Shown here: piece after piece, positions 1-64,000 of the stretch
Layout: each line of letters opens with the position of its first letter
Position numbering within the stretch: position 1 is the stretch's first letter
Assembly: GCA_017481875.1 (NCBI GenBank)
Contig: JAFUOP010000010.1
Location: 21,270-85,269, forward strand
DNA length: 64,000 nt
Direction: 5' to 3'
Source: Bacteroidaceae bacterium
Lineage (GTDB): Bacteria; Bacteroidota; Bacteroidia; Bacteroidales; Bacteroidaceae
Position numbers and translations under genes: made by a program
Notes under the pieces: model-generated
What the model was told of the DNA's origin: nothing
The model's input: the letters and a program-made list of their open reading frames with translations, nothing else
Databases searched by the model: none

Positions 1-1
1 G

Positions 2-1327
2 AACGAGGACAAAATGAACGCTCTCTTTGCTCGTCAGGCCGAGTTGCAGGATATTATAGATGCCACCGATGCGTGGAACCTCGACAGCAAACTCGAGCGT
101 GCCATGGCTGCATTGCGTTGCCCTGCGGGCGATGAACTTGTAGATCACTTGTCTGGTGGTGAGCGTCGCCGCGTGGCTCTTTGTCGCCTGCTTTTGCAAA
201 AGCCTGACGTTCTCTTGCTCGACGAGCCCACCAACCACCTTGATGCCGAGAGCATCGATTGGCTGGAGCAGCACTTGAACCAGTATGAGGGAACCGTTAT
301 TGCCGTTACTCACGACCGTTACTTCCTAGACGATGTTGCCGGTTGGATTCTTGAACTCGACCGTGGCGAGGGAATACCTTGGCAGGGCAACTACTCTTCT
401 TGGCTCGACCAGAAGACAAAACGTATGGAGCAGGAGGAGAAGAGCGCAAGCAAACGCCGCAAGACATTGGAGCGCGAGCTGGAGTGGGTGCGTATGGCAC
501 CGAAAGCCCGCCAGGCAAAAGGAAAGGCCCGTTTGAACTCATACGAACGTATGCTTAATGAAGACCAGAAGGAGCGCGAGGAGAAACTGGAGATTTTTAT
601 TCCCAACGGCCCCCGTTTGGGCAACAAGGTTATTGTTGCCGACAAGGTGTCTAAATCCTTCGGCTCAAAAACTCTCTTTACCGACCTTGAATTTATGCTC
701 CCGCCCAACGGCATTGTGGGTGTTATTGGCCCCAACGGTGCCGGTAAAACAACACTGTTCCGTATGATTATGGGCTTGGAAAGCGTAGATAGCGGAACTT
801 TTGAGGTGGGAGAAACCGTGAAGATTGCCTATGTCGATCAGACACACAAGGATATTGTAGCCGACAAATCGGTTTATGAGGTATTGAGCCAGGGCAATGA
901 ACTTATGCGCTTGGGCAACAAGGAGGTGAACGTGCGTGCATACCTGTCGCGCTTTAACTTCACCGGTGCCGACCAGGAGAAGAAATGCGGCGTGCTGTCG
1001 GGTGGTGAGCGTAACCGCCTGCACCTTGCAATGGCATTGAAGGAGTGCGGCAACGTGTTGCTGCTCGACGAGCCCACCAACGACATCGACGTGAACACAC
1101 TGCGCGCGTTGGAGGAGGGCTTGGAAAACTTTGCCGGTTGTGCGGTGGTTATCAGCCACGACCGTTGGTTCCTCGACCGTATATGTACACACATCATAGC
1201 ATTCGAGGGCGATGGCAATGTATTCTGCTTCGAGGGCTCATACTCCGACTACGAGGAGAATAAAATGCGCCGCCTGGGCATTGAGGAGCCTAAAAAGACA
1301 CGCTACCGCAAATTGATGGAGGATTGA
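2..1327 (+). CDS. ettA: Energy-dependent translational throttle protein EttA, 5' end cut by window edge
   Basis: This is the C-terminal three quarters of an ABC-F ATPase; family members are about 555 residues, and 441 codons are visible in a frame open from base 2. The first Walker A lies outside the window. Counting from the Met at base 14, the first cassette's signature LSGGE is at 46-50 and its Walker B LLLDEP at 67-72. The linker is followed by the second cassette, with Walker A GPNGAGKTT near 239-247, a second LSGGE and LLLDEPTND. The strings EGIPWQGNYSSW and the C-terminal EGSYSDYEE match EttA rather than Uup or other ABC-F proteins. EttA binds the ribosomal E site and gates the first peptide bond according to the ATP/ADP ratio. 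The assignment is secure; the missing start is only a window artefact. Confidence 0.95.
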   Translation, partial: NEDKMNALFARQAELQDIIDATDAWNLDSKLERAMAALRCPAGDELVDHLSGGERRRVALCRLLLQKPDVLLLDEPTNHLDAESIDWLEQHLNQYEGTVIAVTHDRYFLDDVAGWILELDRGEGIPWQGNYSSWLDQKTKRMEQEEKSASKRRKTLERELEWVRMAPKARQAKGKARLNSYERMLNEDQKEREEKLEIFIPNGPRLGNKVIVADKVSKSFGSKTLFTDLEFMLPPNGIVGVIGPNGAGKTTLFRMIMGLESVDSGTFEVGETVKIAYVDQTHKDIVADKSVYEVLSQGNELMRLGNKEVNVRAYLSRFNFTGADQEKKCGVLSGGERNRLHLAMALKECGNVLLLDEPTNDIDVNTLRALEEGLENFAGCAVVISHDRWFLDRICTHIIAFEGDGNVFCFEGSYSDYEENKMRRLGIEEPKKTRYRKLMED

Positions 1328-1396
1328 TTTTTATGTGGTTGTGCCGGCTGCCAAGTAACGGTACAACCCTTCTTGTTTTATTAAAATGATATTACA

Positions 1397-2704
1397 ATGA
1401 AAACCGTAATAGAGCCATCGATAATAGATGGCATAATGAAAGAACTTGAAATAACCGATGTAAAGAGAGCATCGATACGCCAAGTAGGTGCAGTGGTGCG
1501 TGCCGCCGAAGCTGCAACAGGCACCGAATATATTCACTTTGAAATGGGTGTGCCCGGTTTGCCACCATCGGCAATAGGTGTGAAGGCCGAGTGCGATGCA
1601 TTGCAACGCGGTGTGGCATCGGTCTATCCCATAATAGATGGTATTCCCGAAGTGAAAGAACAGGCTTCCCGCTTTGTGAAGGCCTTCATAGATACCGACA
1701 TAAACCCACAAGGCTGCATTCCCACCGTGGGCTCGATGCAGGCATCGTTTGCTGCGCTTATGCTGGCATCACAGCTATCGCCACAGAAAGATACCGTGCT
1801 CTACATAGACCCAGGTTTCCCTGTACAGAAGATGCAGGCCAATGTGATTGGTGTGAAGATAGCATCGTTCGACATAGCCGACTATCGTGGTAAAAAGCTC
1901 GAGGAAAAATTGGAGAGCTATTTTGCACAGGGAAATATTTGTGCCGTGCTCTATTCAAGCCCCAACAACCCCACCTGGATGTGTCTTAACGACGAGGAAC
2001 TGGAGATTATCGGCCGCCTCGCCACCAAGCACGACGTGGTGGTTATAGAGGACCTTGCCTATATGACAATGGACTTCCGCAAAGATATGAGCCGCCCGTT
2101 TGAGGCCCCCTTCCAGCCCAGCGTCTCAAAATACACCGACAACTATGTTATGCTCATGAGTGCATCGAAGATTTTCAGTTATGCAGGGCAGCGCATTGCC
2201 ATGGCCTGCATATCGGACAAACTTTTCGAAAGACACTACGATAGCCTGCAGCAGCGTTACGGCATTGCACGTTTTGGTGCTGCGTATGCCTATGTATTCC
2301 TTTACACCTTCTCGTCGGGAGTGTCGCACTCGGCACAATATGCTATGGCGGCTATGCTCAAAGCTGCTTGCGATGGCGATTATAATTTTGTGGGCGATAT
2401 AAAAGAGTATGCCACTCGCACCGCACGCTTGAAGGAAATTTTAGAGCGCAACGGCTTCAATGTGGTTTATGACAAAGACGACGACAAGCCTGTGAGCGAT
2501 GGTTTCTTCTTTACAATGGGCTACAAGGATATGGACGGTGCCGAGCTGTTGAAAGAACTACTCTATTATGGCGTTAGCGGCATAGACCTATCCACCACCG
2601 GTGGCACACGCAAGGGAATACGCGCCTGCTCATCGAACATAAAGCCGCACCACTATGCGATGCTCGATGAGCGATTGGCTTTGTTTAACAAAAATCACAG
2701 CTAA
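1397..2704 (+). CDS. PLP-dependent aminotransferase, class I/II (fold type I)
   Basis: The 435-residue protein has the fold-type-I aminotransferase signature: SSPNNPTW near 187-194, a cofactor-contacting IEDLAY near 217-222, and SASKIFS near 255-261, where K258 is the expected Schiff-base lysine, followed by AGQR. The conserved C-terminal arginine is probably in KGIRACSS. The substrate is not evident from sequence. It resembles the large group of aspartate, aromatic and alanine-type aminotransferases, so a specific name is not justified. It begins 69 bases after ettA and is followed after only 7 bases by a membrane protein gene, so those two are probably cotranscribed. Confidence 0.9.
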   Translation: MKTVIEPSIIDGIMKELEITDVKRASIRQVGAVVRAAEAATGTEYIHFEMGVPGLPPSAIGVKAECDALQRGVASVYPIIDGIPEVKEQASRFVKAFIDTDINPQGCIPTVGSMQASFAALMLASQLSPQKDTVLYIDPGFPVQKMQANVIGVKIASFDIADYRGKKLEEKLESYFAQGNICAVLYSSPNNPTWMCLNDEELEIIGRLATKHDVVVIEDLAYMTMDFRKDMSRPFEAPFQPSVSKYTDNYVMLMSASKIFSYAGQRIAMACISDKLFERHYDSLQQRYGIARFGAAYAYVFLYTFSSGVSHSAQYAMAAMLKAACDGDYNFVGDIKEYATRTARLKEILERNGFNVVYDKDDDKPVSDGFFFTMGYKDMDGAELLKELLYYGVSGIDLSTTGGTRKGIRACSSNIKPHHYAMLDERLALFNKNHS

Positions 2705-2711
2705 ACATACT

Positions 2712-3410
2712 ATGAAGAAGTCCGATTTCGTTTTTATGGCCTGCGTTGCCGCGTTGCTTGTTCCCTTTTTTGTAAGCGACACTCTTTTTAATTGCTACAA
2801 GGAGTGCAATGCTGCGCACCCATACATTATGGCCTTTATAAAGTTTATGATTCTATCGTCGATAGGTGAAATGCTGGGCCTTAGAATAAAACAAGGTGTA
2901 TATACATACAAGGGCTTTGGCATTATGTCACGTGCCATTGTGTGGGGAGTTCTTGGAGTGATGATTGCCGTTGCTATGAAGATATTTTCCGCCGGAGTGC
3001 CCGTGATGCTCGAGAGTTTGGGCCTTGCCGGTATGGTAAATGCTATGCGCGAACCTTTGAGCTTTGCAAAGTTCGTAGATGCGTTGTGTATCTCCACTGC
3101 AATGAACTGTTTCTTTGCGCCAATGTTTATGACATTGCACAAGATTACCGATACCCACATACTTAACTGCGGCGGTAAACTTACATCGCTTGTTACCCCA
3201 ATAAAATTCGGTGATATAATTTCTTCGCTCAACTGGAAGGTGCAGTGGAACTTTGTGTTCAAGCGCACAATTCCTCTCTTTTGGATTCCCGCACACACCA
3301 TAACGTTTATGTTGCCGGCAGCATATCAGGTGCTTTTTGCCGCCTCGCTTAGCATTGTGTTGGGCCTGCTCTTGTCCATAGCTGCTGTAATGTCAAATAA
3401 TAAACTATAA
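2712..3410 (+). CDS. Mpv17/PMP22-like integral membrane protein, function unknown
   Basis: The 232-residue protein has several hydrophobic helices: an N-terminal segment, one near residues 65-90, one in the middle and two at the C-terminus. An in-frame start 57 bases upstream would lie inside the aminotransferase gene, so the ATG at 2712, 7 bases after that stop, is preferred. The C-terminal pattern of a W-P-like element, then F-x-x-P, then VLFAA before a final helix recalls the Mpv17/PMP22 signature, whose eukaryotic members are small peroxisomal or mitochondrial membrane proteins of uncertain channel function. The resemblance is by eye and weak. It may share a transcript with the aminotransferase before it and the hexosaminidase after it (12-base gap). 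Confidence 0.6.
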   Translation: MKKSDFVFMACVAALLVPFFVSDTLFNCYKECNAAHPYIMAFIKFMILSSIGEMLGLRIKQGVYTYKGFGIMSRAIVWGVLGVMIAVAMKIFSAGVPVMLESLGLAGMVNAMREPLSFAKFVDALCISTAMNCFFAPMFMTLHKITDTHILNCGGKLTSLVTPIKFGDIISSLNWKVQWNFVFKRTIPLFWIPAHTITFMLPAAYQVLFAASLSIVLGLLLSIAAVMSNNKL

Positions 3411-3422
3411 ATAATTATAAGT

Positions 3423-5054
3423 ATGAAAAAGATTCTATTATCGCTTTTATGCGTTGTTGCCACAACGTTGTTTGCCGGCAACATATCACTTATTCCCCAA
3501 CCGGCGCAGATGACAGTAGGCGAGGGTAGTTTCATATTCCCCAAGAAGGTGAAGGCTGTAGTGCCTGCCTACGAGGGTGACAGCCTTGTTGCTGTAATCA
3601 AGAACTTTGCTCGCGATTTCAAAAAAGCGACAAACGTTGCAGTGAAAACTACCAAGAAGAGTGCCGCTGCACAGATTGTCGTATCGTTGGATTCTTCACT
3701 TGCGCCCGAGGGCTACACCCTGCAGGTGAAAAATAATGGAATAGCTATATCGGTGTCAAAGCCCGCAGGCCTCTTTTATGCATTGCAGACACTGAAACAG
3801 CTGATGCCGCGCAATGTGATGGCCGTTGTCCCTTGCGAGGAGATAACCGAGTGGTCTGTTCCTTGTGTGGATATTAAAGACGAGCCCCGCTTTGGCTGGC
3901 GCGGCTTTATGCTCGACGAGGGCCGCCATTTCTATGGCAAAGAGGAGATAAAGAAGATTATCGACCTGATGGCAGCCTACAAGATGAACCGCTTCCATTG
4001 GCACCTTACCGAGGACCAGGGCTGGCGCATTGAGATAAAGAAATATCCCAAACTCACCGAGGTGGGTGCTTGGCGTGGTAGCAAGGTGCTTGGCTGGGGC
4101 GATGTGAAGCCCGACGGTGTTCTGTATGGCGGTTACTATACAAAGAAAGATGCCAAAGAGGTTGTGGAGTATGCCCGTGCGCGTTTTATAGAGATTGTGC
4201 CCGAGGTTGATATTCCCGGTCACTCACAGGCTGCTGTGGCTTCGTATCCCGAGTTCCTTGCCTGCGATCCGGAAAACGAACACGAGGTGTGGTTGTGGCA
4301 AGGTGTTTCAAACGACGTGATAAACGTGGCCAACCCCAAAGCAGTGCAGTTTGCCAAGGATGTTATCGACGAGCTTACCGAGATATTCCCATTCGGATAT
4401 ATCCACCTGGGCGGTGACGAGTGCCCCACAACAAAATGGGAGCGCAACAGCGAGTGTCAAGCCTTGCTCAAGGAGATTGGTAGTGAGAAGTACCGCGACT
4501 TGCAGATACATTTCTACAAACAACTAAAGGACTATGTAGCCACAAAACCCGCCTGCAAGCAGCGCAAACTGATATTCTGGAACGAGGTGCTTCACGGAAA
4601 CACTGCGCCCCTCGGCAACGACATCACCATTATGGCGTGGATTGGTGCCGACGGAGCTGCAAAGGATGCTGCCACACGTGGTATGAACACTATCCTGTCG
4701 CCCCAGATTCCCTACTACATCAACCGCCGCCAATCGAAGTTGGAGAGTGAGCCTCGTTCACAGGGCCACGGTGACGAAACCGTGGAGCGTGTATATAACT
4801 ACAAGCCTATGAACAATATCCCCACAGAGTTGCAGTCGCGCTATCTTGGTGTGCAGGCCAACTTCTGGACCGAGTGGGTTGAGGAACCCTCGGTGGTGCA
4901 GTATCTTACATTCCCTCGCCTGGCTGCTGTGGCCGAGGCCGGTTGGACACCGCAGGACCAGCGTAACTATGATTCATTTGTTGAGCGTATGCAGGGCGAG
5001 GCTGTTTACTACAACCTTAAAGGTGTAGATTACGGCAAGCATATTTTTAAGTAA
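3423..5054 (+). CDS. Beta-N-acetylhexosaminidase, glycoside hydrolase family 20
   Basis: The 543-residue protein has a signal peptide (MKKILLSLLCVVATTLFAG), then a GH20b-type domain to about residue 145, then the GH20 TIM barrel. Barrel hallmarks are GFMLDEGRHF (161-170), MNRFHWHLTEDQGW (188-201), and the catalytic Asp-Glu pair D332-E333 in HLGGDECP. In this family the Glu is the acid/base and the Asp assists the substrate 2-acetamido group. It should remove terminal GlcNAc or GalNAc from glycans, probably in the periplasm or at the outer membrane. Export fits use of host or bacterial N-acetylhexosamines, which connects loosely to nagA further along the window. Confidence 0.94.
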   Translation: MKKILLSLLCVVATTLFAGNISLIPQPAQMTVGEGSFIFPKKVKAVVPAYEGDSLVAVIKNFARDFKKATNVAVKTTKKSAAAQIVVSLDSSLAPEGYTLQVKNNGIAISVSKPAGLFYALQTLKQLMPRNVMAVVPCEEITEWSVPCVDIKDEPRFGWRGFMLDEGRHFYGKEEIKKIIDLMAAYKMNRFHWHLTEDQGWRIEIKKYPKLTEVGAWRGSKVLGWGDVKPDGVLYGGYYTKKDAKEVVEYARARFIEIVPEVDIPGHSQAAVASYPEFLACDPENEHEVWLWQGVSNDVINVANPKAVQFAKDVIDELTEIFPFGYIHLGGDECPTTKWERNSECQALLKEIGSEKYRDLQIHFYKQLKDYVATKPACKQRKLIFWNEVLHGNTAPLGNDITIMAWIGADGAAKDAATRGMNTILSPQIPYYINRRQSKLESEPRSQGHGDETVERVYNYKPMNNIPTELQSRYLGVQANFWTEWVEEPSVVQYLTFPRLAAVAEAGWTPQDQRNYDSFVERMQGEAVYYNLKGVDYGKHIFK

Positions 5055-5122
5055 AGAGTTTAATAACTCTATACTTTTGTGCCCGGCACGGCAATAGATT
5101 TGTCTATTTCCAATCTCTTTGA

Positions 5123-5160
5123 CTCGCCTTTCGTGTTGCATATGCTGCACGAAAGGCGAG
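5123..5160. terminator. Strong stem-loop between hexosaminidase and AsmA-like genes
   Basis: A 13-bp perfect stem (CTCGCCTTTCGTG with its complement) encloses a 12-base loop that is itself partly palindromic (GCATATGC). No T-run follows on either strand, so it is not a textbook intrinsic terminator. It lies 68 bases after the hexosaminidase stop and may end or stabilise that transcript. Confidence 0.55.
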
Positions 5161-5207
5161 CCGATAACAATAGTGATAAAGACCAACAATTTTATTAAAA
5201 CGTAACA

Positions 5208-7748
5208 ATGAAGAAATTTTTGAAAATTACAGCCGCTGTAATAGCAGTTATTGTGTTGTTACTTGTTTCCTTGCCTCTTTTGTTTACAGACAAAATAGAG
5301 GCACTTATAAAAGAAGAGGGCAACAAGATGCTTAATGCCAAGTTCGATTTCGAGAGCCTCGACATAAGCCTCATACGCAATTTCCCGCTTGCCTCTGTTA
5401 CACTTGAAGATTTTTACCTCAAGGGCGCAGGGGTGTTCGAAAATGACACGCTTGTGGCCGCCGGTGAGCTCACGGCATCGGTAAACCTTATGTCGCTCTT
5501 TGGCGACGAGGGCTACGATATACGCGAGATTCTCATCGACGAAGCCTCGGTAAAAGCAATTGTACTTGCCGACGGCACTGTTAACTGGGATATAATGAAA
5601 GCTGCCGAGGAAGAGGAGCTTGCTGCCGAAGATACAACAGCCACAGCTCCTTTCCGCATAAAACTGCAAGAGCTTGCAATAAGGGATTTTAATCTTGTTT
5701 ACGATGACAAGCAGGGTAATATGTATGCCTGTGTAGAAGGGTTGAATGCTACCTGCTCCGGCGACTTCGGCAGCAGCCGCACAATCCTCTCGCTCGATGC
5801 CGAAACCGAGGGCGTTACATTTTCAATGGAGGGTGTCCCATTCTTGAGCAAGGCTGTTGTTGCTGCAGATATGAAGATTGACGCCGACCTTGAAAACAGC
5901 AAATTTACTCTCAACGAGAATACTTTGCAACTGAATGCTATTAAAGCAGCAATTGATGGTTGGGTGGCAATGACCAGCGAGGGTATGGATATGGATTTGA
6001 AACTTAACAGCAACAAAATCGGTTTCAAGGAGATTCTTTCGCTCATTCCCGCAATATATTCAAAGGATTTCGAGGGGCTTAGGACCGATGGCAATGCCAC
6101 GCTCACCGCGTGGGCCAAAGGTAGCTTGCAGGGCGATAGCATTGTGCCCGCATTCGACCTTGCTTTTGATGTGGAGAATGCAATGTTCCAATACCCCTCG
6201 TTACCCGCGGGTGTGAACAATATAAACATTGCAGCGCAAGTGAACAACCCCGGTGGCTCACCCGACAACACCGTAATAAAGATAAACCCATTTAATTTTG
6301 TAATGGCAGGAAACCCCTTCAGTGTTACCGCCACTATGCAAACACCAATGAGCGACCTTGCCTTTAATGCCGCAGCAAAAGGAAAGCTCGATTTGGGTAA
6401 AATAAAGGATATTTATCCATTGGAAGATATGCAACTCAACGGTGTGGTAAATGCCGATCTTGCAGTAAAGGGCCGTATGTCGCACATTGAGAAGGAACAG
6501 TACGAAAAGATTGAAGCAGCGGGCAATGTACGCCTGAATGATATGATTCTGACAATGGAGGATATGCCCAATGTTGATATAAAAAAGTCGTTGCTCACAT
6601 TCACTCCTCGCTATTTGCAGTTGAGCGAAACAACCGTGAAGATTGGCGGCAACGATGTTACCGTGGATAGCCGATTCGAGAATTATATGGCATATGCACT
6701 TAAAGATGGCACACTAAAAGGTACACTTAATGTTAAGAGCAACCACTTTAACCTTAACGACTTTATGACACCTACCGACACTGCTGCCACGGCACCCGCC
6801 GAGGATTCTGCCACAGCAGACACTGTTGCCACAGGCGTAATCAAAGTGCCCGACAATATAGATTTTCGTATGCAGGCAGCCTTCAGGGAGGTGCTTCTCG
6901 ACAATATGAAACTGAAGAACGTTAATGGCCTTCTCGTGGTTAAAAACAGCAAGGTGGATATGCAGAACCTGTCGCTTAATACTATGGGTGGCGACGTTGT
7001 TGTTAATGGCTACTATTATACACCTGTCGATGCACAACCCGTCTTTAATGGTGGTTTCAAACTGAGTAACATAGGCTTTGCGCAGGCTTATGAGGAGCTG
7101 AATGTGGTACGTAACCTTGCGCCAATTTTCAGCGGTCTTACTGGCGATTTCTCCGGTAATGTAAATATAGATGCAAAGCTCGACGATACAATGAGCCCGG
7201 TGCTCTCCACGCTCACAGGTAGCGGTGCGTTATCTACAAAGGATTTAAGCCTGAACAATGTGGGTGTTATACAAACAGTGGCCGATATTGTGCAGAAACC
7301 CTCTTTAAAGGATACAAGGGTGAAGGATATGAATATTGAATTTACCATAAAAGATGGCAGAGTAAATACAAGGCCCTTTGATATAAAACTTGGCGACTAT
7401 AAAATGAATCTGTCGGGCAGCACAGGTCTGGACCAGACCATCGACTACAAAGGTGAGATAACAATTCCCACATCTGTTGGTAAACTCTCTAAACTCGGAA
7501 CTGTGGATATGAACATCAAGGGTACATTCACATCGCCCAAGGTGAGTATAGATATGGCTTCGCTTGCTAAAAAAGCAGCTGCAGGTGTTGCAGAAAATGC
7601 ACTTAACAAGTTGCTTGGTGGCAGCATCTCTAAAACAGGAGAGGGAGAGACAGCTGATAGCACTGCAACCACAACACCGGCTTCAAAAGCGGAGGTTGCT
7701 AACAAGCTCATAAACGGTGCTTTGGATTTGTTTAAGAAAAAGAAATAA
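5208..7748 (+). CDS. AsmA-family envelope protein
   Basis: The 846-residue protein starts with a membrane anchor (about residues 5-28, VIAVIVLLLVSLPLLF) followed by the AsmA N-terminal region: a conserved patch around NFPLASVTLEDFYLKG, then DIREILIDEASVKAIV and GTVNWDIMK. The rest is a long repetitive beta-rich body, and the C-terminus contains DYKMNLSGSTGLDQ followed by an alanine-rich tail ending in KKKK. AsmA-like proteins are inner-membrane-anchored periplasmic proteins related to bridge-type lipid transport and outer membrane homeostasis. Acidic/threonine-rich linkers (EEEELAAEDTTATA; TDTAATAPAEDSATAD) separate sub-domains. The gene appears to be a single unit with its own terminator. 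Confidence 0.88.
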   Translation: MKKFLKITAAVIAVIVLLLVSLPLLFTDKIEALIKEEGNKMLNAKFDFESLDISLIRNFPLASVTLEDFYLKGAGVFENDTLVAAGELTASVNLMSLFGDEGYDIREILIDEASVKAIVLADGTVNWDIMKAAEEEELAAEDTTATAPFRIKLQELAIRDFNLVYDDKQGNMYACVEGLNATCSGDFGSSRTILSLDAETEGVTFSMEGVPFLSKAVVAADMKIDADLENSKFTLNENTLQLNAIKAAIDGWVAMTSEGMDMDLKLNSNKIGFKEILSLIPAIYSKDFEGLRTDGNATLTAWAKGSLQGDSIVPAFDLAFDVENAMFQYPSLPAGVNNINIAAQVNNPGGSPDNTVIKINPFNFVMAGNPFSVTATMQTPMSDLAFNAAAKGKLDLGKIKDIYPLEDMQLNGVVNADLAVKGRMSHIEKEQYEKIEAAGNVRLNDMILTMEDMPNVDIKKSLLTFTPRYLQLSETTVKIGGNDVTVDSRFENYMAYALKDGTLKGTLNVKSNHFNLNDFMTPTDTAATAPAEDSATADTVATGVIKVPDNIDFRMQAAFREVLLDNMKLKNVNGLLVVKNSKVDMQNLSLNTMGGDVVVNGYYYTPVDAQPVFNGGFKLSNIGFAQAYEELNVVRNLAPIFSGLTGDFSGNVNIDAKLDDTMSPVLSTLTGSGALSTKDLSLNNVGVIQTVADIVQKPSLKDTRVKDMNIEFTIKDGRVNTRPFDIKLGDYKMNLSGSTGLDQTIDYKGEITIPTSVGKLSKLGTVDMNIKGTFTSPKVSIDMASLAKKAAAGVAENALNKLLGGSISKTGEGETADSTATTTPASKAEVANKLINGALDLFKKKK

Positions 7749-7793
7749 AAATACTTGGGCTGAACAAATATTTGTGCCAAGGTACTTTTTTAA

Positions 7794-7829
7794 AAGCCTC
7801 CGTCCAAAACTGACGGAGGCTTCTTTTTG
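7794..7829 (+). terminator. Intrinsic terminator after the AsmA-like gene
   Basis: An 11-bp stem AAGCCTCCGTC/GACGGAGGCTT has a 7-base loop and is followed directly by CTTTTTG. It lies about 45 bases after the stop and separates the AsmA-like gene from the TIR gene. Confidence 0.9.
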
Positions 7830-7918
7830 TAAAACGGACTTTTGGATTCCCTTTTTATTCATATTTTTAGGAAGCGTTTAAATGTTTTTTGGAAATTTAT
7901 ACAGTAGCTTAATATTTG

Positions 7919-7944
7919 ATGTGCGGAATCTATGTGCGGAATCT
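7919..7944. repeat. Perfect tandem 13-bp direct repeat upstream of the TIR gene
   Basis: ATGTGCGGAATCT occurs twice head to tail, about 55 bases upstream of the -7 box of the TIR gene. It could be a binding site for a dimeric regulator or the scar of a small duplication. Nothing else identifies it. Confidence 0.7.
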
Positions 7945-7974
7945 TTCTATAAACGCTTTTCTTAATTGTAAAAT

Positions 7975-8007
7975 ATTGATATTTTTTAGAATACATTATT
8001 ATCTTTG
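7975..8007 (+). promoter_or_regulatory. Bacteroidales-type promoter of the TIR-FISUMP gene
   Basis: A -7 box TATCTTTG (8000-8007) matches TAnnTTTG exactly, with ATTG (7975-7978) 21 bases upstream as a plausible -33 element. Transcription would start near 8012-8015, so the usable start is the ATG at 8026. The in-frame TTG at 8005 sits inside the promoter. The leader would be very short, about a dozen bases. Confidence 0.75.
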
Positions 8008-8025
8008 CAAAATAATGTGCACAAT

Positions 8026-9720
8026 ATGAATAAGAAAAATAAATACGATGTTTTTATAAGTTATTCTCGCAAGGATTATGTATTTGAGAATAGAGATATA
8101 ATTCCAAAGAACAATATATCGAGAATAAAAGAGACTTTAACCAATGCCGGCATAAGTTATTGGTTTGATGAAGAATGCATTAATTACGGTGAGGATTTTA
8201 TTAACAAAGTTGTAAATAATATTAAATCCTCCAAAATATTCATTTTCTTATCAACGGAGAATGCAAATAAGTCCACATGGACTCGAAAAGAAATTTGCTG
8301 TGCCGATGAATTTAAAAAAATAATTATTCCTGTCAGAATTGATGCTACTCCGTACGATGAACGGATAATGTTCAGAATATCTGACCTCAATTATATAGAA
8401 TATTATAAAGATCCCGATAAAGCTCTTGTAGATTTGGCTGATACCATAAATAAGTATTTAGAAGAAATTGAGGAGAAGGAAAAACGCGAATTAGAGGAAG
8501 AGGAAAGAAGAAAAGAAATTGAGCGTGAAAAGGCCGAGAAGTTAAGACAGCAAAAAGAAGAGGAAGAAAAACGCAAGAAGGACGAGGAGCAACAGACCAT
8601 TGTGAAAATGCAAAGGAAATGTATGACATTGCACAATGTGGAGTCGCGTTTGGAACTTGGCCGTCAAGAGCTATTGGTAGAGATAGGATTGATAAATGAT
8701 GTAAAACTGCGCGAAGAATTAAGAGAAAAAATTATTAATGGTGGCCCTATTCACCAGAAATATCAGCAGAAATTTCGTGAATTAACTGAAAAGAGTAATA
8801 TTCCTAAGAAGTTGATTAGAGAAATAAACGACCTGCGTTCTCAAATAGAAGAAAAGAAGAAAACCACTTGGAGTATTAACAAGCATTTTTTAATAACAAT
8901 CTGTTTTGTTTTGTTTGTGGTAGGTCTGTTTTGTGGTATTATAGTTGGCGGTAAATCGCATAAAAAATTCGAAATTAAGTATATATCGGTATTAGAGGAT
9001 AGTGTCTCAGTCTATAAGGGAAAGCTTAATAGCATTATTAAGTTGCATTCTTCCGATTCTGTGAAGTTTGTACGAAAGTTGTCTTTAGTAAAAGATAGTG
9101 TTTTAATATATAAGAATGAGGCCCGCAAGCAATTGGGAATAGCTACAACTAAAGTGGTTGATTTAGGCCTTTCCGTTAAATGGGCCGGCTGGAACATAGG
9201 TGCCACAGCCCCCGAAGAGTACGGCGACTACTATGCTTGGGGTGAAACAACCACAAAGAGCGACTACTCTTGGAGTACATATATATGGTGCAAAGGAAAT
9301 GATAGTACAATGACAAAATATTGCACCAATAGTAAGTATGGAACAATGGATAAGAGAACTATTCTTGAACCCTCCGACGACGTAGCCTACGTGAAATGGG
9401 GTGGCTCTTGGCGTATGCCCACCAATGCAGAACAAGATGAGCTGTGTGAAAAATGTGAATGGGAATGGACTGCGCTTAATGGCGTGAAAGGTTACAAAGT
9501 AACCGGCCCTAGTGGCAATAGCATCTTCTTACCTGCAGCGGGCTTCCGCAACAATACAGGGCTTTATCGGAAAGGGGTGGAAGGCGTTTGTTGGTCGAGT
9601 TCGTTGTATCGCTCCACCAACTCCAAAGGTTACGTATTGTTTTTAGATAGTACTTGTTATAATGATAACCACATCTCTAACCGTTGCAATGGCCGCACGG
9701 TGCGCCCGGTGTGTAAATAA
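8026..9720 (+). CDS. TIR domain - coiled coil - transmembrane - FISUMP domain protein
   Basis: The protein has 564 residues from the ATG at 8026. Residues 6-145 form a TIR domain: YDVFISYSRKD at the start, YWFDEE, FIFLSTENA, then STWTRKEI, in which E89 occupies the place of the catalytic Glu of NAD-cleaving TIRs such as SARM1 (WVHKEI). Residues 145-200 are almost entirely E, K and R, a long charged coiled coil. One membrane helix lies near 287-308, followed by a short linker. Residues 376-564 form a FISUMP domain (Fibrobacter succinogenes major paralogous domain), with the hallmarks DLGLSVKWA, GDYYAWGE, WRMPT and the end GRTVRPVCK. No signal peptide is visible, so TIR is probably cytoplasmic and FISUMP outside. 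The gene stands alone between a terminator and a non-coding stretch. A sensor or defence role is inference. Confidence 0.85.
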   Translation: MNKKNKYDVFISYSRKDYVFENRDIIPKNNISRIKETLTNAGISYWFDEECINYGEDFINKVVNNIKSSKIFIFLSTENANKSTWTRKEICCADEFKKIIIPVRIDATPYDERIMFRISDLNYIEYYKDPDKALVDLADTINKYLEEIEEKEKRELEEEERRKEIEREKAEKLRQQKEEEEKRKKDEEQQTIVKMQRKCMTLHNVESRLELGRQELLVEIGLINDVKLREELREKIINGGPIHQKYQQKFRELTEKSNIPKKLIREINDLRSQIEEKKKTTWSINKHFLITICFVLFVVGLFCGIIVGGKSHKKFEIKYISVLEDSVSVYKGKLNSIIKLHSSDSVKFVRKLSLVKDSVLIYKNEARKQLGIATTKVVDLGLSVKWAGWNIGATAPEEYGDYYAWGETTTKSDYSWSTYIWCKGNDSTMTKYCTNSKYGTMDKRTILEPSDDVAYVKWGGSWRMPTNAEQDELCEKCEWEWTALNGVKGYKVTGPSGNSIFLPAAGFRNNTGLYRKGVEGVCWSSSLYRSTNSKGYVLFLDSTCYNDNHISNRCNGRTVRPVCK

Positions 9721-10358
9721 CAAAGTACGCTTTCACATATTCGCCCAAAAATATTGTTTTTCACGCAAAGTATCGGAAATATTGGGTGCACTTTCTTGGG
9801 TGCTGCAATTGAAATAAAATAGCTCCGTGAAAACAATGTTTACGATAAGAAATTTATTTACATAATAAATTCTTTACTTTTGCGCAAATTCTTTTCCGTG
9901 CATTGTTCCCGGCTGTTGATGTTGCTTGCTGTTATGCATAATTATTGAATTCTTATTATAATGTATTTGTAAGTAATGCGTTTGTAATTTAAAAGATAGG
10001 TTGCAGTTGTAAAAGTGTATTCTTGTTCAATACCCGTGCCTGGCTGCTTTGTTTTTGCAATCATTTTATAAATCACACATTAAGATTGCAACCCTTTTTA
10101 CCTGTTACTTTTTTGTTGAAATTAATTTACAATAGTATTGCTTTGGTTATTTCCTGCTTTCATTCTCTCTTTTACCGGTTTCGGCAAAAAAGCGTTATGC
10201 GGCTACTGTTGTTTTGCCCATAACTGCTCAAATCTTTAACTTTTACGTCTGTTATTATAATATAAATATTAAATTTTATTTGTATCTTCGCGCAAAATTA
10301 CGCGGGCGTGCACAAGAAACGCACTTGCGTTCAAGAAAAGAGAAAAGCAAAACAAGAT
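9721..10358. other. Non-coding stretch between TIR gene and lepA; possible small RNA
   Basis: No convincing gene is present; a 66-codon frame at 10023-10223 has neither recognisable motifs nor a ribosome binding site. What can be seen: an inverted repeat ATTGTTTTTCACG (9753-9765) with CGTGAAAACAAT (9826-9837); a -7-like TACTTTTG at 9875-9882; and an inverted repeat TTGCAATC (10055-10062)/GATTGCAA (10084-10091) followed by CCCTTTTT. Together these could bracket a small RNA of about 200 bases. The lepA promoter lies at the right end. Confidence 0.4.
10283..10290 (+). promoter_or_regulatory. -7 box of the lepA promoter (TATCTTCG)
   Basis: TATCTTCG differs from TAnnTTTG at one position. It lies 68 bases before the preferred lepA start and is followed by the GCGCAAAA context often seen next to such boxes. 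No clear -33 TTTG is visible. Confidence 0.5.
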
Positions 10359-12140
10359 ATGGAAAAAATTAGGAATTTTTGCATTATAGCACATATAGAC
10401 CACGGTAAATCAACCTTGGCCGACCGCTTGTTGGAAACAACCAAGACTATAAACATTACCGAGGGACAGATGCTCGATAATATGGACCTGGAGAAGGAGC
10501 GCGGTATCACCATTAAGAGCCACGCTATTCAAATGGAGTATATGTATGAGGGTGAGAAATACACGCTTAACCTCATTGACACTCCGGGGCACGTCGATTT
10601 TTCGTACGAGGTGTCGCGCTCAATTGCTGCTTGCGAGGGTGCTTTGCTGGTGGTAGATGCCACACAGGGTGTGCAAGCACAGACAATCTCAAACCTTTAT
10701 ATGGCTGTGGACCAGGGGCTGGAGATTATCCCCGTGATTAACAAGTGCGACATGATTAACGCAATGCCCGAGGAGGTGAAAGATGAGATTGTCGATTTGA
10801 TAGGTTGCGACCGCGACGAGATTATTGAGGCAAGCGGAAAGACCGGTATGGGCGTGGAGGAGATTCTGCGTGCGGTGGTGGAGCGAATTCCGGCTCCCGC
10901 GGGCGACGAAGAAGCTCCTTTGCAGGCACTCATCTTCGACTCTGTGTTTAATTCGTTCCGTGGTATCATTGCATATTTTAAGATTACAAACGGTGTGTTG
11001 CGCAAGGGCGACAAAGTGAAGTTCTTCAACACGGGCAAGGAGTACGATGCCGACGAGATTGGTGTTTTGAAGATGGATCTATCGCCACGTCAGGAGTTGC
11101 GCACCGGAGATGTAGGCTACATTATTTCGGGTATAAAGACATCGCGTGAGGTGAAGGTGGGCGACACCATTACTCACATTGCAAGGCCCTGCACGGCTGC
11201 TATTGCCGGCTTTGAAGAGGTGAAGCCTATGGTGTTTGCCGGTGTATATCCCATTGAGGCCGAGGATTACGAGGACCTGCGTGCATCACTCGAAAAATTG
11301 CAGTTGAACGATGCGTCGCTCACATTCAGCCCCGAATCGTCGGCGGCATTAGGCTTTGGTTTCCGTTGCGGTTTCTTGGGCCTGTTGCACATGGAGATTG
11401 TTCAAGAACGCTTGGACCGTGAGTTTGATATGAGTGTTATTACAACAGTGCCCAATGTGTCGTATATGGTATATGACAAGCAAGGAACTGCACAGGAGGT
11501 GCATAACCCCGGTGGTATGCCCGACCAAACACTGATTGACCACATTGAGGAGCCTTACATAAATGCAAGCATAATCACACGTGCCGAGTACATAGGCCCT
11601 ATTATGACTTTGTGCTTGTCGAAGCGTGGTGAATTGCAGAAGCAGGAGTTTATTACCGGTAACCGTGTGGATATACGTTTCTTGTTGCCGCTTGGAGAAA
11701 TTGTGATAGATTTTTATGATAAACTAAAGAGTATTTCAAAGGGCTATGCTTCGTTCGACTATCACCCTGCAGGTTTCCGCACATCGAAGCTCATTAAACT
11801 CGATATACTTTTGAACGGTGAGCCGGTAGATGCTCTTTCCACACTTACCCACGTAGATAATGCATACGGGCTTGGCCGTCAGATGTGCGAAAAACTGCGC
11901 GACCTTATCCCTCGCCAGCAGTTCGACATTGCTCTGCAGGCTGCAATAGGTACAAAGATTATTGCTCGCGAGACAATTAAACAGGTGCGCAAGGACGTAA
12001 CAGCAAAGTGCTACGGTGGAGACGTGTCGCGTAAACGTAAATTGCTCGAAAAACAGAAAAAGGGCAAAAAGCGTATGAAGCAAATTGGTAATGTGGAGGT
12101 GCCGCAGAAAGCCTTCCTTGCCGTTCTGAAACTCGACTAA
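10359..12140 (+). CDS. lepA: Elongation factor 4 (LepA), ribosome back-translocase GTPase
   Basis: The protein is 593 residues, the usual LepA length. It begins [19 protein letters not shown], containing the G1 P-loop; a GTG 51 bases upstream is in frame but adds a basic stretch absent from the family. Other GTPase motifs are RGITIK (G2), DTPGH (G3) and NKCD (G4). The LepA-specific C-terminal domain includes [32 protein letters not shown] and the signature [20 protein letters not shown]. LepA acts on stalled or pre-translocation ribosomes in the cytoplasm. It heads a run of translation and protein-targeting genes (ftsY, rimO). Confidence 0.97.
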
Positions 12141-12231
12141 AAGCATTTCTGCAGTCGGATATAGTAATAATTGCTGCGAAGATATATGGCATAAACGGAA
12201 CAATCGGTAGCAGCACAAAAAGAATAAGAAT

Positions 12232-13185
12232 ATGGGAATATTCAGTTTTTTTTCAAAAGAGAAAAAAGAGGTTCTTGACAAGGGATTGTCCAAGACCAAA
12301 GAGAGCGTGTTTGGCAAAATTGCCCGCGCAATAGTAGGAAAAACCGAAATAGACGACGAGGTGCTAGACAACCTCGAAGAGGTGCTTATAACATCGGACG
12401 TGGGTGTGGAAACCACACTTAAAATTGTAGAGCGTGTGCAGGCACGTGCAGCACGCGACAAGTACATGGGCACAGCCGAGCTCAATGCCCTGTTGAAAGA
12501 CGAGGTGGCAGCTCTTCTTATGGAGAATAATACCGAGGATAACGGCTCGTTCGATTTCCCCACAACACCCGGGCAACCCTATGTGATAATGGTTGTAGGT
12601 GTGAACGGCGTGGGAAAAACAACTACCATTGGTAAACTGGCGCACCAATTCAAAAAGGCTGGTAAGAAGGTGTATCTTGGTGCTGCCGACACATTCCGCG
12701 CGGCTGCTGTAGAGCAACTTGTGGAGTGGGGGCACCGTGCCGATGTTCCTGTTATAAAGCAGGGAATGGGTAGCGACCCCGCATCGGTGGCTTTTGACAC
12801 GCTGTCGTCGGCTGTGGCAAACGGTGCCGACGTGGTAATAATTGACACTGCCGGTCGCTTGCACAATAAGGTGGGCCTTATGAACGAGCTTACAAAAATA
12901 AAGAACGTGATGAAGAAAATATTGCCCGATGCGCCCAACGACGTACTTCTTGTGCTCGACGGCTCCACAGGGCAGAATGCTTTTGAACAGGCAAAGCAGT
13001 TTACAAAGGCTACAGAAGTGAGTTCATTGGCAATAACCAAGCTCGATGGTACAGCAAAGGGAGGTGTGGTCATTGGCATAAGCGACCAATTTAAAATTCC
13101 TGTAAAATACATCGGCTTGGGCGAGGGTATAGACCACTTGCAAATTTTTAACAGAGCAGAATTCGTGGATTCTCTTTTCGGATAA
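12232..13185 (+). CDS. ftsY: Signal recognition particle receptor FtsY
   Basis: The 317-residue SRP GTPase has a short N-terminal N domain and lacks the long acidic A domain of enterobacterial FtsY, as is usual in Bacteroidota. The NG domain contains the P-loop GVNGVGKTTT near 122-131, DTFRAAA, DTAGR and TKLDGTAKGG, followed by IGLGEGIDHLQIFN, which fits FtsY rather than Ffh because there is no methionine-rich M domain. It receives ribosome-SRP complexes at the inner membrane. The gene lies 91 bases after lepA and 6 bases before rimO. Confidence 0.96.
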   Translation: MGIFSFFSKEKKEVLDKGLSKTKESVFGKIARAIVGKTEIDDEVLDNLEEVLITSDVGVETTLKIVERVQARAARDKYMGTAELNALLKDEVAALLMENNTEDNGSFDFPTTPGQPYVIMVVGVNGVGKTTTIGKLAHQFKKAGKKVYLGAADTFRAAAVEQLVEWGHRADVPVIKQGMGSDPASVAFDTLSSAVANGADVVIIDTAGRLHNKVGLMNELTKIKNVMKKILPDAPNDVLLVLDGSTGQNAFEQAKQFTKATEVSSLAITKLDGTAKGGVVIGISDQFKIPVKYIGLGEGIDHLQIFNRAEFVDSLFG

Positions 13186-13191
13186 GATAGA

Positions 13192-14493
13192 ATGAAAAAG
13201 AATTGTGTTGATGTAATTACTATGGGCTGTTCCAAGAATCTTGTAGATTCGGAACAGCTTATGCGCCAATTAAAGGAGTGTGGCTACGAGGTTACTCACG
13301 ATAGTGAAGAACCCTGTGGCAGCATAGCTGTTATAAACACTTGTGGCTTTATAGGCGATGCAAAGCAGGAGTCTATAAATATGATTCTTGAATTTTGCGA
13401 GCGCAAGGAGCAGGGCGACTTGGAAAAACTATATGTGATGGGTTGCCTGTCGGAGCGTTACCTCACTGAACTGCGCGAAGAAATTACACAGGTTGATAAA
13501 TTCTATGGTAAATTTAATTGGAAGGAGCTTATAAGCGACCTTAAAAAAGAGTATAAGCCCGAGATTGCACACGAAAGAGTGCTATCGACTCCATCGCACT
13601 ATGCTTTTCTTAAAATATCCGAGGGGTGCAACCGTCGTTGTGCCTATTGTGCAATTCCTATAATTACAGGAGCGCACGTGTCTCGCCCCATAGAGGAGAT
13701 ACTCGACGAGGTGCGCTACCTTGTGGCACAAGGGGTGAAGGAGTTCCAGATTATCGCACAGGAACTCACATATTATGGCATAGATATATACAAGAAACAG
13801 GCTATAGCAGAGCTTGTGGAGCGCATTTCTGATATTGAAGGGGTGGAGTGGATACGCTTGCATTATGCCTACCCGCTGCACTTCCCCGATGAATTATTGA
13901 GGGTGATGCGTGAGAGAAAGAACGTGTGCAAGTATCTTGATATTGCTTTGCAACATGTGAGCACAAAAATCTTAAAGAAGATGCAACGCCACGTTACCAA
14001 GGAGGATACATACGCACTCATAGAAAAAATGCGTCGCGAAGTTCCGGGTATTTGCATAAGAACCACTATGATGGTAGGCTTCCCCGGGGAAACCGACAAG
14101 GACTTTGAGGAGCTTATGGACTTTGTAAAGTGGGCAAAATTCGACCGCTTGGGAGCATTTGCATACAGCGAGGAAGATGGAACTTTTGCTGCTGAAAACT
14201 ACCGCGACAATGTGTCGAAGAAGAAAAAACAGGAACGCCTGGACCGTTTAATGGAGGTGCAGCAGAGGATATCTACCCGATTAAACGACGAGAAAGTAGG
14301 CAAAGTCTTTAAAACAATCATAGACAGAATTGAAGGAGATTATTACATTGGCCGCACCGAATATGATTCGCCCGATGTGGATACCGAAGTTCTTATAAAT
14401 ACCCGTGAAGGTGAACTGAAAATAGGTGAATTCTACGATGTGTGCATAACCGATGCTACAGAGTTCGACCTTATGGGAAGAGTGAACGAATAA
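13192..14493 (+). CDS. rimO: Ribosomal protein uS12 methylthiotransferase RimO
   Basis: The 433-residue radical SAM methylthiotransferase has an N-terminal UPF0004 domain with three cluster cysteines (MGCSKN, NTCGFI, MGCLSE). The radical SAM motif CNRRCAYC is at about residues 146-153, and a C-terminal TRAM-like domain lies near 370-433. EGCNRRCAYCAIP, LTYYGID and ALQHVS are characteristic of RimO, as distinct from MiaB. It methylthiolates a conserved aspartate of ribosomal protein S12. The start is 6 bases after the ftsY stop. Confidence 0.95.
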   Translation: MKKNCVDVITMGCSKNLVDSEQLMRQLKECGYEVTHDSEEPCGSIAVINTCGFIGDAKQESINMILEFCERKEQGDLEKLYVMGCLSERYLTELREEITQVDKFYGKFNWKELISDLKKEYKPEIAHERVLSTPSHYAFLKISEGCNRRCAYCAIPIITGAHVSRPIEEILDEVRYLVAQGVKEFQIIAQELTYYGIDIYKKQAIAELVERISDIEGVEWIRLHYAYPLHFPDELLRVMRERKNVCKYLDIALQHVSTKILKKMQRHVTKEDTYALIEKMRREVPGICIRTTMMVGFPGETDKDFEELMDFVKWAKFDRLGAFAYSEEDGTFAAENYRDNVSKKKKQERLDRLMEVQQRISTRLNDEKVGKVFKTIIDRIEGDYYIGRTEYDSPDVDTEVLINTREGELKIGEFYDVCITDATEFDLMGRVNE

Positions 14494-14505
14494 TAAATAA
14501 CCAAT

Positions 14506-14781
14506 ATGAACAATAAAGAATTTATCAGCAAGTTGGCCAAGCGTTGTGGCATTTCTCCCGCAGAGGCTGTGGCAGGTGTTGAGTCGTTTGTAACGGTGAT
14601 AACCGATAGGCTTAAAGATAATGACCAGCTGAATGTATCGGGCTTCGGTGTGTTCGAAGTGAAGATGCGCAATGAGAGAGTGTCGGTTAATCCCAAAACA
14701 GGGCAAAGATTCCTTGTGCCACCAAAAATCGTACCGGCTTTTCGTTCAAGCAATAAACTGAAAGATAAATTCAACGAATAA
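14506..14781 (+). CDS. HU-family DNA-binding protein
   Basis: The 91-residue protein has the HU/IHF fold: an N-terminal helical part (NKEFISKLAKRCGISPAEA), then GFGVFEVKMRNERVSVNPKTG, the beta arm that binds the DNA minor groove, and a C-terminal helix (PAFRSSNKLKDKFN). It acts as a nucleoid architectural protein. It begins 12 bases after rimO and ends 11 bases before a second gene with an HU-type domain, so the pair probably share a transcript. Confidence 0.93.
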   Translation: MNNKEFISKLAKRCGISPAEAVAGVESFVTVITDRLKDNDQLNVSGFGVFEVKMRNERVSVNPKTGQRFLVPPKIVPAFRSSNKLKDKFNE

Positions 14782-14792
14782 AAAGCAGAGCT

Positions 14793-15833
14793 ATGGACGC
14801 AAAATTAAATCATTCCGACCTATCGGCTCTGTTTGCCAAGCAGGCTGAAATTTCAGGTGCAAAGGCCGAAATATTTACAAAAGCATTCTTTGATATAATA
14901 CTTGAGGGGCTTGAGAAAGATGGAATTGTGAAAATCAATGGATTGGGAACATTTAAAGTAACAGATGTTGCCAGCCGTAGTAGTGTAGATGTAAACACCG
15001 GTGATAAAATAGAAATTAAAGGACACAAAAAACTTACCTTCCTGCCTGCTGATGCACTTAAAGAAAAAGTGAACCAGCCCTTTGCTATGTTTGAGCCTGT
15101 AGAAATTGATGAGAATTATGTAGATGAAGATGCTGAAAATATTCCTATAGAGGCGGAAGCACAGGAAAATGCAGAAACAGATACAAAGGAGGTTGTTGAA
15201 GAGGCCTGTGTTGAAAACAATAATTCACCTGTTGCGGAAACAGTTGCTGAAAAGCTACCGGAAGATACAGAACAAGAAGAAAATGATAAAACACCTGATG
15301 CAATAATTGAGAGTGTAAAAAACAGTTATCCTCTTACCGAGCCTGTGAATGTTACAGAAGATTCAAAAGCAAAAAAGAATAAATTATTTTACACCTTATT
15401 AATATGCATTGCTGTATTGCTTGTGGTCTTTGGTCTGTTTCTGTTTTCAGAGAATCCCAAAGTGGCAAAGTATAAAAGTGACGTTGCTAAAACTTCTGTT
15501 GTTCAACCTGTTAAAGAACAAATAAAGGATTCTGTAGTGAATGCAGAGCCGGTAGTAAAAGAGGAAGAACCTTATAAATTTACAATGCGCGAGGAACTGG
15601 CCTCCAAGAGCGTAGGCTCAATTGGGCGTGGCGACACATTGTTGTATGTTGCAGATGGCTCATTGGCAACTCATACTGTAGCTGCCGATGAAACATTGGT
15701 ACGCATTGCACTGAAATATTATGGTGATAAAAGACTATGGCCTTATATTGTGCAATACAACAAGCTACACGACCCTAACGGTTTGAGTAAGGGTATGGAA
15801 TTGCTCATACCACGTTTGCTCCCTGCAAAATAG
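14793..15833 (+). CDS. HU-type domain - acidic linker - transmembrane - LysM domain protein
   Basis: The 346-residue protein has three parts. Residues 1-95 have an HU/IHF-like sequence (FFDIILEGLEKDGIVKINGLG, SRSSVDVNTGDK, KKLTFLPADALKEKVN). Residues 100-190 are acidic and low in complexity. Residues 197-219 are one membrane helix (LFYTLLICIAVLLVVFGLFLF) preceded by positive residues KAKKNK, predicting a cytoplasmic N-terminus. Residues 294-341 form a LysM peptidoglycan-binding motif (HTVAADETLVRIALKYYGDKR then LWPYIVQYN and LLIP). This topology could connect DNA to the cell wall. It follows a stand-alone HU gene. The domain assignments are good; the tether role is inference. Combined HU and peptidoglycan-binding proteins such as HU-SPOR types are known in Bacteroidota. 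Confidence 0.85.
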   Translation: MDAKLNHSDLSALFAKQAEISGAKAEIFTKAFFDIILEGLEKDGIVKINGLGTFKVTDVASRSSVDVNTGDKIEIKGHKKLTFLPADALKEKVNQPFAMFEPVEIDENYVDEDAENIPIEAEAQENAETDTKEVVEEACVENNNSPVAETVAEKLPEDTEQEENDKTPDAIIESVKNSYPLTEPVNVTEDSKAKKNKLFYTLLICIAVLLVVFGLFLFSENPKVAKYKSDVAKTSVVQPVKEQIKDSVVNAEPVVKEEEPYKFTMREELASKSVGSIGRGDTLLYVADGSLATHTVAADETLVRIALKYYGDKRLWPYIVQYNKLHDPNGLSKGMELLIPRLLPAK

Positions 15834-15916
15834 CTTTATAGCGTTAAAGTTTCTTTAATGTAACAGAGCTTAAGTCTCTTTTAATAATATTAACATTAAA
15901 GATTAACTTAATGCTG

Positions 15917-15924
15917 TAATTTTG
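15917..15924 (+). promoter_or_regulatory. -7 box of the moxR-bat operon promoter (TAATTTTG)
   Basis: TAATTTTG matches TAnnTTTG and lies 35 bases before the moxR ATG, predicting a leader of roughly 30 bases. The preceding 80 bases are AT-rich and gene-free. No good -33 TTTG is seen. Confidence 0.6.
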
Positions 15925-15959
15925 GAAAAGAAATAAATAATAAAAACAATAATAGAACT

Positions 15960-16955
15960 ATGAATGGTGCAATAGACATCAGAGAACTGAATGAAATGAT
16001 TGAAAAGCAGAGTGGTTTTGTTACCAATCTGCTCACTGGCATGGACCAGGTGATTGTTGGGCAAAAACATCTTGTAGAGTCGTTGCTTATAGGTCTTTTG
16101 GCCGATGGGCACGTGTTGCTTGAGGGCTTGCCCGGTCTTGCAAAGACATTGGCAATTAAAACTTTGTCGGAACTTATTGATGCAGATTTTAGTCGCATAC
16201 AGTTTACTCCGGACCTTCTCCCTGCCGATGTTATAGGTACAATGGTTTATAGCCAGAAAGACGAGGATTTCAAAGCAAAGAAAGGCCCTGTTTTTGCAAA
16301 CTTTGTACTTGCCGATGAGATTAACCGTGCTCCTGCCAAAGTACAGAGTGCTTTGCTCGAGGCGATGCAGGAGAGACAGGTTACTATAGGTAAAGAGACT
16401 TTCAAGTTGCCTTCTCCTTTCCTTGTGCTTGCTACACAGAACCCTATTGAGCAAGAGGGTACATACCCATTGCCCGAGGCTCAGGTGGATCGTTTTATGC
16501 TAAAGGTGGTTATCGGTTATCCCGAACTTGCCGAGGAGAAGAAAATTATAAGACAAAATATCACAGGTGAGAGAATTGCTGTGAAGCCTCTCTTGAAACC
16601 GGAAGAGATTATAGAGGCGCGTAAAGTTGTTCGTCAGGTGTATCTTGATGAAAAAATTGAGCAATATATTGCAGATATTGTTTTTGCAACACGTTACCCC
16701 GACAAGTACGGTATGAAGGATTTGAAAGAGATGATCTCTTTTGGTGGCTCCCCACGCGCATCTATAAACCTTGCTCTTGCCGCACGTGCTTACGCCTTTA
16801 TAAAACGTCGTGGATATGTAATCCCCGAGGACGTACGTGCTGTGGCTCACGATGTTTTGCGTCATCGTATAGGGCTGAGCTATGAAGCAGAAGCCGGCAA
16901 TGTGTCTGCCGATGAGATTGTGAGCCGTATATTGAACAGCGTTGAGGTACCCTAA
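15960..16955 (+). CDS. MoxR-family AAA+ ATPase
   Basis: The 331-residue AAA+ ATPase has Walker A EGLPGLAKT near 60-68, Walker B VLADEINR near 118-125, the string QNPIEQEGTYPLPEAQ, and a sensor-2 region GGSPRASINL. MoxR ATPases act as chaperones that activate VWA-domain partners. It is the first gene of a nine-gene + strand operon (moxR, DUF58, unknown, batA, batB, batC, batD, batE, PAP2-like), so the two VWA proteins BatA and BatB are the likely partners. Confidence 0.94.
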   Translation: MNGAIDIRELNEMIEKQSGFVTNLLTGMDQVIVGQKHLVESLLIGLLADGHVLLEGLPGLAKTLAIKTLSELIDADFSRIQFTPDLLPADVIGTMVYSQKDEDFKAKKGPVFANFVLADEINRAPAKVQSALLEAMQERQVTIGKETFKLPSPFLVLATQNPIEQEGTYPLPEAQVDRFMLKVVIGYPELAEEKKIIRQNITGERIAVKPLLKPEEIIEARKVVRQVYLDEKIEQYIADIVFATRYPDKYGMKDLKEMISFGGSPRASINLALAARAYAFIKRRGYVIPEDVRAVAHDVLRHRIGLSYEAEAGNVSADEIVSRILNSVEVP

Positions 16956-16964
16956 TAAAAGACT

Positions 16965-17834
16965 ATGGAGACAAGTGAACTTATAAAAAAGGTTCGCAAG
17001 ATAGAGATTAAGACACGTGGCCTGTCTCACAATATCTTTGCCGGGCAATACCACTCTGCTTTCAAGGGGCGTGGTATGTCATTCAGTGAAGTGCGTGAGT
17101 ACCAGTATGGCGATGATGTGCGTGATATCGACTGGAACGTTACAGCTCGTTTTAACAAACCTTTCGTAAAGGTTTTTGAGGAGGAACGTGAACTTACGGT
17201 AATGCTTCTTGTCGATGTATCGCAAAGCCTCGATTTTGGTACCATTAAACAGACAAAACGTGATATGGTTACTGAGATTGCTGCGACTATTGCTTTTGCT
17301 GCCATACAGAACAACGACAAAATAGGCGTTATTTTCTTTTCGGACGTAGTTGAGAAATTTATTCCTCCACAGAAGGGAAGAAAACATATTCTGTATATAA
17401 TAAGGGAACTTATAAACTTTGAGCCGGCAAGCAATAAAACAGATATTAAGGTACCTTTGCAGTTCCTCACTAATGCTATAAAAAAGAGGTGCACAGCTTT
17501 TATGCTTAGCGATTTTATTGCCGGGTGCGACTATAAGAACGCGCTTACAATAGCCAATCGCAAGCACGATGTTGTGGCTATAAGAGTATATGACCGCCGT
17601 TTGATGGAGTTGCCAAGAGTGGGGCTCATGAAAATAAAAGATGCCGAAAGCGGGCACGAGATGTACATTGATACCTCGTCGAGCAAAGTGCAGAAGGCAC
17701 AAAGAGAGTGGTGGCAGGAGCAAACAGCCACTATAGAAGAAATTTTCAAAAAGAGCCGTGTCGATTCTGTATCGGTGCGCACCGACCAAGATTATGTAAA
17801 AGCTCTTATGTCGCTTTTTGCAATGCGTGCATAA
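16965..17834 (+). CDS. DUF58 domain protein
   Basis: The 289-residue protein carries the DUF58 core FKGRGMSFSEVREYQYGDDVRDIDW, typical of proteins encoded directly after moxR. It then has a VWA-like region with LLVDVSQSLDFG (DxSxS pattern), FSDVVEKFIPP and LSDFIAG. There is no membrane helix, so it is predicted to be cytoplasmic or peripheral. The function is unknown; linkage to MoxR is conserved across many phyla. The gap after moxR is only 9 bases. Confidence 0.9.
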   Translation: METSELIKKVRKIEIKTRGLSHNIFAGQYHSAFKGRGMSFSEVREYQYGDDVRDIDWNVTARFNKPFVKVFEEERELTVMLLVDVSQSLDFGTIKQTKRDMVTEIAATIAFAAIQNNDKIGVIFFSDVVEKFIPPQKGRKHILYIIRELINFEPASNKTDIKVPLQFLTNAIKKRCTAFMLSDFIAGCDYKNALTIANRKHDVVAIRVYDRRLMELPRVGLMKIKDAESGHEMYIDTSSSKVQKAQREWWQEQTATIEEIFKKSRVDSVSVRTDQDYVKALMSLFAMRA

Positions 17835-17854
17835 TGCTTAAATGATTTTTGAGA

Positions 17855-18931
17855 ATGAAGAAGATATTTTTTATATCACTGCTGATTACCTTTTTTACCG
17901 GTGTTGCTGTTGCACAAAACAGCGTGTCGGTGAATGCAGAGATTGATTCTTGCCAACGTCTTATTGGAGAGCAGGCAAGGATTAAGCTTAAAGTAGGTGT
18001 AGATGCCAAGAAAAGAATATTACTACCACATTTTGATAAAGAGATTGTAGAAGGTGTGGAGATTGTGGAAAAGATCCCCAATGATACTCAACTGCTAAAC
18101 GATGGTAAACGTTTGCTTATAACCGAGGAGTATGTTGTAACCTCGTTCGATAGTGCTCTTTATGTGATTCCGGCATTCGAGGTGTTGGTCGATGGCGAGC
18201 CTTTTTATTCCGAAGAGCTTGCCCTTGCCGTCTATATGATGCCGGTGGACACCACAAACCTCGACCAGTTTTTCCCGCCCAAAGATATATTGGCAGTGGA
18301 ACTCACTTGGGACGATTATAAAAGCTCTGTCGTTTATTTCATTCTATTCATTTTATTGGCAGCACTGCTTGCTTGGGTAACTGTAAGATATATAAATAAT
18401 AAGCCCATCATACGTATAGTAAAGCTTAAGCCAAAGTTGCCTGCACACGTTGTAGCGCTAAATGAAATGGAGCGTATAAAAGACGATGACAGCTGGCGCA
18501 CAGCAAGCAGCAGCAAGGGTTATTACACTGCACTCACCAATGCTCTGCGTGAGTATATGAATGAGCGTTTTGCTTTCAATGCAACAGAGATGACTACAGC
18601 GGAGATTGTTGATGAATTGTTGAAGATTAAGGACAAGGAGAGCTTGCAAGAACTTAAGGAGATTCTTGAGACTGCAGACCTTGTAAAATTTGCAAAATTC
18701 AACCCTCCAATGAATGAAAACGACCGCAACCTGCTGAATGCGATTGAATTTGTCAATGATACAAAACTTGCCGACAGTGAAGTTAAAGAACAACCTACGG
18801 AAAAAAGAGTAGTGAACGAGCGTTCGGTACGCGAAAAGAGAGCTCTTCTTGTTTCAGTAGTATTGCTGTCGTTATTAACTGCCGGAGCATTGGCTATGTT
18901 TATTTGTGAGTTATATTATTTGTTTGGCTAA
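17855..18931 (+). CDS. Bat-operon membrane protein of unknown function (BatD-like N-terminal region)
   Basis: The protein is 358 residues from the ATG at 17855; an in-frame TTG two codons upstream is less likely. It has a signal peptide (MKKIFFISLLITFFTGVAVAQ), a beta-rich extracytoplasmic domain with PNDTQLLNDGKRLLITEEY, a membrane helix near residues 162-182 and a second at the C-terminus. Between the helices lies a cytoplasmic helical region containing YYTALTNALREYMNERFAFNATEMTTAEI, which resembles the C-terminal part of BatD in this window (SKENIAAEL). It sits between the DUF58 gene and batA, where Bacteroides bat operons have an uncharacterised gene. Confidence 0.72.
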   Translation: MKKIFFISLLITFFTGVAVAQNSVSVNAEIDSCQRLIGEQARIKLKVGVDAKKRILLPHFDKEIVEGVEIVEKIPNDTQLLNDGKRLLITEEYVVTSFDSALYVIPAFEVLVDGEPFYSEELALAVYMMPVDTTNLDQFFPPKDILAVELTWDDYKSSVVYFILFILLAALLAWVTVRYINNKPIIRIVKLKPKLPAHVVALNEMERIKDDDSWRTASSSKGYYTALTNALREYMNERFAFNATEMTTAEIVDELLKIKDKESLQELKEILETADLVKFAKFNPPMNENDRNLLNAIEFVNDTKLADSEVKEQPTEKRVVNERSVREKRALLVSVVLLSLLTAGALAMFICELYYLFG

Positions 18932-18941
18932 TTGTTTGAGT

Positions 18942-19928
18942 ATGTTTTTTTCTAAAATAGGATATCTGCTTCTTTTTATACCACTTACGGCATATATAAT
19001 ATGGTACATATTAAAAGGCCGTAAATTGGAACCTTCAATGAAGGTTTCTACCGTGGTGCCTTTTATTAAGAACGTAAAGAGCTACAAAAACTATATCATA
19101 GACCTGCCTTTTATACTTAGGGTTGTAACATTGTCTATGGTGATATTAGTATTGGCACGCCCGCAAAGTACAAATAGATGGGAGAATACCGAGGTTGAAG
19201 GTATCGACATTATGCTGGCAATGGACGTTTCTACCAGCATGCTTGCAATGGATTTAACTCCCAATCGCTTAGAGGCTGCAAAGCAGGTAGCCGCGGACTT
19301 TGTGAACAGCCGCCCAAATGATAATATAGGACTTACAATCTTTGCAGGTGAGAGCTTTACGCAATGCCCATTGACAATAGACCACGCAGTGATGCTTAAT
19401 ATGCTCAATTCTGTAAAATGCGACATTGCAGCACAAGGAATAATTGAAGACGGAACAGCTATAGGTATGGGTATTGCAAATGCAGTGAGCCGTCTCAAGG
19501 AGAGTAAAGCAAAATCAAAGGTTATAATATTGCTCACAGACGGTTCTAACAACCGTGGGGAGATTTCACCGGAAGCCGCTGCAGAAATTGCAGAAAAGTT
19601 TGGTATTAGAATCTATACGATTGGAGTAGGAACCAACGGTACCGCTCCCTATCCCTACGCTGGCAGAGTGGTGAATGTTCCCGTGGAAATTGATGAAACA
19701 ACGCTTAATAAAATTGCAACAATAACCGACGGTAATTACTATCGCGCAACAAGCAACTCCAAGCTTAAAGAGGTTTATGAGAAAATAGACAAACTTGAGC
19801 GTACAAAGTTGAATGTAAAGGAGTTTAGTACGCGCGAAGAAGAGTTCCAAATATTTGCGTTGGTGGCATTCGTGGCACTATTGCTGGAACTTCTGTTACG
19901 CAATACAATATTGAAGAAAATACCCTAA
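18942..19928 (+). CDS. batA: BatA, VWA-domain membrane protein
   Basis: The protein is 328 residues from the ATG at 18942; an upstream in-frame GTG at 18906 would overlap the previous gene by 26 bases and breaks the typical start. Two N-terminal helices (4-22 and 54-72) flank a short loop. The VWA domain has the MIDAS motif DVSTS at D95-S99, then FAGESFTQCPLT and LLTDGSNNRG, and the protein ends with a membrane helix. The layout matches BatA of the Bacteroides fragilis aerotolerance operon. It is predicted to display a metal-binding VWA domain and to be remodelled by the MoxR ATPase. Confidence 0.88.
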   Translation: MFFSKIGYLLLFIPLTAYIIWYILKGRKLEPSMKVSTVVPFIKNVKSYKNYIIDLPFILRVVTLSMVILVLARPQSTNRWENTEVEGIDIMLAMDVSTSMLAMDLTPNRLEAAKQVAADFVNSRPNDNIGLTIFAGESFTQCPLTIDHAVMLNMLNSVKCDIAAQGIIEDGTAIGMGIANAVSRLKESKAKSKVIILLTDGSNNRGEISPEAAAEIAEKFGIRIYTIGVGTNGTAPYPYAGRVVNVPVEIDETTLNKIATITDGNYYRATSNSKLKEVYEKIDKLERTKLNVKEFSTREEEFQIFALVAFVALLLELLLRNTILKKIP

Positions 19929-19940
19929 ACGTATTTGAAG

Positions 19941-20960
19941 ATGAAATTTGCAACTCCGGAATATCTATATTTGTTAATATTGCTACCCGCATTATTGGCC
20001 CTGTATTTATACTCGAATTACAGAAGAAACAAGAATTTGAGACTTTATGGCGATGTTCAATTGCTTAAAAGTCTTATGCCCGATGTGTCGTCATACCGCC
20101 CGGGAATTAAATTTTGGCTATCGTTAGCGGCATTGGCACTTATAATAGTAGCATTGGCACGTCCACAATTCGGCTCAAAGAAAGAAACTGTTACGCGACA
20201 AGGAATAGAGGTCGTAATAGCACTTGATATATCGAACTCAATGATGGCAGAAGATATCGCGCCCAATCGTTTGGAGAAGGCAAAAAAGATAATTTCTCGT
20301 CTTATTGATAAATTCGAGAACGATAAAGTGGGGCTCATTGTTTTTGCCGGTGATGCGTTTGTGCAACTCCCCATAACCAATGACTTCATATCAGCTAAAA
20401 TGTTTTTGGAGACGATATCCCCTTCACTGATTTCACGACAGGGAACAGACATAGGTGGTGCAATTAACCTTGCAATGAAAAGTTTCACACCCACCGAAGG
20501 AGTGGGAAAAGCCATTATTATGATAACTGATGGCGAGAACCACGAAGGTGGTGCTGAAGAGGCAGCCAAAGCGGCCGTTGAGAAAGGTATGAATGTATAT
20601 GTTCTCGGTATCGGCTCTCTCGAAGGTGCTCCTATTCCTGCAGGTGGCGGCAATGACTATCGACGCGACAAAGAGGGTAATGTGGTTGTTACAAAGCTTA
20701 ACGAGGAGATGGCGCAAACTGTGGCGCAAGCAGGTAATGGTGCATATATAAGAGTAGATAATACTAATAATGCACAGAAATTGCTTGAGAAGGAGATAAA
20801 CAAACTTGCAAAAGCCGATGTAACAACGGAGGTATATACAGAATATAATGAACAATTTGAGTTTGTGGCCTGGTTGGCATTCGTGTTACTTGTGATGGAG
20901 ACTCTTATACTTACAGGAAAGAGCCGCTTGACAAAAGGATTTAAGTTGTTTGACAAATAA
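19941..20960 (+). CDS. batB: BatB, VWA-domain membrane protein
   Basis: The protein is 339 residues from the ATG at 19941. It is a paralogue of the preceding gene: two N-terminal helices (9-25, 57-73), the shared ALARPQ motif, then a VWA domain with MIDAS DISNS at D96-S100, FAGDAFVQLPIT and MITDGENHEGG, and a C-terminal helix (FVAWLAFVLLVMETLIL). The GRDG-like insertion AGGGNDYRRDKEGNVV before the last part is typical of BatB. The start lies 12 bases after the batA stop. Confidence 0.88.
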   Translation: MKFATPEYLYLLILLPALLALYLYSNYRRNKNLRLYGDVQLLKSLMPDVSSYRPGIKFWLSLAALALIIVALARPQFGSKKETVTRQGIEVVIALDISNSMMAEDIAPNRLEKAKKIISRLIDKFENDKVGLIVFAGDAFVQLPITNDFISAKMFLETISPSLISRQGTDIGGAINLAMKSFTPTEGVGKAIIMITDGENHEGGAEEAAKAAVEKGMNVYVLGIGSLEGAPIPAGGGNDYRRDKEGNVVVTKLNEEMAQTVAQAGNGAYIRVDNTNNAQKLLEKEINKLAKADVTTEVYTEYNEQFEFVAWLAFVLLVMETLILTGKSRLTKGFKLFDK

Positions 20961-20969
20961 GTTATAAAT

Positions 20970-21665
20970 ATGTATAATATAAAATATATATTGCTTGTGT
21001 TTGTGGCTTTGCTCTTTACTACAGCGTCGGCACAAAAAACTTATCGCGAATATATGAGGAGCGGCAATAAGTTGTATGCCGATAGTTTGTATGACAAAGC
21101 AGAGGTGGAGTATCGTAAGGCTTTAGAGATAGACCCGAATGGCAGTGAGGCTCTATACAACTTGGGCAATGCACTCCTATTCCAAGAGAAAGCCCAAGAG
21201 GCCATGGACCAATATATGATGGCCGAAAAGCGAGCTACAGAGAAGAAAAACCTTGCACAAATACATCATAATATGGGCGTAATTAGCCAAGCGTCGAAAG
21301 ATTATGCACGTGCTGTGGAGTTTTACAAACAGGCCTTGCGCGAGAATTCAACTGACCACGAAACACGCTATAATCTTGCTGTTGCAATGAAGCAACTGCA
21401 AAATCAGCAGCAACAGCAACAGGAACAGCAGCAGAACGAGAATAAAGAGCAGGAAGAACAACAGCAACAGGAACAGCAAGAGCAACAGCAGCAACAGGAA
21501 CAACAAGAGCAACAGCAGCAACAGGCAGATGAAAATGAAAACGAAATGTCTAAAGAAAATGCAGAGCAATTGTTGGAGTCGGCAATGCAAGATGAAAAAG
21601 AGGTTCAAGAGAAGGTGAAGAAAATGATGCAAGTGCGTGGCAAGCAACTCGATAAAGATTGGTAA
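20970..21665 (+). CDS. batC: BatC, tetratricopeptide protein with glutamine/glutamate-rich tail
   Basis: The 231-residue protein has a signal peptide (to about residue 21, ASA-Q) and three TPR units (residues 24-140; YNLGNALLFQEKAQEA, HHNMGVISQASKDYARA). A tail of about 45 residues is almost pure Q and E, encoded by CAG/CAA/GAG runs at about 21401-21528, and is followed by a short charged C-terminus. BatC is a periplasmic TPR protein of the bat operon. The length of the Q/E run could vary by replication slippage. Confidence 0.85.
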   Translation: MYNIKYILLVFVALLFTTASAQKTYREYMRSGNKLYADSLYDKAEVEYRKALEIDPNGSEALYNLGNALLFQEKAQEAMDQYMMAEKRATEKKNLAQIHHNMGVISQASKDYARAVEFYKQALRENSTDHETRYNLAVAMKQLQNQQQQQQEQQQNENKEQEEQQQQEQQEQQQQQEQQEQQQQQADENENEMSKENAEQLLESAMQDEKEVQEKVKKMMQVRGKQLDKDW

Positions 21666-21719
21666 ATTTGTATGCTGCAAAGATGCACAAGTGTAAATAT
21701 TGAAGAAAAAGAGATATAA

Positions 21720-23552
21720 ATGAGAAAGATAGTTCTAACAGCACTATTATTGCTGGTAACATTGTCAATAGCATATGCCGACGAGGTCTCCTTTGTGGCA
21801 TCGGCCCCCAAAGCTGTTGTGGTTAATCAACAGTTTAGGTTGCAATATTCAATAAATACTCACAAGGCCAAAGAACCACGTTTGCCGGCAATAGATGGGC
21901 TAACCATACTGGCAGGGCCTTTCCGTTCACAACAGTCTAGTACACAAATCATAAATGGGCAGGTGTCTTCGAGCAATACTTTGGTGTTTACATACACACT
22001 CACTGCCGACAAGGAGGGTGAATATAAGATTGCAGGTGCCACAGCCAATATTAACGGTAAAGACTACACATCGAACCCCGTAACAATAAAAGTGTTGCCA
22101 CCCGACAAAGCAACAGCAGCAGCGCAGAGCAGTGCACAACAGCAAGGTGGCAGCCGTTCGAGCCGTACTGCCGACCCCACAAACATTGCCGCTGACGACC
22201 TCTTTATGACTGCCACGCTTAACAAAACCAAAGTATATGAACAAGAGGCTGTGTTGCTCTCTTTTAAAGTATATTCAGCAGTAAACCTTACATCTCTTAA
22301 TGGGAAAATCCCCGATCTTAAAGGTTTTCAAATACAGGAGGTAGATTTACCACAGAACAAAGAGTGGCAGTTGGAACACTACAACGGGCGTAATTACCGT
22401 TCTATATTATGGCAACAATATGTGCTCTTCCCACAGCAGAGTGGTGAGATAGAGATTCCCGCAGCTCTGTTCGAGGGCACGGTATCAGTGCAAACACGCT
22501 CATACGACCCCTTTGATTTTTTCGGAGGCTCAAGTTTTGTTGAAGTAAAAAAAGAGTTACGCACACCAAAGCTTAAACTTAATGTACAGCGATTGCCCGA
22601 AGGCAAGCCCTTGGACTTTTCGGGTGGTGTAGGTAATTTTAAACTTGCATCATCAATAAGTGCTACTGACGTGAAGGCAAATGAGGCTGTTACTTTGCGC
22701 CTTGTAATTTCGGGAACAGGTAATATGAAACTTATAAAGACACCCGAGGTATCGTTCCCCGAAGATTTTGAGGTATATGATCCAAAGGTGGAAAACAAAA
22801 TATCGCTTCGTTCCGATGGATTTTCGGGCAATAAGGTCATCGAGTATCTAGTAATTCCACGTTTTGGTGGTGAATATGTTATACCTTCTGTTAAGTTCTC
22901 ATATTTTGACATAGCTTCAAAAGAGTACAGAACATTAGAAAGCGATAGCTATACATTACAAGTTGAAAAAGGCAGAGAAAATGCTACAGGTACTGTTGCT
23001 GCATATGTGAGCAAAGAGGAATTGAAATTGCTTGGTCAGGATATTCGATACATTAAACGAGGAGATGTTCCTGCAAAGAAACGTAACGAATATTTGTATG
23101 CCTCCACTACATATATGTTATTATATATTATTCCATTATTGGCGTTTATTGCATATATAATTGTTTATCGCAAGAAGATGAAGGAGAATGCAAATATTGC
23201 GGCACTGCGCACAAAGAAAGCCAATAAAGTGGCAGTGAAACGCTTGAAACTTGCAAAGAAATTACTTAATGAGAGTAAACGTAATGAGTTTTACGACGAA
23301 ATCTTGAAAACTCTTTGGGGGTATATGAGTGATAAGTTGAGTATTCCCGTGTCGCAGTTGTCAAAAGAAAATATTGCTGCAGAACTTACAGAGAAAGGTG
23401 TAAATGATATTCTTGTTAAGGAGCTGCACAATGTGTTGAATGAATGTGAATTTGCACGTTATGCACCGGGTGATGCTAATGCGGCTATGGACAATGTTTA
23501 CAACATGGCAATAGAGATTATCAGCAAAATGGAAAGTTCAATAAAAAGATAA
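21720..23552 (+). CDS. batD: BatD, oxygen tolerance protein
   Basis: The 610-residue protein has a signal peptide (to about 20), then repeated beta-sandwich (DUF11/BatD-like) domains with VVVNQQFRLQYSINT, the hallmark FRSQQSSTQIINGQ and VYEQEAVLLSFKVYS. A membrane helix lies near 463-482, with a basic cytoplasmic tail carrying a helical region (YDEILKTLWGYMSDKLSIP). This is the classical BatD arrangement. The gap to batC is 54 bases, the largest inside the operon. It probably forms part of an inner-membrane complex with BatA, BatB, BatC and BatE. Confidence 0.88.
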   Translation: MRKIVLTALLLLVTLSIAYADEVSFVASAPKAVVVNQQFRLQYSINTHKAKEPRLPAIDGLTILAGPFRSQQSSTQIINGQVSSSNTLVFTYTLTADKEGEYKIAGATANINGKDYTSNPVTIKVLPPDKATAAAQSSAQQQGGSRSSRTADPTNIAADDLFMTATLNKTKVYEQEAVLLSFKVYSAVNLTSLNGKIPDLKGFQIQEVDLPQNKEWQLEHYNGRNYRSILWQQYVLFPQQSGEIEIPAALFEGTVSVQTRSYDPFDFFGGSSFVEVKKELRTPKLKLNVQRLPEGKPLDFSGGVGNFKLASSISATDVKANEAVTLRLVISGTGNMKLIKTPEVSFPEDFEVYDPKVENKISLRSDGFSGNKVIEYLVIPRFGGEYVIPSVKFSYFDIASKEYRTLESDSYTLQVEKGRENATGTVAAYVSKEELKLLGQDIRYIKRGDVPAKKRNEYLYASTTYMLLYIIPLLAFIAYIIVYRKKMKENANIAALRTKKANKVAVKRLKLAKKLLNESKRNEFYDEILKTLWGYMSDKLSIPVSQLSKENIAAELTEKGVNDILVKELHNVLNECEFARYAPGDANAAMDNVYNMAIEIISKMESSIKR

Positions 23553-23556
23553 TGAT

Positions 23557-24318
23557 ATGAAAATAGTTGTATATATATTATTGTTTTTCTTCCCTTGCTT
23601 TGCTGTAGCACAAGCGAGTGAGGGGGTAGTGGCAAAAGCATCAGGCGACAGCCTTTATATTGCCAATAACTATGCCGGTGCCATTGCTGTGTATGAAGAA
23701 ATTCTTGCTACCGAGGGGGAAGCTGCCGATATCTATTTCAATTTAGGAAATGCCTATTACAAAAATAATGAAATAGCAAAAGCAATTCTTAACTATGAAA
23801 GAGCATTGTTGTTTGAACCGGGTGATGACGATATAAAATTCAACCTGGAACTTGCACAAAGCAAAATAGTTGACAAGGTTTCCGAGCCTTATAGAATATT
23901 TTTCGCAGTGTGGGCAGAAAATTTTATGAACCTATTGTCTATGGATAAATGGGCTTCAATTGCAATATGCACATTTATGATGCTTCTATTGTCTCTATTG
24001 TTATTCTTGTTCAATAGCAAGGTAGAAGTAAGAAAAACCGGTTTTATATTAGCTCTCTTATGCCTTGTAATTACAATATTTTCCAATATTGCAGCCTGGC
24101 ATCACTACAATAAAATGACAAACCGCAATGTAGCCATTGTTATGCAGCCTAGCATAACAGCAAAAAGTACTCCCGACAATTCGGGAACTGATCTTTTTGT
24201 TATTCACGAAGGAAGAAAGGTGAGTATCACCGATGACACAATGAAGAATTGGAAGGAGATAGAGTTGGAAGATGGCACTATTGGTTGGGTGCAGGCAAAC
24301 GCTTTGGAAAGAATTTAA
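23557..24318 (+). CDS. batE: BatE, TPR and SH3-like membrane protein
   Basis: The 253-residue protein has a signal peptide (to about 20), TPR units near 25-95 (YFNLGNAYYKNNEIAKAILNYE split by loops), two membrane helices near 134-155 and 160-182, and a C-terminal SH3-like segment (LFVIHEGRKVSITDDT, IGWVQANALERI). The order TPR-TM-TM-SH3 is that of BatE. It starts 4 bases after the batD stop and ends 3 bases before the PAP2-like gene. Confidence 0.87.
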   Translation: MKIVVYILLFFFPCFAVAQASEGVVAKASGDSLYIANNYAGAIAVYEEILATEGEAADIYFNLGNAYYKNNEIAKAILNYERALLFEPGDDDIKFNLELAQSKIVDKVSEPYRIFFAVWAENFMNLLSMDKWASIAICTFMMLLLSLLLFLFNSKVEVRKTGFILALLCLVITIFSNIAAWHHYNKMTNRNVAIVMQPSITAKSTPDNSGTDLFVIHEGRKVSITDDTMKNWKEIELEDGTIGWVQANALERI

Positions 24319-24321
24319 CAG

Positions 24322-25017
24322 ATGTATAAAATACAAGATATAATAGATATGGACAAGCATTTGCTGCTTTCAATGACCGGTGGCGAATCGCTTTTTATTG
24401 ATGGTTGCATAGGCGTTTTTGCAATGCCGTATGTGTGGCTGCCAATGTTGCTTACTCTCTTGTATGTTCTTGTGAAAAATAATAATGTTAAGGACTTTTT
24501 CAATATTGCAGGGCACGTTGTGGCAATGCTTCTTGCTGCATACTCATTAACCGCATTTGTTTTACAGCCATTGTTTGATTATTTGCGTGTCCGTTATGGA
24601 GCCGAGACGTTGTATCTGTTAGATGCTATGAATGAATATAGAGCCGGTAATGGTTCTTTGCTTACATATGCTACAATCGCTTTTTCTGTCGCAGTATTTT
24701 TTTCGTTGTTAATACGCCATAAAATACTTACATTTTCTCTGTTGTTGTGGGCTGTTATAGGGTGTTATGCCGGGCTATATATGGCGGTAAACTACCCATG
24801 GGATATCCTGGCCGGGGCCTTGCTTGGTATATTCTGTGCAGTAATAACTTACAGGTTGTACAAATACATGCAGAGCAAGCAACGCTATAGCCGTCGCGAC
24901 TGGATAAGCGACCGTTTTACTAAAAGTGGTTACGAGGTGCCCGATGTGTATCGCTTGCTTGTGGTTCTGTATGCTACATTTGCAGCTATTCCGATTATAT
25001 CTTTTTTCTTAGTATAA
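24322..25017 (+). CDS. PAP2-like membrane protein lacking phosphatase catalytic residues
   Basis: The 231-residue protein has about five membrane helices. The order of helices and the C-terminal string AVNYPWDILAG (155-165) match the third PAP2 phosphatase motif, normally SRxxxxxHxxxD. Here the Ser-Arg pair is Ala-Gly and the nucleophilic His is N157. The second motif PSGH is replaced by about GNGS (109-112), and the first motif KxxxxxxRP has Q82 and R89-V90. Every catalytic position except one Arg and the Asp is changed, so phosphatase activity is not expected. It follows batE by 3 bases and is convergent with proX, overlapping its end by 9 bases. The role is unknown. Confidence 0.72.
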   Translation: MYKIQDIIDMDKHLLLSMTGGESLFIDGCIGVFAMPYVWLPMLLTLLYVLVKNNNVKDFFNIAGHVVAMLLAAYSLTAFVLQPLFDYLRVRYGAETLYLLDAMNEYRAGNGSLLTYATIAFSVAVFFSLLIRHKILTFSLLLWAVIGCYAGLYMAVNYPWDILAGALLGIFCAVITYRLYKYMQSKQRYSRRDWISDRFTKSGYEVPDVYRLLVVLYATFAAIPIISFFLV

Positions 25018-25503
25018 AGTAATAAATTCGTAGCTGTTGCCCACTATTGAGAGGTAACGCATAAATTCCTTTTGGGATATTACCACAGTGGCGTGGTTGT
25101 CGTTGGGGTGGAAACTCAGAGATTCCTCTTTTTTCAGATTTTCATCAATGAAAAGGTGTACGTGGTTCTCTGTGTCGTTTATAAGACCAAAAGGTGAAAC
25201 CGATCCCGGATTTAGCCCCAGGTATTGATTCATACGACGAGGTGAAGCAAATGTGAGCTTGCCTTGATGCAGTCGCTGTTCAAGGTCGTGAATTTGCAGG
25301 TCGCGCTCGCAGTCTAGTATTACCAGATAATGACGATTGCCCTTGTGATTCCTGAAGAATAGATTCTTGCAATGTTTAGAGCCATCGGCACGCCACTGTG
25401 TGCGGGCAATTTCTATTGTTGGTGCTTCACCGTGCGTATACCACGAGTAGTCTATTTTGTTAGCTTCCAAATAATCGAGCACATTATTTATGCGTTCTTC
25501 CAT
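25009..25503 (-). CDS. Prolyl-tRNA editing protein ProX (YbaK/EbsC family)
   Basis: The 164-residue protein carries the YbaK/ProX editing fold: WYTHGEAPTIEIARTQ at the N-terminus, CKNLFFRNHKGNRHYLVIL with the conserved lysine region, FASPRRMNQYLGLNPGSVSPFGL and DTENHVHLFIDENL. Proteins of this type hydrolyse Ala-tRNAPro made by mistake by prolyl-tRNA synthetase, acting in trans. It is a single gene with its own promoter region, convergent with the bat operon and divergent from the M16 protease. Confidence 0.92.
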   Translation of the reverse strand: MEERINNVLDYLEANKIDYSWYTHGEAPTIEIARTQWRADGSKHCKNLFFRNHKGNRHYLVILDCERDLQIHDLEQRLHQGKLTFASPRRMNQYLGLNPGSVSPFGLINDTENHVHLFIDENLKKEESLSFHPNDNHATVVISQKEFMRYLSIVGNSYEFITLY

Positions 25504-25637
25504 TGTCTTGTATGTTTACGAGCGAAGATAATAATTATTAGTGTTAGTTGAATGTTTTTTGTGCGTTAAAGTATTAAAATATTCTTAATTTTATATAAAT
25601 ATGCTCTTCGGCAGTGATACAAGCAAATTAAATTGAG

Positions 25638-25645
25638 TATCTTTG
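25638..25645 (+). promoter_or_regulatory. -7 box of the M16 protease promoter (TATCTTTG)
   Basis: TATCTTTG matches TAnnTTTG perfectly, 42 bases before the ATG, with the usual GCA context after it. No convincing -33 TTTG is found at the right distance. Confidence 0.65.
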
Positions 25646-25686
25646 CAATAACTATGCTTTAAAATAATCTGATAAAACAAATTAAT

Positions 25687-28497
25687 ATGAAAAGTAAACT
25701 TAAAAAACTACTGTTGTTGTGTGTAATATTTTCTTCTATTACAGCAATGGCACAAACAGGTGGTGAGAGCCTTCCCTTGGACCCGGCTGTGAGAGTGGGC
25801 AAGTTAAAAAATGGGCTCACATACTATATCCGCCACAACGAAGAACCTGAAAAAAAGGTAAATTTCTACATTGCACAAAAAGTAGGTTCAATCCAGGAGG
25901 AGGATAACCAGCGTGGTCTTGCGCATTTCCTTGAGCATATGTGCTTCAACGGAACTGAGCATTTCCCTGGCAAAAGCCTCATAAATTACTTGGAGAGCAT
26001 TGGTGTGAAATTCGGTGCCGACCTTAATGCATATACATCTATAGAAGAGACTGTTTACAATATAAACAATGTGCCCGTGGAAAAAGCCGGAGCAATTGAT
26101 TCCTGTTTGTGGATTCTACGTGATTGGGCCGATGGTCTTACACTTGATGGTGAGGAGATAGACAAAGAACGTGGCGTGATTCACGAGGAGTGGCGACAGC
26201 GCAGCAGCGCAATGTCGCGTATGCTCGACCAGGTGCTACCCACAGCATACCAAGGTGAGAAGTATGCCTATCGTATGCCCATTGGCACAATGGAGGTTGT
26301 AGATAATTTCCCACACCAGGCTTTACGCGACTATTATGAAAAGTGGTACCGCCCCGACCTGCAGGGTATAATAGTGGTTGGTGATGTTGATGTAGATGAT
26401 GTAGAGAAGAAGATAAAGAAAATTTTCAAAGGCATTAAGAAACAGAAAAATGCTGCCGAGCGCATTTATTACCCAGTATCGGATAATGAGGAGATGATTT
26501 TTGCACAGGGTACCGATAAAGAGCAAAAGAACTACGCACTGCAGCTCTATTTCAAGCACGATGCAACACCCCGTGAATTGGTGAACACCAAAGATGAGAT
26601 TTACAAAAACTTTGTCAGAGGAGTGGCAATAGCTTTGTTAAACAATAGATTCACAGAGATTGCAGTGAAAGAGAACCCGCCATTTTTGGGTGCTGCGGTA
26701 TCAAACGGCTCATTTATATTGGCAAGCACAAAAGATGCTTTTTCGGTTTCTGTAACGTGCAAGACCGATAAAATAAATGAAGCATTGCCCTATGCATTGT
26801 GCGAGGTTGAGCGTGCACGTCGTTTCGGATTCACAGAAACCGAGCTTAACCGTCGCAAAGCATCTATGCTTGCCGGGACTGAAAAAAGATATGCAGAACG
26901 CACAAAAATAACCAATGACGACTACGTTGGCGATTATGTAAGTCATTTCTTAAACAATACAAGTGCACTCTCTCCCGAGTATGAATATGAACTTTCAAAA
27001 GAGATGTTGCAACGTATTACTCTCGAAGAGGTAAATGCAGTGATACCTGCTCTTTATACCAAGAAAAACAGGGTAGCGGTTTCACTTGCACCGGAAAATG
27101 ATTCAATATCATACCCCGGTAAAGAGCAACTGGAAATGCTTCTTTCTACAATAGAAGCAACACCTCTTACTCCCTATGTGGACAATACAAGCGATGCTCC
27201 ATTGCTGGAAAAATTGCCCGAAGGTGGTAGTGTAGTTACAACCGAAGAAGGTGTGTGGGGGGCAACAGTGTGGACACTCTCAAACGGAATAAAGGTAATA
27301 GTGAAGCCTACCGACTACAAAGCCGATGAAATTACAATGACCGGAATGAGCTATGGAGGTACAAGTCGCTATCCCGACAGCGACCGTGTAAACCTATCTA
27401 TGATGGGTTCTGTGGTCTCTCTTGGTGGCGCAGGTTCTTTCGATCTCATGCAGTTGAGCAAAAAACTTGCCGGTAGCACTGCAAGTGCAAGTGTAGGTGC
27501 AAGTGCTTTTCACGATAGAATCTCAGGCTCTTGTTCTCCTAAAGACTTGGAAGAGATGTTCCAATTAATGTACCTGAAATATACCTCTCCACGTAAGGAT
27601 ACAGTTGCTTTAGAGAGCTTTATTACTCGTCAGAAGGGTGTTCTCCGCAACCGCAACATCGACCCCAATACTGCACTTGGCGATAGTATAAACAAAGCTC
27701 TATACAACGATCACCCACGTATGAAACCAATATTGGAGGCCGACATCGACAGTATTGACTATGATCGCATATTGGAGATTTACAAAGATCGCACTAGTGA
27801 CGCAAGCGATTTTACATTCGTGTTTGTAGGTAATATTGACCTGGAAATATTGAAACCTCTTGTTGAGAAATATATAGGCGGCTTGCCTGCAAATGGACGA
27901 AAAGAGGAACTTTATGACCACAAAATAACTACTCGCAAGGGTGTTTACAGAAATAATTTTGCAAGAGATATGGAAACACCCACCGGCACAGAAGTTATAT
28001 TCTATAGCGGTGATATCGAAGCCAATCAGCGCAATGCCATTCTTATGAGCTTTGTGCAGCAAATAATGGATATTGTATATATAACCGAAGTTCGCGAGAA
28101 AGAAGGTGGCACGTATGGTGTAGGTGTCCAAGGCTCGATAGATCATTTGCCACGTGGAAAATTTAATTTAAGTATCCAATTCAATATGTCTCCGGAACGT
28201 CGCGAAGAGCTGACAGACATTGTTATTCGTGAACTTGAAAAAGTGGCTAAAGAGGGTCCTCAGGAAGAGCACGTAGAGAAGGTGCGTAGTTATATGCTTA
28301 AGAGCTTCGATGAGCAGCTGAAAAAAAATGCCGCTTGGAGTAATTGGCTTATGCAGTACTATTTCTATGGAAAAGACTATTACAGCAACAATATAGAGAT
28401 TCTGAAGAGTATAACAAAAGAGGAGATACGAGATTTCCTCGCCGGATTACTCAAACAAGGAAACTTCATAGAGGTAAGTATGATACCTGAAAAATAA
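25687..28497 (+). CDS. M16 family zinc metallopeptidase (PqqL-like, two M16 units)
   Basis: The 936-residue protein has a signal peptide (to about 22, AMA-Q). The inverted zinc motif HFLEH lies at H80-H84 (HxxEH) in RGLAHFLEHMCFNGT, with the distal glutamate expected in SIEETVYN. The active N-terminal M16 domain is followed by M16C repeats, including a second, non-catalytic peptidase-like half (VWTLSNGIKVIVKPTDYK; TYGVGVQGS). The length and doubled layout fit the periplasmic PqqL/insulinase group that digests peptides in a clam-shell chamber. It is a single gene with a strong promoter and terminator. Confidence 0.93.
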   Translation: MKSKLKKLLLLCVIFSSITAMAQTGGESLPLDPAVRVGKLKNGLTYYIRHNEEPEKKVNFYIAQKVGSIQEEDNQRGLAHFLEHMCFNGTEHFPGKSLINYLESIGVKFGADLNAYTSIEETVYNINNVPVEKAGAIDSCLWILRDWADGLTLDGEEIDKERGVIHEEWRQRSSAMSRMLDQVLPTAYQGEKYAYRMPIGTMEVVDNFPHQALRDYYEKWYRPDLQGIIVVGDVDVDDVEKKIKKIFKGIKKQKNAAERIYYPVSDNEEMIFAQGTDKEQKNYALQLYFKHDATPRELVNTKDEIYKNFVRGVAIALLNNRFTEIAVKENPPFLGAAVSNGSFILASTKDAFSVSVTCKTDKINEALPYALCEVERARRFGFTETELNRRKASMLAGTEKRYAERTKITNDDYVGDYVSHFLNNTSALSPEYEYELSKEMLQRITLEEVNAVIPALYTKKNRVAVSLAPENDSISYPGKEQLEMLLSTIEATPLTPYVDNTSDAPLLEKLPEGGSVVTTEEGVWGATVWTLSNGIKVIVKPTDYKADEITMTGMSYGGTSRYPDSDRVNLSMMGSVVSLGGAGSFDLMQLSKKLAGSTASASVGASAFHDRISGSCSPKDLEEMFQLMYLKYTSPRKDTVALESFITRQKGVLRNRNIDPNTALGDSINKALYNDHPRMKPILEADIDSIDYDRILEIYKDRTSDASDFTFVFVGNIDLEILKPLVEKYIGGLPANGRKEELYDHKITTRKGVYRNNFARDMETPTGTEVIFYSGDIEANQRNAILMSFVQQIMDIVYITEVREKEGGTYGVGVQGSIDHLPRGKFNLSIQFNMSPERREELTDIVIRELEKVAKEGPQEEHVEKVRSYMLKSFDEQLKKNAAWSNWLMQYYFYGKDYYSNNIEILKSITKEEIRDFLAGLLKQGNFIEVSMIPEK

Positions 28498-28517
28498 AAT
28501 ATATAATATATTTAGTG

Positions 28518-28557
28518 CAGCAGAAGCAGACTCCGAAGTCTGCTTCTGCTGTTTTTT
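28518..28557. terminator. Bidirectional terminator between convergent M16 and beta-barrel genes
   Basis: A 15-bp perfect stem CAGCAGAAGCAGACT with its complement and a CCGA tetraloop is followed by six T on the + strand. The minus-strand gene's stop codon overlaps the T-run, so the same hairpin probably also ends that transcript. Confidence 0.92.
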
Positions 28558-29176
28558 AGAAAGCCAATCCGAATCTCAAGCCAAAATTATTCAAGTTGTT
28601 CTGCGTATAGCTCATAATATTACATTTGTTTGTAGAGAAGCTATAGTAGATTGCAAAGTGGAAACCAATGCTGTTTGCCCACGGGTAGTAATTGAAACCC
28701 ACTTCGGGTTGCATATAAAAACCCCATTTTTTCTCACGGTTCATAAATATATAATAATAGTTGCTGAACTCAGAATAGCATGCTCCCAGCTTCATACCCA
28801 CATAAGGCTGAAAATCCTCCTCCATAAAACGGTAGCGGGCAAGCAAGCCAAAAGGCAAGGTGAACATTTGATGCTGCTGGTCGGTGTTTATGGCTTGGTT
28901 ACCACCAAGGTTTATCGTACGACGCGAGAGATACTCATTATTTGTATGGAAATTAATGAAGCCGCCTACAGCAACATCGGAACTTACATAATATCCACCT
29001 TCGAAGTTCATACCCCAGCCACTGGCTACATTCGAGAAACTGTTGCTTATTGGTATGTTGAATTGCCAATCGACATTATAATATGAATCGAGTGATACTT
29101 GTGCCCTGCTTATAGAAGGTACACCCAACAAAGCTGCCAATATTGCAGCAATGAATATTTTATTAATCTTTTTCAT
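28556..29176 (-). CDS. Outer-membrane beta-barrel protein
   Basis: The 206-residue protein has a signal peptide (to about 25, SRA-Q) and alternating hydrophobic strands with aromatic girdles, for example GMNFEGGYYVSSDVAVGGF and LPFGLLARYRF. It ends in the OMP-type terminal Phe (GLRFGLAF). The size suggests an 8-stranded barrel of the OmpA/OprF N-terminal type. It is last in a three-gene minus-strand operon with two lipoproteins (gap 21 bases). The function is unknown. Confidence 0.8.
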   Translation of the reverse strand: MKKINKIFIAAILAALLGVPSISRAQVSLDSYYNVDWQFNIPISNSFSNVASGWGMNFEGGYYVSSDVAVGGFINFHTNNEYLSRRTINLGGNQAINTDQQHQMFTLPFGLLARYRFMEEDFQPYVGMKLGACYSEFSNYYYIFMNREKKWGFYMQPEVGFNYYPWANSIGFHFAIYYSFSTNKCNIMSYTQNNLNNFGLRFGLAF

Positions 29177-29197
29177 ACAGGTAGGTTTTAAGGGTCG

Positions 29198-29818
29198 CTA
29201 TTTTTTTAAGTATGGAGACTGCTCAAAGGCTTGATTTATAGCTGCCATTGTACGCGAAAGGCTTAGGTTGTTCCCATTGAGAAGCCCACATATATAAGCA
29301 TTCCAAATTACAGTTAATTTATTGGAACTATGCGGTGCTTTGGTATTTACCAATTCGCCAATAATAGACCCGGTGCTATATGCATAGAAGAAGTTGAAAG
29401 GGTAGTACCAGCCCCAACCTCCCCAGTTCCAATATCCGGGATAGTTGTTCCACCACGGGCCTACGCTGTTGTTAAAATAGTAGGTTGTGTTGATGTAGCT
29501 CAATTGGAAAACAACATCGGCCTCATTGCCGCTTGCAGCCTGTGTATAACCTCTGGAGATGAAGTTGTCGTTATAGGCATTCACTATCTTTTGAGAATTC
29601 TCATTTTTCCAGTAAGTGGGCTTGCTCGTTTGATTATCTATAATCAAAATACTGTCTATGACATAAAAACTGTTTATGTCGCTAAAATTGGTGTTGCTGT
29701 CATAGTTTGTGAGTACAAGATAATCATTGTCAAGCTTGTCGGTATCGGGGTCTTTCTCGCATGAGGCGAAAAACAAAACTACTATAAGCAATAACGGAAG
29801 GATTAAGTAATTTTTCAT
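29198..29818 (-). CDS. DUF4136-type lipoprotein
   Basis: The 206-residue protein has a lipoprotein signal with lipobox FFASC near residues 16-20. The mature part has the DUF4136 pattern: an early SDINSFYVID segment, YNDNFISRGYTQ, ADVVFQLSYIN, an aromatic and glycine-rich loop (PGYWNWGGWGWYY), then NKLTVIWNAYICGLL. The family is common in Bacteroidota envelopes and has no established function. It lies between an NlpE-like lipoprotein (30-base gap) and a beta-barrel gene. Confidence 0.8.
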   Translation of the reverse strand: MKNYLILPLLLIVVLFFASCEKDPDTDKLDNDYLVLTNYDSNTNFSDINSFYVIDSILIIDNQTSKPTYWKNENSQKIVNAYNDNFISRGYTQAASGNEADVVFQLSYINTTYYFNNSVGPWWNNYPGYWNWGGWGWYYPFNFFYAYSTGSIIGELVNTKAPHSSNKLTVIWNAYICGLLNGNNLSLSRTMAAINQAFEQSPYLKK

Positions 29819-29848
29819 ATTCTGTACGATTTTATGTATAGTTAGTAA

Positions 29849-30334
29849 CTATTTTTTGTGAATAAGTTTGTGAGTGGAATTCATAGAGGCCGGTTTCATA
29901 TGTCCATCTAATTTTACTAATGAACTGTCGGGCGATAACATAAAATTCATTTTAGGATTGCCATTGGCCGAAACGAGTTCATAAATAATGGCGGTACTAT
30001 CACTGGGCATACCTATCATTACCAGAACTTCGCCATTGTCTGTTTCGTCGGCAAGTGCTTCATTTATATAATCGGTGGTTATAGTGTATGTTCCGTCGTC
30101 GTTAAGGCTCACAGTCTGTATGGTGAGTAACACATCACCGAGGTTCCCGTTCGACATAGGCAGCCTTCCTTCGTAAATAAATGTCTGCGCATCTGCTATA
30201 GTGGAATCGTTTACCATATACAGGCTGTCGCTTTCAATCATTATACCTTGCGGGGCATTGCAATTCCCACACGAATTACACGATGTAAAAAAGAGTGTCA
30301 GGGCTGTTACAGCCGGTAAAAATAGATTTTTCAT
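29849..30334 (-). CDS. NlpE-like lipoprotein
   Basis: The protein is 161 residues from the ATG at 30334; in-frame codons further upstream lack a signal sequence. The lipobox LFFTSC ends near residue 18, followed by a cysteine cluster NSCGNCN. The segment YEGRLPMSNGNLGDVLLTI then DDGTYTITTDYI resembles the N-terminal domain of NlpE, an outer-membrane lipoprotein that signals envelope or copper stress in Enterobacteria. The canonical internal cysteines of NlpE (CxxC in its loop) are absent from the loop here. The assignment is moderate. Confidence 0.65.
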   Translation of the reverse strand: MKNLFLPAVTALTLFFTSCNSCGNCNAPQGIMIESDSLYMVNDSTIADAQTFIYEGRLPMSNGNLGDVLLTIQTVSLNDDGTYTITTDYINEALADETDNGEVLVMIGMPSDSTAIIYELVSANGNPKMNFMLSPDSSLVKLDGHMKPASMNSTHKLIHKK

Positions 30335-30414
30335 TGTTGTTGTTTTTTTGGTTATTTTACAAAATAACACAAATGGGGCTGCGGTGGTTGTTTGCTTTTT
30401 GTTTAAATATTATT

Positions 30415-30477
30415 AAAAAAAGGTTATAAAGAAGGTCTATCGCCCGAAAACGATAGACCTTCTTTATAACCTTTTTT
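30415..30477. terminator. Very strong bidirectional intrinsic terminator
   Basis: A perfect inverted repeat of about 28 bp per arm (AAAAAAAGGTTATAAAG.. and its complement) encloses an 8-base loop CCCGAAAA. A-runs and T-runs on both flanks make it work on either strand. It separates the S41-like gene from the NlpE-like operon, both on the minus strand. Confidence 0.95.
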
Positions 30478-30492
30478 GTATCCGGTTTTTAG

Positions 30493-31725
30493 TTATAAAT
30501 CAGCCGGCAGTGTACCGTTGGCAATTATATATGATATGTTATATAACATATGCTCTTGTTTGTTACCAAACGGGTATATATGTTTATAGTCTCCAATCTC
30601 CTCCAGTTTGTAATTGGGTGCTGTAGGTGATAGTAATTCCCCATTTGCATCGGCAATGATGGCTGTTGCGGGGGTTATTTTAAACCAATATGGAGATTCA
30701 AAATTTTCTGTTGCAAATTCTGAACCTGTAGCCATTTTGCCAACAACCTTAAATGTTGAAGTTTCGCGGGTATTATACAATGCTTTTATTAGAGCATTTG
30801 CAGTTCCTGTGGTCTTTTCTGTGGTAATAATATACAATTGCTTGTCGCTCACATTTATTGCTGCTTGCGGAAGCAGAATATCTTGTTTTGTTGTTAAGGT
30901 TGCATCTTTGTATAATGAGCAGAATACACTATTGCACTTGTCGCTTGGTGCGAATACTGCAGCAAGAGCTGCTGCATTGGTTATTGAGTAGCTGTTGTTA
31001 TAGCGTAAATCGAAAACTATATTAGATACTCCTTCATCGGAGAACTTTGTTAATGCATTGTGAATATCTGCCACACTTTGTTCATCGTCAAAGTTGTTAC
31101 ACATAATATAACCGGTCTTGCCTGAGATGTCATTAATTGTATTTACTATTGGCAATGGCGACTTTTTTATTTCTGTAGCAGCCGGTAAACAAATAATTGG
31201 GTACTCTTCCCATATATATTGTTCATTATCGTCGTCGTATGTAATTGTTTTTATTCCAAGTGTAATTGCGGGGCCACTTGTCAGTGCACTGTTTGCTCCC
31301 ATATTAACTTCTGTGGTGTCTATAGCCGATATCCACATACCTCGTTTAAGACCTGCATCTGCTGCTGGGGAGGCAGGCTCGACATATTCTACAAGTGCAT
31401 AAACTTTTGTAGGTTCAATCCCCAATGGGTCGCGCATTAGTGAAAAATCGAATCCATAAGTTGTTTTATTTACGGAATCGGCAAAAAATGATATTTTGTC
31501 GCTTGGGTATAGCAAACCGGAGAAGAACTTCGATGGTTCCGAGAAATATGTTTGTTGCTTTATATCTTTAATTGAGTCTGCCCACAAATATACCTCTTTC
31601 ATCTTGTTGTATATCCACTGATTCTCTTTGGTGAGTTCATTGAACTCTGATGAGCGGTCTTCGCCACAACTGCACATGGCAATTGACGCGATAATCACAA
31701 TGAAGGTTCTTATAAATCTTTTCAT
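30493..31725 (-). CDS. S41-like (tail-specific protease fold) lipoprotein lacking the catalytic Ser-Lys pair
   Basis: The protein is 410 residues from the ATG at 31725; a TTG three codons upstream is less likely. The lipoprotein signal ends with AMCSC (C18/C20). An N-terminal helical region is followed by a PDZ-like stretch (VEPASPAADAGLKRGMWISAID near 115-136) and the S41 core FDLRYNNS near 238-245. Aligned with the active CtpA-type enzyme of this window, the catalytic Ser of SASASE falls on T308 (TGTANA) and the Lys of GRRTFGK on S335. It should therefore be inactive, perhaps a binding protein. Similar S41-related lipoproteins are widespread in Bacteroidota. Confidence 0.75.
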   Translation of the reverse strand: MKRFIRTFIVIIASIAMCSCGEDRSSEFNELTKENQWIYNKMKEVYLWADSIKDIKQQTYFSEPSKFFSGLLYPSDKISFFADSVNKTTYGFDFSLMRDPLGIEPTKVYALVEYVEPASPAADAGLKRGMWISAIDTTEVNMGANSALTSGPAITLGIKTITYDDDNEQYIWEEYPIICLPAATEIKKSPLPIVNTINDISGKTGYIMCNNFDDEQSVADIHNALTKFSDEGVSNIVFDLRYNNSYSITNAAALAAVFAPSDKCNSVFCSLYKDATLTTKQDILLPQAAINVSDKQLYIITTEKTTGTANALIKALYNTRETSTFKVVGKMATGSEFATENFESPYWFKITPATAIIADANGELLSPTAPNYKLEEIGDYKHIYPFGNKQEHMLYNISYIIANGTLPADL

Positions 31726-31791
31726 AATTGACAAAATTACTCCATTTCACCTTAATTACAAAAAGGTGTGGCACTTTTTTAAGTTCACCGG

Positions 31792-31799
31792 CAAAAGTA
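31792..31799 (-). promoter_or_regulatory. -7 box upstream of the S41-like lipoprotein gene (TACTTTTG)
   Basis: On the minus strand TACTTTTG matches TAnnTTTG, 66 bases before the start at 31725. A -33 element is not clear. Confidence 0.5.
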
Positions 31800-31926
31800 G
31801 ATGGATATTCCAGAGTGTAATTAGAGGTACAAAGAAAAGGTCGCTTTATTTTAACCCCTCGGTAGCCTGTGAACCGGTTTTTAAGCCCGGTTTGCTCTAT
31901 TTTCTCTTGTGGTTATTTGACAAGAA

Positions 31927-31954
31927 AAGCAGGTAATCCGCGGATTACCTGCTT
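31927..31954. terminator. rpsP: Terminator of rpsP
   Basis: A perfect 28-bp palindrome (AAGCAGGTAATCCG and its complement, no unpaired loop) lies 32 bases after the rpsP stop. On the minus strand it is followed by TTTTCTTGTC. Confidence 0.85.
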
Positions 31955-31986
31955 TATTGCGAGCAATTATTGCCAGAAAGTGTGGA

Positions 31987-32529
31987 TTAAGCCTCTGCAG
32001 GAGCCTCTGTTGTCTCCTCTGCAGTTTCTGCTGTAGCAGCAGCTTCTGCCTCTGCCTTTGCAAGAGCCTCGGCAGCTTTCTTGTCGGCTACTTTCTTAGC
32101 AATAGCTGCATTTACCTCTTTCTCAGCCTCTAAACGTGCTTTCTTCTCATCACGTTTAGCCTGCTCTTCAGCACTCTTAATGCCGTTGATTGCGTTTGTC
32201 TTAGCTGTCTTCCAAGCGTCGAATTTAGCCTGTGCTGTAGCCTCGTCAAATGCACCTTTCTTTACACCACCTTGCAAGTGCTTCATCATATAAACACCCT
32301 GTGAAGACAAAATGTTGCGCACGGTGTCTGTGGGAGTTGCACCATTGTTTACCCACCACAAAGCTCTCTCGAAGTTAATGTCGATTGTTGCGGGGTTGGT
32401 GTTGGGGTTGTAGGTACCGATTTTCTCGGTGAACTTTCCATCACGTGGAGCTCTCGAATCTGCAATCACAATAGAGTAGAATGCATAGTGTTTACGACCT
32501 CTTCTCTGCAATCTGATTTTTGTTGCCAT
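31987..32529 (-). CDS. rpsP: 30S ribosomal protein bS16 with long alanine/glutamate-rich tail
   Basis: The protein has 180 residues. Residues 1-80 form the bS16 core ([58 protein letters not shown]). Residues 80-180 are a Bacteroidota-type extension rich in Lys, then Ala and Glu, with [23 protein letters not shown]-like composition at the end. Most bacterial bS16 proteins are 80-90 residues, so the tail doubles the length; this is usual for the phylum. It is a single gene with a structured leader and terminator. Confidence 0.97.
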
Positions 32530-32557
32530 TGTTTAATTTTTATTTAGTTAAAGATTT

Positions 32558-32594
32558 GAGTTATCCGATAACTCGTATCGGCGGTGCAAAATTA
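32558..32594 (-). promoter_or_regulatory. rpsP promoter and structured leader with two overlapping hairpins
   Basis: On the minus strand a -7 box TAATTTTG (32587-32594) predicts a start near 32580. The leader then holds CCGATA..TATCGG (32581-32565) and GAGTTAT..ATAACTC (32574-32558). The two hairpins share bases 32565-32574, so only one can form at a time. This is a possible autoregulatory leader of bS16. Confidence 0.5.
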
Positions 32595-32703
32595 GTGCTT
32601 TTTTTACTAATACACAAGAAATTCGATGCTTTTATTGGGCGTAGTTTGTATCTATAATATTTGAAATATAGTTGTTGCAGTGCCAATATTGGTTAAAATG
32701 TTG

Positions 32704-32711
32704 TATTTTTG
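32704..32711 (+). promoter_or_regulatory. -7 box of the DUF115-like gene (TATTTTTG)
   Basis: TATTTTTG matches TAnnTTTG and lies 15 bases before the ATG at 32727, so the mRNA would start only about 10 bases before the coding region. An in-frame TTG at 32709 lies inside the box and is excluded as a start. Confidence 0.6.
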
Positions 32712-32726
32712 CAAAAAAGCTTGATT

Positions 32727-33464
32727 ATGATTGCAAAAATATGGCATAAGATATGGAATGCGCTTAACTATATTTGGGGTTGGTTGCAGTGGGGGAGTCG
32801 CTATAGACTGCGTCGCTTGAAGAATGTGCATAAAGGCAAACGTTGTTTTGTAATAGGCAATGGACCAAGCCTTTGTAATGCCGACCTTATACGTCTAAAC
32901 AAGTGCGGGGAATATACTTTGGCTTGCAACTCTTTAATAAAGTTGTTCAATGAGATACCTTTTTATCCTACATACTATTTTGCACAAGACAATAAGATAA
33001 TTCTTGACAACATAAATGAAATTAAAGAATTAAAAGGTGAAAGATTTATAAAAGCACACTATGCTAAACGTTATCATATAAAAGGGGTAACATACTATAG
33101 TATGCTTTTTCCAAAGAGGCCTATAGGCTTTTCTACAGAGCTTTCTCGAGTGGTTTATAGTGGCCAGACTGTTACTTACTCTATGATTCAGTTTGCCGCA
33201 TATATGGGGTTCTCCGAAATATATCTTATAGGTGTAGATTGTAATTATTCTACAAATAATGATGTTATAACAGCAGACAGCTATTTCGACAAGCGTCTGT
33301 TTAATGCAGCAAGAACATATGCAGCTCCCGAAGTCGATACAAATCTATTGGCATACAAAAGAGCTAAAGAGGTGTGTGAGCTTATGGGTGTTAAAATATA
33401 CAATGCATCGCGTGGAGGCAAATTGGATATTTTCCCTCGTGTCGATTTTGATAAATTGTTCTAA
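32727..33464 (+). CDS. DUF115 / MptE-like protein, putative polysaccharide-associated transferase
   Basis: The protein is 245 residues, without signal peptide or membrane helix. The core motif CFVIGNGPSLCNADL near 40-54 is the nucleotide-binding-like signature of the DUF115 (6-hydroxymethylpterin pyrophosphokinase MptE-like) fold. YFAQDNKI, GQTVTYSMIQFAAYMGFSEIYLIGVDCNY and KIYNASRGGKLD complete the pattern. Such proteins occur in O-antigen and capsule loci as probable sugar-related transferases, and in archaea one member makes a pterin precursor. The position beside Wzi, ManC and nucleotidyltransferase genes favours the polysaccharide role. It is convergent with the minus-strand cluster. Confidence 0.72.
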   Translation: MIAKIWHKIWNALNYIWGWLQWGSRYRLRRLKNVHKGKRCFVIGNGPSLCNADLIRLNKCGEYTLACNSLIKLFNEIPFYPTYYFAQDNKIILDNINEIKELKGERFIKAHYAKRYHIKGVTYYSMLFPKRPIGFSTELSRVVYSGQTVTYSMIQFAAYMGFSEIYLIGVDCNYSTNNDVITADSYFDKRLFNAARTYAAPEVDTNLLAYKRAKEVCELMGVKIYNASRGGKLDIFPRVDFDKLF

Positions 33465-33485
33465 ACTCTTTGGAATTTATTTACA

Positions 33486-34724
33486 TTACTCAAATTTAAT
33501 AGCCTTGCTTGGTTCTATCTTTGAAATGAGCATCGATGGCACAAGTAGCATTGCAACCGATATTATGAACATAAAAATGTTCATTGGTATCATTATCCAG
33601 GAAAACTCTATCGGCACTTTGTTCATGTAATACATCTCCGGGTCAAGAGCTATTATACCGGTATATTCTTGCAACAAGCACAAAAGTATTGCTATAATAT
33701 TACCAAGAAGCATACCTTTCCCTATAACGAAGCAAGAATAATATAAAAAAACTTTTCTTATAGAGATGTTATGTGCACCTACCGCTTTAAGTATTCCTAT
33801 TAAACTGCTTTTTTCCAGTATAATAATGAGCAACCCCGATGTCATGGTGAAGCCGGCAATACCAAGCACAAGGACAAGTATTACCCACACTGTTTGGTTA
33901 AGAACGCCTAACCAAGCAAAAAGGGCAGGGTTTAGCTCTTCTGTAGTCTGTATATATAAACTCTGTTGGTTCCTTTCGGCAATTTTGCTTACAATTGTAG
34001 CAATGTTGTTCCGTGTCTCTTCAACTTTCTCATATTCGGTAACAAAAATCTCTACACCGGTTGCCTGGCCTGCGTTCCAGCCGTTTAAACGGCGTGTAGT
34101 CTTTATGTCTGTTATAGCAAAGATATTATCCATTTCCTGCAGGTGCGTCTCATAAATACCGGTAATGAGCATTCGTCTTGCTTTTATACTTTCTTGGATA
34201 AAATAGACATTAATTTTATCTCCTATTGTACAATTCAGCTTCTTTGCCATAATGTTGGATATAACAATCCAATAGCCGTTTATGGAGTCGTTTTCATTTG
34301 GAATGTTACCACCTACAAGGTGTTGCTCAAAAAAGGAGGTGTCGTAATCTTTATCAATTCCTTTGACAAGCACACCTTCGTATTCATCGCCCACAGCCAA
34401 AAGCCCCGGTTTTTGAACATACCGCTGTGCGTGAAGGACTCCTTCGCAACTATTTATTTCTGCGACATCATTGTCTGTTATAGAGATATAAGAGTCGCCA
34501 TTTATTGCTGTCTCATAATTGTTTATCTGTATTTCTCCACCGAATCCTATGATTTTGTCCCTTACTTCGTTCTTGAACCCTACAACAATGGCCAAAGATA
34601 TCATCATAACAATCAGCCCAATGGTTACTCCCCATTGGGCGATAGTTACCGCAGGGCGTGAAATTTTTTTCCCGCCCTTGCGCGACAAATACAATCTTTT
34701 TGCTATAAAGAGTTCAAAATTCAT
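33486..34724 (-). CDS. LolC/LolE-type ABC transporter permease (FtsX family)
   Basis: The 412-residue protein starts MNFELFIAKRLYLSRKGGKKIS and has one N-terminal membrane helix near 27-48, a large periplasmic domain to about 265, and three C-terminal helices. The RxxxxxSRPAVTIAQWGVTIGLIVMM start and the FtsX-type C-terminal half (TMTSGLLIIILEKSSLIGILKAVGA) match the lipoprotein-releasing permeases. In Bacteroidota one such protein can serve both LolC and LolE roles. No ATPase gene adjoins it; a LolD must be elsewhere. It starts 12 bases after manC. Confidence 0.86.
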   Translation of the reverse strand: MNFELFIAKRLYLSRKGGKKISRPAVTIAQWGVTIGLIVMMISLAIVVGFKNEVRDKIIGFGGEIQINNYETAINGDSYISITDNDVAEINSCEGVLHAQRYVQKPGLLAVGDEYEGVLVKGIDKDYDTSFFEQHLVGGNIPNENDSINGYWIVISNIMAKKLNCTIGDKINVYFIQESIKARRMLITGIYETHLQEMDNIFAITDIKTTRRLNGWNAGQATGVEIFVTEYEKVEETRNNIATIVSKIAERNQQSLYIQTTEELNPALFAWLGVLNQTVWVILVLVLGIAGFTMTSGLLIIILEKSSLIGILKAVGAHNISIRKVFLYYSCFVIGKGMLLGNIIAILLCLLQEYTGIIALDPEMYYMNKVPIEFSWIMIPMNIFMFIISVAMLLVPSMLISKIEPSKAIKFE

Positions 34725-34736
34725 GTAAAGAGTATA

Positions 34737-36074
34737 TTACCATTCCCAATCATAACGTTCAATATCCTCCTCAACGAGTATATCTCCCGTTTGCACCTCA
34801 ATGAATTCAAGGTCGGTTATTGCACGTACTGCATGCAGTTGTCCTTTCTTGATGTGTACGACGCTACCACGCGCAACCTCAGTGATTTTACCGTCTATAA
34901 CCAACAATCCGCGACCATTTACAAAAGTCCACACCTCGTCGCGATGGCGGTGTATTTGGTAACTTATATTGCAACCGGCATTTAATTTAAGCTCTTTTGT
35001 CAAAGTTCTGAATCCGTCGCTGTACTGTGTTGTATTTATCACTTTATATGTTCCCCAGCGACGTTCTTCGAACATTGGGCGGGTAGCAACTTTTTCTACA
35101 TATTGTTTTATGTTCTCCGATGCATTCTTGCTGCACACAAGCACACCCTCGTAACCGGCAACCACAACGGCGTTTGTAATCCCATCGCACACTATTGGCA
35201 GTTCCAACTCATTTATTATTGTAGTGTTGCCTACTCCTTCGCCAAGTATTATGTTACCAATGTGCTTGTCGGGCAGCTCTTCCGATAGAGCTTTCCAGCT
35301 TGCAATGTCTTTCCAAGCTCCGTCGTATTTGTAAAAAGCAACGGAATGACATTTCTCGGTAACCTCATTGTCGAAACTTACAGCCGGTAGCTTGCAGTAA
35401 TTCTGTTCTACCTGTTTAAAAGAATCGGCATCGATATATCGGTTTATTATATCTTCTAAGAACCCGATTTTAAATGCAAAGACACCGCCATTCCACAAAG
35501 CTCCATTATTTACAAGCTGTTCGGCTCTTTTTTTATTAGGTTTCTCTGTAAAACGCTTCACCATTTGTACTCCATCAACCTTGCTGTTTGCAGGTAAAAT
35601 GTAACCATATTTTGATTGTGAGTTTGTTGGAGTAATTCCTATTAGTGCGAGTTCTGCATAGTCCTCGGCTATTATTTCCACCAATTTATTTATAGAACTA
35701 AAATAGCTGTTATCGGCAAAAGTGTCGCAAGGAACAACAACAGCAATCTCTTCTCTACTACAATTTTCATTGAACAAGAGGTGTGCTGTTGCAAGAGCAA
35801 TAGCCGGGAATGTGCCTCGTCTTTCGGGCTCGGCAACAATTGTTACATCGTTGCCTATTTGTGTTGTTATAGAATCGCGTTGCGCCGCACTTGTTACAAT
35901 GGTGATATTGCCCGTCATCTCTGTCTCTTTTATTTGCCTAAAGACTCTTTGCAGCATAGACTCGGTGCTTCCGCCGGGCGATGGTAACAATCGCAAGAAT
36001 TGTTTCGATCGTGTACTGTTTGACAGTGGCCAAAGGCGTTGCCCGCTACCACCTGATAATAAAATTATTCTCAT
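34737..36074 (-). CDS. manC: Mannose-1-phosphate guanylyltransferase / mannose-6-phosphate isomerase (ManC/CpsB)
   Basis: The protein has 445 residues. The N-terminal nucleotidyltransferase begins MRIILLSGGSGQRLWPLS, with SKQF, VVPCDTFADNSYF in place of the usual PADH, FTEKPN and WNGGVFAF. The C-terminal cupin isomerase domain has RRWGTYKVI, SYQIHRHRDEVWTFVNG and RGSVVHIKKGQLHAVRA. It should make GDP-mannose for capsule, O-antigen or fucosylated glycans. Neighbouring genes on the same strand (Wzi, nucleotidyltransferase fold, kinase fusion) support surface-polysaccharide use. Confidence 0.93.
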   Translation of the reverse strand: MRIILLSGGSGQRLWPLSNSTRSKQFLRLLPSPGGSTESMLQRVFRQIKETEMTGNITIVTSAAQRDSITTQIGNDVTIVAEPERRGTFPAIALATAHLLFNENCSREEIAVVVPCDTFADNSYFSSINKLVEIIAEDYAELALIGITPTNSQSKYGYILPANSKVDGVQMVKRFTEKPNKKRAEQLVNNGALWNGGVFAFKIGFLEDIINRYIDADSFKQVEQNYCKLPAVSFDNEVTEKCHSVAFYKYDGAWKDIASWKALSEELPDKHIGNIILGEGVGNTTIINELELPIVCDGITNAVVVAGYEGVLVCSKNASENIKQYVEKVATRPMFEERRWGTYKVINTTQYSDGFRTLTKELKLNAGCNISYQIHRHRDEVWTFVNGRGLLVIDGKITEVARGSVVHIKKGQLHAVRAITDLEFIEVQTGDILVEEDIERYDWEW

Positions 36075-36099
36075 ATATATCTTTTATCTTCTTGTGATA

Positions 36100-36489
36100 T
36101 TAAAATTTTCTAAATGTGAGTTTTGCATATTTAGAGCGCAAAATCATACTTTTTCTATTTAAACGCACAACTTCATATCTCTCGTTGCTGTTATCGTATA
36201 TTCCAAAGGCGCGTAAATTTTCTTTATCGGTAATAGCTTGAATAAAAAGAGAGTCATCTACATGCTGAAAACGAAAATAATGTCTGTAAGATTGTGTCAT
36301 TCTAATCTCTATCAAATCTAGTTGAATACCCCAAAAACGGCTTTCCATGGCTACGTCTATTGGTGCTGCGGAGCCTGCCTCTTCTATTTCAATCAGCTTC
36401 CAAAAACCACCTAAATCGCCGTTGTCATCTTTCTTTTGGCAACAAATGAGGGTGCAGGTAACAAATATAAATATTATAATTTTCTTCAT
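36100..36489 (-). CDS. Small lipocalin-like lipoprotein, function unknown
   Basis: The 129-residue protein has a lipobox (TLICC near 13-17). The mature domain starts GGFWKLIEIE and contains alternating strands ending MILRSKYAKLTF, a pattern like the lipocalin-type small lipoproteins (DUF48xx families) of Bacteroidota. I do not recognise the family precisely. It lies between wzi (11-base gap) and manC (25-base gap) and is probably cotranscribed. Confidence 0.65.
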   Translation of the reverse strand: MKKIIIFIFVTCTLICCQKKDDNGDLGGFWKLIEIEEAGSAAPIDVAMESRFWGIQLDLIEIRMTQSYRHYFRFQHVDDSLFIQAITDKENLRAFGIYDNSNERYEVVRLNRKSMILRSKYAKLTFRKF

Positions 36490-36500
36490 ATTTCTTTTGT

Positions 36501-37967
36501 TTAGAAATTAATAATTCCACATTTACTTATTGTGAGCATTCCGCTGCAGCAGTTTCCAAGCAAGCCACCGTTGTCAAATGCGTAAGATGCTTTTACGCTC
36601 CAGCCTTTCAACTTGCCGGGTTTGTATGCAACCTCCACAAGCCCGGCTGTGTTTGTTTTAATATTGGTAAAAGGCTCGGGGTATGTGCCCCAATTGTTTG
36701 AATGAGTAAATAACAGCCTGTATGCCCATTCGTTTGTTGGCTCACCCTCAATTCCAATGTGAAAGGCTTCCACTCGGTTGTTGTAACAATGTAATATCCT
36801 GTTTTCATTGTATATGGGCGATGTTAAAAGGGGACTACCCACCACCATTCCATAGTTGAACCAGCCATTGTACCACCTATGATTGTAATTGTTGTCGCGA
36901 CAACTTATTTGGTCGGGGATTTTATCTGTGGAGTCGTGATAAATAGGTCCGCTTTGGTTCTTTAAATTAAAGTATTCAATGGCAATACCCTTTATCCAAC
37001 GAAGTTTCTTTAACTCAAGTTCAACGCCGACTAATTGTTCTGTCCACAAGCCATATTCCCAAAACATTTGTGAGTGGTCATCGAAAACGTGCTCATAATA
37101 TGTGCGTAACTTCCAATCCTCTTTGTCCCAATTTATTGCAGCGTGCCAGCTACCAAGATGATTGCCTGCAATGTTTGCTTGGTCCAAGCCTGAATATTCG
37201 CTATCGCCACTGCTTGGAATAAATGCTTTGAAATAGTCTTTCAATCGGGTAGGGTTCTTTTGATTGTTCCCTTCTTTATTCTCCCTATTGTATATAGCAC
37301 CGCCAAATTGTGCAACCATTTGCAGGCCCCATTCTAACGATAATGGGAATTTTTGTTCTTTACCTATTTTGAAGAAGATTGCTTTTGAATGATATCGCAC
37401 ACCAACGGTACGAGCTTTTCCTTTTGCTACCCAATTCTGCTGCCAATCACCATCGCTGAACCAGCCGTAGGCAACGTGTCCACGTATCTTGAACCACTCA
37501 TTGGTGCCGAAAAAATCATAATATTCGGGGACCTCTATGCGTATTTGCGGTATTGGACGTGCATTACCGCTTTCCACGAGTGCACCGGTCGAAAGTCTAT
37601 GGTTTTTCAACTCTCCCCAACGCTCCTTTTGTCCCATAGATAGGGTAAATATCTTCCAATTTAAATCGGCAAAGGCTTGTTGTATAAAGAGTTTAGATGT
37701 TAATCCCTCTGCTGCTACCACATCGGCACCCCAGGCAAGTGAAAAATCACTCTTTTTAAATTTATAATCTCCGCCCAGCCCTGCACGCATATATGCAAAA
37801 CCAGCATCATCGCCACTCAAGCCTTGCCTGTTAGAGAGATGCCAGGTAGGTGGAGTATCTTCTGTGGCATAGGTGCCTGTAGTTTCTACTCTGTATTTTA
37901 TGCTTTGTGCAAACAGGGTGAATGTTATAACTGAAAATAGTATAACTATAGCTGTTCTTTTTATCAT
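36501..37967 (-). CDS. Capsule assembly protein, Wzi family
   Basis: The 488-residue protein has a signal peptide (to about 20, LFA-Q). It is rich in amphipathic strands with aromatic belts (GWNxxx-like WKLRTYYEHVFDDHSQMFWE) and has the Wzi-family elements LSMGQKERWGELKN, STGALVESGNARPIPQIRI, FFKIGKEQKF and RIxHCYNNR. Wzi is an outer-membrane barrel lectin that holds capsular polysaccharide on the cell surface. Its start overlaps the stop of the preceding nucleotidyltransferase gene by 4 bases (ATGA), so they are translationally coupled. Confidence 0.88.
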   Translation of the reverse strand: MIKRTAIVILFSVITFTLFAQSIKYRVETTGTYATEDTPPTWHLSNRQGLSGDDAGFAYMRAGLGGDYKFKKSDFSLAWGADVVAAEGLTSKLFIQQAFADLNWKIFTLSMGQKERWGELKNHRLSTGALVESGNARPIPQIRIEVPEYYDFFGTNEWFKIRGHVAYGWFSDGDWQQNWVAKGKARTVGVRYHSKAIFFKIGKEQKFPLSLEWGLQMVAQFGGAIYNRENKEGNNQKNPTRLKDYFKAFIPSSGDSEYSGLDQANIAGNHLGSWHAAINWDKEDWKLRTYYEHVFDDHSQMFWEYGLWTEQLVGVELELKKLRWIKGIAIEYFNLKNQSGPIYHDSTDKIPDQISCRDNNYNHRWYNGWFNYGMVVGSPLLTSPIYNENRILHCYNNRVEAFHIGIEGEPTNEWAYRLLFTHSNNWGTYPEPFTNIKTNTAGLVEVAYKPGKLKGWSVKASYAFDNGGLLGNCCSGMLTISKCGIINF

Positions 37968-39064
37968 AATTTAGATATTAGTCTTTTTTTATAAAAATAG
38001 TGCCACGTTCTAAACAATGGCCCCCAAAGCGTTTCACTTGGGTAGCTGCCTATGAACAGAAAATGGTGTGCGCTTTTGCTTATTGCACGTTTTATCAAAG
38101 AATTGCTCATCTCGTTTTTATATCTTGAGCTATATTTCCCAAAATTCCCGGCCTCCAATATCTCTTCAAGCAAAAAAGCTCCTTCTTTCTCAAGAGGGGC
38201 GGTGAGTAGATATGCATCGTCAATGTTGAATACTCTTTTAAGAACATACATTGTGGCTCCTGTAAACCGCAACATCTTAAACTCTTTTAGTTGCTCCAAT
38301 GTGGCCTCTTTCTCTTCTTTTGTAAAGCCTTGTTTTAATACATAATAGTAGTCGAGCAATTGACGCAACCCGATACCTTCCTGAAAAAGATGCCTGTATA
38401 TATGCAATAATATATATATGCGATTAAATATATTTGTGGGAGCATTGATTCTTTCTCCATTGCTTAATGTTACCTTGTGAGTAAATTGAGCATTACTCTC
38501 TTTTTCGAAAAAGCGTTGCAACTTTTTATTTGTAAAATAGCTGTTCATCCAAGTTGGGGTGAAATGAACTTCTATATCAACGTTGTCTAGTTTTAAAAAA
38601 TCGACGTGATGATATACGGGGCGGCAGTTTGGAACAAATCTTTTCACGTAATCCAGTATTTTCTTGTTCCCGCCTTCGAGCCATATATCAATATCACCGG
38701 GAATGCGACGTGTAGGCTGCTCATATAATTGGGCAACTCCTTGCCCTTTTAGTATGCTGTTACGAAAACCCTCCTTTTCAAAGTTCTCACATACCTTTGC
38801 AGCCAATTTATCGAGTTTGTAGTTCTGCAGCTTTATTTGCGTGCAATAATTGTGCCAGTTCAGCAATAGCTGCTTGGGTGGCAATTGTGCTGCCACCAAT
38901 TTTTCAATACCTGAAAATGCAATACCTGTAAGTGCTTGTTTGTGCGAAAGCTCAAAAAGTTCTTGCCATTCACTTTCAGTGGGGGTGTAGTTGAATTTAT
39001 CACTTGTGCCTATGCCCAAGCGTATAAGTTCAAAAAACATCTCTGTTGTCGGTGATTTATGCAT
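37964..39064 (-). CDS. Nucleotidyltransferase-fold protein (NTP_transf_5 type)
   Basis: The protein is 366 residues from the ATG at 39064; an in-frame ATG 45 bases upstream lies inside a hairpin and is not preferred. It has SILKGQGVAQLYEQPTRRIPGDIDIWL near 103-130, with the GDIDIWL catalytic Asp pair of the nucleotidyltransferase superfamily, then DVDIEVHFTPTWMN. The C-terminal half is helical (HIYRHLFQEGIGLRQLLDYYYVL). Family members occur near polysaccharide genes and their substrate is not established. It is coupled to wzi downstream. Confidence 0.78.
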   Translation of the reverse strand: MHKSPTTEMFFELIRLGIGTSDKFNYTPTESEWQELFELSHKQALTGIAFSGIEKLVAAQLPPKQLLLNWHNYCTQIKLQNYKLDKLAAKVCENFEKEGFRNSILKGQGVAQLYEQPTRRIPGDIDIWLEGGNKKILDYVKRFVPNCRPVYHHVDFLKLDNVDIEVHFTPTWMNSYFTNKKLQRFFEKESNAQFTHKVTLSNGERINAPTNIFNRIYILLHIYRHLFQEGIGLRQLLDYYYVLKQGFTKEEKEATLEQLKEFKMLRFTGATMYVLKRVFNIDDAYLLTAPLEKEGAFLLEEILEAGNFGKYSSRYKNEMSNSLIKRAISKSAHHFLFIGSYPSETLWGPLFRTWHYFYKKRLISKL

Positions 39065-39081
39065 TATATTCCGATTAAATG

Positions 39082-39120
39082 ACAAAGGGTGTGTGTAAAA
39101 TGTTTCCACACACCCTTTGT
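39082..39120. terminator. Stem-loop between kinase-fusion and nucleotidyltransferase genes
   Basis: A 14-bp perfect stem ACAAAGGGTGTGTG and its complement has an 11-base loop. It lies 8 bases after the stop of the minus-strand fusion gene. The T-run is better on the + strand (GTTTTTTATT), where no gene needs it. On the minus strand it is a partial terminator or attenuator. Confidence 0.6.
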
Positions 39121-39127
39121 TTTTTAT

Positions 39128-40267
39128 TTACTTACGACGTATTCTTATCTGCAAAGCGTCTTTTATGGGTTTGTCATTTATTATAACAATGTAGCCACCG
39201 CCACCGGCACCGGTAATCTTTATGCCTTTAACATCGTTAATGTACTCATTAATGCTGTCCATAACATAATCGGGAGCCATATTTGGGAACATTGCTATTT
39301 GTGCACGGAAAGACTCTGTCGTAGCTTTTCCCCAAGCATCAATGTCTTTGTTGTTTACAGCCTGCCAACAATCATTGGCCGCTTTTGCAAGCCTTTCAGC
39401 ACCCTCTTTGTTTATGTTTGTGTCGGCTAACACATCATAGTCTCCTTTTCGTGGCGATAGGGGAATGAGCCATATACTCTTCTCTATGAAACTTAGTATA
39501 TCATCGTCTTTGACGCTTGTAATTTCACTTGGCCAATATTTCTCGTCTTTGTAGTTCAAACGGTTTAAGCCCGGCATAACAACACCTATAGCATCTTGAG
39601 AACCGCTGATATAAGGAGAACCGGGAGGGTTCTCAAAACAAAAGAGTTCTTTTGCAAGCACTTCACGGTCTCCTTTGGGAATATCTATGTGCCACATCTC
39701 AATAGCTGCTTTACGTGATGAAGTGCTCATTCCGCTACGATTGTTAAATTCGTAATCGGGTTCTATGTTTATTGTGAGCACAGGACCTTCGGCATATTTA
39801 TTTACATAGGGTTGGTCAAGCCACCCACCTGCAAGGTCTATGCGATAGGGTATTTTGCACTCTTGGCGCAATGCTGTTGTTGAACGTGCGGGGAGCCCGG
39901 CCTCAGGAATACGTGTGCTGACCATTAATTCTATGCCATTCTCCTCGCAGAATCGTTTCTTTTCAGGAGTATATCCGTCGGAATTAACAAAGAAAATATC
40001 GGGTTTCAGTGCTTTAACATCTTCGGCAAAATCCATAATGCCGCTTCCCGAGTTTACGAAAGCATCTTTCACATAGCGTATAGCTTTTACCATATAAAGA
40101 CGCTCTTCCTCTGTATTTATGGTTTTGCGGTTCTTTAAATCTTGAATAGTGCTGTCGGAACCTATTCCTACATATAAATCACCATATTGCGATGCTTCTT
40201 TGAAAAATGCGACATGCCCGGAGTGTAGCATATCATAGCAACCCGATACGAAAACTTTCTTGTTCAT
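39128..40267 (-). CDS. Nucleotidylyltransferase - GHMP kinase fusion protein
   Basis: The protein has 379 residues. Residues 1-140 form a cytidylyltransferase-like Rossmann domain: VFVSGCYDMLHSGHVAFF with HxGH at 15-18, then VGIGSDSTIQDLK. The rest resembles a compact GHMP kinase: motif 1 IPYRIDLAGGWLDQP near 160-174, a shortened phosphate loop around SGMSTSSRKAA, SGSQDAIG, and motif 3 GIKITGAGGGGYIVI near 353-367. Such kinases phosphorylate sugars at C1 (heptose, fucose), and HldE-type cytidylyltransferases then activate them. One polypeptide could therefore make a nucleotide sugar. The cluster with manC and wzi supports a surface glycan. The substrate is unknown. Confidence 0.78.
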   Translation of the reverse strand: MNKKVFVSGCYDMLHSGHVAFFKEASQYGDLYVGIGSDSTIQDLKNRKTINTEEERLYMVKAIRYVKDAFVNSGSGIMDFAEDVKALKPDIFFVNSDGYTPEKKRFCEENGIELMVSTRIPEAGLPARSTTALRQECKIPYRIDLAGGWLDQPYVNKYAEGPVLTINIEPDYEFNNRSGMSTSSRKAAIEMWHIDIPKGDREVLAKELFCFENPPGSPYISGSQDAIGVVMPGLNRLNYKDEKYWPSEITSVKDDDILSFIEKSIWLIPLSPRKGDYDVLADTNINKEGAERLAKAANDCWQAVNNKDIDAWGKATTESFRAQIAMFPNMAPDYVMDSINEYINDVKGIKITGAGGGGYIVIINDKPIKDALQIRIRRK

Positions 40268-40289
40268 ACGTCTTGTTTGTGTTGTTAAT

Positions 40290-40310
40290 AATTACGTAAT
40301 TGCAAAGATA
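40290..40310 (-). promoter_or_regulatory. Promoter of the kinase-fusion gene with overlapping palindrome
   Basis: On the minus strand a -7 box TATCTTTG (40303-40310) precedes a perfect palindrome AATTACGTAATT (40290-40301), which would span the transcription start, 23 bases before the ATG. The palindrome is a plausible operator. Confidence 0.5.
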
Positions 40311-40369
40311 ACAAAAGGTAGGTTAAGAAAAAACAACTTACTTGATTTTGTTGCAATTTACACCCAATT

Positions 40370-41989
40370 TTATTCAGAATCGCTTGGCGCATAGGGCAAT
40401 GAACTGCCGTTGTTTAGCACTTCTATTGCTTTTAAAACGGTTTCATCTTCAAGATTCACATATTTTATATGCTCCAACATTCCCAAAATTTGGTATATAA
40501 TATTGGAATTCAATGGCCTTGCGAGCATTAAACGAGATTGTCTCTCTTGGTCTGCCGGCAATTCAACCCCTTTTTCTGCAGCAAATTTTATAAACTCATC
40601 TATTGCCGAATTTGCAGCAGTGTAGGCGATTATTTCTTCATAGGTTTTCAGTTTGTTTAAATCGCTTCTGTGTTTCTTGCAATATTTAAATGTAAACACT
40701 GCTACAAAACGTTTACGCAAAACGTCCGACAGGTATGGTGTGTACTTTGTGGAGTCGCTCGGTACAAAAATATCGGGCATAATACCTCCTCCACCATAAA
40801 CAGTGCGTCCTATAGAGGTTTTGTACATCAATGAATCATTTAAATGTATGCTGTCTTGCGAAAAGAACTCTCCTCGCTCATAGCGTTTAACAATATCAAG
40901 TGCATACTCTTCATCATCTCCTTTTGTATAAGGCTTTTGTATGCACCGGCCCGATGGGGTGTAGTAGCGAGCGATAGTGAGGCGCACGGCGGAACCATCT
41001 TTAAATTCAAATGGTCGCTGAACAAGCCCTTTACCGAATGTCCTACGGCCTATAATTGTTCCACGGTCATTGTCTTGTATTGTACCCGCCAGAATTTCAC
41101 TGGCCGAAGCTGACGTCTCATCGGTTAGTACGACAAGGGGTATATCTTGCAGGTTACCCCTTCCATTTGCATAATCGGTGTTACGTGGAGAGTTCACACC
41201 TTCTGTATATACAATAACATCTCCTTTTCTTAGAAATTCGTTTGCCATTTGCAGGGCTACACCCATGTATCCGCCACCATTGCCTCGTAGGTCTATTATC
41301 AGTCCTTCGCAATTGTCTTGCAGTAATTTAGCTACAGCAATTATAAACTCGGTAAAAGTCTGCTCGGCAAAACGTTCCACTTGTATATAGCCCCATTTAC
41401 CATCTATTAGATATGCGGCCTCGATACTTTCCAGCGGTATGTCTCCACGTGTTATGTTGAAGTGCAATAACTCATCTTCGCCATAACGTTTTATACTGAG
41501 TTTTACATTGCTGCCTTTTGGCCCTTTCAGTTTTTTCATTGCATATTCTTCGGTGCATATATCACCTACTATAAGAGTGTCGTTCACTTTTACAATGCAA
41601 TCTCCGGCCATAAGACCTACCTCTTCCGATGGGCCCCCGCGAATAACGTCGCTCACATTTATGGTGTCCTCTTGTATTGTAAAGCGTATGCCTATTCCAC
41701 TGAAACTGCTGGCAAGGTCGGCATTCGTCGCTTCTAATTCCGATGCCGGTATATACGTGCTGTGGGGGTCCAATTCATTGAGAATCTTAGGCATGGTCTC
41801 TTCTATAATTTCTTCCATGCTCAAAGAATCTACATAGTTGTAGTGCACAAGCTGCATCAACTCATCGACCTTGTTGGCTCCGGCAGTTGTTATTAATATT
41901 GTTTGTTGCTTGTTAGACGCAATGTATAATCCCGCCAACACTCCTATAAGTGTGAAAAGTACAAGCAGGGTAGGTGTAAACTTTTTCAT
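40370..41989 (-). CDS. C-terminal processing peptidase, S41 family (CtpA-like)
   Basis: The 539-residue protein has an N-terminal signal/anchor helix (residues 5-25). A PDZ domain follows (FSGIGIRFTIQED; RGGPSEEVGLMAGDCIVKVND), then the S41 core with IDLRGNGGGYMG, the catalytic Ser295 in ETSASASEIL and Lys320 in GRRTFGKGLVQ. The glutamine of the triad-like set follows at GLVQ. These periplasmic proteases trim or degrade proteins from an exposed C-terminus. It is last in a four-gene minus-strand run (dcp, DUF4847-like, dCMP deaminase, this gene), 6 bases after the deaminase. Confidence 0.94.
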   Translation of the reverse strand: MKKFTPTLLVLFTLIGVLAGLYIASNKQQTILITTAGANKVDELMQLVHYNYVDSLSMEEIIEETMPKILNELDPHSTYIPASELEATNADLASSFSGIGIRFTIQEDTINVSDVIRGGPSEEVGLMAGDCIVKVNDTLIVGDICTEEYAMKKLKGPKGSNVKLSIKRYGEDELLHFNITRGDIPLESIEAAYLIDGKWGYIQVERFAEQTFTEFIIAVAKLLQDNCEGLIIDLRGNGGGYMGVALQMANEFLRKGDVIVYTEGVNSPRNTDYANGRGNLQDIPLVVLTDETSASASEILAGTIQDNDRGTIIGRRTFGKGLVQRPFEFKDGSAVRLTIARYYTPSGRCIQKPYTKGDDEEYALDIVKRYERGEFFSQDSIHLNDSLMYKTSIGRTVYGGGGIMPDIFVPSDSTKYTPYLSDVLRKRFVAVFTFKYCKKHRSDLNKLKTYEEIIAYTAANSAIDEFIKFAAEKGVELPADQERQSRLMLARPLNSNIIYQILGMLEHIKYVNLEDETVLKAIEVLNNGSSLPYAPSDSE

Positions 41990-41995
41990 AGAGTA

Positions 41996-42436
41996 TTATT
42001 CTTCCGCGTTTTCTTGTAAAAAAACAGTTTCAACACCGGCTCTTTTTAATAGGTCGAGCCCGTCGGTAACGCGATATTTTACACTGTAAACAACTCGTTT
42101 TATTCCTGCCTGAATAATGAGTTTTGAACACTCTATGCAGGGAGATGTTGTTACATACAGTGTGGCACCGTCGCTGCAATTGCCCGAGCGTGCAATCTTT
42201 GTTATGGCATTGGCCTCTGCGTGCAGTACATAAGGTTTTGTGAGGCCGCTTTCTTCGTCTTCGCATACATTTTCAAAGCCTGCGGGGGTGCCATTGTAAC
42301 CGTCGGATATTATCATTTTATCCTTCACTATAAGAGCTCCCACCTTGCGTCTTTGGCAATAAGAGTTTTCTGCCCAGATAGCAGCCATTCGCATATATCT
42401 CAAATCGAGTTCTCTCTGTTTCTTACTGTTTTCCAT
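41996..42436 (-). CDS. Deoxycytidylate (dCMP) deaminase
   Basis: The 146-residue protein carries the zinc-dependent deaminase motifs HAEANAI (His ligand and catalytic Glu) near 71-77 and TSPCIECSK (two Cys ligands) near 96-104. The N-terminal RYMRMAAIWAENSYCQRRKVGALIVKD and NGTPAGF are typical of ComE-type dCMP deaminases, which supply dUMP for thymidylate. It starts 5 bases after the DUF4847-like gene, inside the dcp run. Confidence 0.93.
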   Translation of the reverse strand: MENSKKQRELDLRYMRMAAIWAENSYCQRRKVGALIVKDKMIISDGYNGTPAGFENVCEDEESGLTKPYVLHAEANAITKIARSGNCSDGATLYVTTSPCIECSKLIIQAGIKRVVYSVKYRVTDGLDLLKRAGVETVFLQENAEE

Positions 42437-42441
42437 AGCTT

Positions 42442-42864
42442 TTATTTGTTATAAAATTGCATAAATGCATTTCCTTGTTGCACTATTATTTGCAGCCAAT
42501 TGGCATCGCCACTGTATAAAATTGCATTTTGCAGCATATTTCTCATTTTTTTTGCAATATTGTCGTTGTTTATATTCCCTTTTGTATTAATGTTACTGCA
42601 CGTAAATCTACGTGTGCCGCCATCGGCCTGCCAATTGCCGGTTATTGTGGCACTGCCTGGCGTGGTGAGTGTAAACGTTCCATTTTTGAATAGAATTGTG
42701 TATTCCACCTTCTCCGGAACTGTTTTTTCATTGCCCTCTTGAATGAATGACAGTGTCCAATTGCGGTCGATGAAGATTTCTTGCAAGTCGTCGTCGTTGT
42801 TGCAGGCAGTGAAAAACAATGCAGCTAGGAGAATATATAATATTCCGTTAATTGTTTTTTTCAT
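42442..42864 (-). CDS. DUF4847-like small lipoprotein
   Basis: The 140-residue protein has a lipobox FFTAC near residue 20, followed by NNDDDLQEIF. The mature part DRNWTLSFIQEG, FKNGTFTLTTPGSATITGNWQADG and MLQNAILYSGDANWLQI fits a lipocalin-like stress or binding fold. From memory this family sits beside dcp and dCMP deaminase in Bacteroides genomes, as it does here. The function is unknown. Confidence 0.7.
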   Translation of the reverse strand: MKKTINGILYILLAALFFTACNNDDDLQEIFIDRNWTLSFIQEGNEKTVPEKVEYTILFKNGTFTLTTPGSATITGNWQADGGTRRFTCSNINTKGNINNDNIAKKMRNMLQNAILYSGDANWLQIIVQQGNAFMQFYNK

Positions 42865-42873
42865 AGAGTTGCA

Positions 42874-44928
42874 TTAAAAATGTGGGCAAATACTGTTTAT
42901 TCCGTCTCTTTCCAATAGTGCTGCTATTTGCGGGGTGTGCCCTCTAAAACGCAGGTATAGTTTCATGGGGTGCTCTGTATCTCCTTTTGACAATATATTG
43001 TCTCGGAAGGATTGTGCAACTTTCATATTCAGCACACCCTCTTCTTTGAAACGCGAAAAAGCATCTGCGTCAAGCATCTCGGCCCATTTATAGCTATAAT
43101 ACCCGGCAGCGTATCCCCCCGACATTATATGGCTGAATTGTGGTGTGATACCTGTTTCTGCTATTGTTGGTAGCAACTTGATTGCCGCAGTAACAGAGTG
43201 CTCATATTCCAGGACATCGCCTTCGAATGGCTCCGATATGTTGTGCCAAGCCTGGTCTATGAGCCCAAGCCCCACCTGTCGTATGCATTGGTATGCTGCA
43301 CGGAAATTGCGTGCGGCACGTATCTTTTCAAGCAATTCTTGCGGAATGGTCTCTCCCGTTTCGTGGTGGAATGCAAACATCTTCAAGAACTCCTCTTCAA
43401 AAGTGAAATTCTCCATTATCTGCGACGGCATTTCCACAAAATCCCACAACACGTTGGGGCTGCAGAGGCTGGCATACGTAACATTGGACAAAATACCGTG
43501 CAGGCAGTGCCCAAATTCATGCAGCAGAGTGTTCAACTCGTCGAAATTCAATAAAGTGGGCTTCCCCGGCAATGGCTTGCGATAATTGGTCGATAGAGTA
43601 ATGTGCGGGCGATGGTTTTTGCCCTCTTCGTCCTTGTACTGTGCCTTCAACGAATCCATCCAAGCCCCGGCATGCTTTCCTTTACGCGCATAAAAGTCGC
43701 AATAGAGCAGTGCAAGGTATGTACCATCGTAGTCATAGACTTCCCAAACCTTTACATCAGGGTTGTATGTGGGAATTTCATGATTCTGCTTGAATGTTAC
43801 TCCGTATAAACGCGTTGCTAAATAGAATGCACCATAAATAGCCTGGTCGAGGTTGAAATATGGGCGCACCATTTCATCGCTCAGGCAGTATTTCTTTTCT
43901 TTCAACTTTTCGGAATAAAATGCAAAATCCCAAGGTTCAAATTCAAAGTTGTCTCCTTCGCACTCAATGGCATAATTCTTCACCTCATCTACATCGTTGC
44001 GTGCTGCCGGCAGATAACTCCAAGTGAGCTTGCCCAGCATTGCAAATACGGCGTCGGTTGTTTCGGCCATACGTTCAGCCAGCACATAATCGCTGTAAGT
44101 GCTGTATCCAAGCAGACGTGCAAGTTGCAGGCGTGTGTTCACAATCTCTTTTACAATAGCACGGTTGTCAAATTCATTTCCTTTAGCACCAATGGTGCTG
44201 TATGCCATATACATCTGCTTGCGCAGTTCACGGTTCTTGCAGAATGTGATGAATGGCAGGTAGCTTGGCCTGTGCAGTGTAAACAGCCAGCCTTCTTTGC
44301 CACTCTCCTTCGCACTCTTGGCTGCGGTCTCCACAAGGTCTTCGGGCAGCCCTTGCAACTTCTCCTCGTTTGTTACGAGCAGAGTATATGAATCGGTGTC
44401 TTTAATTATATTTTCCTGGAATTTAAGCGACAATGCTGTGAGGCTTCTGCTAAGCGACCTGTATGTGTCGCGCTCATCGCCTTTTAAATTTGCTCCTTGC
44501 CGTACAAATGCCGTGTATATCTCTTCGGTAAGCCTTTTTTGCTCCTCGGTGAGTGTCGGTGGCATATTTTCATATACATTTTTTATGCGAGCAAAAAGGT
44601 TATCGTTGAGCGTAATGTTGTTTCTATGCTCAATATATTTTTGCTGTATCTCCTCTTCAACTCTAACGATCTCATCATAGCTATGTGAGTATATCAGCGC
44701 GTTGAATGCGCACAAAACATCACTAAGCATTTTTCCGCCACGCTCGTATGGCAGTATAGTATTTTCAAAAGTCGCCGGAGATGAGTTGTTGCATATATTT
44801 TCTATGTTTTTTTCTTCTTGTTTAATACCCTCTTCAACGGCCGGAATGAAGTGCTCCAAAGTGATGCGATCGTATGGAAATGCATCGAATGGAGTGCCGT
44901 AGGGTTGGCAGAATGGGTTGTTTTTCAT
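42874..44928 (-). CDS. dcp: M3 family zinc metallopeptidase (dipeptidyl carboxypeptidase, Dcp-like)
   Basis: The protein is 684 residues from the ATG at 44928. An upstream ATG at 44952 lies only about 17 bases past the -7 box, and the shorter form aligns with Dcp N-termini (MKNNPF..). The catalytic motif HEFGH sits in NTLLHEFGHCLHGILSNV, with the downstream Glu ligand in FVEMPSQIMENF. ARKGKHAGAWMDS and FRAAYQCIRQVGLGLIDQ are also M3 features. Without a signal peptide it should act in the cytoplasm on short peptides. It is the first gene of the four-gene run. Confidence 0.93.
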   Translation of the reverse strand: MKNNPFCQPYGTPFDAFPYDRITLEHFIPAVEEGIKQEEKNIENICNNSSPATFENTILPYERGGKMLSDVLCAFNALIYSHSYDEIVRVEEEIQQKYIEHRNNITLNDNLFARIKNVYENMPPTLTEEQKRLTEEIYTAFVRQGANLKGDERDTYRSLSRSLTALSLKFQENIIKDTDSYTLLVTNEEKLQGLPEDLVETAAKSAKESGKEGWLFTLHRPSYLPFITFCKNRELRKQMYMAYSTIGAKGNEFDNRAIVKEIVNTRLQLARLLGYSTYSDYVLAERMAETTDAVFAMLGKLTWSYLPAARNDVDEVKNYAIECEGDNFEFEPWDFAFYSEKLKEKKYCLSDEMVRPYFNLDQAIYGAFYLATRLYGVTFKQNHEIPTYNPDVKVWEVYDYDGTYLALLYCDFYARKGKHAGAWMDSLKAQYKDEEGKNHRPHITLSTNYRKPLPGKPTLLNFDELNTLLHEFGHCLHGILSNVTYASLCSPNVLWDFVEMPSQIMENFTFEEEFLKMFAFHHETGETIPQELLEKIRAARNFRAAYQCIRQVGLGLIDQAWHNISEPFEGDVLEYEHSVTAAIKLLPTIAETGITPQFSHIMSGGYAAGYYSYKWAEMLDADAFSRFKEEGVLNMKVAQSFRDNILSKGDTEHPMKLYLRFRGHTPQIAALLERDGINSICPHF

Positions 44929-44968
44929 CTGTTGTTTTGTTTTATTGTTCATTCCTGTATAAATTTCG

Positions 44969-44976
44969 CGAATATA
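44969..44976 (-). promoter_or_regulatory. -7 box of the dcp operon (TATATTCG)
   Basis: On the minus strand TATATTCG differs from TAnnTTTG at one base. It lies 41 bases before the preferred dcp start. Confidence 0.5.
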
Positions 44977-45092
44977 AATATTTTGCCCGGGATTTGCCTC
45001 TTAATTTTAGACAATATTTATTAAAAAGGTAATTAATCTCGTTCATTTGTAATAACAAACAGAACAGCCGGTTTGTTTTCTGCTTTATAAAT

Positions 45093-45133
45093 AGTGCAAA
45101 AGCGCAATCGGCAACCGATTGCGCTTTTGCACT
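45093..45133. terminator. Stem-loop after nagA
   Basis: A perfect 19-bp stem AGTGCAAAAGCGCAATCGG and its complement has a 3-base loop CAA, 29 bases after the nagA stop on the minus strand. The following bases (ATTTATAAAG) are only moderately T-rich. It should still end the nagA transcript. Confidence 0.8.
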
Positions 45134-45161
45134 GAATTGTTATTATATTACAATATCTATA

Positions 45162-46325
45162 TTACAAATTGAATGTATCCTCAACAAGCTGGCCCATAGC
45201 CCATACACCACGTATATTCAAGCTCTCGTCGAGAATCATAATATCTGCATCTTTGTCCTTCTGCAAAGAACCCTTGCGGTCGTAAACGCCCATAATCTTT
45301 GAGGGTGTCTCCGATGCCATTCTCACGGCGTCCTCCAAAGGAATTTCTGCTTTCTGAACGAGTGTGCGAATAAGGCGGTCCATTGTTGCAACACTACCTG
45401 CAAGAGCTGTACGGTCGGCCAATTTACAAACACCGTCCTCAATTATTACGCGCGGGTCGAATGCTGTTGTGCTGTCGCTGGCTGCGCAAGCAAGTGCATC
45501 GGTAATGACACAAGCCTTCTCTACACCTTTTATTCTGTGAACAAGGCGCAAGATTGTAGGAGGCACGTGAATACCATCGGCAACAACCTCTACGGTCATA
45601 TCTTCGTGTAGGTAGATGCTCTCTACAGTACCCTCGTATTTATACTCGCGACGTTTGTGGAAACCGGGCATTGCATTGTAGAAGTGCGTTGCGTGTGTGT
45701 AACCATTCTCGTGTGCCACGTGAATGTCGTCATATTCGGCCTGTGTGTGAGCAACCGATGCCAAAATGCCTTTAGATGTTATGTATTTACCAAACTGCAT
45801 TGCACCGGGAAGCTCGGGAGCTGCGTCCCAGCGTTTGATGCAATTCCATTTTTCAACCAATGGAATATACTCATTGGGGTCGGGGTCCTTGATGTTCTCT
45901 GGTAACTGGCCACCTGCCATCTTTAGATTCAAGTAGTGGCCCTCCAAGTGCAAACCAAGCACGGGGCTGTTTGGCTCTGCCATAAGTTTTGTACAAGTTT
46001 CAGCGGCAGCCTCAATCATGGGCACTGTAGATGAAGAAAGAGTAGGGAAGATACTTGTTGTACCGTGTTTCATATGAGCTTTTATTGCACCACGGAAAGC
46101 TTCTTCTGTGCCCTCCATAAAGTCGCAACCACCGCCACCGTGAATGTGAATCTCCACACCACCGGGAACAACGTACATACCTTTTGCATCAATCACCTCT
46201 GCACCAATAACAGCAAGGTCGCAGTTTGTTACCTCTAAAATCTTGTTGTCTCTGATAATTACAGAACCGTCCTTCAACCAACCTTGTGGAGTAAGGATTT
46301 TAGCATTTATAATTTGCGTAAGCAT
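45162..46325 (-). CDS. nagA: N-acetylglucosamine-6-phosphate deacetylase
   Basis: The protein is 387 residues from the ATG at 46325; an upstream in-frame start would extend into the promoter repeats. It has the amidohydrolase fold with VEIHIHGGGGCDFMEG near 60-75, HLEGHYLN, VAHTQAEYDD and THFYNAMPGF with metal/substrate ligands, the catalytic Asp in VITDALAC, and GSVATMDR. It converts GlcNAc-6-P to glucosamine-6-P, feeding amino-sugar catabolism and cell-wall recycling. It stands alone, driven by a multiplied promoter (see the 84-bp repeats), and is divergent from glnN. Confidence 0.95.
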   Translation of the reverse strand: MLTQIINAKILTPQGWLKDGSVIIRDNKILEVTNCDLAVIGAEVIDAKGMYVVPGGVEIHIHGGGGCDFMEGTEEAFRGAIKAHMKHGTTSIFPTLSSSTVPMIEAAAETCTKLMAEPNSPVLGLHLEGHYLNLKMAGGQLPENIKDPDPNEYIPLVEKWNCIKRWDAAPELPGAMQFGKYITSKGILASVAHTQAEYDDIHVAHENGYTHATHFYNAMPGFHKRREYKYEGTVESIYLHEDMTVEVVADGIHVPPTILRLVHRIKGVEKACVITDALACAASDSTTAFDPRVIIEDGVCKLADRTALAGSVATMDRLIRTLVQKAEIPLEDAVRMASETPSKIMGVYDRKGSLQKDKDADIMILDESLNIRGVWAMGQLVEDTFNL

Positions 46326-46356
46326 AATATTGTGTGTTATTATAAGTTTTTGTTGT

Positions 46357-46636
46357 TTTCGCAGTCGTTGTTTTGCAAAGATAGTGCCAACGAGCAAATA
46401 GCAAAGTTTACTTTGGCTATTTACTGCGAGTGCAGCCTATTTTCGCAGTCGTTAGTTGACAAAGATAGTGCCAACGAGCGAATAGCAAAGTTTACTTTGG
46501 CTATTTACCGCGAGTGCAGCCTATTTTCGCAGTCGTTAGTTGACAAAGATAGTGCCAACGAGCAAATAGCAAAGTTTACTTTGGCTATTTACTGCGAGTG
46601 CAGCCTATTTTCGCAATCGTAGATTGCAAAGTTATC
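46357..46636. repeat. Tandem 84-bp repeat array (3 full copies and a partial) upstream of nagA
   Basis: Units lie at 46357-46440, 46441-46524 and 46525-46608, with a diverged partial at 46609-46636. Copies 2 and 3 differ at only two positions (GCGAAT/GCAAAT and CCG/CTG); copy 1 differs mainly in CGTTGTTTTG versus CGTTAGTTGA. Each unit holds an imperfect inverted repeat (AAATAGCAAAGT..ACTTTGGCTATTT) and a complete minus-strand promoter. Because 84 is divisible by 3, a long open frame crosses the array on the + strand; it is an artefact. Confidence 0.95.
46376..46634 (-). promoter_or_regulatory. Multiplied nagA promoter: three complete boxes plus a fourth -7 box
   Basis: On the minus strand each 84-bp unit carries -33 TTTG (46402-46405 in unit 1), an 18-base spacer, then -7 TATCTTTG at 46376-46383, 46460-46467 and 46544-46551. 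The distal partial unit has TAACTTTG at 46627-46634 without a clear -33. All point toward nagA, whose ATG is at 46325; the proximal start would give a leader of about 40 bases. Confidence 0.8.
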
Positions 46637-46954
46637 TAAATTTAATTTTATCGGCTATCTTTTTCTACACTTTTTTGCCTTAATTTCAATAAAATTTCCT
46701 TCTTAAAGTCCTATGTCCGCTTTTATGAGCAAATTGTATTTTGTCATAATGATGCAAAATATTGCTTTTAATTTTATTTTTGGAAAGCAAATAGCTTATT
46801 TTACTTTCAAAATGATATTGCACTTGTTTTGTGTAATATTTTTAATTTTACCCTCTTTTTTTCGAAAATGAACGAATTTTTCCTTCTATTTTCAAAAACG
46901 CGCCCCTATTTTTCAAAAATTGTTCTTAAAAACATCGCTTTTTTTATAAAATTC

Positions 46955-46985
46955 TTTGTACTTGAGTGCTATGGTAGTATATTTG
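46955..46985 (+). promoter_or_regulatory. Promoter of glnN: TTTG - 19 bases - TATATTTG
   Basis: TTTG at 46955-46958 and TATATTTG at 46978-46985 with an exact 19-base spacer form the best Bacteroidales consensus promoter in the window. The start would fall near 46992. Confidence 0.85.
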
Positions 46986-47059
46986 CCGGCGATTAATAAA
47001 TTTACAAAAAGAAAATATTTTAAATATTAGGCCAATCAGCCGGCTTCTATTAATTTAAT

Positions 47060-47065
47060 AAGGAG
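47060..47065 (+). promoter_or_regulatory. Strong Shine-Dalgarno site of glnN (AAGGAG)
   Basis: AAGGAG lies 6 bases before the ATG at 47072. Most genes here lack such a site, as is usual in Bacteroidales, so this suggests high translation of glnN. Confidence 0.75.
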
Positions 47066-47071
47066 TATAAT

Positions 47072-49255
47072 ATGTCAAAATTAAGATTTGAAGTAGTTAC
47101 AGCAGCGTTTGGTAAGAGCGCGGTAGATGTTCCCAACAGAGAAGAACGCCCGTCGGATTACTATGCCGTGAAGGTCTTTAATCGCGAGAAAATGTTCAAA
47201 TACCTCCCTAAGGATATATTCAACAGCCTCATAGATGTAATAGACAATGGTGCTCCGTTCGATATTTCAATAGCCGATGCTGTGGCCGAAGGCATGAAAA
47301 AATGGGCCGTGGAAAACAATGCCACACACTACACCCATTGGTTTCACCCGCTTACAGAAACCACTGCCGAAAAGCACGACGCATTCATAGAGCACGATGG
47401 CAAGGGTGGTGTGCTCGAGGAGTTTTCCGGGAAACTGCTTGTGCAGCAGGAGCCCGACGCCTCGTCGTTCCCCAACGGTGGCATACGCAGTACCTTTGAG
47501 GCTCGTGGCTACAGTGCCTGGGACCCTACGTCGCCCGCTTTTCTCATAGGCGACACACTGTGTATTCCCACAGTCTTTATTTCATACACAGGCGAGGCAC
47601 TCGACTACAAAGCTCCATTGCTTAAATCGCTCCGCGCAGTAGATAAAGCAGCTACCGATGTGTGCCGCTATTTCGACAAGAATGTAAAGAAAGTTACAAC
47701 ATATCTTGGCTGGGAGCAGGAGTATTTTCTTGTAGATGAGGGAATGTTGCTTGCCCGCCCCGATCTACTGCTCACAGGGCGCACCCTTATGGGGCACGAC
47801 AGTGCTAAAAACCAGCAACTCGAGGACCACTATTTTGGTTCTATACCCGCCCGCGTAGCAGCCTTTATGAAAGACCTCGAAATAGAGGCAATGAAGCTTG
47901 GTATTCCTGCAAAGACCTGCCACAACGAAGCCGCTCCCAACCAATTTGAGCTTGCACCAATTTACGAGGAGTGTAACCTCGCGGTCGATCATAACATGCT
48001 CATAATGGCACTTATGAAAGAGGTAGCACGCCGCCACGGCTTCCGTGTGCTGTTGCACGAAAAGCCCTTCAAAGGTGTTAACGGCTCGGGCAAGCACAAC
48101 AATTGGTCTCTTGGCACCGACACCGGCACACTGCTTATGGCACCGGGAAAGACCGACAAAGATAACCTACGCTTCATTACCTTTGTTGTAAACACACTCG
48201 CAGCCATCTACCGCCACAACGGCCTGCTGAAAGCCAGCATAATGTCGGCTGCCAATGCACACCGTCTGGGCGCGGCCGAAGCACCCCCGGCAATTATTTC
48301 AAGTTTCTTGGGGTCGCACCTCTCTTCGATTCTCGACCACATGGAGACTACCGACGATGTTGTAAAGATATTGAGCAAGCGCGAATTGCGTCTCAACATT
48401 CCCGCATTACCCGAGCTTATGATTGACAACACCGACCGCAACCGCACATCGCCTTTCGCCTTCACCGGTAACCGTTTCGAGTTCCGCGCTGTGGGCTCCG
48501 AGGCTAACTGCGCAAGCGCAATGATAGCCCTGAATACAGCAATGGCCGAGCAGCTTACAATCTTTAAAAAAGAGGTCGATACACTCATAGAAAAGGGTAT
48601 TGCCAAGGAAGATGCTCTTGTAAAGATAATTCGCAAATATATAAAATACAGCAAGCCTGTGCGTTTCGATGGCAATGGCTACTCCGAAGAGTGGAAACGC
48701 GAAGCTATGAAACGCGGTCTCGACTGCGAAGCAAGCGCACCTATTGTATTCGACCGTTACCTCGACAAAGAGAGCGTGGAAATGTTCCGCAAAATGGAGG
48801 TAATGACAGAAACCGAGTTGAAAGCCCGTAACGAGATTAAATGGGAAATGTACACAAAGAAGGTGCAGATAGAAGCCCGTGTGCTTGGCGACCTTGCTCT
48901 CAACCACATAATCCCCACAGCCACAAAATACCAAAGTTCTTTGCTCGACAATGTAATAAAAATGGAGCAGGTTATAGGTAAAGAGGAGGGCGACAGAATG
49001 TCGGCGGAAAATATATCGCTTATAAAAGAGATTGCAATGCGCGTTTCCGAGATTCGTCGTCTTGTACACGAAATGGTGGAACGTCGCAAAGTAGCAAACA
49101 AAATAGCCGCCGAGCGCGACAAAGCAATAGCCTACCACGACACCGTTGCTCCTATGCTCGAGGAGATACGCACCCACATAGACAAGCTTGAACTTGTGGT
49201 GGATAACGAGTTGTGGACACTACCCAAGTACAGAGAACTGTTGTTTATTTGTTAA
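47072..49255 (+). CDS. glnN: Glutamine synthetase type III
   Basis: The 727-residue enzyme has the length of GSIII; GSI and GSII are about 450 and 350. Family elements include NRxxMFKYLPKDIF, THWFHPLTETTAEKHD, FPNGGIRSTFEARGY, LGWEQEYFLVD with metal-binding Glu residues, NEAAPNQFELAPIYE, and KPFKGVNGSGKHNNWSL with the nucleotide/glutamate site. It ligates ammonia to glutamate in the cytoplasm. It has a consensus promoter, a strong ribosome site and a perfect terminator, consistent with a highly expressed single gene. It is divergent from nagA, whose pathway releases ammonia at the next step. Confidence 0.97.
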   Translation: MSKLRFEVVTAAFGKSAVDVPNREERPSDYYAVKVFNREKMFKYLPKDIFNSLIDVIDNGAPFDISIADAVAEGMKKWAVENNATHYTHWFHPLTETTAEKHDAFIEHDGKGGVLEEFSGKLLVQQEPDASSFPNGGIRSTFEARGYSAWDPTSPAFLIGDTLCIPTVFISYTGEALDYKAPLLKSLRAVDKAATDVCRYFDKNVKKVTTYLGWEQEYFLVDEGMLLARPDLLLTGRTLMGHDSAKNQQLEDHYFGSIPARVAAFMKDLEIEAMKLGIPAKTCHNEAAPNQFELAPIYEECNLAVDHNMLIMALMKEVARRHGFRVLLHEKPFKGVNGSGKHNNWSLGTDTGTLLMAPGKTDKDNLRFITFVVNTLAAIYRHNGLLKASIMSAANAHRLGAAEAPPAIISSFLGSHLSSILDHMETTDDVVKILSKRELRLNIPALPELMIDNTDRNRTSPFAFTGNRFEFRAVGSEANCASAMIALNTAMAEQLTIFKKEVDTLIEKGIAKEDALVKIIRKYIKYSKPVRFDGNGYSEEWKREAMKRGLDCEASAPIVFDRYLDKESVEMFRKMEVMTETELKARNEIKWEMYTKKVQIEARVLGDLALNHIIPTATKYQSSLLDNVIKMEQVIGKEEGDRMSAENISLIKEIAMRVSEIRRLVHEMVERRKVANKIAAERDKAIAYHDTVAPMLEEIRTHIDKLELVVDNELWTLPKYRELLFIC

Positions 49256-49296
49256 TAACAAAGACTTTGCAGGAATCTTTTATTCTTCTCCTTGCA

Positions 49297-49338
49297 GAAC
49301 AGGCTGCTAAAATTTGTTTTTAGCAGCCTGTTCTTTTT
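49297..49338. terminator. Terminator between convergent glnN and MG2-Sel1 genes
   Basis: A perfect 16-bp stem GAACAGGCTGCTAAAA and its complement with a TTTG loop is followed by six T on the + strand. The other side begins with A-rich bases, so it can also serve the minus-strand gene. Confidence 0.93.
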
Positions 49339-49339
49339 T

Positions 49340-52300
49340 CTACCAATCCTCCAAAATTCTCTGCGCCTCCTTGTCTCCTTCTCTTGCAAGGTCGCGGTAG
49401 AGGTCTTTTGCAAGGCGTTTGTTTTTCCTTATTCCGCGCCCGTTGCGGTAGCACTCTGCAAGGTATTTAATACCTTCGTTGCTTTTTTGTGCTCTAAGTT
49501 TCAGTGCCCACCCATACGCTGCCGTGTAATTGGCACAAGAATCCTCGTAGCGCATCATATAAAGCATTGCTTCGTTGTGGTTCAGCTGCGCAGCCTGCTT
49601 TGTGATGTCAAGCGGCGTGCCGAGCACGGAGTCGTGCTCGATATTTTCTACTATCATATAACATCTGTATAGGTATAGTGCATCGGGGTTCTTTTGCAAT
49701 GCCGATTTTCGCACCAGCGCAGCTCCATCGATGCTGTCGCCATTCTCCAGGTAGGCTTTTCCAAGCTCGAATTCCGATGCCGCATAACCCTGTTCCACAG
49801 CTTTTTCAAACCAGTGTATTGCGGCAAGAATATTCTTTTCTGTTCCTTCGCCGCTGCGGTACATAACAGCCACGTCGTGTTGTGCGGGTGCATAGTTCTT
49901 CTTTGCAGCTTTGAGCATAAATTTGAATGCCTGCAATTTATTTACTTTAAGTGAATGCCCGTCGCGGTAATATTCTCCTATGCGATAGGCCGCGGCAGGG
50001 TAGCCGTACTGCGCAAGTTCAATGTAGGCTGTGAGCCCCTTGCTATACCTCTTTTGGTTGTGGTATATCTCTGCCTCAGCAAACACTTCGTCGCATTGTG
50101 CCCAGAAGGTGGAATCTTTTACCGATGGTTCATAGCGCACACTAACATTGCTTCTCTTTTCTCTTTCATCGGTTTTCCCCACTCTTGTAGGCATAGTTTC
50201 GTCGTTGCTATAAAATATATCTCCTACACGGCCTTCCACATTCACAGCAATGGCATCGCAATTGCTGCTATTGTAGAAATCCACAACCAACTTACCATTG
50301 GCCGATTTAACACGCGGTCTCCACAGCAGTGTACGCCGATAGTCCTTCTCAGTGGGTGTCTGTCGGCTGTAATCGGGCGAGTAGAACTGCTTGCTCTCGC
50401 TGTATCCCTGTATGCTTGTGTAGCGGCGGGTGCTGCTCGATGTGCTTAAGTCGGGAACAACCCCCTTGCGTTCTTCTCCCTCCTTAAATGGTATAAAGCA
50501 GGCAAGACGATCGGGCGAGGAGGGGCGGCGTATATGGTCTTTGTATGCTATACCATACATCTCTCTCAAGCGATTTACAAATACATCTCTGTTATCTTCT
50601 CCTTCGTTGAACGGCGCAATGTGTTGTGGCGACAAGAATCCCTGGTAAAATATCACGCCGTGCTTGCCTTTGTTGGCCATAGCCCTGCCCTTTGATTCCC
50701 AAAAGTATTCTCCCTCGCCTCCTGTTATCTGTTTGGTCTTTTTTGCATCACTTGTTATCACCACCTCCTTGAAGTTAGTCATTTTCTCGGGGTGTGTACC
50801 GTGCAGATATTCGTTGTCTATCACAAGCGTTGAATCCTTGTTATATTCACCCTTTACAACCACATTGTGCACCCAGTAGCTATAGGGGAGTGCATAGCGA
50901 CGGAAAATGCTCGTCACCACATTCGATGCATTCAGCACGTCGTTGAATATATACAGATGCTCGCGTGCCTCCCTCTCGGCACCACTGTCGTCAAGGAACA
51001 GGACTTCCTCTTTTTCCTCATCGTCTATTATCCTTAATCCGTGGTTTATGCTGTCCATCTCGTCGGAATATGTACTGCCGTCGAAGAAGGTAACATCGCT
51101 TGCATATTCCCACTCCTCCAAATAGTCGAGCCGCAGTTCACTTATTGGTGGCACGTCAAATTCCCGGCGTTTCTTTTTACTTGTGATATCTACATTGTCA
51201 AGCAAAATATACTCTTTATGCTTTATGTCAGCAATATCTTCATCTATTGTTTTGGAACTACCAAGGTTACGTTCCCAAAAGGAGAGATACTGTGGTTTTG
51301 GCGAAAAATAGCGGTCGAGCACAAAGCGGTAATTTACGCGGTCGCTGTGTTTTATGTTTGTTTTTGGCGATAATGCAGCTATTCTCTTGCCATAAAAATC
51401 GCGCAACGCTATAGAGAAGGCTGCCTCCTCGTTCAAGCGAAACGCCGATGTGAGTATGGTGTCGTTGTTGTAGGCAATGTCCATACGCACAGGCGTGTAT
51501 GGCATTGGTGTGATTGTGTATGGTTGGAATTCATTGAAAATTATCCGTCGCGAACGCTGGTAGAACTTGCCACGCAGGGTTATTCCTTTTTCGGGCTCGG
51601 CAATATCGATTAGTTCTGTGGCAGTGAGCAGGTTCCAGTCGTATGCAGTCCAGCCATTGGTGAGCATCACCAGGTCGAGGTGTTCCTTGCGTTTCTTGTT
51701 GCTGCGGTCGAAATATTGCCCTGCATCGGGTATGTAGCCCTTAATTTCGGAACCAAGCAGCATATAGCTATACATATTATATCCCCACGATGTCTTAATC
51801 TTGCCCGCCTGGTCCATTGCCGAAATAGCAAATTCCGCTCCCTCTTCTATGGGCAGGCTGTCGTCGCGTTCAATCATAAGACTCACCTTCTCGTATGCTG
51901 CCGGGCTGAAGTTGTGTAGATTTTTATTATTTGCTTTTACTCTCAACCTCACAGTCTCGCGGTCGGCAGGTTGCAGGCTGTCGTGCTCCACAAAGAACAT
52001 ACGCTCGGCAAGTGGAGTGTTACCACTGAATACCACAGCCCGGCACACTCCTTCGTAAATCTCATTTTTATCTATTGTGTAGTGCGTGTTGCTGTTCTGC
52101 ACCTTTTTATAGAACCCCAAGCTGCTGCGGTGCAAAATAGCAAAGCCAAGCTCGGTGCCGGCAGGGTAGTTGTGCTTGATATTGAAAATTATACTGTCGG
52201 CACTCTCTTGAATTGAAATAACCGTTCCCTCTTTTTCTATATTGGGCAAACGGAATTTATGCTTTTTGAATTTCCCTTTTTCATTCTTTATATGCACCGA

Positions 52301-53044
52301 TGCCGTGTATTTTACACCCTCCTCGGGTTTCAAGGTGAAAAATCCCTTGCCCATATGTTGCGGTGTGCTTTTGAAGAGTTCCTTGCCATCGGCATAAATC
52401 GTTATCATATTATTCTCCTCCGCACCCTTTTCTCCAAGAACCTCGTATGCTATCTTGCTCTCTATGCCATAGACCAAGTGCCCACCCTCGGGGTAAAAAT
52501 TCAGCGAGTTGAACCCCTTGTTGTTTCTGTTCTTGTTATCATAATAGAGATAATAACGTTTGCGCTCGAGCATATTCTTGAACTCCCAATTATTGCCGTT
52601 TACTTTGTCAAACACAGGGAATACACGGCTGAAGTGGGCGTGGTCGCCCCAGTTGAGCATATACCGAGTGTATGCTCTCACCTCAAAATAACCCGAATAG
52701 TATAGAGGGTCGAGGTAGAACTCTCCCACGCAGCAACCCGCATCGTCGAGTTTATATTTTTCTGTTTTTATAACGTACCCCTCGGGTGCGGTAAGTTCCA
52801 CATAAAGCACCTTGCTGAATTCTGTAGGGCGGTCGTCGTTGTTGCTTGTAACCAATGCTTTGAACCACAAAGTATCGCCCAAGAAATAGGCAGTGTTGTC
52901 GAATTGCATATATACCCGCTCGGGTGGCAGAATGCTACCTACTTGCAGTGCACGCAAGGCTGCGCTGTCGCTTGGCGTTTGTGCAATGGCAACCGATACA
53001 TAAAAGAGGAGGGTTACTATAGATAAGAGTAATTTCGCTCGCAT
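49340..53044 (-). CDS. Large MG2-domain envelope protein with C-terminal Sel1 repeats
   Basis: The 1234-residue protein has a signal peptide (to about 21, AIA-Q). An alpha-2-macroglobulin-like MG2 region starts ERVYMQFDNTAYFLGDTLWF near 42-61, with the usual ELTAPEGYVI and GYFEVRAYTRYMLN. The middle includes remnants like a TonB plug (ILLDNVDITSKKKR; FKEVVITSDAKK), typical of Bacteroidota MG2 proteins. From about 1030 to the end are helical Sel1-like repeats (AAYRIGEYYRDG, AQHDVAVMYRSGEGTEKNI, IKYLAECYRNGRGIRKNK). The MG2 type often sits near TonB receptors or proteases as envelope defence or sensing proteins; the Sel1 tail is unusual for it. The function is not established. Confidence 0.8.
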   Translation of the reverse strand: MRAKLLLSIVTLLFYVSVAIAQTPSDSAALRALQVGSILPPERVYMQFDNTAYFLGDTLWFKALVTSNNDDRPTEFSKVLYVELTAPEGYVIKTEKYKLDDAGCCVGEFYLDPLYYSGYFEVRAYTRYMLNWGDHAHFSRVFPVFDKVNGNNWEFKNMLERKRYYLYYDNKNRNNKGFNSLNFYPEGGHLVYGIESKIAYEVLGEKGAEENNMITIYADGKELFKSTPQHMGKGFFTLKPEEGVKYTASVHIKNEKGKFKKHKFRLPNIEKEGTVISIQESADSIIFNIKHNYPAGTELGFAILHRSSLGFYKKVQNSNTHYTIDKNEIYEGVCRAVVFSGNTPLAERMFFVEHDSLQPADRETVRLRVKANNKNLHNFSPAAYEKVSLMIERDDSLPIEEGAEFAISAMDQAGKIKTSWGYNMYSYMLLGSEIKGYIPDAGQYFDRSNKKRKEHLDLVMLTNGWTAYDWNLLTATELIDIAEPEKGITLRGKFYQRSRRIIFNEFQPYTITPMPYTPVRMDIAYNNDTILTSAFRLNEEAAFSIALRDFYGKRIAALSPKTNIKHSDRVNYRFVLDRYFSPKPQYLSFWERNLGSSKTIDEDIADIKHKEYILLDNVDITSKKKRREFDVPPISELRLDYLEEWEYASDVTFFDGSTYSDEMDSINHGLRIIDDEEKEEVLFLDDSGAEREAREHLYIFNDVLNASNVVTSIFRRYALPYSYWVHNVVVKGEYNKDSTLVIDNEYLHGTHPEKMTNFKEVVITSDAKKTKQITGGEGEYFWESKGRAMANKGKHGVIFYQGFLSPQHIAPFNEGEDNRDVFVNRLREMYGIAYKDHIRRPSSPDRLACFIPFKEGEERKGVVPDLSTSSSTRRYTSIQGYSESKQFYSPDYSRQTPTEKDYRRTLLWRPRVKSANGKLVVDFYNSSNCDAIAVNVEGRVGDIFYSNDETMPTRVGKTDEREKRSNVSVRYEPSVKDSTFWAQCDEVFAEAEIYHNQKRYSKGLTAYIELAQYGYPAAAYRIGEYYRDGHSLKVNKLQAFKFMLKAAKKNYAPAQHDVAVMYRSGEGTEKNILAAIHWFEKAVEQGYAASEFELGKAYLENGDSIDGAALVRKSALQKNPDALYLYRCYMIVENIEHDSVLGTPLDITKQAAQLNHNEAMLYMMRYEDSCANYTAAYGWALKLRAQKSNEGIKYLAECYRNGRGIRKNKRLAKDLYRDLAREGDKEAQRILEDW

Positions 53045-53053
53045 GGTAGTAAT

Positions 53054-53098
53054 AGATTATTTGGTAAATCTGCTTTGCGTAAATTTACCAAATAATCT
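53054..53098. terminator. Stem-loop between BspA-like and MG2-Sel1 genes
   Basis: A perfect 16-bp stem AGATTATTTGGTAAAT and its complement has a 13-base loop. It lies 12 bases after the LRR gene's stop and 10 bases before the MG2 start on the minus strand. It is AT-rich, without a long T-run; it may attenuate readthrough. Confidence 0.65.
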
Positions 53099-53110
53099 GT
53101 ATAAATAAAA

Positions 53111-54988
53111 TTATTTATTGCTCTTTTTTATCTCACCGGGGAAGGAGGCTTTCAACGCTGTGTAATCACCCTCGTTGTAAAGCAGTTGCGCCGATGCGGG
53201 AACACCTCTGAAGGCCTGTTCGTCGATTTTGGGAGCTACTGCTCCACGGCATTCAATGGTGGCAAGTGCAGTGCAGTTGATAAAAGCCCAACGGTCTATT
53301 CTGTGTAGGGTAGAGGGCAGCACCACCTTTTTGAGCCCTTTACAATCCCTGAATGCCGATGACTCAATAACCTCCACCCCCTCGGGAATTACAATGTTTT
53401 CTATACCTTCTTGCCTGCCGAATGCATCGTAGGCAATGGTTTTCACTCCTTGTGGAATTACCGTGTTCTTGCAAGCCGCCATTAAAGTGTTGGTAGCAGT
53501 CTCAATAATAGCATTACACCCTTTGCGGCTGTCATATACGGGGTTCTCTTCGTCAACAACTATTTTTTCAAGGTCGCTGCAGCCTGTAAAACAGCCATTG
53601 CCTATGTTACTAACCAATGCCGGTATATAAATGGAATCCAGCCCCTTTACATAACAGAATGCATCGTTATGCAATGCTGTAACCGTCGATGGAACAACGG
53701 TGTTCTTGCAAGCCGCCATTAAAGTGTTGGTGGCTGTTGCAATAATAGCATTGCACCCTTCACGGCTGTCATACACGGGATTATTGGGATTTACGGTAAT
53801 GCGCTCAATTTCCGGAACATCGATAAAGCAACCGAAGAGCGAACCGGTGAAGCTTGCCGGGATATTCACCGAGGTAAACTTGTCGCAACTGTTTTTCAAT
53901 AGCAGATAGACCATTTTTTCAGTGCCTTCCTTTATGTCCAAAGCCATCTCGGCTTTTTTCTCTCCTTTGAAGTCGGCAAGCCACTCTTTGAAGTATATAA
54001 ACCCGTCGGGTTGGTTGTTGTACCAGCCACTGCCATTCAAAGCGTGTGAGCCCAGCTCTATTTCAGGTGCAGGAACCTCTATCTCGGTGAGCGACACACA
54101 CCCTTTAAATGCTCTGTGCCCTATCTTTGTAACACTCACCGGCAGTGCTATGGATTTCAGTATAGAACGGCCCATAAAGGCACATTTGCCAATCTCCGTT
54201 ATTCCTTTGGGAACAAGAGTATTGTTACTGCCCACCACAATACTGTTTGTAGCGGTTTCTATAATGGCGTTGCAATTCTCGCGGCTGTCATAAACAGAGT
54301 TGTTTTCATCTACTGTTATTCTTGCAAGTGCACGGCAATTGGCAAATGCATATTCACCAATTGCGGTAACGCCGGCCGGTATATTTATCTCCTCCAAGAG
54401 AGAGCAACCCTCAAACGCATTATCGCCAATCTTTTCAATATCTGCCGGTATTACACTGTTTTTGCAACCAGCCACAAGAGTGTTGCTTGCGGTTTTAACA
54501 ATGGCGTTGCAATGCTCACGGCTATCATAAACGGGGTTGTTGTGCGCAACAACTATTTTTTCGAGCAGTGGGCAATACTCAAAAATATTTTCATCGCGCT
54601 CATTGTCGCCAATTTTTATTACGCTTGCCGGTATAAAAACCGCGGTGAGCGAGTCGCAATACTTGAAAGCCATACCACATATACCTGTAACGCGGTACTC
54701 CTTGCCATTGTAGGAGACACTTTCAGGAATAGCCACACTGCCTTTGTATTGCAGCGATGTATCACATTTTTTGCCTTTCCGGAGTATCTCGCACCCTCTC
54801 TTGTATCTTATAACCTCACAAGTGAGGTCGTTGCCCGGTATCATTCTGTAAGATATTCCATTGTTTTCGAACTCAACCAACTGTTTGGCTTCACCATTGC
54901 ACACTTCGTTCGTGGCACTATAAATAGCATAGCTTGCGACCACTATACAGCCAATGATAATTGCTGCCGATAATAATTTCTTGAACAT
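53111..54988 (-). CDS. BspA-like leucine-rich repeat protein (LRR_5)
   Basis: The 625-residue protein has an N-terminal hydrophobic segment (signal or anchor, residues 4-25). The body consists of BspA/TpLRR-type repeats of about 23 residues (IGDNAFEGCSLLEEINIPAGV, IGEYAFANCRALARITV), interrupted four times by a conserved insert NPVYDSRxxCNAI..TATNTL..CKNTVxP. The inserts are near-identical at DNA level, especially 53452-53540 and 53691-53780, indicating internal duplication. The C-terminal domain resembles YNEGDYTALKASFP ends seen in Prevotella/Bacteroides BspA proteins. Such proteins bind host or bacterial surface partners. No sorting domain is seen. Confidence 0.9.
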   Translation of the reverse strand: MFKKLLSAAIIIGCIVVASYAIYSATNEVCNGEAKQLVEFENNGISYRMIPGNDLTCEVIRYKRGCEILRKGKKCDTSLQYKGSVAIPESVSYNGKEYRVTGICGMAFKYCDSLTAVFIPASVIKIGDNERDENIFEYCPLLEKIVVAHNNPVYDSREHCNAIVKTASNTLVAGCKNSVIPADIEKIGDNAFEGCSLLEEINIPAGVTAIGEYAFANCRALARITVDENNSVYDSRENCNAIIETATNSIVVGSNNTLVPKGITEIGKCAFMGRSILKSIALPVSVTKIGHRAFKGCVSLTEIEVPAPEIELGSHALNGSGWYNNQPDGFIYFKEWLADFKGEKKAEMALDIKEGTEKMVYLLLKNSCDKFTSVNIPASFTGSLFGCFIDVPEIERITVNPNNPVYDSREGCNAIIATATNTLMAACKNTVVPSTVTALHNDAFCYVKGLDSIYIPALVSNIGNGCFTGCSDLEKIVVDEENPVYDSRKGCNAIIETATNTLMAACKNTVIPQGVKTIAYDAFGRQEGIENIVIPEGVEVIESSAFRDCKGLKKVVLPSTLHRIDRWAFINCTALATIECRGAVAPKIDEQAFRGVPASAQLLYNEGDYTALKASFPGEIKKSNK

Positions 54989-55042
54989 AATGCGTGTTTT
55001 TTATAAGTTTTTTTCTTTACTATTAAAGAAAGGTACCTGGCA

Positions 55043-55050
55043 CAAATGTA
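55043..55050 (-). promoter_or_regulatory. -7 box of the BspA-like gene (TACATTTG)
   Basis: On the minus strand TACATTTG matches TAnnTTTG, 54 bases before the ATG at 54988. No clear -33 TTTG is present. Confidence 0.55.
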
Positions 55051-55128
55051 TAACGAAAGGTTTAGAAATCTAAACTTTTAGTAGATAAAATTGCGATTCT
55101 ATTTGATATTTAACCTTCATTATTAGTA

Positions 55129-55173
55129 ATTAACAGACAAGCAGGTAGTAGTGCCACCTGCTTGTCTGTTAAT
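55129..55173. terminator. Terminator of the efflux operon
   Basis: A perfect 18-bp stem ATTAACAGACAAGCAGGT and its complement with a 9-base loop lies 22 bases after the MacB permease stop on the minus strand. Confidence 0.85.
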
Positions 55174-55195
55174 ATTTAAATACTGCAATTAATGT

Positions 55196-56422
55196 TTACT
55201 CGTACCTTATAGCCTCAATTGGGTCAAGGTCTGCTGCTTTCTTGGCGGGGTACCACCCGAAGAAAATTCCCGTAACGGTGCACACAACAAAACTCAGAAC
55301 AACGCTCCACAACTGTATATACACCGGCCACGCTGCAAGTATCTTCACAAGGTATGAACAGCCGGCACCCACCAGCACACCTATAATACCGCCTGTGATG
55401 CTTATGAGAATTGCCTCAATCAGGAATTGGCTCAAAATATCTATGCCGCGAGCACCAACCGACATACGCAAGCCTATCTCCTTTGTGCGCTCGGTTACCG
55501 ACACATACATAATATTCATAATGCCTATACCGCCCACAATAAGCGAAATACCCGCCACGCAGCCAAGCAGCACGGTCATCATATCGGTGGTGCTGTTCAT
55601 CATCTCGCTCAGCTCCTGTTGCGAACGTATTCTGAAGTTATCCGCCTGCCCCTCGGCAAGTTTATGGTTGCGGCGTAAAATTGCGGTTACCTCCTCGATG
55701 GCCTTGTCGGTTAGTTCCTCCTTAATGGCCGATGCGTTTATTCCCTGCAAGTGTGTGATTGCAAGAATACGTTTCATCACGCTGGTGTAGGGGGCAAGTA
55801 CTATGTTGTCCTGGTCCTGCCCCATACTGTTATATCCTTTGGGAACAAGAGTGCCCACCACGGTGAAAGGTATGCTGTTGAAACGGACAACCTTGCCCAC
55901 GGGGTCCTCGCCGTTAGGGAAGAGTTCGTCTATAACCGTTTTGCCCAAAAGACAAACTTTAGCGGCGGTTTTCACCTCCTGCTCGCTAAACATCTCACCG
56001 TCTTGTATTTCAAGTTGTCTTATAGTGAGGTGGTCCTCGCTTATGCCGTAAATGGTGGTGGGGGTGTTGTGGTTACCACGAATCATCTGCCCCGAACTGT
56101 TTACGCTGGGGCTCACGGCCGACAGCAACTGCGCTTCGCTCTTTATACTCTCGTAATCCTCCAATTTAAGCGTTTGCATATCGGCACTGTTCTGCCGCAC
56201 ACCGCCACGACGGTCTCCTCCCGGGTGAATCATTATCATATTGGAACCCATTTCCGATATCTGTGCTTGTATGCTTCGTTTTGAACCTTGGCCTATCGCA
56301 AGCATAGTGATAACCGACGCCACACCTATTATAATACCAAGCATTGTGAGGAAGGCACGCAATTTATTGCCCGCAATGGCGCGTAAGGCTATTTTGAATA
56401 AGTTAGCAAAATTCATTGTCAA
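55196..56422 (-). CDS. MacB-type ABC transporter permease
   Basis: The 408-residue protein has the MacB/FtsX layout: an N-terminal helix near 20-42 inside ALRAIAGNKLRAFLTMLGIIIGVASVI, a periplasmic core domain (MacB_PCD) to about 275, and three C-terminal helices (GCVAGISLIVGGIGIMNIMYVS; EIGLRMSVGAR). It is the membrane half of a MacB-like mechanotransmission exporter. Its start overlaps the stop of the ATPase gene by 4 bases (ATGA). With the ATPase, the adaptor and TolC it forms a tripartite pump of unknown substrate. Confidence 0.9.
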   Translation of the reverse strand: MTMNFANLFKIALRAIAGNKLRAFLTMLGIIIGVASVITMLAIGQGSKRSIQAQISEMGSNMIMIHPGGDRRGGVRQNSADMQTLKLEDYESIKSEAQLLSAVSPSVNSSGQMIRGNHNTPTTIYGISEDHLTIRQLEIQDGEMFSEQEVKTAAKVCLLGKTVIDELFPNGEDPVGKVVRFNSIPFTVVGTLVPKGYNSMGQDQDNIVLAPYTSVMKRILAITHLQGINASAIKEELTDKAIEEVTAILRRNHKLAEGQADNFRIRSQQELSEMMNSTTDMMTVLLGCVAGISLIVGGIGIMNIMYVSVTERTKEIGLRMSVGARGIDILSQFLIEAILISITGGIIGVLVGAGCSYLVKILAAWPVYIQLWSVVLSFVVCTVTGIFFGWYPAKKAADLDPIEAIRYE

Positions 56423-57165
56423 TCGTCGTTTTGCACGGGTAGCGAAGCAAGTGTCTCCGCCGCCGATAAAATATTATTGTTTATGGTATCCTCTTTTATT
56501 CTGCCATCTTTGAGCACAATATTACGGCTGCTGTACTGCGCAATCTCGGGGTTGTGCGTAACAAAGATTATTGTGCGTCCCTCGGCGTGCAGGCGTTGAA
56601 AGAGGGTTAAAATCTCAAACGAAGTGCGTGTGTCGAGGTTACCTGTGGCCTCGTCGGCAAGTATCACGGCGGGGTTGTTCACCAGCGCACGGGCAATGGC
56701 CACGCGCTGCATCTGGCCACCGCTCATTTGGTTGCTTTTGTGCATAAGACGGTCGCCAAGCCCCACAGCCTTCAATGCTTCAACAGCTCTTGCGCGGCGT
56801 TCTGTGGCCGATACTCGCGGGTTGTACATAAGCGGTAGCTCCACATTCTCAACGGCTGTGGTCTTTGCCAGCAGATTATAGTTCTGGAATACAAAACCAA
56901 TCTTGCGCATACGCATACCGGCACGCTGGTTTTTGCTCATTGAGCGCACAGGTATTCCATCGAGTTTGTACTCTCCGCTTGTGGGAGTGTCAAGGCAACC
57001 AAGCAGGTTTAGCAGGGTGGATTTTCCGGAGCCCGATGTACCCATAATGGTAACAAACTCGTTCTCGGTAATTGTAAAGCTCACTCCACGCAGGGCACGG
57101 ACAACCTCCTCGCCCACTATGAATTCACGCTTCACATTCTCCAATTCTATTATAGGTTTTGCCAT
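56419..57165 (-). CDS. MacB-type ABC transporter ATP-binding protein
   Basis: The 248-residue ABC ATPase has Walker [10 protein letters not shown] near 43-51, the Q-loop [10 protein letters not shown], signature MSGGQMQR, Walker [13 protein letters not shown], and the H-loop FVTHNPE. The LolD/MacB class is clear from [15 protein letters not shown] and NLDTRTS. It is fused in E. coli MacB but separate here, coupled to the permease by a 4-base overlap. Confidence 0.93.
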
Positions 57166-57184
57166 AGAATGAACAAAATATTAT

Positions 57185-58369
57185 TTACTTTTTATTCTTA
57201 TCCCTATTTCTTGGGCCGGGAGCAAACGGGCTGCGCTCTGTGGGGGTCTCTGTGGTGCTTTTGGTGGTTACGCTCACCTCGCTCACTACCTCGCTGCCTG
57301 CGGGCATTCCGCTTATAATCTCGGTGAGCGAGCCGTTAGTGGTGCCGGCATTCACGCTGTGGGCAACAAAGGTGTTATCCTCCAATGTCCATAGTTTTTC
57401 CTTGCCTTCGCAGTCGCGTATTTTGTAATCATCGCCCAAAAGGAGTGCATTGGGAGTAAAACGTAACGCCTTGTTGCTCACTGCCAAAACATCATTTACT
57501 TCAAGTGTGTATATTGTAACATTGGCTGTAAGGCCCGGTTTTAGTTTAAGCTGGGGGTTCGCAGCTGAAATAACCACCTCGTATGTAACCACGTTGCTTG
57601 TGGTTGTGGGCTCTTGGCGCACTTGGGTAACAAACCCTTCAAACTCGTCATTGGGGAATGCATCTACTGTGTAAACGCATCGCTGGCCCACCTGCACGTT
57701 GCCTATGTCGGCCTCGTCAATGTCGGCAATAAGGCGCATATCGGTGAGGTCGGCTGCAATAGTAAAGAGGGTGGGGGTGTTATAAGAAGATGCAACGGTC
57801 TGCCCCTCTTCAATGGCTTTGCTCAGCACCACGCCGTCTATGGGTGATGTAATGGTTGCATAGCCCAAGTTTGTACGCGCCTTCTCTACATTGAATTTAG
57901 ATGTTTCGTAGCTGTTCTTTGCTTTTTGATAAGAGAGGTTGGCTGTGTCAAAATCGTCGGCACTCACAAGCCCCTTTTCATAGAGTTTTGTTGTGCGCTC
58001 AAGGTTTTTCTTTTGGTATTCATACTCCACCTGTGCACTTTTCATATTATTCTCGCTGCTCGATAGCTCGCTTATGAGATTGGTGCGGTCGAGCTCGGCA
58101 ATAACATCACCTTTTTTTACTATGCTGTTGTAATCGACATATACACGGCTTATGATACCCGACACCTGTGTACCTACCTCTACTTTTGTAACCGGCTCAA
58201 TGGTACCGGTGGCAGTTACTCCACTGCAAATATCTTTTTGCTCCACCTTGGTGTAGCTTATTTTAATGGGCAGCTTTTTCCCCTCGCCACTCATTAACCA
58301 CACAACACCTAAAACTACTGCTGCCGAAACAGCAAGCAACAGCACTCTTCTTTTTGTTCTTCTTCTCAT
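57185..58369 (-). CDS. Periplasmic adaptor of the efflux pump (MacA/HlyD family)
   Basis: The 394-residue protein has an N-terminal helix (residues 8-25, VLLLAVSAAVVLGVVWLMSG). It continues with the biotinyl-lipoyl-like pair (GTIEPVTKVEVGTQVSG; TITSPIDGVVLSKAIEEGQ), a coiled-coil hairpin between them (residues about 95-165), and a beta-barrel segment (DEADIGNVQVGQRCVYTVDAFP). The Pro/Arg-rich tail ends RNRDKNKK. It bridges the MacB-like permease and the TolC-like channel. The gap to the ATPase gene is 19 bases. Confidence 0.92.
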   Translation of the reverse strand: MRRRTKRRVLLLAVSAAVVLGVVWLMSGEGKKLPIKISYTKVEQKDICSGVTATGTIEPVTKVEVGTQVSGIISRVYVDYNSIVKKGDVIAELDRTNLISELSSSENNMKSAQVEYEYQKKNLERTTKLYEKGLVSADDFDTANLSYQKAKNSYETSKFNVEKARTNLGYATITSPIDGVVLSKAIEEGQTVASSYNTPTLFTIAADLTDMRLIADIDEADIGNVQVGQRCVYTVDAFPNDEFEGFVTQVRQEPTTTSNVVTYEVVISAANPQLKLKPGLTANVTIYTLEVNDVLAVSNKALRFTPNALLLGDDYKIRDCEGKEKLWTLEDNTFVAHSVNAGTTNGSLTEIISGMPAGSEVVSEVSVTTKSTTETPTERSPFAPGPRNRDKNKK

Positions 58370-58393
58370 ATTATAATTGTATTTATTTTCTTT

Positions 58394-59758
58394 TTAAAAC
58401 AGAATATCTTCGCCCATATAAAACTTCAACAATTGCATGTTGAGTATTGCAGTGTATTTTGCTTGCAACAGTTCCTGTTGTGCTTGGAGTAGATTGCTGC
58501 GTTCTGTGAGCAATTCAGTGGCATTCTTTAAGCCCAAATTGAATTGCTCGCTCACAAGGTCGTAGCTTGCCTGCGCACTCTCCACATTGCTGCGTGCCGA
58601 AATGAATTTCTTCTGTGCGCTGTTGGCATCGAGCCACAATGTCTCAACAGTGCTATACAACTCTTTCAATGCGCTTTGTCCCTGGAGCAGGCTGTTGGTC
58701 TTCTGTATTTTTGCCTTTTGTATGTTGCTTTTTGTGTTGCGATTGTCGTAAATGGGTATTGACAAAGAGAGGCCTACAGAACCGTTCAGGTTGTACTTCA
58801 TTTGGTGCCCGAAACTCTCTTCATTACCATCGTTATTGCTTGTTCCGGCACCGGCATTCAAAGATATTGTGGGGTAGTAGCCCGCACGTGCTATTTTCAC
58901 AGCAATATCGGAACTCTCTGTCGAGAGTTTGCTGCTCTCAATCTCGGGGCGGCAGACAAGAGCTGCAGTGTAGGCTTCGTTTATTGTTGCAAGCGGTGTG
59001 AGTGCAAGAGCATCGGCGGCATCGGGTGTGGCAATCATTATATCACACTCGTCGGTAATCTCAAGCAGTTGCTTCAGCTGCAATTTGAACTGTGCAAGCT
59101 GTGCTTCGCTGTTTACCAGCTGATATTCGGCACTGCTTACCTGCGACTGCAGCTGCACCACCTCGCTACGGGCAATCTTGCCCACCTCAAATTTTGCTTC
59201 TCCCTGTTTAAGGCTCTCTTGTGCAGCTGCAAGTGTAGCTTTGCTCACCTCAACCGCATCGGTGGAGTATAAAATCTGCACAAAAAGTTTTGCAATCTGC
59301 TCCTTTAGGTTGTTCTCACGCTCTTTCACACTAAGTTCTGCAATATTGCGGGCAACCTTTTGCTGCTTTATGTTATTTATATTCTGCCCGCCATTGAACA
59401 CTGTAACCCGAGCGTTAATACCATAACTACCCGAATAGCTGAAATGGTCTTGCGACGAGCTCACACGGCTGCCACCCGAGCCGTCCGATGTAACAAATGA
59501 GCTGCCGGCATTGTCAAAATAGGGCTGGTAACGCCCATTTTGGCTTGTGCTCAACGAGAGAGAGGGAAAAAGTGCTGCCTTCGCGCTCTTTACATTAATA
59601 TCACTCTCCTCCAATGATAATTTTTCCATTTTCAACTGGATATTGTGCTCCAAGGAGTAGTCTATACAATCCTTCAAACTCCACTGCTGTGATGTTTGCG
59701 CCATAAGCCCGCAGGCCAATGACAGAAGCATTGCAACTGCAATTTTTCTTTTTGACAT
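58394..59758 (-). CDS. TolC-family outer membrane efflux protein
   Basis: The 454-residue protein has a signal peptide (to about 20, LMA-Q) and WSLKDCIDYSLEHNIQLKMEKL, the usual TolC start. Two repeat halves contain long helical coiled coils (VSVKERENNLKEQIAKLFVQ; LSTESSDIAVKIARAGYYPTISLNAG), and the end is FYMGEDILF. It forms the outer membrane channel of the pump and is the first gene of the four-gene minus-strand operon. Confidence 0.92.
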   Translation of the reverse strand: MSKRKIAVAMLLSLACGLMAQTSQQWSLKDCIDYSLEHNIQLKMEKLSLEESDINVKSAKAALFPSLSLSTSQNGRYQPYFDNAGSSFVTSDGSGGSRVSSSQDHFSYSGSYGINARVTVFNGGQNINNIKQQKVARNIAELSVKERENNLKEQIAKLFVQILYSTDAVEVSKATLAAAQESLKQGEAKFEVGKIARSEVVQLQSQVSSAEYQLVNSEAQLAQFKLQLKQLLEITDECDIMIATPDAADALALTPLATINEAYTAALVCRPEIESSKLSTESSDIAVKIARAGYYPTISLNAGAGTSNNDGNEESFGHQMKYNLNGSVGLSLSIPIYDNRNTKSNIQKAKIQKTNSLLQGQSALKELYSTVETLWLDANSAQKKFISARSNVESAQASYDLVSEQFNLGLKNATELLTERSNLLQAQQELLQAKYTAILNMQLLKFYMGEDILF

Positions 59759-59837
59759 ATATTTTACATCTATTATTTATCTATAAACATTGCTATTTTT
59801 GATAGTATAAAAGTCAATAGGTTTAATCCTCTATATG

Positions 59838-59845
59838 CAAAAATA
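59838..59845 (-). promoter_or_regulatory. -7 box of the efflux operon (TATTTTTG)
   Basis: On the minus strand TATTTTTG matches TAnnTTTG, 79 bases before the TolC start. The -33 element is not evident. Confidence 0.5.
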
Positions 59846-59904
59846 TTTAAAAATGGTATAACTATCTGTTTTAATGGATTATTTTAACAATATTTATATA
59901 GCAA

Positions 59905-59936
59905 ATTGCTCGTTTGGCAATTTATAACTATCTTCG
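59905..59936 (+). promoter_or_regulatory. Promoter of the NhaC-type antiporter gene
   Basis: A -7-like TATCTTCG (59929-59936) with ATTG (59905-59908) 20 bases upstream precedes the ATG by 54 bases. It is divergent from the efflux promoter within 100 bases. Confidence 0.5.
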
Positions 59937-59990
59937 CACGTTTGAGAACGCTTCTAAAACTTTTTAATGGAATTATAAACAGTCTATTCA

Positions 59991-61289
59991 ATGAATGTAA
60001 AAAATATTGTAAAGGGCGCGGTGGCACTTTCGCCCATAGCCTTGTTGCTCACGGTGTATCTTGTGGGCTCTATCGTTGCCGGCGATTTTTATAAAATTCC
60101 AATAAGTGCCGCCTTCGTTGTAGCTGCAATATATGCCATTGCGGTTATGCCGGGCGGCAACACTTTGGAGGAAAGGATTAAAACCTTCTCCCGTGGTGCT
60201 GCAAACTCACGCGTTATGCTTATGGTGTGGATTTTTGTGCTTGCAGGGGCTTTTGCTGCTCTTGCAAAGGGTATGGGTGCAGTGGATTCCACCGTAGCAC
60301 TGACTTTGCATATAATACCTCAGCAATTTTTGCCTGCCGGAATTTTCATTGCAGCCTGTTTTATATCAATGTCAATTGGTACATCGGTGGGCACAATTGT
60401 TGCTCTTACTCCTGTGGTAACTGCCCTCGCAGCGCAAATAGATTGCAGTGTTGCCTGGCTTGTGGCAATAGTTGTGGGTGGTGCATTCTTTGGCGATAAC
60501 TTGTCGTTTATTTCCGATACCACAATTGCCGCAACACAGTCGCAAGGCTGCTCTATGCGCGACAAATTCAAAACCAATTTTCTACTTGTTATGCCCGCTG
60601 CGGTTATAACAACAATTATATACCTGTTCAGCGGCACAGCAGCAACTATTGCCGAGCCCATAGCGTTTACAGCTATCGACTGTGTGAAGATTCTTCCCTA
60701 CCTTGTAGTTATAATCACCGCATTGTGTGGAATAAACGTGCTTGTGGTGCTTGTAATAGGTATTGTAATATCGGCAATAATTGGTGTGTGCACAGCATCT
60801 ATCGGGGTGGTGGATATATTCTCCTCGCTTGGTGCGGGCATTGCCTCAATGGGTGAGCTCATTATTGTTACAATGCTTGCAGGTGGTTTATTGGAAATTG
60901 TAAAGGTGAATGGCGGCTTGGAGTTTCTTATACGTGCCGTTACCTACAAGGTGCGTTCGCAACGTGCTGCAGAATTTTCCATTGCCGTGCTCACGGCACT
61001 TTCAAACCTATGCACGGCAAACAACACCATAGCAATACTATCTACGGGAGACATTGTACGCGACATTTCCCGTACTTTCGACATTGCACCCCGTCGCTCG
61101 GCAAGTATTATGGACACTACGTCTTGCTTTGTACAGGGCGTTATCCCTTACGGTGCACAGTTGCTCATGGCATCGGGGCTTGCTGCGGTGTCGCCCGTTG
61201 CCATTATACCGCATTTGTATTACCCTGTGCTCATAGGTGTAATGGTGGTGCTGTCAATCATTTTCCGCATACCGCGCTACAACTATTAA
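59991..61289 (+). CDS. NhaC-type sodium/proton antiporter
   Basis: The 432-residue protein has about eleven membrane helices throughout. The family string LSFISDTTIAATQSQGC near 166-182 is the conserved half-helix with charged residues, preceded by FISMSIGTSVGTIVALTPV. DTTSCFVQGVIPYGAQ near the C-terminus is the second conserved half. These fit the NhaC / Na+:H+ antiporter family, which exchange Na+ (or with malate, lactate) for protons. The exact substrate is not evident. Confidence 0.88.
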   Translation: MNVKNIVKGAVALSPIALLLTVYLVGSIVAGDFYKIPISAAFVVAAIYAIAVMPGGNTLEERIKTFSRGAANSRVMLMVWIFVLAGAFAALAKGMGAVDSTVALTLHIIPQQFLPAGIFIAACFISMSIGTSVGTIVALTPVVTALAAQIDCSVAWLVAIVVGGAFFGDNLSFISDTTIAATQSQGCSMRDKFKTNFLLVMPAAVITTIIYLFSGTAATIAEPIAFTAIDCVKILPYLVVIITALCGINVLVVLVIGIVISAIIGVCTASIGVVDIFSSLGAGIASMGELIIVTMLAGGLLEIVKVNGGLEFLIRAVTYKVRSQRAAEFSIAVLTALSNLCTANNTIAILSTGDIVRDISRTFDIAPRRSASIMDTTSCFVQGVIPYGAQLLMASGLAAVSPVAIIPHLYYPVLIGVMVVLSIIFRIPRYNY

Positions 61290-61322
61290 CTATATGTAAC
61301 ATTGCCTTAAAAGATAAATTTA

Positions 61323-61330
61323 TATATTCG
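61323..61330 (+). promoter_or_regulatory. -7 box of the ribE gene (TATATTCG)
   Basis: TATATTCG lies 26 bases before the ATG at 61356, so the leader is too short to hold an FMN riboswitch. Confidence 0.5.
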
Positions 61331-61355
61331 CAAACAATTAAAACAACAGAATAAT

Positions 61356-61955
61356 ATGTTTTCAGGAATAGTAGAAGAATTTGCAACAGTAACAAAGTTG
61401 GTACGTGAGCAGGGCAACCTTCACCTCACACTCACTTGCTCTTTCACTAACGAGCTTAAAATAGACCAGAGCGTGTCGCATAACGGTGTATGCCTCACAG
61501 TGGTAAACATAGAGGGTAACGAATACACCGTTACCGCAATGAGTGAAACATTAGAACGTTCAAACATAGGCCTCCTGGAGGTGGGCGACAAGGTGAACGT
61601 GGAGCGCAGTATGATGATGAACGGCCGCCTCGACGGCCACATTGTGCAGGGCCACGTGGACCAAACCGCCGAGTGCACCGATATAAAAGATGCCGACGGC
61701 AGCTGGTACTACACATTCCGTTATAAACACGACGCAGAAATGGCAGCAAAGGGCTACCTTACAGTAGATAAAGGCTCGGTTACAGTGAACGGCGTGAGCC
61801 TCACAGTGTGCGAGCCCACCGACGACTCCTTCAAAGTAGCGATAATTCCTTATACCTACGAGCACACCAATTTCCACACCATCAAGGTGGGCACAAAGGT
61901 TAATATTGAGTTCGACATCATAGGCAAGTACATTGCCCGTATGATAAACAAATAA
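61356..61955 (+). CDS. ribE: Riboflavin synthase, alpha subunit
   Basis: The 199-residue protein has two lumazine-binding half-domains: MFSGIVEEFATV with SVSHNGVCLTVVN in the first and DGHIVQGHVDQTAE with SVTVNGVSLTV in the second, plus YTYEHTNF and GTKVNIEFDIIGKYI. It catalyses dismutation of dimethyl-ribityllumazine to riboflavin. It is followed 10 bases later by a flavin-dependent nitroreductase, which may share its transcript. Confidence 0.96.
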   Translation: MFSGIVEEFATVTKLVREQGNLHLTLTCSFTNELKIDQSVSHNGVCLTVVNIEGNEYTVTAMSETLERSNIGLLEVGDKVNVERSMMMNGRLDGHIVQGHVDQTAECTDIKDADGSWYYTFRYKHDAEMAAKGYLTVDKGSVTVNGVSLTVCEPTDDSFKVAIIPYTYEHTNFHTIKVGTKVNIEFDIIGKYIARMINK

Positions 61956-61965
61956 CCCCGGTGCT

Positions 61966-62505
61966 ATGAAAACTTTTTTGGAACTTGCACAGGCACGCCA
62001 GAGCGACCGCTCCTTTGAACCCGGTCGCACCATAGAACGCGACGTGCTCGAACGCATTTTAGAGGCAGGCAGGCTTGCCCCCTCGGCTTGTAATGGGCAG
62101 CCCTGGCACTTTACAGTGGTTACAGAGAATGAATTGCTTGTGCAGGTGGGCAAGGCAACGTCGAGCCTTGGAATGAACAAGTTTGTAAAAGATGCTGCAG
62201 CCCTTGTGCTAATAACTCACGAGCCCACAAACATAACCTCTAAATTGGGTTGTGGCATAAAGGACAAGGATTTCCCAATGATGGACCTGGGAATAGCATC
62301 GGCATACATTACCCTTGCTGCCGAAGACGAAGGCATTGGCAGTTGCATATTAGGCTGGTTCGACGAAAAGAAGATAAAGCAACTCACAGGAATCCCAGAA
62401 AAGAAACGTCTTATGCTTATTGTGGCCCTGGGCTATGCCGCCAAACCCAAGCGCAAGAAGATACGCAAAGAGTGGGGCAAGGTGGTTTCATACGAGAAAT
62501 ACTGA
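61966..62505 (+). CDS. Nitroreductase family protein
   Basis: The 179-residue FMN-dependent oxidoreductase begins with FLELAQARQSDRSFEPG and has LERILEAGRLAPSACNGQPWHF near 25-46, matching the family FMN site. DLGIASAYITLAAEDEGIGSCILGWFDEKKI and ALGYAAKPKRKK follow. It probably uses NAD(P)H to reduce quinones or nitro compounds; the natural substrate is unknown. It sits directly after riboflavin synthase. Confidence 0.92.
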   Translation: MKTFLELAQARQSDRSFEPGRTIERDVLERILEAGRLAPSACNGQPWHFTVVTENELLVQVGKATSSLGMNKFVKDAAALVLITHEPTNITSKLGCGIKDKDFPMMDLGIASAYITLAAEDEGIGSCILGWFDEKKIKQLTGIPEKKRLMLIVALGYAAKPKRKKIRKEWGKVVSYEKY

Positions 62506-62511
62506 TTTTAT

Positions 62512-63114
62512 ATGAGTGAAAAAAACTTGCAGGTAGTGCCATTCACACAAGAAGATATTCCCGCAGCAGTGGAACTCACGGTAGATGCGTGGAGCGAAGC
62601 ACTGCAAAGCTGGGACCAAGATATTGCACGTGTGGTGTGCGAGTATAGCGTGCGCTACGAATACCAGAACCCCTCGCTTGCATTGAAGGTTGTTGCCGGC
62701 ACAGAAATGAAGGGGTTTATCTTTGCGTCGAATGCAAGTGGCAACCCTGCAGCCGATGAGTGGTACTCCGTGGCACGTAAACGTTTCACAGGCGAAGAGC
62801 AGAACGATATACTCGATATGGTGCTCTCCTCGTCGCACAGCAACGAAGATATGGTTGCGCGCAAAATGGGGCGTGGCGATGCTATGCTCACCTTCTTCCT
62901 TAGTGCTCAAAAAGGGTGTGGCAGCCTGTTGTTGCCGGCAATGAGCAACCTGCTCAAAAGCCAAGGCTATGAAAATATGCTACTGTGGACCGATATCACC
63001 TGCAACCACACCTACTACCCCCGCCACGGTTTTGAACTTGTAGATGAAAAAGCCTTTTCCAAATACGACAACGAGGAACCCTTTGTGGTGTATGTATATA
63101 AGAAAAGGATATAG
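62512..63114 (+). CDS. GNAT-family N-acetyltransferase
   Basis: The 200-residue protein has a VVPFTQEDIPAAVELTVDAW N-terminal element, the acetyl-CoA P-loop region QKGCGSLLLPAM near 141-152, and YYPRHGFELVDEKAF near the C-terminus, typical of GNAT enzymes. The mid part (TGEEQNDILDMVLSSSHSNED) is longer than in small family members. The substrate is unknown. It follows the nitroreductase by 6 bases. Confidence 0.82.
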   Translation: MSEKNLQVVPFTQEDIPAAVELTVDAWSEALQSWDQDIARVVCEYSVRYEYQNPSLALKVVAGTEMKGFIFASNASGNPAADEWYSVARKRFTGEEQNDILDMVLSSSHSNEDMVARKMGRGDAMLTFFLSAQKGCGSLLLPAMSNLLKSQGYENMLLWTDITCNHTYYPRHGFELVDEKAFSKYDNEEPFVVYVYKKRI

Positions 63115-63153
63115 TTTTCACCTCCCTGGAGCAACTAATTAAATAATATTCAT

Positions 63154-63161
63154 TACCTTTG
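63154..63161 (+). promoter_or_regulatory. -7 box of the right-end BspA-like gene (TACCTTTG)
   Basis: TACCTTTG matches TAnnTTTG, followed by a palindrome GTTGCATGCAAC (63161-63172). The leader to the ATG at 63282 would be about 110 bases and contains TGCAACA..TGTTGCA arms (63166-63172, 63196-63202). Confidence 0.55.
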
Positions 63162-63281
63162 TTGCATGCAACAACCAGCCCGGCACACACGGGGGTGTTG
63201 CAAAACAGTAACAGCAAGGGTAACAAACTAAATTTCCACACCCCGCTTTTAGAGCTAAAAACAATAAACAGATATTTACAA

Positions 63282-64000
63282 ATGAGAACAGCAAAACAAC
63301 TGTTGATAACAGTAGCAGTGCTGCTTTGCAGCACTGTGGCAAGTGCCCACGACTTTGAGGTGGGTGGTATTTACTACAACATTATCTCTTCGAGATTTTT
63401 AACCGTAGAGGTAACACATAAAGGAAGTAGTTGGGGGGAATATAGTGGCAAGCTTGTTATACCCGAAACAGTAACCTACAAGTCAAAAACTTACCGCGTA
63501 ACAACTATTGGAAGCATTGCGTTCGATGAATGCACCGGCCTTATAAGCATTACAATACCCAATAGCGTAACAACTATTGGAAGCAGTGCGTTCAGTGGTT
63601 GCACCGGCCTTACAAGCGTAACAATCCCCAATAGCGTAACAACTATTGGAGAGTATGCGTTCTGTGGTTGCACAGGCCTTACAAGCATTACTATAGGCAA
63701 CAGCGTAACTACTATTGGAAGCGGTGCGTTCTTGAATTGCACCGGCCTTACAAGCATTACTATAGGCAACAGCGTAACTACTATTGGAAGCGGTGCGTTC
63801 TTGAATTGCACCGGCCTTACAAGCATTACAATACCGGGTAGCGTAACAACTATTGGAAGCATTGCGTTCGGGGAATGCACCGGCCTTACAAGCGTAACAA
63901 TCCCCAATAGCGTAACAACGATTGAAAGCTATGCGTTCTCTGGTTGCACCGGCCTTACAAGCGTAACAATCCCCAACAGCGTAACAACTATTGGTGACTA
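63282..64000 (+). CDS. BspA-like leucine-rich repeat protein, cut by the right window edge
   Basis: Only 239 codons are visible. A signal peptide ([23 protein letters not shown]) is followed by [14 protein letters not shown], the usual BspA N-terminus, then at least seven 23-residue LRR_5 units of the form [23 protein letters not shown]. Two adjacent 69-bp units (63675-63743 and 63744-63812) are identical, so the repeat number may be variable. The antisense frame with MLVRPVQ repeats is a shadow. The repeat domain is secreted or surface-exposed and may mediate adhesion. Confidence 0.93.
63500..64000 (+). repeat. 69-bp tandem LRR-coding repeats
   Basis: The 69-bp period (23 codons) repeats at least seven times to the window end, with one perfectly duplicated unit pair (63675-63743, 63744-63812). 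Consensus words are ACCGGCCTTACAAGC and GTAACAACTATTGG. Confidence 0.95.

Follow-up and report, generated by a model that had tools for sequence, protein, structure and literature searches.

TIR NADases of bacterial immunity include SPARTA TIR-APAZ (PMC10474274) and SpbK (PMC12847820), which respond to invader molecules inside the cell. In the sections of these papers considered here, target DNA activates SPARTA, SpbK has a phage protein as its interaction partner, and neither is described with an outward-facing domain. Lectin folds have been proposed as invader sensors for TIR and other effectors in the FGS/STAND systems (PMC8195603) and in the diversity-generating retroelement (DGR) sensors of Thiohalocapsa (PMC10907252), the latter source placing some lectin domains in the periplasm. 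Cyanobacterial DGR variable proteins, as presented in the relevant parts of PMC7517822, combine a signalling domain with a C-terminal, DGR-diversified C-type lectin domain; TIR-like domains are among the rarer signalling domains, and a few of the proteins have membrane helices or signal peptides.

We examined a single gene within a window of 64,000 nucleotides (the whole stretch of DNA analysed) from a Bacteroidaceae bacterium, encoding a protein in which a TIR domain, a charged helix, one membrane helix and a probable lectin-fold domain follow one another (Table 1). The 564-aa open frame, the TIR_2 match and the hydropathy profile bear out the layout given in a preliminary description of this DNA (TIR domain, one membrane helix, C-terminal domain), whose interpretation as a whole is partly supported. 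In the consulted sections of the literature searched (PMC7159879, PMC8195603, PMC10907252, PMC7517822 and PMC7824862), whose subjects are multi-gene conflict systems with lectin-fold sensors and cyanobacterial DGR proteins with TIR-like domains, we found no TIR - membrane helix - lectin protein of Bacteroidota; nor did the literature search yield a pairing of a TIR domain with FISUMP.

Table 1. Positions in the window of the gene, its parts and nearby signals.
Feature	Position	Strand	Basis
TIR - charged helix - membrane helix - lectin-fold protein, 564 aa (ATG at 8026, stop 9718-9720)	8026..9720	+	open frame
TIR domain, residues 1-136	8026..8433	+	Pfam TIR_2; AlphaFold; structure matches
E89 (GAA), predicted catalytic glutamate, within WTRKE	8290..8292	+	conservation, alignment
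Highly charged helix, residues 137-200, 61% E/K/R	8434..8625	+	composition, heptad test
Membrane helix, residues 288-309	8887..8952	+	hydropathy
Predicted extracytoplasmic linker, residues 310-372; final part modelled as helical at lower confidence	8953..9141	+	
FISUMP/Lcl_C-like domain, probable C-type lectin fold, residues 373-564	9142..9717	+	
Segment matching the DGR variable region of relatives, residues 502-564	9529..9717	+	template comparison
Candidate promoter: TTG, 21 bases, TATCTTTG	7976..8007	+	reading of sequence against the Bacteroidota -33/-7 consensus
Terminator-like hairpin, 11 pairs, behind the upstream AsmA-like gene	7794..7822	+	hairpin scan

The TIR domain and its lectin-type partners

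Residues 9-132 match Pfam TIR_2 with an E value of 2.5e-15 (57.4 bits against a curated cut-off of 28), and the Pfam TIR model also scores above its curated cut-off (24.5 against 21.3 bits). The AlphaFold model of residues 1-152 has a pLDDT of 93.3, and its structure matches are TIR structures, with NAD-bound RUN1 first. Likeness to ThsB was seen with the PADLOC ThsB model (E 7.7e-7) and with Pfam ThsB_TIR (17 bits against 21.2); Retron_TIR (2.9e-10) and Thoeris ThcB4 (2e-6) are weak matches, far under their cut-offs. No second TIR_2 match was found elsewhere in the same genome, which is 75.8% complete.

The assignment of E89 to the position of the NADase catalytic glutamate, made in the preliminary description, was upheld. 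Across two alignments E89 is unchanged in 11/11 and in 48/48 rows of relatives, and it aligns with residue 77 of SPARTA-type TIR NADase chains (counted by eye from the alignments) as well as with the WTNYE glutamate of AbTIR. The part of PMC10474274 cited uses E77A as the catalytic mutant of SPARTA; the chain of that study is absent from the alignments compared. The TIR domain thus appears to be of the NADase type and is predicted to cut NAD+ with E89.

The C-terminal domain had been named FISUMP. The NCBIfam model TIGR02145 (FISUMP) has no match in the 564-aa protein at E<=1, and the domain alone matches only Lcl_C (PF07603, which we take to be the same as DUF1566), with an E value of 0.006 and 17.3 bits, below the cut-off of 34.9. 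In an alignment of 23 rows that includes this protein (A2), however, 23 match Lcl_C and nine match TIGR02145 at E<=0.1 (best 4.1e-5), which makes FISUMP-like a fair name. The domain is Lcl_C/FISUMP-like and, with moderate confidence, probably has a C-type lectin fold. A PDB search with a FISUMP-like profile returned nothing at E<=1 (absence from a structural match list excludes no family), Foldseek alone on the lectin-domain model gave no lead, and a PHROGs search gave four stray families only. Three other copies of the lectin-type domain are held by the same genome.

A search with the whole protein gave matches in 201 of 301 family genomes, nearly always within the lectin domain; among the matches listed, no other row spans the whole length. 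With the N-terminal 365 residues as query, 37 of 399 family genomes gave a match at E<=0.001, one of them being the genome of the gene itself. TIR loci were collected from the N-terminal search (30, own included), from named genomes (the best 80 of 169; most of these are Bacteroidota assemblies, with ruminant gut as a frequent source), from one viral locus and from seven longer stretches; ORFs below 150 codons were dropped and rows with identical last 60 residues merged. These loci were chosen by likeness to this TIR, so that the following counts depend on the sample. They hold 152 distinct TIR proteins (10 run off a locus end), 30 of which end in a lectin-type domain: 6 FISUMP-like, 14 FGE and 10 Lcl-like, as called with small purpose-built profiles, the Lcl-like one being made from two sequences. 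TIR and FISUMP-type domains thus recur in one protein by profile. A membrane helix lies between TIR and lectin domain in 11 of the 30 (3 FISUMP-like, 3 FGE and 5 Lcl-like) and is absent from 19; L063, one of the ten other TIR - helix - lectin proteins, belongs to the same genus.

A separate origin of the TIR-FISUMP fusions was considered and is unproven: the domain tree, a weak one with 24 of 42 inner branches open, is compatible with a single clade (AU p 0.186), the clade tested being five rows, with L121 left out as lacking the motif used for TIR labelling. Neither the TIR part nor the lectin part gave a match in single-sequence scans of viral contigs, where the TIR alignment gave one remote match only; 7 phage and 2 plasmid records matched, none with a place covering 80%. 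A lectin-like stretch with 36.6% identity over residues 376-506 occurs in records of the Prevotella megaphages Lak-A1, Lak-A2 and Lak-C1 (H2-H7).

Several Bacteroidota loci (L128, L129, L132, L148, L172 and others) show runs of 2-4 adjoining TIR genes with differing C-terminal modules, namely FGE, Sel1-like repeats and membrane helices. By reading, the TIR is fused to an apparent Hsp70 tail in L054 and is combined with a macro-like domain in L050 and L052.

Membrane helix and topology

The one strong membrane helix has a Kyte-Doolittle mean of 3.06 over 19 residues in its core. As the preliminary description had it, there is no N-terminal signal peptide, the chain by reading beginning directly with the TIR domain. 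With one membrane helix and no N-terminal signal, a cytoplasmic N-terminus places the C-terminus outside, and we infer that in this copy the TIR lies in the cytoplasm and the lectin domain faces outward. Among the 11 TIR-helix-lectin proteins, the 15 residues before the helix are more net-positive than the 15 after it in nine, tied in two (the 564-aa protein and L121) and reversed in none.

It is improbable, in our estimate, that the lectin domain instead faces the cytoplasm or binds intracellular invader molecules, as the cited part of PMC8195603 proposes for FGS lectin domains. Such a location would suit the 19 of 30 TIR-lectin proteins without a membrane helix and the tied flank charges of this protein. 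It is opposed by the single helix without a signal, by the class-level charge bias (9/11, none reversed) and by the non-TIR relatives of the C-terminal domain: these are 50-63% identical to it, against 35-48% for TIR-fused ones in the same alignment, and several are exported by reading, L002, L004 and L013 having a signal-like or lipoprotein-like start. Cys422 and Cys433 co-occur in 15 of the 23 aligned domains, that of the 564-aa protein included, and in 0 of the 4 other TIR-fused domains of that alignment. The cysteine count was dropped as a topology marker, the set without a helix in that comparison comprising 11 of the 19.

Residues 137-200 had been described as a highly charged coiled coil. 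The charge fits, but a crude in-house test found no significant heptad pattern there (shuffle p 0.51), five other stretches of the protein giving p 0.08-0.51; a single charged helix is therefore as likely as a coiled coil.

DGR diversification of the C-terminal domain family

A DGR is recognised by changes that fall at template adenines alone. An RVT_1 match is present in 18 of 44 genus genomes, and the stretches round 14 of these matches were read for DGRs. Two DGRs have this domain as target, in G172 (L289) and G318 (L301), both in the order target, 168-aa gene, Avd-like gene, template, reverse transcriptase, although in G318 the contig stops within the target gene. Their Avd-like proteins resemble DGR protein Avd (NF033474), with E values of 3e-11 and 1.4e-12 that fall short of the model cut-off. 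In G172 the target departs from its template at 27/57 adenines and 0/129 other bases; the corresponding counts are 24/60 and 0/123 for G318, and 22/56 and 2/118 for G410 (DGR at G410:C65), which also carries the TIR fusion L112. This family of C-terminal domains is diversified by DGRs in the same genus, an observation that is new here.

Codon endings were counted over the same 23 rows. The 23 most variable columns of the C-terminal part of the domain have 329 codons ending in C against 108 in T, compared with 1043 and 946 in the rest of the domain (odds ratio 2.7, p 3e-17, C being commoner in the variable columns); conserved columns of the C-terminal part have 117 and 99. Prophage-like DGRs (by reading) with two Lcl-like genes and a reverse transcriptase each were seen in G342, G403, G200 and G405 (L291-L294), three of the four with an Avd-like gene by eye.

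The 564-aa protein differs from the G172 template, its nearest, at 30/57 adenines and 47/129 other sites (one-sided p 0.029); it was one of 26 sequences tested against two templates, and the templates all come from other genomes. It has no adenine bias against the G318 (p 0.37) and G410 (p 0.27) templates, and no enrichment of C-ending codons (p 0.19). The own-genome copy L002 has a clear adenine bias against the G172 template (19/55 versus 13/128, p 1.4e-4); copies L003 and L004 have none (p 0.23 and 0.14). Compared with the 13/128 of L002, the 47/129 other sites indicate that the 564-aa copy is at least not a recent DGR product. That the protein is an active DGR target, being diversified now, is not supported, given these non-adenine differences, the codon test and the search of its own genome (75.8% complete), in which no reverse transcriptase or DGR template was found. 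Its signature is at most a faded one.

Some TIR fusions do carry domain copies with a DGR signature, a conclusion that the codon and template comparisons support. In the C-ending codon test of the 30 TIR-lectin proteins, two pass the Bonferroni limit, L112 (p 7e-6) and L181 (p 8e-4); each is a FISUMP-like fusion that lacks a membrane helix. A further four reach nominal significance (p 0.01-0.05), and no signal is seen in L059, L063 or L121. The adenine bias of L181 extends to all three templates (G318, 30/58 versus 28/122, p 1.3e-4; G172, p 0.015; G410, p 0.009). That of L112 is confined to G318 (p 0.011; G172, p 0.085; G410, p 0.11), and the G410 template of its own genome is therefore not its recent writer. 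A phmmer search (E<=1e-4) of the collected TIR loci with the G318 reverse transcriptase and two Avd proteins came out empty. According to the portion of PMC4159848 used here, the five commonest DGR target domains in human microbiomes include DUF1566 (47), FGE-sulfatase (42) and Fib_succ_major (9, level with two other domains); the three lectin classes of the TIR fusions are classes among these.

Genomic setting, possible role and known systems

Stretches behind the AsmA-like gene were taken from 14 of the 24 other genus genomes matching that gene; AsmA-like, lepA and VWA are names given by reading, without a Pfam or NCBIfam call. In 10 of the 14 (L100-L109) the AsmA-like gene is followed directly by lepA, in L099 a 1259-aa protein lies between them, and the three closest genomes (L096-L098) have other cargo at the site and no lepA within the 5.3-7.7 kb read. 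The adjacency in 10/14 identifies the TIR gene as a lone accessory insert at a variable site. Of the single gene with its own promoter in the preliminary description, the lone gene is borne out, and the promoter is a candidate. We take the TTG/TATCTTTG pair to resemble the -33/-7 boxes of Bacteroidota. A sigma-70-type scan, which lists TTGATA-18-TATCTT, is no evidence for a promoter because it found 7 sites against 9.8 expected, without excess over shuffles. The hairpin scan gave 2 terminator-like sites, that of Table 1 included, against 1.9 expected by chance.

Behind the AsmA-like gene of G334 (L096:500-2812) lie, by Pfam, a cytidylyltransferase-NADAR fusion, a NADAR gene and an NrtR-type Nudix gene; G116 (L097) has the same cassette by likeness, so that the two nearest genomes carry an NAD/ADP-ribose cassette at the site of the TIR gene. 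A second copy of the AsmA-like gene end stands beyond the cassette in G334, about 3.3 kb behind the first (L096:3644-3982). The window also contains tandem repeats at 46356-46620 (84 bases, 3.2 copies) and 63496-63994 (69 bases, 7.2 copies), the latter reading like a leucine-rich surface protein.

Base composition changes along the gene. Residues 1-372 have a GC of 32.9% and a GC3 of 33.6%, the lectin part 46.7% and 47.4%, and the AsmA-like gene 45.5% and 48.6%. When stratified by amino acid, codon use of the TIR part differs from that of AsmA (odds ratio 0.51, p 2e-6) and lepA (0.36, p 2e-12), while that of the lectin part does not differ from AsmA (p 0.26) but does from lepA (odds ratio 0.64, p 0.007); the stratified step inside the gene is short of significance (1.43, p 0.07). 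Together these values suggest a foreign TIR-TM gene joined to a native lectin domain. A decayed or chance fusion, in which an AT-rich TIR gene landed before the end of a native lectin-domain gene and the product is unselected, would account for the GC3 step from 33.6% to 47.4% at residue 373, the faded DGR signature and the lack of another whole-length match among the rows listed for 301 family genomes. We nevertheless consider it very unlikely, given that the 564-codon frame is open with E89 intact, that the same part order occurs in 10 other proteins of three lectin subtypes, L063 of the same genus among them, and that the stratified codon step is not significant.

In one protein of the same genus a kinase, a membrane helix, PEGA and a lectin domain of this kind follow one another. 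This order speaks for the sensor-effector reading preferred below, but it also shows the domain in ordinary-looking signalling. G287 holds two adjoining kinase - membrane helix - FISUMP-like proteins (L198:7572-9845 and 9917-11962), the first with Pkinase and PEGA matches and the second assigned by likeness; the domain of the first (L035) has an adenine bias with p 7.7e-4 against the G318 template and p 0.12 against that of G172. The kinase fusion, together with the position of our gene between housekeeping-type genes (AsmA-like and lepA, by reading) with no defence gene directly adjoining, would suit an envelope-stress or regulatory receptor whose lectin domain senses the cell's own wall or surface glycans and whose TIR is a mild signal or scaffold with no part in defence. 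We hold such a receptor to be possible but unlikely. The invariance of E89 (48/48) argues against it, as do the patchy distribution of the gene (37/399 family genomes) and the islands L191, L192 and L197, where relatives lie beside VWA-like genes (by reading), a kinase and further TIR genes; the kinase and one TIR-FGE of these islands were confirmed by family search.

The reading that we tentatively prefer, and hold to be quite possible if short of probable, is a single-gene, membrane-spanning sensor-effector with a cytoplasmic NADase TIR and an outward lectin domain. The lectin-fold domain would lie in the periplasm or near the surface and bind a ligand through its variable face, as in Mtd-type proteins. 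Ligand-driven clustering would bring several copies of the N-terminal TIR together in the cytoplasm and activate them, with the charged helix as a rigid spacer and helix 288-309 crossing the inner membrane. NAD+ would then be cut, with E89 as the catalytic residue, and either be drained or yield an ADP-ribose signal, possibly in defence. The gene would have arrived by itself as an insert, its C-terminal domain belonging to a family diversified by DGRs in the same genus. A wider proposal, which we regard as doubtful, is that Bacteroidota have modular one-gene Toll-like receptors that combine NADase TIRs with lectin domains from a DGR pool, often across the membrane, with a binding face that can be re-diversified, the face of this member being fixed or fading. 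If a TIR NADase does carry an outward lectin-fold domain, bacteria would have a surface receptor whose effector is of immune type, and the link to DGR target domains makes hypermutation of an innate receptor by bacteria directly testable in Bacteroidales.

The SPARTA glutamate aligns with E89, and the combination of a signalling domain with a C-terminal lectin domain is shared with the cyanobacterial DGR variable proteins. As far as the cited sections go, those are mostly cytosolic, whereas the present protein belongs to Bacteroidota and has a membrane helix between its TIR and an Lcl/FISUMP-type domain. The FGS/STAND and Thiohalocapsa systems are, in the parts cited, multi-gene arrangements with an NTPase or MoxR-vWA; here effector and sensor would be united in one lone gene. 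FISUMP (TIGR02145) and Lcl_C (PF07603, DUF1566), both listed as DGR targets in the part of PMC4159848 cited, have distant sequence similarity to the domain described here, which has no match to the first, is under the cut-off of the second, and is fused to a TIR and a membrane helix. In relation to Thoeris, the ThsA partner is not beside the gene, the neighbours reading as AsmA-like and lepA. A STALD search of the own genome gave no match, but none in any control either.

The preliminary comparison with a Toll-like receptor stands in one respect, a single membrane helix between the TIR and the other domain, and fails in the order of the parts and in the leucine-rich repeat, for which Pfam gave no match in the 564-aa protein. 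No common descent of the architecture is implied. The predicted outward domain here is probably of lectin fold rather than leucine-rich, and the TIR is of NADase type. The Toll-like receptors of animals, in the part of PMC7075850 cited, also have their ligand-binding ectodomain joined to a cytoplasmic TIR by a single membrane helix; here the order is reversed, with the TIR first and a type II orientation if the N-terminus is inside.
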